Positions 1-33,590 of a stretch of 33,590 nucleotides of DNA are shown here, piece after piece. Both the position numbers and the translations under genes were made by a program. The stretch is from an uncultured Gammaproteobacteria bacterium (GTDB lineage: Bacteria > Pseudomonadota > Gammaproteobacteria > Pseudomonadales > Pseudohongiellaceae), in the NCBI GenBank assembly GCA_913060695.1, contig CAJXUA010000030.1, forward strand, positions 1 through 33,590, given 5' to 3'. Positions within the stretch are counted from its first letter, which is position 1, and every line of letters starts with the position of its first letter. The notes below the pieces were generated by a model, which was not told where the DNA came from, made no database searches, and was given only the letters and a program-made list of their open reading frames with translations.

Positions 1-45
1 ACACAGAGTAGATCGTCGGCAGCGTCAGATGTGTATAAGAGACAG
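1..45. other. Nextera i5-side sequencing adapter (artefact)
   Basis: This is not native DNA. It parses exactly as the end of the P5 oligo (ACAC, 1-4), an 8-base index AGAGTAGA (5-12, which matches Nextera index S504/N504 as I recall it), the Read 1 primer segment TCGTCGGCAGCGTC (13-26), and the Tn5 mosaic end AGATGTGTATAAGAGACAG (27-45). It is a library-preparation remnant, not a transposon in the genome. The open reading frame running into it on the minus strand gains a false tail ending at a stop inside the adapter. Confidence 0.98.
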
Positions 46-420
46 GCCGAGTGTGTTGAAGCCGAAGTCGATTAGTGTCGCTACAGCCTCAGTACAGTAG
101 CCACAGCCCCAGTAGGGCACACCTATCCAGTAGCCGAACTCTGCCTCATCATCGCGCATGGCAACATAGCTAATAGCGCCAATGAGTGACTGTGTCTGTC
201 TCAGGACAATCGCATAGGAGACAGATGTTCGCGCGTTCCATGCCGCGACATGGCCGCCGATCCATTCCTCAGCAATGCCATCGAGGTAGGGGTGGGGCAA
301 AGCCGCCGTCATATCCGCGATTCGTTTGTCGCCAGCGAGCATCTGTACACGCTTAGCATCGTCCAGAGTGAAGGGCCGAAGAAGTAGTCGCGGGCTATGC
401 AGTATAGGTTGGTCCATCAT
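46..420 (-). CDS. GNAT family N-acetyltransferase (RimJ/RimL-like), 3'-truncated by contig end
   Basis: A probable acetyl-CoA-dependent N-acetyltransferase of the RimJ/RimL type, which modify protein N-termini, small amines or antibiotics; the substrate is unknown. The N-terminus (LHSPRLLLRPFTLDDA) is the usual family opening, and the acetyl-CoA-binding region is recognisable as EFGYWIGVPYWGCGYCTEAV, followed by the start of the next helix. About 125 native residues remain of the usual 170-180; the frame then enters adapter, adding the artefactual residues LSLIHI. Of three possible starts (GTG at 426, ATG at 420 and 417), the ATGs are more likely. It is the last gene of a minus-strand run, 32 bases after the DUF2306 gene. 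Family assignment is good; function is not determined. Confidence 0.8.
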
Positions 421-452
421 GATCACTTATATTATTAGGATCGAATTACTGC

Positions 453-839
453 CTATAGGAACAGCCAGCTGTGTAATAGGCGCCCTGGAGCGAAAGTGAA
501 TGAGCCTGCGATCAGTATCCCCCCTACATAGAGGCCGATCATATTGCCGCGATGTAGCTTTATATTGCCACTGCGTGCGGCGAAATAGGCTCTAGGGACA
601 CTTATCAACACTAGAACACTGAACAGGTGAATGAAGCCGAAGTGCCCGAAGAGCTGGGGACCAACCTCTGCGGTCATAAAAAGAGTTACAAAGGCCGTAA
701 ACAGCATCAACAACATGTAGACCTTGCCCAGCACCCTGTGCAGTGGCGAACCCTTGCGCTTAAGCAACAGAAACGTGCCGATGATGAATGCTGGCACTAC
801 AGTGGCTAGATGAACATAGGCTAGTTGCAGATATGTCAT
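453..839 (-). CDS. DUF2306 family integral membrane protein
   Basis: A small 128-residue membrane protein of the DUF2306 family (predicted membrane protein of unknown function). Four hydrophobic segments are visible, at about residues 5-25, 38-56, 66-85 and 100-120. The conserved polar features of the family are present: an H near residue 10 (YVHLATVVPA), GSPLHRVLGKVYM after the first helix, and KLHRGNMIGLY before the last helix. These His/Arg residues on one membrane face have prompted suggestions of heme or cation binding, but nothing here proves it. The ATG at 839 has a good Shine-Dalgarno (AAGGTGA, 7 bases away) lying in the end of the upstream methyltransferase gene; the two genes are separated by 2 bases and are probably translated together. 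Confidence 0.75.
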   Translation of the reverse strand: MTYLQLAYVHLATVVPAFIIGTFLLLKRKGSPLHRVLGKVYMLLMLFTAFVTLFMTAEVGPQLFGHFGFIHLFSVLVLISVPRAYFAARSGNIKLHRGNMIGLYVGGILIAGSFTFAPGRLLHSWLFL

Positions 840-841
840 TA

Positions 842-1471
842 CTAAATCACCTTAGCGTAGAAGAACAGATCGATTGTGTCTGCCCTATCATTTTGAGGGT
901 AGGCTTTGCGTTCAAGCGCTAGTATTTCAAAACCATTTTTATTTAGAAGGTCTTGCAGAAATTCTTCGTTGTAGAAATAGGTGTACACTCGATCTTCGCG
1001 CTCTGGATCTTGGTAGCCAGAGTCCGCATAGTCTCCTGCCATAGTACTGAGATATAGAATACCGCCGGCTCGCAACATGGAGCGCGCATCACTTACAAAT
1101 TTTTCTACTTCTGCTTTGTCTAGATAGGCCACACAGAAGCCCGCGATGACCGCGTCGAAGTGTTTGCCTATCGATACTATGTCGCGGCTATCGCGAAGTT
1201 CGAAAACACCCGAAGGAATAGCTGCTCGCGCAAGGGCCAGCATAGAAGGAGCCAGATCTGTACCATGGACTCGAAGCTTCAAATGACGGCCGAGCAAATA
1301 GTGGCTAATAGTTGCTGGCCCGCAGGCCACATCAAGAATACTCGCACCATCCGCGATTAGTGTGCTTAGTTTCTCGTAAGTCTTCGCATAGGGCTCATAC
1401 GCTGCGAATTTTTCTTGATAAGGCTTGGCGTACTTATCGAAAGTGTTGACTGTCTCTGTTAGCTTGTCCAT
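842..1471 (-). CDS. class I SAM-dependent methyltransferase
   Basis: A 209-residue Rossmann-fold methyltransferase. Motif I (ILDVACGPATISHYL, about residues 45-59) binds the methionine part of SAM, and the acidic end of strand 2 is at GTDLAPSMLALA (about 70-81). A post-I segment FELRDSRDI and motif IV-like FDAVIAGFCVAYLD follow, then a GGILYLSTM strand. This matches the Methyltransf_25/UbiE-like group that acts on small molecules. The N-terminus (FDKYAKPYQEKFAAYEPYAK) resembles those of methyltransferases fused or linked to metabolite detoxification. The substrate cannot be read from the sequence. It lies 25 bases after the DUF1697 gene and 2 bases before the DUF2306 gene in the same direction, so it is probably one transcript. 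Confidence 0.8.
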   Translation of the reverse strand: MDKLTETVNTFDKYAKPYQEKFAAYEPYAKTYEKLSTLIADGASILDVACGPATISHYLLGRHLKLRVHGTDLAPSMLALARAAIPSGVFELRDSRDIVSIGKHFDAVIAGFCVAYLDKAEVEKFVSDARSMLRAGGILYLSTMAGDYADSGYQDPEREDRVYTYFYNEEFLQDLLNKNGFEILALERKAYPQNDRADTIDLFFYAKVI

Positions 1472-1496
1472 AGAAGCGTTTCTCTAATTGCCCAAA

Positions 1497-2027
1497 TCAG
1501 ATTTCACTTAATTGAGCTAATTTTACAATGCTATTCCAGTTACGCGCTGTCGTGGGCACTCCAAGGATTTTCTCCACACGCGCAGCCAGTTTTGATCTCC
1601 CAAACCCATCTGGAGCATACAAATAGAATATACGTTCCTTTAAATGATACTGCTCTGAATCTGTCTTAATTTTCGCTAGCTCTACTAATTTGTCCGTTTC
1701 TGGATCTTGCGCGAGAAAGAAAAAATGAATGCTTTTAGGATCATCAACAGGAAATGGGTTATTGTCTATTGCCCTAGTCAAGTCCGCCTTGCTCAGCAAC
1801 AGCAGCTGCGGCGTAAATCCCTTCAACTCCTGAACCTTTTGCGTGAGCTTTTCACTCCAATCCTGTCTTAGCGCAATTGCGCTTGTGAAAACCACATTGC
1901 CACTTTGAATATATGTACTTACATCGCTCGCGCCCAGAGACTGGAATATAGACACGAGCTCTTTCATGGGTAATATGTTTTTACCGCCGACATTAATACC
2001 ACGTAGCAGCGCGATGTATTTATCCAT
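1497..2027 (-). CDS. DUF1697 domain-containing protein
   Basis: A 176-residue protein that is a full-length DUF1697 member. The family signature is clear: MDKYIALLRGINVGGKN at the N-terminus, then LGASDVSTYIQSGNVVF, and the C-terminal AARVEKILGVPTTARNWNSI segment. The biochemical role of DUF1697 is not established. I chose the ATG at 2027 because homologues begin exactly at the aligned methionine; the longer frame to 2060 would add 11 residues overlapping the upstream glutathione transferase gene. A GAGTG element sits 9 bases before the start. Only 4 bases separate it from the upstream stop, indicating co-transcription and probably translational coupling. Confidence 0.82.
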   Translation of the reverse strand: MDKYIALLRGINVGGKNILPMKELVSIFQSLGASDVSTYIQSGNVVFTSAIALRQDWSEKLTQKVQELKGFTPQLLLLSKADLTRAIDNNPFPVDDPKSIHFFFLAQDPETDKLVELAKIKTDSEQYHLKERIFYLYAPDGFGRSKLAARVEKILGVPTTARNWNSIVKLAQLSEI

Positions 2028-2031
2028 CGTG

Positions 2032-2643
2032 TTATTCACTCTGCGTTGGCATCGCCACATAGGATGGGAGCTTCTCTATGTCCCTAAACCAACGCAATAT
2101 GTGAGGGTAGCCTGCGAGATCGAAGCCACCCTCATGAGCTACCTGTGTATAGGCATAGAGTGCGATATCTGCGATTGTAATGTTCTCACCGACAATATAG
2201 TTCTGCCGAGATAGCTGTTCATTCATGATCGCTAGGGCCTTATGACCGCCTTCTTGCTTGCCGTGGTACTCCGCCTCTCGCTCCTTAGGTAGACCTAGGT
2301 ATTTTTTGATATAGCGGGCCGTAGCAATATAGGGTTCGTGGCTATACTGTTCAAAGAACATCCATTGCAGTACCTTAGCCCTGTCCCAGCGCGATTGCGG
2401 TAGAAACGACGTACCATCGGCTAGGTAGTTGAGAATCGCATTAGACTCCCATAGAGTCTTGCCATCTCCAAAATCCAGCACAGGAATACGCGCGTTTGGA
2501 TTCAACCGTTTGAATGCCTCGGTATGGGTTTCCTTCGCAAGAATATTCACGTGGAGCCATTCATATTCGGTACCCAAAAATTCCAATAGAAGTTTAATCT
2601 TGTAGCAATTCCCGGACAGGATATCTCCGTATACCTTAATCAT
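2032..2643 (-). CDS. glutathione S-transferase family protein
   Basis: A 203-residue cytosolic glutathione transferase. Residues 1-78 form the thioredoxin-fold GSH-binding domain: a candidate catalytic Ser10 in ILSGNCYKIKLLLEF, the cis-proline Pro54 in NARIPVLD, and the Glu66-Ser67 pair (LWESNAILNYLA) that binds the gamma-glutamyl group. Residues about 85-203 form the helical domain, with the N-capping/hydrophobic staple segment ITIADIALYAYTQVA. Likely roles are conjugation or reduction of electrophiles or hydroperoxides. The start ATG at 2643 has a strong GGAGAGA ribosome site 6 bases upstream. It appears to head the DUF1697, methyltransferase, DUF2306 and GNAT series on the minus strand. 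Confidence 0.88.
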   Translation of the reverse strand: MIKVYGDILSGNCYKIKLLLEFLGTEYEWLHVNILAKETHTEAFKRLNPNARIPVLDFGDGKTLWESNAILNYLADGTSFLPQSRWDRAKVLQWMFFEQYSHEPYIATARYIKKYLGLPKEREAEYHGKQEGGHKALAIMNEQLSRQNYIVGENITIADIALYAYTQVAHEGGFDLAGYPHILRWFRDIEKLPSYVAMPTQSE

Positions 2644-2699
2644 TTGTTCTCTCCACTAATTTTTTCATGCTTAGCTAAATTCCCGCATTAACTGAATGA

Positions 2700-3326
2700 T
2701 TAGCGGGCATGATCGAACGCAACAAATGCGCCGAGGCCGATCATAATGCCCCCTGCGCCTCTATTCATATTGCGGGCGGCCCGAGGGCTATTGTCTAGAA
2801 ATGGCATCAGGCGCGTAGTACCGAACACTACAGTGAAATCTGCCAGCATATTGAATAGCACACAGATCAAGCCCAGCAGTAGAAATTGCGGCATTAACGC
2901 TGCGCTCTGATCCACAAATTGCGGAATGAAGGCTAGAAAGAACAGAGCCGTCTTCACATTGAAGATCTCAGTAAAGGCGCCCTCCAAGAACACTCGTCTG
3001 CCGCCTGAGGCCTGCACAGGAAGTTGACGCATAGAGAACTTGGCCTGCTGCAAGGTGCGCACCCCAAGATAAACAAGATATGCGGCACCTAAATACTTGA
3101 CCAATGTAAACGCCTCTGCCGAGGCCAACAGTAGGGCTGAGAGACCAATGGCCGATATCGCCACATGTACAAGCCCACCCGTTGCCGCTCCTAGTGTCGA
3201 GGCGATGCCATCGACTCTGCCCCCTGCCACAGTACGCGCCATAACATACAGAATACTCGGCCCTGGCGTGAAAGCTAGGACCACAGCGGCAATCAAGAAG
3301 GGAATAAGATTAATGGGTTCCGGCAT
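2700..3326 (-). CDS. LysE/RhtB family amino acid exporter (copy 1)
   Basis: A 208-residue inner-membrane exporter of the LysE/RhtB family, which expel amino acids or their derivatives. The family signature LAFTPGPSILYVMARTVAGG is at about residues 17-36, followed by GAATGGLVHVAISAIGLSALL and, after the central loop, NVKTALFFLAFIPQFV. Six hydrophobic segments are apparent. The frame also has an ATG at 3335, but an AAAGGA motif would directly touch that codon while lying 8 bases from the ATG at 3326, so I chose the shorter start. It follows a second LysE gene by 25 bases. Closest known subgroup is the RhtB/threonine-homoserine type, but substrate cannot be assigned. Confidence 0.86.
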   Translation of the reverse strand: MPEPINLIPFLIAAVVLAFTPGPSILYVMARTVAGGRVDGIASTLGAATGGLVHVAISAIGLSALLLASAEAFTLVKYLGAAYLVYLGVRTLQQAKFSMRQLPVQASGGRRVFLEGAFTEIFNVKTALFFLAFIPQFVDQSAALMPQFLLLGLICVLFNMLADFTVVFGTTRLMPFLDNSPRAARNMNRGAGGIMIGLGAFVAFDHAR

Positions 3327-3351
3327 GTAGTACATCCTTTTAGCTTGACGC

Positions 3352-3978
3352 TTACTGTTGTGTACTTAGCAGTTTAATTGCCAATGTGCCGAACACTACG
3401 CTCGCGACTCGGTTCAGATTGCGTTGAGCCGTTTCTGAACGACTCAGTCGCTCCCCTAAGGTCCCTGCGAGGGCAGCGATCGCAGCAAACACTACTAGTG
3501 TTGCGCAAATAAAAAGTGCGCCAAGAATCATCATTTGTATAACGACAGAGCCTCGGTCCGGAGACGCGAATTGCGGAAGAAACGCTAGAAAGAAAATCGA
3601 GACCTTTGGGTTAGTAATATTCATATAGATGCCGCGGCGGTACAGAGCCCCGTAGGAGCGTGCAGTACTAGTCACATCACTCAAAGACGCCGGAGCGGCG
3701 CGCCACGCCAGCCAGGCAAGATAAAGCAGATAGCCAGCACCAACTAGTTTTAAGACTGTGAAAGCCACTGCAGAGGTCTGAAAAATCACCGCGATACCCA
3801 ATGCGACCGCTGCGGTATGGACGAGCAAGCCTGTACATAGACCTAGTGTGACCAACAAACCCGAGACGCGCCCATATAATGCTGACTGCGTTAGTACAAA
3901 TACATTGTCAGGGCCGGGCGCTAAGCTAAGTAGTACCGCTGCGATTAGAAAGCTAATCAAGGAGTCGATGGGTATCAT
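3352..3978 (-). CDS. LysE/RhtB family amino acid exporter (copy 2)
   Basis: A 208-residue LysE-type exporter, homologous to its downstream neighbour but clearly diverged. The signature LSLAPGPDNVFVLTQSALYG is at about residues 17-36; the aspartate after APGP is the commoner form of the motif, whereas the neighbour has a serine there. Later landmarks are GLCTGLLVHTAAVALGIAVI and NITNPKVSIFFLAFLPQFA. No strong ribosome site precedes the ATG at 3978; AAGAT about 9 bases upstream is the best candidate. The tandem arrangement suggests an old duplication or a pair with different substrates. Confidence 0.87.
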   Translation of the reverse strand: MIPIDSLISFLIAAVLLSLAPGPDNVFVLTQSALYGRVSGLLVTLGLCTGLLVHTAAVALGIAVIFQTSAVAFTVLKLVGAGYLLYLAWLAWRAAPASLSDVTSTARSYGALYRRGIYMNITNPKVSIFFLAFLPQFASPDRGSVVIQMMILGALFICATLVVFAAIAALAGTLGERLSRSETAQRNLNRVASVVFGTLAIKLLSTQQ

Positions 3979-4028
3979 AGAGTCGATCTTGTAATTGCTA
4001 TTAGATTTTGCGGTTTAAAAATAGTGGG

Positions 4029-4796
4029 CTAGTCATTCTCCATATCTCGATTCACGGTCAAAGCACTCCACGCTTGGCATACTGGCATAACCTCTAGCGT
4101 GTTCACATTGACGTGGGAAGGCACTGAGGTGACCCAATAAATAATGTCGGCGATATCCTCGGCCGTCATAGGTTTGGTGCCAGCATAAACTTTGTCCGCT
4201 CGCTCAGCATCGCCTTTGAAACGCACATTGGAGAAATTTGTTTGCGCCATGCCAGGTTCGATATTGCTCACTCGCACATGTTTACCGAGTAAATCAGCCC
4301 GCAATGCGCGAGAAAAATTCTGCACGAATGCCTTGCTTGCACCATAGGTATTGCCACCTGGATAGGGCCAGTTTCCCGCGGTAGAGCCGATGTTGATGAT
4401 ATGCCCTGTGTCGCGCTCGACCATCGATGGCAGTACGGCACGCGTGACTCGTAGCAGGCCAGTGATATTGGTATCGATCATGGTTTCCCAGTTCGCGAAA
4501 TCTGCTTCATAGGCAGGCTCTACACCTAGGGCGAGACCGGCACTATTCACTAGTACGTCGATCTGTTGAAACTGTTCCGGGAGATCTGCGAAGAAAGAAG
4601 CGACAGAGTCTGCGCTGCTCACATCCATTGCCGCGTAATACACCGAGCAGAGTGGGCTCAGCTCCTGCGCTAAATCTTGTAACTTATCGAGACTACGCGC
4701 GGCGAGAACCAACGCGCATTGCTCTTTGGCAAACCTGCGTGCAGCGGCCTGCCCGAAACCAGACGAAGCACCGGTAATCATGACGGTCTTTGCCAT
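4029..4796 (-). CDS. YdfG-like NADP-dependent short-chain dehydrogenase
   Basis: A 255-residue classical short-chain dehydrogenase/reductase. The nucleotide-binding motif TGASSGFG is at residues 8-15, NSAG at 84-87, and the catalytic tetrad is complete: Asn110, Ser138, Tyr151 and Lys155 (YGASK). The C-terminal EPGMAQTNFSNVRFKGD stretch is a hallmark of the YdfG group, which oxidises L-allo-threonine, serine and 3-hydroxy acids and also reduces malonic semialdehyde; this subgroup assignment is an inference from that stretch. ARS at positions 33-35 fits an NADP preference. The ribosome site (GGAGGGAGAG) is very strong. It lies 26 bases after the SH3-domain gene. Confidence 0.9.
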   Translation of the reverse strand: MAKTVMITGASSGFGQAAARRFAKEQCALVLAARSLDKLQDLAQELSPLCSVYYAAMDVSSADSVASFFADLPEQFQQIDVLVNSAGLALGVEPAYEADFANWETMIDTNITGLLRVTRAVLPSMVERDTGHIINIGSTAGNWPYPGGNTYGASKAFVQNFSRALRADLLGKHVRVSNIEPGMAQTNFSNVRFKGDAERADKVYAGTKPMTAEDIADIIYWVTSVPSHVNVNTLEVMPVCQAWSALTVNRDMEND

Positions 4797-4822
4797 TACT
4801 CTCTCCCTCCCTGCTACTGCGC

Positions 4823-5173
4823 TTATATTTTCGCACCAAAATTAACAGTCTTAGCAGGCACCCAGCCAAGTTGACCTTCATTGGTCTCCAATAGATACCA
4901 TTCGTTTAGCTCGCGTATGACTTTGAGCTTCTGCCCCATAGTCGTGCTTAATTCGAAGGCGTTGTAATCCATATTGGCCACTCCGGTGTTGCTGTTTTCC
5001 TCACGATCGAAATACTGCACTGGCGCCCAACCCTCTTTACCATCTTTGGCTTTAGCGAGAATCCAACCAGGATATTCGGTATCCATCTCCCCTAACTCTA
5101 TGGCTTCACCTTTCTTGAATTTAATAGGGTTCGGGTAGTGGGACGTATAAGGCTCGATCACAATAACGTTCAT
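4823..5173 (-). CDS. small protein with two SH3-like domains
   Basis: A 116-residue protein without signal peptide or membrane segment. It has two SH3-like barrels: residues about 1-54 (PYTSHYPNPIKFKKGEAI, then GWILAKAKDGKEGWAPVQYF) and about 67-112 (YNAFELSTTMGQKLKVI, then WYLLETNEGQLGWVPAKTV). The repeated pattern W-x-L-x-(8-9)-GW-(A/V)-P is typical of variant SH3 domains found in bacterial proteins. It probably mediates protein or peptide binding, but no partner is evident. The ATG at 5173 has a good AGAGGAAA ribosome site, and the gene starts just past the remains of a HAD hydrolase gene (stop at 5197). Confidence 0.72.
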   Translation of the reverse strand: MNVIVIEPYTSHYPNPIKFKKGEAIELGEMDTEYPGWILAKAKDGKEGWAPVQYFDREENSNTGVANMDYNAFELSTTMGQKLKVIRELNEWYLLETNEGQLGWVPAKTVNFGAKI

Positions 5174-5196
5174 GCTTTCCTCTTTCGATTAGATGT

Positions 5197-5473
5197 TTAG
5201 TGTGTGGATGTATCGTTTTGGATGACATTCAAGGCATCGTGGATAGACTTGCGTCTGTCGGGCTTCTACATTGAAAACCCTTTAACCGAGTGCCATAGCC
5301 GGTTCTATGCCTGCTGCTAAGTTGTCTCCAATCATGACACAGTCTTGTGCTGCTAGGCCCAATTAGTCGAGTGCGTGTTGGAAAAATTTGCTCTCTGGCT
5401 TTCGAGTGCCGCAATCCGCTGGCGTGACGACATGAGTAAAATGAGTGTCGAGGCCTAAATTGCGCAATTCCCC
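5197..5473 (-). pseudogene. HAD-superfamily hydrolase, C-terminal relic with two stops and a frameshift
   Basis: Translating the minus strand from 5473 gives a clear C-terminal half of a HAD phosphatase: ELRNLGLDTHF, then VVTPADCGTRKPESKFFQ (motif III Lys region), then DCVMIGDNLAAGIEPAMALG (motif IV acidic loop). The frame is interrupted by TAA at 5363-5365 (between HALD and LGLAAQD) and TAA at 5282-5284 (after AMALG). Near 5255 the homology shifts by +1, and in that frame SIHDALNVIQNDTSTH runs to a TAA at 5197-5199, as expected of a family C-terminus. The N-terminal half with the nucleophile DxDxT motif is absent: the relic abuts the stop of the upstream acyltransferase gene. The interpretation as a decayed gene is strong; the exact HAD subfamily is uncertain. 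Confidence 0.85.
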
Positions 5474-6619
5474 CTAGGGCGCCTTGAAGGGCAGCATCGT
5501 ACTGGCTTGGTCACGGTACTGATGGATATAGTCGCGTTCTTCTTCTAAGTAATTGGCAATAGCGACATCGAACTGCGGGTCGGCTATCCAGTGGTTAGAA
5601 TAGGTCGTGATCGGCTCGAAGCCTCTCTGGATCTTGTGCTCGCCCTGGGCTCCCGAGTCGAAAGACTGCAGACCATTGTCTATGCAAAATTCGATGCCTT
5701 GGTAATAACAAGTCTCGAAGTGTAGAAACTGATACTCCTGCTGGCAACCCCAATAACGGCCATACAGTTTGTTTTCATCTCGAAGGCTCAGCGCAGCGGC
5801 AATGGGCTGGCCTTCGTGCAACGCAAGTACAAGCAATAAGTGCTCTGGCAGGGTTTCCCCTAAAGTTGTGAAGAAGGATAAATCGAGATAGGCCTGCTGT
5901 CCGCGCACATGATAGGTGTTCTGATAGAACTGATAGAAAATCCCCCACATAGACTCACTGATTTGCGCGCCCGAATAGCGTTCAAACTGAATATTCGCCT
6001 CCTGCACGGCGCGTCGTTCCTTACGCAGGTTCTTGCGCTTGCGCGAATTGAAGGACTCTAAATAGTGCTCGAAGGATGTGTAAGCCCGATTAAACCAATG
6101 GAACTGCGTGGCGATGCGCTGATGCGCGCCTTGCGTGGCGAGCAGTTCACTCTCCGTCTTAGTTGGGAATAGCACGTGCCAGCTGCTCATACCGAGACGC
6201 TTCGCCTCTTCGATCACAGCCATGCTGATGGCCTTGGCGATAACATCAAAGTCCTCGTCGGGGGCGATAAGGAGCCTAGTGGCATAACTTGGTGTAAACG
6301 GCACAGCGCTGAGTAATTTAGGATAGTAGTGTCGAGCGTTCTGCCTGTAAGCATCTGCCCAAGACCAGTCGAATACATACTCACCGTAGGAGTGGTCCTT
6401 GATATAGAGTGGCAGTGCGGCAACGGCCTTGTGGCCGCGCAGAACTAGCAAATGATGAGGCTGCCAACCGGTGCGCGCGCTAACACTACCGCTACTCTCT
6501 AAAGCGAGAAGAAATTCGTGTTGTAGAAACGGGCTGGCTTTATCGACCAGCGCATTCCATGTTCCGCTCGGAATATCGGCTATACGCGGATGAAAGCGAA
6601 ATTCTAAGCTTACTGCCAA
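5474..6619 (-). CDS. COG3146 (DUF482) GNAT-like N-acyltransferase
   Basis: A 381-residue cytoplasmic protein of the COG3146/DUF482 family, predicted N-acyltransferases with a FemAB/GNAT fold. Diagnostic stretches are the basic RKRKNLRKERRAV near residue 195, then YGRYWGCQQEYQFLHFE and the near-invariant FDSGAQGEHKIQRGFEP. FemAB relatives attach amino acids to cell-wall precursors, but the role of COG3146 proteins is not established. The start is TTG at 6619, supported by AGGGAA six bases upstream and by the lack of another in-frame start nearby. It is divergent from the RpiR-type regulator, with 94 bases between. Downstream it runs into the HAD relic, whose frame continues directly after this gene's TAG. 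Confidence 0.85.
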   Translation of the reverse strand: MAVSLEFRFHPRIADIPSGTWNALVDKASPFLQHEFLLALESSGSVSARTGWQPHHLLVLRGHKAVAALPLYIKDHSYGEYVFDWSWADAYRQNARHYYPKLLSAVPFTPSYATRLLIAPDEDFDVIAKAISMAVIEEAKRLGMSSWHVLFPTKTESELLATQGAHQRIATQFHWFNRAYTSFEHYLESFNSRKRKNLRKERRAVQEANIQFERYSGAQISESMWGIFYQFYQNTYHVRGQQAYLDLSFFTTLGETLPEHLLLVLALHEGQPIAAALSLRDENKLYGRYWGCQQEYQFLHFETCYYQGIEFCIDNGLQSFDSGAQGEHKIQRGFEPITTYSNHWIADPQFDVAIANYLEEERDYIHQYRDQASTMLPFKAP

Positions 6620-6631
6620 AGCGATTCCCTA

Positions 6632-6646
6632 GCGTCTTCAAGACGC
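6632..6646. repeat. perfect inverted repeat in a divergent promoter region
   Basis: Arms GCGTCTT and AAGACGC (7 bases each) are separated by a single C. It lies between the TTG of the acyltransferase gene (6619) and the GTG of the RpiR-type regulator (6714), a typical place for an operator. It would also form a hairpin just upstream of the acyltransferase ribosome site. The bound protein, if any, is unknown; it does not look like the usual HexR operator. Confidence 0.35.
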
Positions 6647-6713
6647 GTTCGTGGTAGTTAGATGCCTGTATTTCCTGCTATATTGCGGGCTGATTCGTGC
6701 CAAAGGATATCGC

Positions 6714-7568
6714 GTGGAATCGCTAAACCCGATCAATAAAATCAAGGAACACCGAGACGCTCTGCGCAAATCTGAGCGCAAGGTTGCCGACTTCATTCTG
6801 GACAACAGTGCCGCGTTGATCAATATGCGGATTGTCGATGTTGCCTCAAGCGCTCAGGTCAGTGAGCCAACCGTGTTGCGCTTCTGCCGCGCGCTTGGCT
6901 ACGACGGTTTCCAATCTTTTAAACTGCAACTGGCCCAACATCTTGGCACTAACAGTAGTTATTCGCAGTTCTCCGTCGACGACGCAGATACAGCCGCAGA
7001 CCTATGCAACAAAGTGTTCGATTCGACTATTGGCTCGCTACTCACGGTGCGAGACCAGCTCGACGCCACGGTGCTAGAAACGGCTATTAACAAGCTTAGC
7101 CACGCCAACCGAGTAGAGTTCTATGGCTTCGGGGCCTCCGGTTCGGTGGCGGCCGATGCGCAACACAAGTTCTTCCGTCTACAAGTCTCGACAGCGGCTT
7201 ATACCGACCCACATATTCAACTGATGTCGGCGATCTCCTTGGGAGAGAAAGACGTGGTCGTCGCTATCTCGCAGTCGGGCCGCACTAAGGCCTTGATTCA
7301 AAGTGTGAATCTCGCGATGGAGGCAGGTGCAACGGTAATTGGGCTTGCTCCGGCTAACACGCCCTTGAGCGAGCTGTGTAGCATCGCCATCCATGTGAAC
7401 GTCGAGGAAGACCAACACGAGTTTACCCCGGTGTCGTCTCGAATCGCTCATCTACTAGTAATTGACGTGCTTGCGATGGGAGTGGCGCGCTATCGCAAGG
7501 CCTTACTGAAGGATCACCTGAAGCGGATGAATAAGAACCTGAGAACGCTGCGAACCTATAAGAGCTAA
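6714..7568 (+). CDS. HexR-like RpiR/SIS family transcriptional regulator
   Basis: A 284-residue transcription factor. The N-terminal RpiR helix-turn-helix spans about residues 5-75 (LRKSERKVADFIL, then VDVASSAQVSEPTVLRFCRALGY). The C-terminal SIS domain, about 125-265, has GFGASGSVAADAQHKFFRL, ISQSGRTKALIQSV and TPVSSRIAHLLVIDVLA. The DAQHKFFR segment and overall layout match HexR, which senses 2-keto-3-deoxy-6-phosphogluconate and represses Entner-Doudoroff and central carbon genes in Pseudomonas; the specific ligand here is inference. I chose GTG at 6714 because AAAGGAT lies 5 bases before it and homologues start there; a longer frame to 6651 lacks a ribosome site. No sugar-metabolism genes adjoin it, so it may act on distant targets. 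It converges on the CNNM/CBS gene with 18 bases between. Confidence 0.87.
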   Translation: MESLNPINKIKEHRDALRKSERKVADFILDNSAALINMRIVDVASSAQVSEPTVLRFCRALGYDGFQSFKLQLAQHLGTNSSYSQFSVDDADTAADLCNKVFDSTIGSLLTVRDQLDATVLETAINKLSHANRVEFYGFGASGSVAADAQHKFFRLQVSTAAYTDPHIQLMSAISLGEKDVVVAISQSGRTKALIQSVNLAMEAGATVIGLAPANTPLSELCSIAIHVNVEEDQHEFTPVSSRIAHLLVIDVLAMGVARYRKALLKDHLKRMNKNLRTLRTYKS

Positions 7569-7586
7569 TCGCTAGGGCAAGCGCTC

Positions 7587-8600
7587 CTACATATTCTTCA
7601 TGCGGTGTTCCCAGCGACGTCGCGCGAAGCGGCGCATATTCGGGATGTCGTCGGTCTCGTCCATAATCGGTTGACCGAGTATCGTCTCGATGATGTCTTC
7701 CATCGTTAGCAACCCAAGCCAAGTGCCATAGTCATCGTAAACCAGGCTCATATGCTGATGCTCTTTGAGCAGGCTGGTCAGCACATTCTCTGCACTTTCG
7801 TTATCGGTTATAACCTTAAGTGGCTTCATGAGCTCACTGACGAGCTGTGTCGGCTCCGCCTCCACTAGGTCAGAACGGAACACGACCCCATGGGGGTGCC
7901 CCTCTTCATCTAAGACCGGGTAGCGAGAAAACTGATCCTTACGGGACTGCTCGATCAGCTCCGCCACAGTGGTGGTGGTCGAGACATACTCACAAACGGT
8001 GCGGGGCGTCATGATATCCCGCGCCTTGATATCGTGCAGATCGAGGATATTCGCGATTACGCGCTGCTCGTCTTGGTCCAATTCATCGAGTTCGCGGCCA
8101 AGGCTTGTCATGGCCTTAATCTCCGCGCGCAGATTCGAAATTGGCTTGCGCTCTCCCATCCATGAGTTGATATGGTCTGAGAGCCAAATGAAGGGCTTAA
8201 GGATCAGGATCATGGGATTCAGGATAACTGGCAGGTAGGCTGCAAAATTGCGCCAATAACGCGCGCCCAGCGTTTTCGGGATGATTTCCGAGAAAATGAG
8301 GATTATCAGAGTCATCACGGCAGAGGCAATACCGAGATAGCCATCGCCCATGAGTACCGTCACCTGCGCACCCACGCCGGCAGCCCCGCCTGTGTGGGCG
8401 ATGGTATTAAGGGTAAGAATCGCCGCTAAGGGCTGGTCAATTCGATCTTTTAATTGCCTAAGGCTCTCATAGCGAGGCGAGCCTTCTTCCTTAAGATGTG
8501 CAATAAAGCTGGGCGTTATGCTTAGCAGTGCTGCCTCTAGCAAGGAACATAGAAAAGAGATCGAGACGGAAATCAGGACAAACGCGATGAGCAAACTCAT
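7587..8600 (-). CDS. CNNM/CBS domain membrane protein (HlyC/CorC family)
   Basis: A 337-residue inner-membrane protein. Residues 1-150 are the CNNM transmembrane domain, including FLCSLLEAALLSITP at the first helix and the conserved IFSEIIPKTLGARY (about 102-115). A connecting helix (LGRELDELDQDEQRVIANILDL) leads to paired CBS domains (about 196-305), starting at DIMTPRTVCEY and ending at LLTMEDIIETILG. CNNM/CorB-type proteins are linked to Mg2+ export or divalent cation homeostasis. The C-terminal CorC/HlyC domain found in longer members is missing, which is common in this shorter class. I see no convincing ribosome site before the ATG at 8600, though the N-terminus aligns with the family. 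Confidence 0.88.
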   Translation of the reverse strand: MSLLIAFVLISVSISFLCSLLEAALLSITPSFIAHLKEEGSPRYESLRQLKDRIDQPLAAILTLNTIAHTGGAAGVGAQVTVLMGDGYLGIASAVMTLIILIFSEIIPKTLGARYWRNFAAYLPVILNPMILILKPFIWLSDHINSWMGERKPISNLRAEIKAMTSLGRELDELDQDEQRVIANILDLHDIKARDIMTPRTVCEYVSTTTTVAELIEQSRKDQFSRYPVLDEEGHPHGVVFRSDLVEAEPTQLVSELMKPLKVITDNESAENVLTSLLKEHQHMSLVYDDYGTWLGLLTMEDIIETILGQPIMDETDDIPNMRRFARRRWEHRMKNM

Positions 8601-8696
8601 ACAGGGGGGTGATGCACTCCAAAAATCAAGGAGACCAATACTACACCATCGCCCAGAGACCCCTCAACCGCTTTGACTGTTGTATGCCCTTTAATA

Positions 8697-9569
8697 CTAG
8701 GGGGCTGCATCGGGGTGAACGAATGCGACTATACGATCTAGCACTTCGGGTGTTCGCAGGATGCGGAAATGCCCCGTGCCCTCTATCTCGACAAACTGAG
8801 CTTGTGGCCAGCTTGAGTGTACGTTTTTTGACTGGTGAATTGGAATCACTCTATCGTCTCTGTCGTGCAATATAAGTGCGCTCTCGACCTTAATTGACTT
8901 AACGAAGTCGCTAACATTGAAGGCTTCAACGTCAATATTCTCTGCCTTTAGACGCTCAATTAGTCGCTGCTGTACCTTGTCTGAGACACCAACTCGCTGC
9001 GCTACGTCACTGATTCGATCCACGAATCGGTCTGGAGTGGTGACCAACACTGCCTTCTTGAGCGACAACAAGGGGTTTTGAAACAGCGCATAGCTCACTG
9101 CTACGCCACCGAAAGAGTGGCTAATAGTCGAATCTACCTGCAACTCGTGCAGCAACTTTGCGACAAGATCGGAAAACTCAATTGGATTAGTCGCCCCCTT
9201 ACTACTATAGCCATGCGCGGGGGCATCAAATGCGTGGACGTTAAAACCCTTCACAATGAGTTTCTCAATCAAATCCGAGAAATTACCAGCCTGCCCTTCC
9301 CAACCATGAATGAGTAGGACGGATTCCCCCTCCCCAGACCAATGATAGGTGCGAATACGAAACTCACGAAATGCGATGTCGGACTGCTGCGCTAAATCCA
9401 GCACGCCTTGCTCGCTATCTCGCAGCTTGATTAACTGTGGGTTAGTCAGCTTATCGAAGGCAATATTCGTGAAAGTCTCGGGCAACAAATTCGACAACAT
9501 GGAGATTAGTTTTCTCTTGAAAGTAGTCGAAATAGCGGGCTTAGACTTAAAAGTCTGGAAAACTGACAT
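8697..9569 (-). CDS. alpha/beta hydrolase
   Basis: A 290-residue alpha/beta-hydrolase fold enzyme. The oxyanion-hole motif LLIHGWEG is at about 86-92 and DAPAHGYSS at 115-123. The nucleophile elbow reads SHSFGG (Ser152 as nucleophile), where the first residue is usually glycine. A candidate acid is Asp238 or Asp239 (LHDRDDRVIP), and the catalytic histidine is His267 (GTGHFRIL). The triad is thus complete. Likely an esterase or lipase-like hydrolase of unknown substrate. The first 60 residues resemble the N-terminal extension seen in related proteobacterial hydrolases rather than a signal peptide. An AGGAA site lies 6 bases before the ATG at 9569. It is 96 bases from the CNNM/CBS gene. Confidence 0.85.
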   Translation of the reverse strand: MSVFQTFKSKPAISTTFKRKLISMLSNLLPETFTNIAFDKLTNPQLIKLRDSEQGVLDLAQQSDIAFREFRIRTYHWSGEGESVLLIHGWEGQAGNFSDLIEKLIVKGFNVHAFDAPAHGYSSKGATNPIEFSDLVAKLLHELQVDSTISHSFGGVAVSYALFQNPLLSLKKAVLVTTPDRFVDRISDVAQRVGVSDKVQQRLIERLKAENIDVEAFNVSDFVKSIKVESALILHDRDDRVIPIHQSKNVHSSWPQAQFVEIEGTGHFRILRTPEVLDRIVAFVHPDAAP

Positions 9570-10135
9570 GACTTATTCCTGCCGGACAATAGAGTTTCAA
9601 AATGAAGAAGTTTAGTACGCGTAATAGTAACTCGTCATTCCTGTATCGACATTTAAATAGTTCAGTACAGAGTAGAGCGTTTGCAGCATGAAGTAGACAT
9701 CTGTGAGCCCTAGCCCATAGGCGGGGGTGAGTATTAGCTGTCTCTAGATTAGTAAGTCGAGTGGAGCGATTATATCGTTAAACGGAGTCTCAATGAGCAG
9801 GAGTAGTTGGGAAATAGCGAGCCCTGACAAAGGGATATTGAGCTCTTCTCTATTGTTGGCATTGAGATCTGTCTAGGTCAAAAACGCTAATTGTGATTTC
9901 CTGCGTTGGTCACTTTGTTCCGTTGACTAGGCAAAGACGCGGGTATTCGAATGCTAAACTTTGAAAAACATTGTAATTCGCAGAAAACGCTCAGTATTAG
10001 CAACTAATCAGGAAGCATTTCTAGCTGGGAATACGTTACTCTTGTTTCCAGAACACGAATATTCAGCTTACTGTGTATTTTGCACGGTCAGTCTGAAATA
10101 AAACCCCTGCTTTAAGCAGATTGGAGGAGAACTAC
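9570..10135. other. 566-base gap without a recognisable gene
   Basis: This gap separates the minus-strand hydrolase and the plus-strand copper monooxygenase gene and must hold the start signals of both. I see no tRNA, no convincing coding frame and no recognisable decayed gene. The only structure I can point to is a short inverted repeat at 10107-10119 next to the monooxygenase ribosome site. A TTGACT at 9933 and a TATAAT-like string on the minus strand near 9767 lack correctly spaced partners. Confidence 0.5.
10107..10119 (+). promoter_or_regulatory. short hairpin adjoining the monooxygenase ribosome site
   Basis: CTGCTT and AAGCAG pair around a single T. The structure ends 3-4 bases before the strong GGAGGAGA ribosome site (10123-10130) of the cytochrome-monooxygenase gene, so it could influence initiation or mRNA stability. 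It is short and may be chance. Confidence 0.25.
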
Positions 10136-11575
10136 ATGCGACTTTCGTCATTCATTAAAAAAGGCTTGCTACTGGCATTTTCGGGTCTGGCAATTTCGCC
10201 AGTGTTAAGTGCCCAGGAAGTGACTTTCCACAAAGATATTGAGCCGATACTACAACGTAGTTGTCAGACTTGTCACAGGGATGGCGGCGTTGCCCCAATG
10301 CCATTGGTAAGCTATGACGAGACGGCTCCATTCGCTGGGCTGATTGAGTATAAGACGAGCCTGCGCGACCGTGCCGGCGCTATGCCGCCTTTCTATGCAG
10401 AGAAGAATATAGGCATTCAACACATCAAGGATGACCCTTCACTGTCTGATGCGGAGCTCGCCGCAATCTCAACTTGGGCGCGTTCAGGCGCACCAAAAGG
10501 CGATGCAGCCGACGCTCCGGCGCCGCTGGTCTTTGATAATAATGCCAAGTGGAAGCTGGGCGAGCCAGACAAGATTGTGCAACTCAAAGACTTCCTAATG
10601 GAAGGTGGGCGACCCGATTGGTGGGGCGAGCTTCCCAGTGTTAGCACTGGCATGACCGAAGACCGCTACGTGAAGTCTGTTGAAATCATTGAAGTAAACG
10701 ACGTGAATGAAGGTGTCGCTGCGTCCGATACGGTAGGTGGTTTGTATATATTCCACCACATGATCTGGCGTACAGAAGTAGTAGACGAGAATGGCAAAAT
10801 AATTCCTGGTCAGTCTGTTTCTTTCCCAGTTCACGAAGTGGGTCGCAATGGCGATGTCTTCGACCCGGAAGCAGGCCCCTTATTGGCAGCGAATTCCGCT
10901 TTCTTCACCGATTCGGTGCATATGCACTCGAATGGGCGTGATACGGTTGGTCATTTGGAGATTGGCTTCCGCTTCCACCCGAGAGGCTATGAGCCCAAGT
11001 ACAAGTCTTCCATTAGTATCCTAGGCAATGGCGTGGATATCAGTGTTGAAGGTGATGCTAAGGATCAGGAATTACATGCCTATCAAGTACTAACGCAAAA
11101 TACCAAGGTCATCACCTTTGAGCCCCACCTACACGCCCCTGGCGAGCGTATGTGTCTTGAGGCTATCTGGGGTTATTCTGTGGAGACTATTTCCTGCGTG
11201 GGCTATGACCACAATTGGGTGAGAGGATACGGTTTCGAAGATAACTACACACCACTGCTGCCAAAGGGCACCATTCTTCACATCACTGGCTATTTCGACA
11301 ATACCAAGGCCAACCCCAATGTTCCTGATCCACGCAACTGGCAGGGTTCTGGTAACCGCTCGGTAACCAATATGTTTATCGACTTGGGCATCCGCGTAAC
11401 CATGACTGACGAGCAGTTCAAGGAAGAGATGGAGACGCGCCGTAACAATCTGAACCTAGGTCCAAACGACCATGTGATTGGTTGTCCTCTATGTCTAGCA
11501 CCGCTGGTATGGCCACTCGAGTCAGACTCAGCCAATGCTAACGAGCAACTGGATGACAAGGTAGCTGGAAACTAA
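10136..11575 (+). CDS. secreted cytochrome c domain fused to PHM-like copper monooxygenase
   Basis: A 479-residue exported protein. Residues 1-26 are a Sec signal peptide (cleavage after VLSA). A c-type heme domain follows, with CQTCH at 43-47 and a possible methionine ligand, Met83, in GAMPPF. The C-terminal part resembles copper type II ascorbate-dependent monooxygenases: HHM at 207-209 and HMH at 262-264 could form one copper site, and HLH at 331-333 with Met413 the other. Rat PHM uses His107/108/172 and His242/244/Met314, so spacing agrees closely. The tail has LHITGYFDNTKANPNVPDP and a CPLC pair (450-453). It probably hydroxylates an organic substrate in the periplasm, with the heme supplying electrons; substrate unknown. 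The ATG at 10136 has a strong GGAGGAGA site. A secreted partner follows 121 bases later. Confidence 0.8.
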   Translation: MRLSSFIKKGLLLAFSGLAISPVLSAQEVTFHKDIEPILQRSCQTCHRDGGVAPMPLVSYDETAPFAGLIEYKTSLRDRAGAMPPFYAEKNIGIQHIKDDPSLSDAELAAISTWARSGAPKGDAADAPAPLVFDNNAKWKLGEPDKIVQLKDFLMEGGRPDWWGELPSVSTGMTEDRYVKSVEIIEVNDVNEGVAASDTVGGLYIFHHMIWRTEVVDENGKIIPGQSVSFPVHEVGRNGDVFDPEAGPLLAANSAFFTDSVHMHSNGRDTVGHLEIGFRFHPRGYEPKYKSSISILGNGVDISVEGDAKDQELHAYQVLTQNTKVITFEPHLHAPGERMCLEAIWGYSVETISCVGYDHNWVRGYGFEDNYTPLLPKGTILHITGYFDNTKANPNVPDPRNWQGSGNRSVTNMFIDLGIRVTMTDEQFKEEMETRRNNLNLGPNDHVIGCPLCLAPLVWPLESDSANANEQLDDKVAGN

Positions 11576-11615
11576 CATTAGTTAGATTAACTACCCCTCG
11601 TTTATACAATGAACA

Positions 11616-11641
11616 AGAGAGGCTCGATATCGAGCCTCTCT
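11616..11641. repeat. perfect 26-base palindrome between the two secreted-protein genes
   Basis: Each half is AGAGAGGCTCGAT or its exact complement, with no spacer. It lies 41 bases after the monooxygenase stop. No run of T follows on either strand, so it is not a standard intrinsic terminator. It could slow transcription, protect the 3' end of the upstream message after processing, or bind a dimeric protein. Confidence 0.6.
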
Positions 11642-11696
11642 GTGCCCTAAAATGTTCACTTATCGGAGATCTTGCTGGAAAGGCAAGAAACTAGAT

Positions 11697-12713
11697 ATGA
11701 AAATTAAGTTCAAAGATTTAGCGAAATCAGCACTTGTTATATTGATCAGTGGACTGGCGCTCACGTCGACCACTGTGTTTGCACAGCAGGATTACGAATA
11801 CGCCAAGCACACATATTTGAGCGGTCAGCATGCTGAAGTGGCTTATGAGGGCTGGGAAGAAAACGAAGACGGCACGATAACCATGACCTTTGGCTACTTC
11901 AACCACAACTGGGAAGAAGAGCTCGATATTCCAATTGGCGAGAACAACCGCTTCACTACAGGCGAGCCAGACCGCGGTCAGCCTACCCATTTCCTACCAC
12001 GACGTAACCGCTTCACCTTTGAGGTCATCGTGCCTGAAGACTTCGGAGATAAGGAACTGGTTTGGGAGCTAACTTCTCCGAATGGTGTGACTCGCGCAGC
12101 CTATGGCACTCTTCGTGCGGACTACAAAATAAACAACGTCACCATTATGTCTGAAACCGGTTCACTGGGTGCAGGCACCTCCGATGAAGCAACTAGGGCC
12201 AATATCCCTCCGTCTTCAGAATTAATCGGTGACGGGTTCCGAACCGTCAGTGTAGGTGAGACGCTCACTTTCCAGACTCTATTAAGCGACGATGGCGTAC
12301 CAGAACCCTTCGATCCTATGCGACGCGTCAGGCTTCTGGGCGGCGCGGCAGCGGCTTTCGCTACGCCTGAAGTGGTTCGCGACATGATGATGAAGATGCC
12401 GCCACCGAAGCCAACGGTAGCCAAAAATAACGGCCTATACCTGTCTTGGAATGTTTACCGTGCGCCAGAAGGCTTAAGCAACGTTCAAGAATCCGTGCAT
12501 TTTTATCCACCACAGGTTAAGCCATGGGAAGATACCCGACCATCGGCTAACTCTCCTTGGAGTTGGTTGTGGTTGCCACCAAAGTTGCCTGAAGATGGAA
12601 TAATTGAAGTAAGCGTTACTTTCGACGAGCCAGGCACCTATGTGCTTTGGGGACGAGCGGATGATGGTGGTCTTTTCACCGATCAGTATCTAACGGTTAA
12701 CGTAAGAGAATAA
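11697..12713 (+). CDS. conserved secreted protein of unknown function, partner of the copper monooxygenase
   Basis: A 338-residue exported protein with a signal peptide (about 1-29, cleavage after VFA). I do not recognise a named domain. The N-terminal portion (VAYEGWEENEDGTITMTFGY, then LDIPIGENNRF, then GQPTHFLPRRNRF) has a conserved look I associate with uncharacterised proteins of environmental Proteobacteria and Acidobacteria. The C-terminal portion is beta-rich and ends in FDEPGTYVLWGRADDGGLF, reminiscent of an immunoglobulin-like or cupredoxin-like strand pair, but without clear copper ligands. ATG 11697 is chosen because it gives a proper signal peptide; the frame upstream (11652) would place charged residues ahead of it. 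The ribosome site is weak. It ends just before a clear terminator and is probably one unit with the monooxygenase gene. Confidence 0.7.
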   Translation: MKIKFKDLAKSALVILISGLALTSTTVFAQQDYEYAKHTYLSGQHAEVAYEGWEENEDGTITMTFGYFNHNWEEELDIPIGENNRFTTGEPDRGQPTHFLPRRNRFTFEVIVPEDFGDKELVWELTSPNGVTRAAYGTLRADYKINNVTIMSETGSLGAGTSDEATRANIPPSSELIGDGFRTVSVGETLTFQTLLSDDGVPEPFDPMRRVRLLGGAAAAFATPEVVRDMMMKMPPPKPTVAKNNGLYLSWNVYRAPEGLSNVQESVHFYPPQVKPWEDTRPSANSPWSWLWLPPKLPEDGIIEVSVTFDEPGTYVLWGRADDGGLFTDQYLTVNVRE

Positions 12714-12742
12714 CGGCTCCTAGGAGCTCGAGTAAAACATCG

Positions 12743-12776
12743 AACCAGAGAAAGGTTTTCCTTTCTCTGGTTTTTT
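12743..12776 (+). terminator. intrinsic terminator after the monooxygenase unit
   Basis: Stem arms AACCAGAGAAAGG (12743-12755) and CCTTTCTCTGGTT (12760-12772) are perfectly complementary around TTTT, and a six-T run starts at 12771. Orientation fits termination of the plus-strand pair, 30 bases after the second gene's stop and before the convergent glmS. Confidence 0.92.
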
Positions 12777-12794
12777 ATATCCGGAGCAATTGCG

Positions 12795-14630
12795 TTATTC
12801 GACCGTCACAGATTTTGCAAGATTGCGAGGGTGATCGACATCTGTACCCTTGAAAATAGCAACGTGGTAGGCCAATAGCTGCAATGGAATCGTATAGATA
12901 ATCGGGGCAAGAATATCGGGCACAGAAGGGATATTGACGACCTTACAACCGCTATCGTTCTCGAACCCGGCACTCTCGTCGGCAAACACGAATAGCTTAC
13001 CGCCACGGGCACTCACCTCTGCAAGATTACCCTTCAGTTTGCCGAGCAGTTCATCGTTCGGGGCAACCGCGATGACAGGCATCTTGTCATCCACTAACGC
13101 CAAGGGACCATGTTTCAATTCCCCGGCTGGATAGGCCTCTGCGTGAATATAGGAAATCTCCTTGAGCTTCAAGGCGCCTTCCTTCGCTACTGGATATTGA
13201 ATGCCACGGCCAAGGAACAAGGCGTGATTCTTATCCATGAGGTTTTTAGAGATATTGCGAATATCGTTATCTAACTCGAGGGTCAAATTAACTAGAGCAG
13301 GCAGTTTATTGAGGTCACTGACATACTGTCTCTCTAGCTCGTCTGCCATACCCGTGCGTCGTGCTAACACCAACGTTAGGAGTAATAGAACGCATAGTTG
13401 AGTAGTAAAGGCTTTCGTTGAGGCTACGCCGATCTCTCGACCCGCCGTAGTCAAAAGGCAGAAATCGGATTCGCGCACTAGAGAGCTCGTCGCCACATTG
13501 CAAATCGCAAGCGTGCCAACATAATTAAGCTCTTTCGCGTAGCGCAGTGCTGCCATGGTGTCTGCGGTTTCACCGGATTGTGAGATGCTTACGAATAAGG
13601 TGCCTGGTTGCGCAATAATATTCCGGTAGCGATAGTCACTAGCGATATCAACCGAGCACGTCATTTTCGCGATATTCTCTAGCCAGTACTTGGTGATCAT
13701 CGCCGCATGAAAACTCGTGCCGCAGGCGACAATCTGCACACTCTTTACCTTGTCGAAGATAGCCTTGGCTTTCACACCGAAGGCTTCTTCAAGTACATGG
13801 GTATCGCTGATTCTGCCGCTAAGAGTATCTTTGATAACCTTAGGCTGCTCATAGATTTCCTTGAGCATAAAGTGACTATACTCGCCCTTCTCTACCTCAC
13901 CCGCTTCACTCGTGATATGCGTGATAGGGCGGCTTACTTTTTTGTCGCCGTTCCAGATCTTTATAGTTTTGAGAGTGAGCTCCGCTATGTCACCCTCCTC
14001 AAGATACATGAAGCGGTCAGTTACCTGACCAAGGGCCAAGGCATCAGAGGCCACGAAATTCTCGCCGATGCCAACCCCAATGACCAGTGGGCTGCCACTA
14101 CGTGCGACGATAATCCTATCTGGCTCGTTACGGTTGATGACACAGAGGCCATAGGCTCCGTGTAGTCTGCGCACGGTTTCTTTTACGGCATCAAGCAAGC
14201 TAATGCCTTTCTCTTTAATTATCTTGTGGATTAAATGAACGATTACCTCAGTATCAGTCTCAGACTCGAACTGATAACCAGCTTCGGTAAGCTCTTCGCG
14301 GAAAGTTGAGAAATTCTCGATGATACCGTTGTGTACAAGTGCGATCTCTGCCTGTGAAATATGGGGATGAGCGTTTTTTTCACTCGGCTCGCCATGGGTT
14401 GCCCAGCGCGTGTGCGCGATCCCTATCTGGCCTACGAATGGGCGTTTGCTCATCGCCTCTTCGAGTTTCTCGACTTTTCCTAATGCCCTAATACAATCAA
14501 TCTCTGAGGTCTGCGCGCTTATCAACGCCATACCCGCTGAATCATAGCCTCTATATTCTAAGCGCTTGAGTCCCTCTAGGAGAATTCCAGACACATCCCT
14601 TTGCGCAACTGCGCCTACTATTCCACACAT
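12795..14630 (-). CDS. glmS: glutamine--fructose-6-phosphate aminotransferase (isomerizing)
   Basis: GlmS makes glucosamine-6-phosphate from fructose-6-phosphate and glutamine, the first step of UDP-GlcNAc synthesis for peptidoglycan and LPS. At 611 residues it is full length. Cys2 after the initiator Met (MCGIVGA) is the glutaminase nucleophile, with HTRWATHG and HNGIIEN in the N-terminal Ntn-hydrolase domain (about 1-235). Two SIS domains follow, with VACGTSFHA, SISQSGETADT and the terminal NLAKSVTVE that carries the catalytic lysine. The start at 14630 has a near-ideal AAGGAGAT site. It follows glmU by 47 bases in the same direction, so the two are likely co-transcribed. I see no glmS ribozyme, as expected outside Firmicutes. 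Confidence 0.98.
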   Translation of the reverse strand: MCGIVGAVAQRDVSGILLEGLKRLEYRGYDSAGMALISAQTSEIDCIRALGKVEKLEEAMSKRPFVGQIGIAHTRWATHGEPSEKNAHPHISQAEIALVHNGIIENFSTFREELTEAGYQFESETDTEVIVHLIHKIIKEKGISLLDAVKETVRRLHGAYGLCVINRNEPDRIIVARSGSPLVIGVGIGENFVASDALALGQVTDRFMYLEEGDIAELTLKTIKIWNGDKKVSRPITHITSEAGEVEKGEYSHFMLKEIYEQPKVIKDTLSGRISDTHVLEEAFGVKAKAIFDKVKSVQIVACGTSFHAAMITKYWLENIAKMTCSVDIASDYRYRNIIAQPGTLFVSISQSGETADTMAALRYAKELNYVGTLAICNVATSSLVRESDFCLLTTAGREIGVASTKAFTTQLCVLLLLTLVLARRTGMADELERQYVSDLNKLPALVNLTLELDNDIRNISKNLMDKNHALFLGRGIQYPVAKEGALKLKEISYIHAEAYPAGELKHGPLALVDDKMPVIAVAPNDELLGKLKGNLAEVSARGGKLFVFADESAGFENDSGCKVVNIPSVPDILAPIIYTIPLQLLAYHVAIFKGTDVDHPRNLAKSVTVE

Positions 14631-14677
14631 AGAAATCTCCTTAGGGCGATAGGGGTTTTACCCAGTCGCTACTTAAA

Positions 14678-16057
14678 TTATTTTTTGCTAGGTCGCTTCC
14701 AGCCATCGATATTGCGTTGACGACCTCGGGCAACTCCCAACTCGTCATCATCTATATTTCGAGTGATTGTCGAGCCTGCTGCGACGAATGCGTTTTTACC
14801 AATCATAACTGGCGCTACTAATACGGAATTGGAGCCGACGAATACTAAATCTTTGATTATGGTCTGGTGTTTATTCACGCCGTCGTAGTTGCAGGTAATA
14901 GTGCCCGCGCCAATATTGACCTTTTCGCCAACAATGGCATCGCCTAAATAACTTAAGTGGTTAATCTTGGAGCCTTTGCCAACAATCGCTTTCTTGGTTT
15001 CTACGAAGTTTCCGATCTTGGCGCTGTCGGCTAGATTCGTGCCGGTTCGTAGCCTTGCAAAGGGTCCTATCGCACAGTTTGCAGCGATACTCGATTCTTC
15101 GATATGACTATTTGCGTAGATATGTGTACCGTCACCAATATCGCTATTCTTGATCACGACGTTGGGTCCGATATGGACCCCATTGCCTAGCGTCACTTGC
15201 CCCTCGAATATAGCATTGATATCTATCTCAACATCGCGGCCGCATTGTAAAGTACCGCGCACATCGATGCGTGCAGGGTCAGCCAAACCAACACCTGCGA
15301 ACATAAGCTGCTCTGCAATTCTGCCCTGGTAATGTCGCTCCAATTGCGCGAGCTGAAATTTATTATTAACGCCAAGTACTTCAAGTTCGTCCTCGAGAAC
15401 CAAGGTGGCTACTTCGCAATTATCCGCAACGGCGGACGCGATAATATCGGTGAGATAATATTCCCCCTGCGCGTTTTTAGGAGAAAGCGCAGCGAGCCAG
15501 CCTCGCAACCGACCAGCCGGTGCGGCAAGAATGCCGCTATTAGTTTCTTTAATGAGCTTCTGTTGTAGATCCGCGTCCTTCTCTTCGACTATAGCGACAG
15601 CCCGATTTTTCTCATCTCTCAAAATTCTACCGAGACCAGTAGGATCTGAGCTTAGTACAGTGAGAACGGAGATCGAGTCCCTATGGCAGGCCTCGGTTAA
15701 AGCCTTTAAAGTTTCTGGCTGGACTAGAGGTACATCACCATAGAGCACCAGCACTGTGCGCTCATCGGGAATATTCGGTAAAGCTTGAGAGACGGCGTGA
15801 CCAGTGCCTAGTTGTTCGGTTTGTGTGGCCCAGACAATATCTGCCTCAGCGAAATGAGCCTGTACCGCCTCACCCTCATAACCAATTACTACATGTATCT
15901 TATGCGCGCCAAGTTGTGTAGCGCTGTTAATCACATGAGCCAGTAGAGTGTGTCCCCCAATGCGATGCAGAACCTTTGGAGTACTCGAGTACATGCGAGT
16001 CCCTTTACCGGCGGCTAGAATAATCACTTCGAGAAGATCAGTTGATTGTGAGCTCAT
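14678..16057 (-). CDS. glmU: bifunctional UDP-N-acetylglucosamine diphosphorylase / glucosamine-1-phosphate N-acetyltransferase
   Basis: GlmU acetylates glucosamine-1-phosphate and then uridylates it to UDP-GlcNAc. The N-terminal pyrophosphorylase domain (about 1-235) opens with VIILAAGKGTRMYSSTPKVL, whose Arg and Lys contact UTP, and has YGDVPL and NSGILAA. The C-terminal left-handed beta-helix (about 255-459) shows hexapeptide repeats and the acetyltransferase stretch NFVETKKAIVGKGSKINHL, followed by YLGDAIVG and GAGTITCNYDG. Length (459) fits the family. It lies between the atp operon terminator and glmS. No strong ribosome site is seen before the ATG at 16057; AAGAAG about 10 bases upstream is the best. 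Confidence 0.98.
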   Translation of the reverse strand: MSSQSTDLLEVIILAAGKGTRMYSSTPKVLHRIGGHTLLAHVINSATQLGAHKIHVVIGYEGEAVQAHFAEADIVWATQTEQLGTGHAVSQALPNIPDERTVLVLYGDVPLVQPETLKALTEACHRDSISVLTVLSSDPTGLGRILRDEKNRAVAIVEEKDADLQQKLIKETNSGILAAPAGRLRGWLAALSPKNAQGEYYLTDIIASAVADNCEVATLVLEDELEVLGVNNKFQLAQLERHYQGRIAEQLMFAGVGLADPARIDVRGTLQCGRDVEIDINAIFEGQVTLGNGVHIGPNVVIKNSDIGDGTHIYANSHIEESSIAANCAIGPFARLRTGTNLADSAKIGNFVETKKAIVGKGSKINHLSYLGDAIVGEKVNIGAGTITCNYDGVNKHQTIIKDLVFVGSNSVLVAPVMIGKNAFVAAGSTITRNIDDDELGVARGRQRNIDGWKRPSKK

Positions 16058-16133
16058 GTTGAAAACGCTTCTTATTGGGGTCAGTGGCGTAGTTTAACTG
16101 AGAATCGGGGGGTTTTGGGGCATCAAGAATCTA

Positions 16134-16169
16134 AACAAACAAAAAAGGGCAGCTCTCGCTACCCTTTTT
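16134..16169 (-). terminator. intrinsic terminator of the atp operon
   Basis: Read on the minus strand, AAAAAGGGTAGC and GCTGCCCTTTTT pair around GAGA with one T-G pair, and the downstream arm merges into a T-rich tail (TTTTTTTGTTTGTTT). It starts 25 bases past the atpC stop and separates the ATP synthase operon from glmU. Confidence 0.9.
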
Positions 16170-16193
16170 CACTTCCAACTTGCTTCTGTCGTG

Positions 16194-16607
16194 TTACTTG
16201 CGCAGTTGCCGCAGCGCTCGCAGCTGTGCAGCCGCCTCGGCCAGCTGTGTAGCAGCGCGCGAGTACTCAAACTCACTAGTCTTATTAGTGATAGCCTCGT
16301 TCGCATCTTCGATCGCCTTTAAGGCCGCAGCCTCATTGACGTCGTCGGCACGCAATGCAGTATCGGCAAGAACCGTGACAACACCGCTTTGCACTTCCAA
16401 AAAGCCGCCAGAGACATAGTAGATCTGCTCGGACCCATCTTGCAGCACGACTCGTACCGGCCCAGGAATAAGGGCCGTGAGTAGTGGCGCGTGACCTGGC
16501 GCGATGCCCAAATCACCTAGAGTGCCTGTAGCGACCAGTATTTCGACTAGTCCACTGAAGATTTTCTCCTCAGCGCTTACGATGTCGCAGTGCATAGTCA
16601 TAGCCAT
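16194..16607 (-). CDS. atpC: F1Fo ATP synthase subunit epsilon
   Basis: Epsilon is part of the central stalk, coupling rotation to catalysis and inhibiting wasteful ATP hydrolysis. The 137-residue protein has the N-terminal beta-barrel (about 1-90: [33 protein letters not shown]) and a C-terminal helical hairpin rich in Ala/Glu/Arg ([31 protein letters not shown]). It is the last gene of the atp operon, 30 bases after atpD and followed by the terminator. A GAGAAAG site lies 6 bases before the ATG at 16607; an internal ATG at 16598 is an alternative. Confidence 0.97.
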
Positions 16608-16637
16608 TTCGTCTTTCTCTTTAAGTGCTTAGTACGA

Positions 16638-18047
<1,410 letters not shown>

Positions 18048-18119
18048 TTAAGGTCTAAATCCAAAATCTTGCTGAATTCTTATGCTAAATGATTGCTATC
18101 CGCTTTGTGTGGTTGCGCC

Positions 18120-18980
18120 TTATACGGCGGCTGCACCACTCACAATCTCGGAAAGCTCCTGCGTAATTGATGCCTGTCGCGCCTTGTTGTAAATCAATCC
18201 AAGGTCCTCGATGATATCGCCAGCATTATCGGTAGCGTTCTTCATGGCCATCATTCTTGCTGCCTGTTCACAGGCATTATTCTCGACTACAGCCTGATAC
18301 ACCTGAGACTCGATATAACGTGCCAATAAGGCGTCGAGTAGCTCCTGTGGTTCGGGCTCATAAATATAGTCCCAGTGATGCTTCATCGACTTATCTGTAG
18401 ACGCCTCCAGCGGTAGCAACTGTGCTACAACAGGTGACTGCGTCATCGTATTCACGAAGCTATTACCAACAACAAAGAGTCGATCGATCTCACCGCTTGC
18501 GAATTTATCGAGCATCACCTTTACAGCGCCAATAACGTCTTCAACTTGTGGAGCTTCGCCGATGCCGCGCATTGAGGCTACTACGTTACCGCCGTAATTA
18601 TTGAAGAACGAAGTTGCCTTCGCGCCGATAGCGCACAACTCAACACCCGCACCTTGCGCCTTCCAAGCCGCCATCGATTTCACAGTGGCCTTGAACACGT
18701 TGATGTTCAGGCCGCCACAAAGACCGCGGTCAGACGAGACTATGATATAGCCTACGTTCTTGACTGCACGTTCATTGAAATACGCGTGGTGGTACTCAGG
18801 TGTCGCATTGGCCACGTGGCCGATAACCTCACGAATACGTGTGGCATACGGCTTACCTAGCGCCATGCGTTCCTGTGCCTTGCGCATCTTGCTCGCAGCC
18901 ACCATCTCCATTGCGCTGGTAATTTTCTGTGTGTTCTTAATGCTGGAGATCTTTGTTCTAATCTCTTTGCCAACAGCCAT
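18120..18980 (-). CDS. atpG: F1Fo ATP synthase subunit gamma
   Basis: Gamma is the central rotor shaft. The 286-residue protein has the conserved N-terminal helix ([20 protein letters not shown], then [11 protein letters not shown]), the [11 protein letters not shown] motif at about 82-92, and the C-terminal helix ending [20 protein letters not shown] and [12 protein letters not shown]. Together these form the coiled coil within the alpha3beta3 ring. The start at 18980 has GGTGA 5 bases upstream. It sits 21 bases after atpA and 84 bases before atpD. Confidence 0.98.
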
Positions 18981-19001
18981 ATCTCACCGTTTAAATATCA
19001 A

Positions 19002-20546
19002 TTACCAGGTCTGGGTAGACTTAAACTTCTCGATAGTCGCTTTCAATTCTGCCGCGATATCGTCGTTGTAATCGCCCTTCTCGTTGATCTTCGCCAACAG
19101 TGCTGCGTGCTCGCTGTTTGCATAAGAGATCAGTGCGCGTTCGAAGGCGACAACTTTATTTAGCTCTACATCTTTCAAGAAGCCTTCGTTTGCCGCGAAC
19201 AGCACCAGACCCATCTCTGCGATAGACAGAGGAGAGTACTGCGACTGCTTCATCAACTCAGTGACACGCTGACCGTGTTCGAGTTGTGAGCGTGTTGCTT
19301 CGTCCAGATCAGAGGCGAACTGTGCGAAAGCGGCTAGTTCACGATACTGGGCTAGTGCGATACGGATACCGCCGCCAAGCTTCTTGATGATCTTAGTTTG
19401 TGCAGCACCACCTACTCGAGATACCGACAGACCCGCGTTGATCGCAGGACGGATACCGGAGTTGAACAGGTCCGATTCCAAGAAGATCTGGCCGTCGGTG
19501 ATGGAGATTACGTTCGTTGGTACGAATGCAGATACGTCACCAGCTTGTGTTTCAATGATCGGCAGTGCTGTCAAAGAACCAGTTTTGCCTTTCACTTCGC
19601 CGTTGGTGAACTTCTCAACGTACTCAGCGTTTACGCGGGATGCGCGCTCGAGAAGACGTGAGTGCAAATAGAATACGTCGCCGGGATATGCTTCACGACC
19701 TGGTGGACGACGCAATAGCAGGGAGATCTGGCGATAGGCCCAAGCCTGCTTAGTAAGGTCATCATAAATGATCAGTGCGTCTTCGCCGCGATCGCGGTAG
19801 TACTCGCCCATTGAACAGCCCGCGTAAGGCGCGATGAACTGCATAGACGCTGGATCTGATGCGCTGGCCGCGACGACGATGGTGTATTCCATTGCGCCGT
19901 GCTCTTCCAGCTTACGTACTACGTTAGCGATAGAGGACTGCTTCTGTCCGATAGCAACGTAGATACATTTAACGTTCTTGCCCTTCTGGTTAATAATCGC
20001 GTCAACCGCTACGGCAGTCTTACCTACCTGACGGTCACCGATAATCAACTCGCGCTGACCACGGCCGATTGGCACCATGGCGTCGATTGCCTTAAGGCCT
20101 GTCTGTACTGGCTGGTCTACGGATTGACGCGCGATTACACCTGGGGCTACTTTCTCAACAGGTGCGCTCAGTTTTGCGTTAATCGCGCCTTTGCCGTCGA
20201 TTGGCTTACCTAGCGCGTCAACTACTCGGCCTTCTAATTCTGGGCCAATTGGCACTTCTAGAATTCGCTTAGTACAGCGCGCTGTCTGACCTTCGGCCAG
20301 TGTTTTATAGTCGCCGAGAACAACCGCACCAACAGAGTCTCGCTCTAAGTTCAGCGCCATACCGAAGATGCCGCCGTCGAATTCGATCATCTCACCATAC
20401 ATCACGTCAGCTAGGCCGTGGATGCGGATAATACCGTCCGAAACGCTGACGATCGTGCCTTCGTTTTTCGCTTGCACGGAAACATCGAGACTATCGATAC
20501 GCTGCTTAATGATTTCACTGATTTCTGATGGATTCAGTTGTTGCAT
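19002..20546 (-). CDS. atpA: F1Fo ATP synthase subunit alpha
   Basis: Alpha provides the non-catalytic nucleotide sites of F1. The 514-residue protein has [14 protein letters not shown] at the N-terminus (contact with delta), Walker [12 protein letters not shown] at about 169-179, and [20 protein letters not shown]. The conserved arginine finger lies in the VSRVGGAAQ region, and the C-terminal helical domain ends [13 protein letters not shown]. The length is typical. The start at 20546 has GAGGGA 6 bases upstream. It follows atpH by 25 bases. Confidence 0.99.
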
Positions 20547-20571
20547 GCTTTTTCCCTCATTCCCAGTTCTT

Positions 20572-21108
20572 CTAGGAATTCATTGCTTCGGCTAATTTGG
20601 TCAACTTTCCCCGGACAGAGCTATCGATAACGGTATCGCCTGCGCGTATAACTGCGCCACCGATCAAATGCTTATCAACTCGAGTCTGCAACTTGATATC
20701 TCTGTTCAAACGAGTCTTGAGTGCCTGGGTAATTTTGTTCACAACTTCTTGGTTCAGTTCAAACGCGGTCGACAGCTCTACATCTACTGTCGACTCTTGT
20801 GCCGCTTTGAGCGCTTCAAATAGCTCGGATATTTCACCTAGCAAGGTCAGGCGCTTATTCTCTGCAAGCAAATAAATGAGCTTGTTCACCTTAGGTGAAA
20901 GCTCTTCGCCGCAAAGACTGATCAGCGTTTCTGACTGCTGCGCTGCAGTGAGTGCTGGCGACAGTAAATGTCGACGCACTTGCTCACTCGCTGCCACGTT
21001 GGCCAGTAAGCTTAATGCCTGAGACCAGGCGCTAAGCTCATTGGCAGCCAGAGCAACTTCAAATGCTGCTTTGGCATACGGTCTGGCTAATGTAATTGAC
21101 TCTGCCAT
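20572..21108 (-). CDS. atpH: F1Fo ATP synthase subunit delta
   Basis: Delta links the peripheral stalk to the top of F1. The 178-residue protein has the N-terminal helical bundle ([20 protein letters not shown], about 5-24) and the C-terminal domain with LINRD-like [20 protein letters not shown] and the family signature [20 protein letters not shown] near 150-170. AAGGCG lies 7 bases before the ATG at 21108. It is 11 bases past the atpF stop. Confidence 0.97.
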
Positions 21109-21119
21109 TACTTATCGCC

Positions 21120-21590
21120 TTATAGCTCGGATGCGAGCTTCTTCATAAGCTCTTCGTTAGCCGCCTGATCGATCGTGTTTTCCAGAATCTTTTCAGCGCC
21201 AGCCACCGCAATTGCAGCCACTTGTGCGCGAAGATCTTCTTTCGCCCTTTGCAGCTCCATTTCTATCTCAGCTTGAGCACCGGCGATCAGACGCTGGCCT
21301 TCTTCGCGTGCTTTATCTTTCGCCTCGTCGACGATTTGATTAGCTCGCTTGTTGGCTTGCTCGATCAGCTGCGCACCTTGCTGTTTAGCATCACGTAACT
21401 CTTCCGCCGCTTTGTTTTGCGCAAGATTAAGATCACGTTGGGCACGATCAGCTGCTTCGAGCCCTTCGGCGATCTTCGTTTGACGCTCTTCAAGAATGGA
21501 AGTGATCGGAGGCCAGACATATTTCATGCAAAACCAGACGAATACGAAAAACGCTATCGATTGTCCGATTATGGTTGCGTTGAGAATCAT
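21120..21590 (-). CDS. atpF: F1Fo ATP synthase subunit b
   Basis: Subunit b forms the peripheral stator stalk. The 156-residue protein has one N-terminal membrane helix (about 5-25: [20 protein letters not shown]), the [14 protein letters not shown] hinge, and a long charged coiled coil with many Ala, Glu and Lys residues (about 33-140), as in E. coli b. The C-terminus ([12 protein letters not shown]) is the usual delta contact. GAGGT lies 7 bases before the ATG at 21590. Only a single b-type gene is present, so the stalk is a homodimer. Confidence 0.97.
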
Positions 21591-21657
21591 GTAGGTACCT
21601 CAAAATTAGTTTGTCGTTAACTTTAAAGTGTTAACGGCTCCGACTATCCGTTCGATT

Positions 21658-21900
21658 TTATACGAATGGGTTCGAGAAAATGAACAGGAACGCCATGCCC
21701 ACGCCGATGATGGAGATTACGTCCACGAATGCAGCGACCAAGAAGAACTGAGTTTGTAGTTTAGGGGCTAGCTCTGGTTGACGAGCGGAGCTCTCAATCA
21801 GTTTGCCACCCAAATTACCGAACGCTACAGCGGTACCAGCACCACAGATGCCGAAGATGATTGCAGCAGCGATCAAAGAAAAAGCCTGTACAGTTTCCAT
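21658..21900 (-). CDS. atpE: F1Fo ATP synthase subunit c
   Basis: Subunit c forms the proton-translocating ring. The 80-residue hairpin has two membrane helices (about 5-29 and 50-77) joined by the polar loop ESSARQPELAPKLQ, with the conserved RQP. The proton carrier is Asp60 in AAFVDVISIIGVG on helix 2. No sodium-binding signature is evident, so the enzyme should run on protons. In helix 1 the glycine series is partly replaced (GAGTAVAFGNLGG), which could affect ring packing. GGAG lies 7 bases before the ATG at 21900. Confidence 0.97.
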   Translation of the reverse strand: METVQAFSLIAAAIIFGICGAGTAVAFGNLGGKLIESSARQPELAPKLQTQFFLVAAFVDVISIIGVGMAFLFIFSNPFV

Positions 21901-21947
21901 TTATATCTCCAAGTTTTACTAAGATTTTACAGTTGTGATTAAAGGGT

Positions 21948-22796
<849 letters not shown>

Positions 22797-22823
22797 TTAG
22801 TCTTTTGAATTCACTGTGGTTAG

Positions 22824-23201
22824 TTATCGTTTGTCGATCAGCTGAGACGTTGCCAGCAAACCAGTTAAGTATACTAATATGAAGCCTGCGAACAGCGCTC
22901 CGGAGCTTAAAGGCTCTACGTAAACAAAGGTCAAAGCAAAACCGGCACACATCAAAAGTATCTTGATCGCCTCGCCTTGGTAAAACGCTCTGACAATTTT
23001 CTGAGCTGCTCTTGCACCCCTATACCGGAACGCTATTACCGTAAAGTAAGCATTCGGTACCGCGCAAATCATGCCACCTAACAGCAAAGAATAAGCACAT
23101 ATCCAGCCCAGCGTCGTGTATCCGACTGTTGTTATGAAACCAACAGCAATGAACTGGCTGGCTATTATCTTATAGATGGGAGGAGCTTTAATGGTTGACA
23201 C
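22824..23201 (-). CDS. atpI: ATP synthase protein I
   Basis: AtpI is a small membrane protein that helps assemble the c ring and is not part of the finished enzyme. The 125-residue protein has four hydrophobic segments (about 11-31, 36-55, 80-94 and 99-118) and the family feature GGMICAVPNAYFTVIAFRYRG. It is the first gene of the operon, starting at GTG 23201, about 68 bases after the predicted transcription start. No strong ribosome site is present; AAGAAC about 11 bases upstream is the best candidate, consistent with low expression relative to the downstream subunits. Confidence 0.92.
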   Translation of the reverse strand: MSTIKAPPIYKIIASQFIAVGFITTVGYTTLGWICAYSLLLGGMICAVPNAYFTVIAFRYRGARAAQKIVRAFYQGEAIKILLMCAGFALTFVYVEPLSSGALFAGFILVYLTGLLATSQLIDKR

Positions 23202-23275
23202 GTTGTTGTTAAGTTCTTCTTTCAGTTCCCTTAACGCGCTCTACACGGCGCTTTCGCTGCCATCCAAAGGGTCGC

Positions 23276-23304
23276 ATTATAGGGATTTTAATTAGCCTTA
23301 TCAA
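23276..23304 (-). promoter_or_regulatory. near-consensus sigma-70 promoter of the atp operon
   Basis: On the minus strand, TTGATA (-35, 23299-23304) and TATAAT (-10, 23276-23281) are separated by exactly 17 bases: a perfect -10 and a 5/6 match at -35. It points at atpI, with transcription expected to begin near 23269. It lies between the parB stop (23318) and atpI, so the ATP synthase genes can be transcribed independently of the mnm-par block. Confidence 0.85.
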
Positions 23305-23317
23305 CAGCACAGAGTGC

Positions 23318-24214
23318 TCATTTGATGTGGGCAAGTATGCCTTCTAGTTCATCTAGACTATTGTATTTTAATGTCAATTTGCCTGCGCCCTTGTCGCCGT
23401 GCTGGATTTGCACGTTAGCACCAAGCCTCTCGGACAGGCTTTCCTCAAGTTTGCGGATGTCTGGGTCACTCACAATAGCGGCTTTTTTGCTCTTTCCGGC
23501 ATCACTTAGCATCTTGCGTGACAGAGCTTCGGTCTGACGCACTGACAGGCCTTTGCCTACAACAATCTGCGCCGCTTCGCTCTGCTGTGCTTCTGAAAGA
23601 GACAAAAGGGCACGTGCGTGGCCCATCTCGAGATCCCCATGCTCCAGCATCAGTCGTACATCGGGATTCAGCGCAATGAGGCGCATCAAGTTAGTAACAG
23701 AGGCCCGCGAGCGGCCTACCGCGTCGGCGACCTCCTGCTGCGTTAGTTCGAACTCTTCCTGCAGGCGCTTGAGCGCCATCGCCTCTTCAATTGGATTAAG
23801 ATTTTCGCGCTGGATATTCTCAATAAGGGCCATCGCTATTGCGGACTCATCAGAGACCGGCTTGATGATGGCAGGAATTGTATCTAGACCAGCGATTTGA
23901 GTGGCGCGCCAGCGGCGCTCGCCAGCAATGATCTCGTAATGGGTGTCGGAGATTGGCCGCAACACGATGGGCTGCATAACACCTTGCGCCTTTATAGATG
24001 CCGCAAGATTCTGCAAGGCCTCTTCATGCATGTCCGTGCGCGGCTGATACTTGCCTCGCTGGATTAGTTCTATCGGGATGTTGCGCAGCTCGCCATCTTT
24101 ATCTTGGCGTCGCGAAGACAAAGCAGGTAGATCTGCAAGTGTCGTCGGAGTTTTTGGCTTGTTGCCGCCGAGTAGCGCATCCAATCCTCTACCCAGTTTC
24201 TTCTTAGACGTCAT
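23318..24214 (-). CDS. parB: chromosome-partitioning protein ParB
   Basis: ParB is a CTP-dependent DNA clamp that loads at parS sites near the origin and directs chromosome segregation with ParA. The 298-residue protein begins KKKLGRGLDALLGG, the ParA-interacting motif. The CTP-binding region has KYQPRTDMHEEAL and GERRWRA (98-104), then ENIQRENLNPIEEA (132-145). The helix-turn-helix is at about 158-178 (LTQQEVADAVGRSRASVTNL), and the C-terminal dimer domain ends LDELEGILAHI. Its start is 34 bases after the parA stop. I found no full parS palindrome within the window. Confidence 0.97.
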   Translation of the reverse strand: MTSKKKLGRGLDALLGGNKPKTPTTLADLPALSSRRQDKDGELRNIPIELIQRGKYQPRTDMHEEALQNLAASIKAQGVMQPIVLRPISDTHYEIIAGERRWRATQIAGLDTIPAIIKPVSDESAIAMALIENIQRENLNPIEEAMALKRLQEEFELTQQEVADAVGRSRASVTNLMRLIALNPDVRLMLEHGDLEMGHARALLSLSEAQQSEAAQIVVGKGLSVRQTEALSRKMLSDAGKSKKAAIVSDPDIRKLEESLSERLGANVQIQHGDKGAGKLTLKYNSLDELEGILAHIK

Positions 24215-24248
24215 GTTTTTTCCGTTTTTTTATAGTCAATCGCGGTGC

Positions 24249-25028
24249 TTATTGAGCTTGCTGTCGCTGTTCGTTACGGCGCAGCATCTCGCCCGCTAGA
24301 GCTAGATAGGCTACTGCCCCTCTTGATTGTCGGTCATATTGCAGTACAGGCACGCCGTAGCTTGGCGCCTCGGCTAAGCGAATATTGCGCGGCACAACCG
24401 TGCGATAGACCTTATCTCCAAAATGGGTGAACAATTGTCCAGACACCTCTAAAGTGAGCTTACTGCGCGGGTCATACATAGTGCGCAGAATGCCTTCTAT
24501 CTGCAATTGCGGATTCAGGGTCGAGCTTATTGCCGAGATTGTCTCGACCAAAGCGGATAATCCTTCAAGCGCGTAGTACTCGCATTGCATGGGAATAATC
24601 ACACCATGGGCCGCAACCATGGCGTTGATGGTCAACATGTTTAAAGACGGAGGACAGTCTATAACGACATAGTCGTAATCGGCATCGATCGTCTGAATAA
24701 TCTCCCTTAAGCGCATCTCTCGATTATCTGCATTGAGCAGAGCTATTTCTGCAGCGGTAAGATCACCATTGGCAGGGAGGATATGGAAGCCCCCCGGGGT
24801 CTCCAGAATTGCATCGGCGGCGCTGCACTCCAGCAGGAGCACCTCGTATATGGAGAGCTCTAGGTCGGACTTATTAATACCGCTACCCATCGTGGCATTG
24901 CCCTGTGGGTCGAGGTCAACAAGGAGTACACGGCGCTTGGTGGCTTGAAGCGATGCCGCTAAATTGACGGAAGTAGTGGTCTTCCCTACTCCGCCTTTCT
25001 GGTTTGCGATCGCTAATACTCTAGCCAA
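24249..25028 (-). CDS. parA: chromosome-partitioning ATPase ParA (Soj)
   Basis: ParA is a Walker-type ATPase that binds the nucleoid and moves ParB-parS complexes. It has the deviant Walker A motif ANQKGGVGKTTTSVNLA near the N-terminus, LLVDLDPQGNAT (Walker A'), and VVIDCPPSLNMLTINAM (Walker B). The usual SYGVPV is near the C-terminus. I chose TTG at 25028 (259 residues), which gives the family start ARVLAIANQKGG and has GGAG 10 bases upstream; a GTG at 25055 would add nine residues and overlap the end of rsmG. It is adjacent to rsmG and parB in the usual order. Confidence 0.96.
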   Translation of the reverse strand: MARVLAIANQKGGVGKTTTSVNLAASLQATKRRVLLVDLDPQGNATMGSGINKSDLELSIYEVLLLECSAADAILETPGGFHILPANGDLTAAEIALLNADNREMRLREIIQTIDADYDYVVIDCPPSLNMLTINAMVAAHGVIIPMQCEYYALEGLSALVETISAISSTLNPQLQIEGILRTMYDPRSKLTLEVSGQLFTHFGDKVYRTVVPRNIRLAEAPSYGVPVLQYDRQSRGAVAYLALAGEMLRRNEQRQQAQ

Positions 25029-25035
25029 TTGGATA

Positions 25036-25680
25036 CTACTCCGCTGATGTTGCACTCAACTCAATAATGTGGCGCTCGCCAGTGTAACCCGGCACGGTAA
25101 CTTTCTGTGCCTTGTTCACCACGAAACCCTCAGGTAACAAGGCCAATTCTTCTTCAGGATACAGTCCTTTCATCGCGACCAGTCGCGTCCGGCCCGGTTG
25201 CACTAGGTGTTTAGTCAACTCTACGAAGTCTGGAAGCGACGAGAACGCTCGGCTTACTATGACATCGATTGCTATGTCTGGCCTGTAGTGCTCGATGCGC
25301 TCGTTCTGGGCAGTAACATTGTTCAAACCCAGTTGTAGCTTGGCTTGAAAGACAAAGCGTGACTTCTTGCCGTTGCTGTCGAGTAGATCAAAACGCTTAT
25401 CTGGAAAACAAATTGCCAAGGGTATGCCCGGAAGACCTGGGCCAGTGCCAACATCTAAGACACGCTCGCCCTGCATATAGGGCTGCAGAGTCAGGCTGTC
25501 GAGTATATGACGCGATAACATCTCGCTGGCATCTTTTACACCTGAAAGATTGAAGGCTGTGTTCCACTTGAGAAGTAACGCTAAATACTCAAGAAGCTTA
25601 TCTTTCTGTACTTGGCTAAGTGAAAGACCTAGTTCTTCTAAACCCGTATCTAACTGCGCCCTAATTGCATCGCTCGTCAT
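25036..25680 (-). CDS. rsmG: 16S rRNA (guanine-527-N7)-methyltransferase
   Basis: RsmG methylates G527 of 16S rRNA; loss gives low-level streptomycin resistance in other bacteria. The protein (214 residues from ATG 25680) has LALLLKWNTAFNLSGVKD, HILDSL, the SAM motif VLDVGTGPGLPGIPLA, and IVSRAFSSLPDF with VAMKG later. An alternative GTG at 25704 overlaps the mnmG stop as GTGA and would add eight residues; the coupling is attractive, but the ATG fits homologue length better. Gene order mnmG-rsmG-parA is conserved among gammaproteobacteria. Confidence 0.95.
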   Translation of the reverse strand: MTSDAIRAQLDTGLEELGLSLSQVQKDKLLEYLALLLKWNTAFNLSGVKDASEMLSRHILDSLTLQPYMQGERVLDVGTGPGLPGIPLAICFPDKRFDLLDSNGKKSRFVFQAKLQLGLNNVTAQNERIEHYRPDIAIDVIVSRAFSSLPDFVELTKHLVQPGRTRLVAMKGLYPEEELALLPEGFVVNKAQKVTVPGYTGERHIIELSATSAE

Positions 25681-25700
25681 TGCATCACTGCCCCGTGCTT

Positions 25701-27608
25701 TCACGCGGACCTGGCACGCACTGCCTGATATTTTTTCAGGTAGATGAGTAACAGCGATATCGCAGCAGGGGTCATTCCCGGTATTCGCGACGCGCGCGAG
25801 ATGTTCTCAGGCCGCACATTCTGTAACTTCTGCTTCAGCTCGTTTGAGAGACCCTGCATTTGCTGATAATCGAAATCAGCTGGTAGCGAGGTGTTCTCCT
25901 GTCTACGAAGCTTCTGGATATCCTCTTCTTGACGATCAATATAGCCCTTGTACTTAATCTGAATTTCGACCTGTTCTTTCACCTGATTCGTCATCTGTGC
26001 GGGCACTGTAAGGCCCGTGGAATCGGCAACTGCACTTTGTAGTGCATCGTAATTTAGCTCTGGCCGCGTCAAAAGGTCGGCGAGGCTATATTCGCGAGAC
26101 ATCGGCTTCTCTAGCAGCGCATTGATATTCAGCGCCTCTGGAGTATTCGGATGGATCCAGACTTTCTTCAAGCGCGCTAGCTCTGTGTCTATGCCTTCAC
26201 TCTTGATGTTGAATTGCTGCCAACGGTGTTCGTCAACAAGACCGAGCTCTCTGCCAATCTCGGTAAGACGCAAGTCTGCATTGTCTTCACGGAGCAATAA
26301 TCGGTATTCCGCGCGGCTGGTAAACATGCGATAGGGCTCATTCGTGCCCAGAGTTATGAGGTCATCGACTAACACGCCGATATAGGCTTGATCGCGTCTC
26401 GGACACCAGCTCGGCTTACCCTGTGCAGAGAGCGCTGCGTTTAAACCAGCAAGTAGGCCCTGGGCCGCAGCCTCTTCATAGCCAGTAGTGCCATTGATCT
26501 GACCTGCGAAATACAGACCCTTGATGAATTTGGTCTCTAAGGAGTAATTCAGATCGCGTGGGTCGAAGAAGTCATATTCGATCGCATAACCGGGCCGAGT
26601 GATATGAGCATTCTCGAAGCCCTTAATTTGCCGCACTAATTCGATCTGCACGTCGAATGGGAGGCTCGTAGAGATTCCGTTCGGGTACAGCTCATGAGTA
26701 TTCAGGCCTTCTGGCTCGACAAAGATCTGATGAGAGGTCTTGTCTGCGAAGCGCATCACCTTGTCTTCAATCGATGGGCAATAGCGTGGCCCCAAGCCTT
26801 CGATAACCCCAGTGTACATGGGTGAACGATCTAGGCCCTTGCGAATGATTTCGTGGCAGCGCTCGTTCGTCGAGGTGATATAGCAATTAACTTGTTCAGG
26901 ATGGTCTGCAGCACTACCGAGATAAGACATCACCGGAATAGGCGTATCTCCTGCTTGGGCCTGCATAACGGAAAAATCGACCGAACGCGCGTCAATCCTT
27001 GGAGGCGTACCAGTTTTCAAACGCGCCACATGGAACGGCAGTTCGCGTAAACGCGCAGCTAAGGCGATGGAGGGTGGGTCCCCCGCTCTGCCGCCGGCGC
27101 TATTCTCTAGGCCAATGTGAATTTTACCGCCTAGGAAAGTCCCGGTAGTTAACACGACATGGGGCGCGTAGAAACGCAATCCCATCTGCGTGATGACCCC
27201 TGTTACGCGCTCTGCGTCGACTATAAGATCATCCACAGCTTGTTGAAAAATATCGAGATTTTCTTGATTCTCTAATATATTTCGTACAGCGGCTTTGTAT
27301 AACACTCGGTCAGCTTGTGCTCTGGTGGCACGAACTGCGGGCCCCTTGCTGCTGTTGAGTACTCGAAACTGGATGCCCGCGAGATCGGTAGCTCGGGCCA
27401 TAGCGCCGCCCAAGGCGTCGATTTCTTTAACCAAGTGAGTCTTGCCAATGCCGCCGATAGCGGGATTGCAGGACATCTGGCCTAGGGTCTCGATGTTATG
27501 GGTAATCAGCAAAGTACGCACGCCCATGCGGGCCGCTGCCAGAGCGGCTTCAGTGCCGGCGTGGCCACCACCGACGACGATTACATCGTACTTTTTCGAG
27601 AATTCCAT
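25701..27608 (-). CDS. mnmG: tRNA uridine-34 5-carboxymethylaminomethyl modification enzyme MnmG (GidA)
   Basis: MnmG works with MnmE to add the cmnm5 group to wobble uridine 34, using FAD, NADH, methylene-tetrahydrofolate and glycine. At 635 residues it is full length. The FAD motif [19 protein letters not shown] is at about 11-29, followed by [27 protein letters not shown], and the catalytic-loop cysteine region VNCYITSTN. The C-terminal helical domain binds MnmE and tRNA ([26 protein letters not shown]). AGGT lies 6 bases before the ATG at 27608. Its upstream region is the AT-rich candidate origin. Confidence 0.98.
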
Positions 27609-27644
27609 GGAGCACCTGATGTGGGCTATTGCAAAGGGTCGATA

Positions 27645-27672
27645 AGTATAAGGCTTAGATTCTAAATTTGAA
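27645..27672 (-). promoter_or_regulatory. candidate mnmG promoter inside the AT-rich region
   Basis: On the minus strand, TTCAAA (27667-27672) and TATACT (27645-27650) are 16 bases apart, matching sigma-70 boxes at 4/6 and 5/6. It points at mnmG about 37 bases away. In E. coli, transcription from the equivalent gid promoter at the edge of oriC helps initiation, so position here is suggestive. The match is moderate in a very AT-rich stretch. Confidence 0.4.
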
Positions 27673-27730
27673 GTATTTAATTTTATTAAGAAAAACGACT
27701 AACACGGGTTTTAAAAATAATTAGGTATTT

Positions 27731-27753
27731 AGTATTTATAGTTAATAAATACT
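27731..27753. repeat. 9-base inverted repeat within the AT-rich element, with GTATTTA repeats
   Basis: Arms AGTATTTAT (27731-27739) and ATAAATACT (27745-27753) are perfect complements around AGTTA. The heptamer GTATTTA occurs three times nearby, at 27673, 27725 and 27732, the last two in tandem. Repeated AT-rich short motifs are a known feature of unwinding elements; here their function is inference. Confidence 0.5.
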
Positions 27754-27975
27754 TAAAGATATAGATACTGATGTTAATGATGGTAAAGCAATTTCGTGTG
27801 GAGAAGTCTTTTAAAACTATCAAATACAATAAGTTACACGAATGATAAGCCGGTGGACCCTTTATGTTTAAGCTCTTTAGAAGCACTTCACAGCATGTGG
27901 ACAAGACAGCTACTTATACATAGGCCGAAAACAGGTCTAATTCCATCCACTTCTTATTCATCTGGAAAAGGCGGT

Positions 27976-27984
27976 TTATTCACA
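27976..27984 (+). promoter_or_regulatory. DnaA box TTATTCACA
   Basis: Matches the TTATNCACA consensus with no mismatch. It lies 31 bases past the mnmE stop, within the candidate origin between mnmE and mnmG. Confidence 0.6.
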
Positions 27985-28014
27985 GCTTGTTATGAGCTTA
28001 TACAGAGCAAAAAT

Positions 28015-29415
28015 TTATTTGCCCACACAGAAACTAGAGAAGATTTTGCCAAGTAAATCGTCAGTCGTGAACTCTCCGGTGATTTCACCGAGGCAGCGAT
28101 GAGCATGTTTTAGGTCTTCTGCAACTAATTCGCCTTCTCTGCTACCCAGCAATTGGTTCTGGGCATCTACTAAATGAGACCTCGCACGGAGCATGGCATC
28201 TAGGTGTCGACGGCGCGCAATAAAACCCCCTTCGCCACTGGGCGAGTAGCCCATGCAGTCTTTGAGGTGTTGGCGTAATAGGTCTAAGCCATCTTGTGAT
28301 TTCGCGGAGAGTTTGATGTTGACGATGCTGTGCTTGTCATCATGAAGGTGAACGATACTGGGCGTTTCTGAGAGAATATCGATCTTGTTGTAGATGATAC
28401 TCAGTCGATCTAGTTGATGCTCCTCTAGGAGCGTCTCTAAGCCGATCTCTGTTAGATAAGTCGCTAGTGTCTCTAGTGTGACCGGATCCTTAGCTGCATC
28501 GACTAGCAGCAAGATCCTATCGGCACTAGCGATGGCCTTCATAGCTCTCTTAATGCCTTCGCGCTCTACTACATCTTCACTATGGCGCAGCCCTGCCGTG
28601 TCCGTAATATGTACCGGCATGCCGTCGATATTGATTTGTTCAATTAGGGTGTCGCGCGTGGTGCCGGCAATATCTGTGACAATGGCAGCGTCTCTGCCCG
28701 CAAGTGAGTTCAGTAGACTAGACTTACCCGCATTAGGTTTGCCAGCTATTACCACCGACATGCCTTCTCTAAGGATTGTGCCTTGTTTGGCTTGAGCGAG
28801 GATGGCGTCGGTCTGCTCTATTATTCCCTGCAAAGTCTCGTTGGTCTTGCCCTCTGTTAGAAAGTCGATCTCCTCTTCTGAGAAATCTATAGAGGCTTCT
28901 ATATAGACTCGAAGCTCTGTTATAGAGGTGCCTAGTGTATTTATTAGAGATGAGAACTCGCCTTGTAGAGTGCGCATTGCACTCCTAGCGGCCTCTTCAC
29001 TGCTAGACTCGATAAGGTCCGCGATGGCCTCGGCTTGTGTAAGATCCATTTTGTCATTGATGAAGGCGCGCTCAGAAAACTCGCCAGGCCTTGCTAGGCG
29101 AGCTCCGCATTGAACTGTTTCTTTCAATAGACGATCTAGTACGAATGAACCGCCGTGACCTTGTAGTTCTAAGACGTCTTCGCCCGTAAATGAATTGGGA
29201 CCAGGGAAGAATATAACGATACCCTGATCGATCAGCTCGCCACTTGCATCGTAGATACTAGAGTAGTGAGCGTGACGCGGATTGGGATCGAAGTGAAGAA
29301 GGGTGTTAGCAATCGATTTAGCTAGAGGGCCAGATACTCGGACGACACCGACACCTCCCCTTCCAGGAGGTGTGGCGATCGCGCAGATAGTGTCGCTGTC
29401 AGTAGCTAAGGACAT
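28015..29415 (-). CDS. mnmE: tRNA uridine-5-carboxymethylaminomethyl synthesis GTPase MnmE (TrmE)
   Basis: MnmE is the GTPase partner of MnmG in tRNA wobble modification. The 466-residue protein has the N-terminal folate-binding domain ([16 protein letters not shown]) and a helical domain into which the G domain is inserted: G1 GKPNAGKSS (225-233), G2 TDIAGTTRD (247-255), G3 DTAG (272-275) and G4 NKID. The C-terminus FCVGK carries the catalytic Cys463 of the CxGK motif. Upstream of ATG 29415 no clear ribosome site is seen. It follows yidC by 31 bases. It is separated from mnmG by the candidate origin. Confidence 0.98.
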
Positions 29416-29446
29416 AGCGTTTACGCAGATAGCGGTATTGGAAAAA

Positions 29447-31141
29447 TCAGGCGCTCTTTGCTTCGTATTCTTTCTCTAACTTCTTCGTAATATAGTATTG
29501 CTGAGCAATACCAAGCACGCTGTTGGCTAACCAATAAAGTACTAGTCCAGCAGGGAACCACAGGAAGAAAATAGTCATTACTACGGGCATAAAACGCATC
29601 ACCTTTGCTTGCATTGGGTCAGCAGGTGCTGGGCTTAGCAATTGTTGTGCGAACATCGATGCGCCCATTAGTAATGGGAGAATGAAGAAAGGATCCATTA
29701 CTGATAGATCATTTATCCAGAGGATAAAAGGTGCCTGACGTAATTCTACACTCTCCATCAAGACCCAGTACAAGGCGATAAACACCGGCATTTGTACCAA
29801 CATGGGTAAACAGCCACCGAATGGATTTATCTTCTCTTTCTGATAAAGCTCCATCGTTGCTTTCTGGAGTTTCATGCGGTCGTCGCCATGACGCTCTTTC
29901 AACTGTGCCATCTTAGGCATCACGCGGCGCATGTTTGCCATAGAACGATAACTGGTGGCCGACAATTTGTAGAAGATTGCTTTTACAGTGAGGGTCAGTA
30001 ATAAGATAGACCAACCATAGTTGCCAACTATCGAATCGATTTGACGGAGCAACCAATAAATAGGCGATGCGGCAAACCAGAGCCAACCGTAGTCGATCGT
30101 TAGATCCAAATTAGGCGATATATCCCTTAGAGTGTACTGGTCTTTAGGACCCGCATAGAACTCTAGCGATTGAGTTGAATTGCCGCCTGGAGCGACGGTG
30201 AATTCCGAACTCGTGAAACCGCCGATATACTCGTTTGAATTTTGTGGGCTAGTGCGCATCGAAAAAGTATTGAGCGCATCGGCAGGAGGAACCCATGCCG
30301 ATAGGAAATAGTGTTGACTCATGGCGATCCAGCCGCCTTGGATTTGATAAGGCTCCATGCCATCGGCGACGTCTTCAAAAGGGACCTTGAAATAGGGATC
30401 GTCCGTGGAGGTTGCCGCGAAACCAATGAATGATGAGGCTCCTATTCCACCGGCAGCGCTCGGGTCCGGAAAGTCAGTGCGATTGATCTGTCCGAATAGG
30501 TTTGCGCTCCACGTAGATGCGCTATTGTTCTGTACCTCGAAATCGACCTGAACGAGATAACTGCCGCGCTCGAAACTAAAGCGTTTGATGACAACGACAC
30601 CATTTTCGTCGCTATAGTTCATGGACACCACGAGAGAGTTCGCGTTCTGCGTCAACGAGTAGCTACTCGCGTCGGTTTGATATAAGGCCCGACTAGTGGA
30701 GTCGATGCCGTTACGACCGACTAGACCGCTCTTTGCGACATATAGGCCGAGAGCGTCGCGCTGGAGGAGAACGAAGGGATCGTCTTCGACATCGATGTTC
30801 TTCTTAAATTCTGGGAGGGAGACAGAAACAATATCGCCGCCGTTGCGATCGAGCGTGACGTTCAATACGTCTGTGGTTACTTGCACATAGGTATCTGTCT
30901 GTGCGGCCACCGGTGTTGTTACTAGCGGTTGCACGACTGGTACATCTAGGTTCGACGCAGAAGCGCTACTACTAATAGGCAGACTCGGCACGTCGCTGCT
31001 AGCTTGAACGCTCGACTCGATCTGCGGGGCCTGGCTTGCCGGTGCGGCAGGCACACGCGGATAGTCTTCTTGCCACGCTAAGAGCAGCAAATATGAAACG
31101 ACGGCCAAGCCACCAAAAATAATATATTTAATTGAGTCCAT
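29447..31141 (-). CDS. yidC: membrane protein insertase YidC
   Basis: YidC inserts and folds inner-membrane proteins, alone (for example ATP synthase subunit c) or with SecYEG. At 564 residues it is the gram-negative type: TM1 at about 5-23 ([20 protein letters not shown]), a Pro/Ser/Ala-rich linker to about 85, the large periplasmic beta-sandwich domain (about 88-340), and the conserved five-helix core (about 345-555). The hydrophilic-groove arginine is in [18 protein letters not shown], followed by the cytoplasmic hairpin and [20 protein letters not shown]. It lies 9 bases after yidD. The ribosome site is weak. Confidence 0.98.
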
Positions 31142-31150
31142 GTTTAGCTA

Positions 31151-31405
31151 CTACAGAGTTGGTGACTTTGAGGGTTCGATGGGGGAATTGGCGTCGGGTA
31201 CAAGATCGATTCCACCTGGGTGCCAAGGATGACAGCGCAATATACGCCGAGAGCCTAAGCCGATACCACGGACTAGTCCGTGTTTTTGTATCGCTTCTTG
31301 AGTGTAATGTGAGCAACTTGGATAGAAACGGCATTGATTGCCGATCAACAGACTGAGGGTGTGTTGGTAGAGGGTGATCAGCTTGATTGCAAATTTATCC
31401 AGCAT
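31151..31405 (-). CDS. yidD: membrane protein insertion efficiency factor YidD
   Basis: YidD is a small amphipathic inner-membrane-associated protein that improves insertion of YidC substrates. The 84-residue protein has the family core CRFYPSCSHYTQEAI and HGLVRGIGLGSRRILRCHPWHPGG, with the conserved cysteines. It overlaps the end of rnpA by 11 bases, indicating translational coupling, and GGGA lies 8 bases before its ATG. Its C-terminal tail past GGID is poorly conserved, as usual. Confidence 0.96.
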   Translation of the reverse strand: MLDKFAIKLITLYQHTLSLLIGNQCRFYPSCSHYTQEAIQKHGLVRGIGLGSRRILRCHPWHPGGIDLVPDANSPIEPSKSPTL

Positions 31406-31787
31406 TCTCGTTATCCCGTGTCTCGGATGTCTTGCCAGCCTTGTGGATCAGATCGACCCAGTGTCTCTCGATCTTCTTCCTTATCTGCTCGCTCGTTAGT
31501 GCGCCTAAACCACTGCGCGCTAGAATAACGATGTCCAGCGTAGGGAGCAAACTCTGATTATGCCTGAAAGACTCGCGAAGTATTCGTTTTACACGATTAC
31601 GCTGCACAGCCTTGGCAATATTCTTTTTGGCGATAACAAGGCCTAGACGGGGAAACGGAGTATCGCTGTCGTAAGCCAATAGGAGGAGTTGCTGACAAGA
31701 GACTTTGTAGCGGGCGTTCTTGAATACAGGTTGAAAATCCGCGGCACCCAGTAGACGCAGCTTCTTGCTAAAGCCAAAGTCAGACAC
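31395..31787 (-). CDS. rnpA: ribonuclease P protein component
   Basis: RnpA is the protein cofactor of RNase P, which trims tRNA 5' leaders. The 130-residue protein has the signature QRNRVKRILRESFR (the RNR motif that binds the catalytic RNA), preceded by RLGLVIAKKNIAKAV. A hydrophobic strand DIVILARSG follows. The start is GTG at 31787, with AAGAAGAA a few bases upstream. It lies 43 bases downstream of rpmH and overlaps yidD. The C-terminal tail (GKTSETRDNENAG) is variable in the family. Confidence 0.95.
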   Translation of the reverse strand: MSDFGFSKKLRLLGAADFQPVFKNARYKVSCQQLLLLAYDSDTPFPRLGLVIAKKNIAKAVQRNRVKRILRESFRHNQSLLPTLDIVILARSGLGALTSEQIRKKIERHWVDLIHKAGKTSETRDNENAG

Positions 31788-31830
31788 AGGTTCTTCTTTT
31801 CATGAGTACCGCAGATGGAAGAGAGCCTAC

Positions 31831-31965
31831 TTACGCTGACAACTTTGCTCGGCCGCATGCACGACGACGCTTGATGACTAGACGGCCGCCACGAGTCGCC
31901 ATACGCGCTCTGAAACCGTGGGTACGAGCTCGTTTGATTAAGCTTGGCTGAAAGGTTCTTTTCAT
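31831..31965 (-). CDS. rpmH: 50S ribosomal protein L34
   Basis: Read directly from the minus strand: a 44-residue, very basic protein beginning [20 protein letters not shown], followed by [20 protein letters not shown] and ending KLSA. It is full length for L34. The conserved RRRAKGR position near the end reads RRRACGR, a Cys at 37 where Lys/Arg is usual. The ATG at 31965 has GGA 8 bases upstream. It heads the rpmH-rnpA-yidD-yidC series and lies next to the dnaA-side intergenic region. Confidence 0.96.
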
Positions 31966-32063
31966 GATGATGTCCGAAACGTTGCTGTAAAGTGTATTTG
32001 ACGGATTTTAACCGAGCGCGAATTCTAGAGGTTTCAATCGCTTATTGCAATTACTTAGAGGAG

Positions 32064-32088
32064 AAAAACCCGTAAAAGCACGGTTTTT
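32064..32088. terminator. possible weak bidirectional terminator-like hairpin
   Basis: AAAAACCCGT and ACGGTTTTT pair around AAAAGC with one bulged C. A-rich and T-rich arms on either side give the look of a bidirectional intrinsic terminator. It sits between divergent genes with no transcript obviously aimed at it, and has only a few G-C pairs, so it may be part of the origin instead. Confidence 0.3.
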
Positions 32089-32141
32089 AATATATTTCAA
32101 AAAATACAGCAACTTACGTTTTATACGTTGTTAATAACAAC

Positions 32142-32150
32142 TTATCCACA
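32142..32150 (+). promoter_or_regulatory. DnaA box TTATCCACA
   Basis: Perfect match to the high-affinity DnaA box, between rpmH and dnaA, on the rpmH side of the AT-rich core. Confidence 0.85.
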
Positions 32151-32280
32151 GCTTATCTTGTCTTGTTAGCGCACTTCTGTAAAGTGTTAAAGCATCGTGT
32201 TTTAAAGAGGATTATTATTTAAGATATTGAATTATATATATAAATATTTACAAGAAAATATGTTAATTGCGCTTGTAGGG

Positions 32281-32289
32281 TGTGGATAA
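32281..32289 (-). promoter_or_regulatory. DnaA box TTATCCACA (inverted)
   Basis: Perfect high-affinity DnaA box on the minus strand, on the dnaA side of the AT-rich core. It overlaps the -35 element of a candidate dnaA promoter, as expected for autoregulation. Confidence 0.85.
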
Positions 32290-32311
32290 CTCTTGGTAGG
32301 CGCGTTAAAAT
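32283..32311 (+). promoter_or_regulatory. candidate dnaA promoter overlapping a DnaA box
   Basis: TGGATA (32283-32288) and TAAAAT (32306-32311) are 17 bases apart, a 4/6 and 5/6 match to sigma-70 elements. Transcription would begin about 40 bases before the dnaA start. The -35 falls inside the DnaA box at 32281, so bound DnaA would block polymerase. Confidence 0.4.
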
Positions 32312-32358
32312 CCTTTCCTATTAAAACTCCAAGTGCATTATGAAAGGTAATAAGAAGA

Positions 32359-33547
32359 GTGGATTCGGTGAATTGGCAAAGTTGTGTAAGTTGTTTAAAA
32401 AATGAATTGCCCTCCCAGCAGTTTAATACTTGGATAAGGCCCCTATACGCAGAAACTTCCCCAAATGAAGTGCGACTCTATGCTCCAAATCGATTTGTGC
32501 TCGACTGGGTGAAGGAGAAGTTTCTGGAGCGTATTCGCGAGCTGCTTTCAGAACATTCTAGTGGGAGCAATGTAGATCTCGTCTTCGAGATAGGCTCTGC
32601 GCGGCAAGCTACCCCCCAGCAAGTACCAGGTGCGAATAATCTTCAGTCAGCCTCCAAGCTGGAAAATACCCTCGATAGCAATGGCGTTCATGAAGCAGTT
32701 ACAGAGCAGGCCAAGCGCGGAGTGATTATCCCTGCGTCCTCTCGCAGCGCCCCTATTGTGCGTCGCAGCTCACGAAATATGGAAGTGATCATCGATGGCA
32801 AGTTGCGCCACAAGGGTAGCTTGAATCCTGAGAACACTTTCGACAACTTCATCGAAGGCAAATCTAACCAACTAGCAAGAGCCGCTGCTATGCAGGTGGC
32901 CGAGAATCCTGGTGGCGCTTATAACCCACTATTTATATACGGGGGCGTTGGTCTAGGTAAGACGCACCTAATGCATGCAATCGGTAATTATCTGGTGGCG
33001 CGTAAGCCAGACGCAAAGGTGGTCTATCTGCATTCGGAGACCTTCGTTGCAACGATGGTGACCGCATTGCAACTCAATGCGATCAACGAATTCAAGCGCT
33101 ATTACCGCTCCGTAGATGCCTTGCTCATTGATGATATACAATTCTTCGCTGGTAAAGAGCGCTCGCAAGAGGAGTTCTTCCATACCTTCAACGCGCTGCT
33201 TGAGGGTGGGCAGCAGATTATCCTTACAAGCGACAGATATCATAAGGAAATCAATGGCTTAGAAGAAAGGCTGAAGTCGCGTTTCGGTTGGGGCTTGTCT
33301 GTTGGTGTAGAGCCACCGGAATTGGAGACAAGGGCCGCCATTCTGATTAATAAGGCAGAACAGAGTAATATTGACCTACCTAGCGATGCAGCGATGTTTA
33401 TCGCCCAGAGACTGCGTTCACACGTTAGAGAGTTGGAAGGCGCCCTCAAGAAAGTGATAGTGCATGCCAATTTCGTCGGCAGGCCTATCGATCTGGAGCT
33501 AGTAAAAGAAGCGTTGAAAGACCTGTTCGCGCTACACGATAAAATGG
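32359..33547 (+). CDS. dnaA: chromosomal replication initiator DnaA, 3'-truncated by contig end
   Basis: DnaA is the AAA+ protein that melts the origin and loads DnaB helicase. The visible 396 residues contain domain I ([24 protein letters not shown]), a variable linker (about 85-155), and the AAA+ domain [15 protein letters not shown], Walker A GGVGLGKT (about 195-202), Walker [29 protein letters not shown] (sensor and arginine finger) and [13 protein letters not shown]. The DNA-binding domain IV is missing because adapter begins at 33548. I chose GTG at 32359, which aligns as MDSVNWQ with the usual MS-VELWQ start; GTG at 32368 is possible. The residues after KM in the frame are adapter-encoded. 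Confidence 0.96.
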
Positions 33548-33590
33548 CTGTCTCTTATACACATCTCCGAGCCCACGAGACAGGCAGAAA
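33548..33590. other. Nextera i7-side sequencing adapter (artefact)
   Basis: Not native DNA. CTGTCTCTTATACACATCT (33548-33566) is the Tn5 mosaic end, CCGAGCCCACGAGAC (33567-33581) is the Read 2 primer complement, AGGCAGAA (33582-33589) matches Nextera index N703 as I recall it, and the last A begins the P7 segment. It falsely extends the dnaA reading frame. Confidence 0.98.

Follow-up and report, generated by a model that had tools for sequence, protein, structure and literature searches.

An exported cytochrome c–PHM/DBM-like protein and its conserved secreted partner in a gammaproteobacterial family: a probable dicopper monooxygenase with a built-in heme

Enzymes of the PHM/DBM type are familiar chiefly from animals, where ascorbate feeds them; in these enzymes one copper (CuH) passes electrons and a second (CuM) activates O2 and hydroxylates a C-H bond; in animals they finish peptide hormones (PHM) and make noradrenaline (DBM). 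A locus in an uncultured gammaproteobacterium of the Pseudohongiellaceae raises the question of whether a bacterial enzyme of this type could be fed electrons by a heme carried in its own chain. The window (the whole stretch of DNA analyzed, 33,590 nucleotides) belongs to a 3.73-Mb genome, and its nearest relatives in the named genome collection are gammaproteobacterial genomes, several of them labelled Pseudohongiella. The habitat of the host is probably marine.

The protein at issue, here called P1 (positions 10136–11575, forward strand; 479 aa translated from 10136–11572), is predicted from its translation, an AlphaFold model and Foldseek comparisons to be an exported cytochrome c–PHM/DBM-like protein. 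It begins with a Sec-type signal sequence recognized by eye (residues 1–26; 10136–10213, forward strand), and its location is probably periplasmic. After a gap of 121 nt on the same strand follows P2 (11697–12713), a secreted partner of 338 aa for which translation, a signal-like N-terminus and a structural model predict beta-sandwich (Ig-like) domains; its open frame could begin at the ATG at 11652, and the signal-like N-terminus begins at the ATG at 11697. Next on the 3′ side, as named by eye, come genes resembling glmS and glmU, after which an ATP synthase operon runs on the opposite strand, so that the pair stands isolated in the window. It has neither an adjacent CopC gene nor an intact AraC-family gene. 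A remnant of an AraC-family regulator gene lies on the reverse strand at 9624–9726, with 80.6% identity to positions 5354–5456 of the related locus L022, within the open frame of the L022 regulator. In L022, whose P1 is 97% identical, the AraC-family gene is intact beside P1 and its product matches HTH_AraC.

A preliminary description of this DNA had proposed an exported polypeptide carrying a CxxCH heme motif (43–47), His clusters at 207–209 (HHM), 262–264 (HMH) and 331–333 (HLH), and Met413. The translation bears this out at every position (C43-C46-H47, H207-H208-M209, H262-M263-H264, H331-L332-H333, and M413). HH plus two HxH motifs arose in 3.1% of 20,000 shuffles of mature P1, and PHM-like spacings in 0.08%; the reality of the motifs rests more on their conservation, which is the stronger test. 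We aligned 98 sequences, taken from 125 HMM hits (111 distinct) after leaving out frames shorter than 400 aa and near-duplicates, and drawn largely from loci chosen for similarity to the window protein. These comprised a close set with at least 45% identity to P1 (n = 83, P1 included) and a distant set (n = 15). Ten residues (C43, C46, H47, M83, H207, H208, H262, H331, H333, and M413) were identical in all 83 close sequences and were all present in 13 of the 15 distant homologues (20–27% identity). Both exceptions, L020 and L121:11172–12869 (an ORF on the minus strand), come from the window's own genome; because they have lost copper ligands, some members of the family may be non-catalytic.

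The CxxCH motif (10262–10276) and M83 within an MPP motif (10382–10384, both forward strand), the latter the probable distal heme ligand, occurred in 98 of 98 aligned sequences, which gives P1 the CxxCH and distal Met of a class I c-type cytochrome; the match to the Pfam CBB3 model was sub-threshold (20.4 vs. 27 bits). The heme c motif and the PHM-like region share one chain, as the preliminary description had it.

For the copper sites we take the ligands of rat PHM, as given in the preliminary description, to be His107, His108 and His172 for CuH and His242, His244 and Met314 for CuM. The predicted CuH ligands of P1, all on the forward strand, are H207 and H208 (10754–10759; conserved in 98/98 and 97/98, and aligned to HH of DBH) together with H262 (10919–10921; 97/98), which falls on the first His of the VHYH of DBH; the DBH alignment places VHLH on this VHYH. 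The HMH cluster named earlier does contain a candidate third ligand, but the column shared across the superfamily is H262 and not H264 (10925–10927, forward strand), an extra His of the P1 subfamily found in 83/83 close and only 1/15 distant sequences, so that H262 is the more likely third CuH ligand. The predicted CuM ligands, again on the forward strand, are the pair H331-L-H333 (11126–11134; H331 in 96/98 and H333 in 97/98, aligned to HTH of DBH) and M413 (11372–11374; 97/98), which is in line with a DEM motif of the distant paralogues; the DBH profile alignment ends before M413. Taken as sets, the putative CuH ligands (His-His plus one His; H207, H208, H262) were complete in 83/83 close and 14/15 distant homologues, and the putative CuM ligands (HxH plus Met; H331, H333, M413) in 83/83 and 13/15.

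The predicted fold is also PHM/DBM-like. Among the best 50 of 973 Foldseek matches in the PDB to the P1 model (built on a 55-sequence alignment; pLDDT 82, pTM 0.77), the top 31, with E from 2.7e-9 to 3.3e-6, were without exception DBH or PHM structures, and the first other match was a glycan-binding protein (E 6.7e-5), in keeping with the PHM/DBM-like fold that had been anticipated. TM-scores were modest (0.32–0.41 by query length), with an rmsd of 6.4–13.3 Å and 9–13% identity in the alignments with DBH and PHM. The AlphaFold training set includes PHM structures, and Foldseek E-values alone are weak proof for beta proteins, since P2 reached 6e-7 with generic Ig proteins. At the sequence level, 195 positions of the A1 profile aligned to DBH (4zel), with HH, HxH (262/264) and HxH (331/333) all in register, at an E-value of 0.034 that is not significant alone; DBH was the only PHM/DBM-type chain that the profile reached. 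The A3 profile, covering the copper region (17 members), found neither PHM nor DBH in the PDB and returned only a probable tag artefact, which makes the sequence-only case weaker.

No copper-monooxygenase model of Pfam or NCBIfam matched P1, PF03712 among them. The HMM search suggested in the preliminary description thus came out negative for P1 itself and positive for related proteins: PF03712 (Cu2_monoox_C) was passed at five places in the same genome, all outside P1 and all overlapping P1 matches, and was matched by 6 of the 55 A1 members at E 0.01. PF01082, the N-terminal domain, gave no match on P1 or in its genome, and the control genomes were likewise silent. Redoxin-type paralogues encoded in the same genome are clearly homologous to P1 and align with most of its sequence, the best match reaching E 8.6e-31. 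On the strength of the structural matches, the ligand register and the homology to paralogues that pass PF03712, there is good support for placing P1 in the wider PHM/DBM superfamily, though Pfam does not reach it.

Within that superfamily P1 stands apart from its relatives in several ways. It resembles PHM (a domain of PAM) in predicted fold and in the order and spacing of the HH/H and HxH/M ligands, and differs from it in the fused cytochrome c domain, the lack of a PAL domain and a Glu at the position of the substrate Arg. DBM (DBH) is the best structural match, with HH, HxH and HxH in register including the extra second His, whereas P1 is bacterial and has a cytochrome c domain and no DOMON match in Pfam. 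Nearer relatives, from the same genome and from the order, are proteins built of redoxin, cytochrome c and Cu2_monoox_C parts; some of them pass PF03712, and they share the cytochrome c and copper ligands of P1 except in two own-genome members; an AhpC-TSA domain was found in 5 of the 55 A1 members. Unlike P1, these redoxin-type proteins are longer (open frames of 566–655 aa in the window's genome), lack H233, C340, C354 and the CPLC motif, and have no directly adjacent P2 in the own-genome stretches read.

The last of these differences concerns the second feature of the locus, the partner. In the named genomes a P2 open frame starts within 600 nt 3′ of P1 at 73 of 80 loci, so the fixed, co-oriented secreted partner expected from the window alone is a regular feature of the neighborhood; the seven misses include one locus with only 93 nt left and one with P2 about 2 kb away. 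The structural model of P2 (pLDDT 76.5) matched mostly multi-domain Ig-fold proteins of a generic kind (TM about 0.2, E down to 6e-7), Pfam gave a weak CBM53 match under the cut-off, and PKD and YtkA each appeared in 2 of 50 family members, and we therefore give P2 no family name. The window's genome also holds a P2 without an adjacent P1 on contig C5, beside CopC and an AraC regulator, and a further P2 on C22, whose P1 may simply lie off the contig because this P2 sits at the contig edge.

A third gene recurs near the pair. Half of the 80 loci (40) carry a CopC-like ORF, which in 28 lies no more than 300 nt from the P2 end; it takes third place near the P2 end in 15 of the 25 window-type loci (those scoring at least 875 bits to P1). 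All four representatives scanned passed the CopC cut-off, and CopC matches fall at two places in the window's genome, one of them next to a P2 gene. SURF1 lies upstream in 20/80 loci (one representative scanned, over cut-off), and small membrane proteins with weak, sub-cut-off DUF6644 or CopD matches lie upstream in 17–18/80. SURF1 and DUF6644 genes were found in none of the 25 window-type loci. The C1 paralogue is flanked by two PQQ genes, a DUF1552 protein, a DUF1592/1588 protein and a second cytochrome. PQQ dehydrogenases would be the logical enzymes to act next on an alcohol product. Of roughly 19 PQQ genes, 3 are found within 10 kb of a P1 gene where about 1.2 would be expected, an excess that is not significant, and a PQQ-dehydrogenase pathway was rejected.

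Relatives of P1 occurred in 38 of the 59 family genomes at E 2.2e-28 or better (40 at 0.001) and relatives of P2 in 37, with up to 29 P1-related matches per genome, counted as matches and not as genes. Across the order, 32 of 390 genomes matched P1 at E ≤1e-20; every match above 500 bits came from one of 14 genomes in the window's own family, and the other 18 genomes held, among the best four candidates per genome, only longer relatives with frames of 581–773 aa and 26–31% identity. Within the phylum the A1 profile matched 81 of 299 genomes, and among the matches listed only those in G000, G259 and G096 extend past the cytochrome part, a lower bound drawn from the best five candidates per genome. 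Among the genomes sampled, the stand-alone P1 type was seen in one gammaproteobacterial family only. Plasmid records yielded no relative of P1 or P2, and a PHROGs search yielded nothing.

We favor, with a probability of roughly 0.6, the reading that P1 is an exported dicopper monooxygenase of the PHM/DBM type, reduced via its fused cytochrome c and acting with an Ig-like partner. PHM is described as a double-jelly-roll protein of a family widespread in eukaryotes (PMC8812541). P1 would consist of two such jelly-roll domains preceded at the N-terminus by a cytochrome c domain resembling class I (C43, C46, H47, M83), the first jelly roll holding an electron-transfer copper on H207, H208 and H262 and the second an O2-activating copper on H331, H333 and M413. 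The heme, sited in one chain with the copper domains and the obvious electron source, would be reduced by the respiratory chain and would in turn reduce CuH in place of ascorbate; CuM would then activate O2 and hydroxylate a C-H bond of the substrate. P2 may bind the substrate or the enzyme, and CopC-type proteins, whose genes neighbor half of the relatives retrieved, may handle the copper. A bacterial parallel is the Cbp2D cytochrome (CjX183) of Cellvibrio japonicus, a small c-type cytochrome domain that reduces secreted copper LPMOs in vitro (PMC8981238), although there the partners are separate proteins, the copper site is that of an LPMO and the substrate is a polysaccharide. P1 is not itself recognizable as an LPMO: after the signal (cleavage site by eye) its chain starts QEVTFHKD, with no N-terminal His, and no LPMO family was among its Pfam matches.

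The close subfamily has further invariant residues (H233, H264, H314, H359, H382, C340, C354, C450, and C453) that are missing from most distant paralogues. The CPLC motif formed by C450 and C453 (11483–11494, forward strand) is present in 83/83 close and 0/15 distant sequences, and lies where the model has a pLDDT below 50. A more tentative and rather doubtful extension of the monooxygenase reading would make these residues a third metal or redox-disulfide site without counterpart in PHM/DBM, in an undescribed, respiratory-chain-fed periplasmic copper oxygenase composed of P1, P2 and CopC, in which P2 captures the substrate and C-H bonds of dissolved organic matter are oxidized.

Electrons might also run the other way, the copper sites oxidizing Cu(I) or an organic or sulfur compound and passing electrons through the heme to a terminal oxidase. 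Single-heme electron exits are common among periplasmic dehydrogenases, and both SURF1, a cytochrome oxidase assembly factor, and the weak DUF6644/CopD membrane proteins upstream would suit this direction; yet neither SURF1 nor DUF6644 genes accompany the window-type loci, the HH...H/HxH...M ligands are those of a monooxygenase that activates O2, and no PHM/DBM enzyme is known to act as a dehydrogenase. We consider reverse flow improbable. CopC-like and weakly CopD-like neighbors, together with the two paralogues stripped of copper ligands, could instead point to a copper- and heme-binding protein without catalytic activity that stores, senses or delivers copper alongside CopC and P2 as further copper handlers. 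Such a role is unlikely given that ligands of catalytic type, the CuM Met included, are invariant in all 83 close homologues, and the number of matches per genome suggests diversification over substrates more than housekeeping.

A bacterial peptide-amidating PHM paired with a PAL-like lyase is very improbable. What would speak for it are NHL-propeller proteins near P1-type genes, on contig C40 of the window's genome and at L033, that match the PAL domain of PAM (4e-26 and 3.3e-23, respectively); L032 and L048 also have relatives of the C40 protein close to P1. However, both proteins match the NHL domain of fly Thin better overall, the C40 one also TRIM NHL domains, and among own-genome matches to the NHL protein those on C40 are the only ones placed within 10 kb of a P1 gene; we therefore dropped PAL-like neighbors as a sign of amidation. 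P1 itself has Glu329 two residues before the first CuM His, in 83/83 close homologues (Arg in 3/15 distant), where PHM has Arg240, and on this sequence difference amidation by P1 is unlikely. Least probable of all, and already disfavored, is the view that the His/Cys pattern arose by chance in an ordinary cytochrome c joined to a beta domain of unrelated origin: a weak cytochrome is all that Pfam names and the A3 sub-profile finds no PHM, but the ligands persist at 20–27% identity, the top structural matches are solely DBH/PHM, and homologues pass PF03712.

Among the matches listed in the open-access PMC literature (titles and abstract starts) we found no description of a bacterial cytochrome c–PHM protein. 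The architecture is not wholly unseen, because bacterial database entries joining cytochrome c and Cu2_monoox_C exist. A bacterial branch with a built-in donor would offer a simple system for the long-argued electron routes to CuH and from CuH to CuM, and could open the way to new C-H hydroxylation chemistry. Since genomes of the family carry several copies without an assigned function, and the window protein has none from Pfam or NCBIfam, one substrate found would annotate a large group.

The intergenic region between P1 and P2 contains a stem-loop at 11616–11641 (forward strand; 11-bp stem, 4-nt loop), with an RNA fold z of −4.1 for 11576–11710. It has no Rfam match, an Rfam scan of 9570–12800 having returned nothing; comparable stems were seen by eye in 7 of 10 inspected orthologous P1–P2 gaps.

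Between the gene for the exported, predicted cytochrome c-PHM/DBM-like protein (P1) and that for its secreted partner (P2), the window carries a strong stem-loop (11616-11641) that lacks a T tract. By eye, comparable stems were found in seven of the 10 orthologous P1-P2 gaps inspected, despite altered sequence, which suggests that this stem-loop is an RNA processing or stability element. On the other side of P1, only a remnant of an AraC-type regulator is left (window 9570-10120); its intact counterpart adjoins P1 in locus L022.

Two P2 genes lie in tandem 3' of a single P1 in five loci (L082, L086, L087, L090, and L101). In the window's own genome, a paralogous P1-P2 pair on contig C1 (L119:277-14377) is situated amid two PQQ-dehydrogenase-like genes and genes for ankyrin repeats, a cytochrome c and two DUF proteins (DUF1552 and DUF1592/1588/1585). 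A P2 gene on contig C5 (L116:7856-10863) is flanked by CopC on one side and an AraC regulator on the other, with no adjoining P1. Another P2 gene, on C22 (L117:10517-12775), also adjoins an AraC regulator, and because it is located at the contig edge, absence of P1 cannot be claimed there.

The genome also encodes longer, redoxin-type P1 paralogues, two of which form a tandem on contig C40 (L122:3364-8336) with a divergent NHL-propeller protein encoded opposite. This protein resembles the PAL (lyase) domain of the animal peptide-amidating enzyme PAM (4e-26), and overall it is the NHL domains of TRIM and Thin that outscore PAL; relatives of it occur near P1 in L032, L033, and L048. Two P1 paralogues in the genome (L020, ORF 19-1806, and L121:11172-12869) have lost copper ligands and may be non-catalytic. 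One redoxin-type paralogue, on contig C4 (L128:8746-10745), is broken into two neighboring ORFs.
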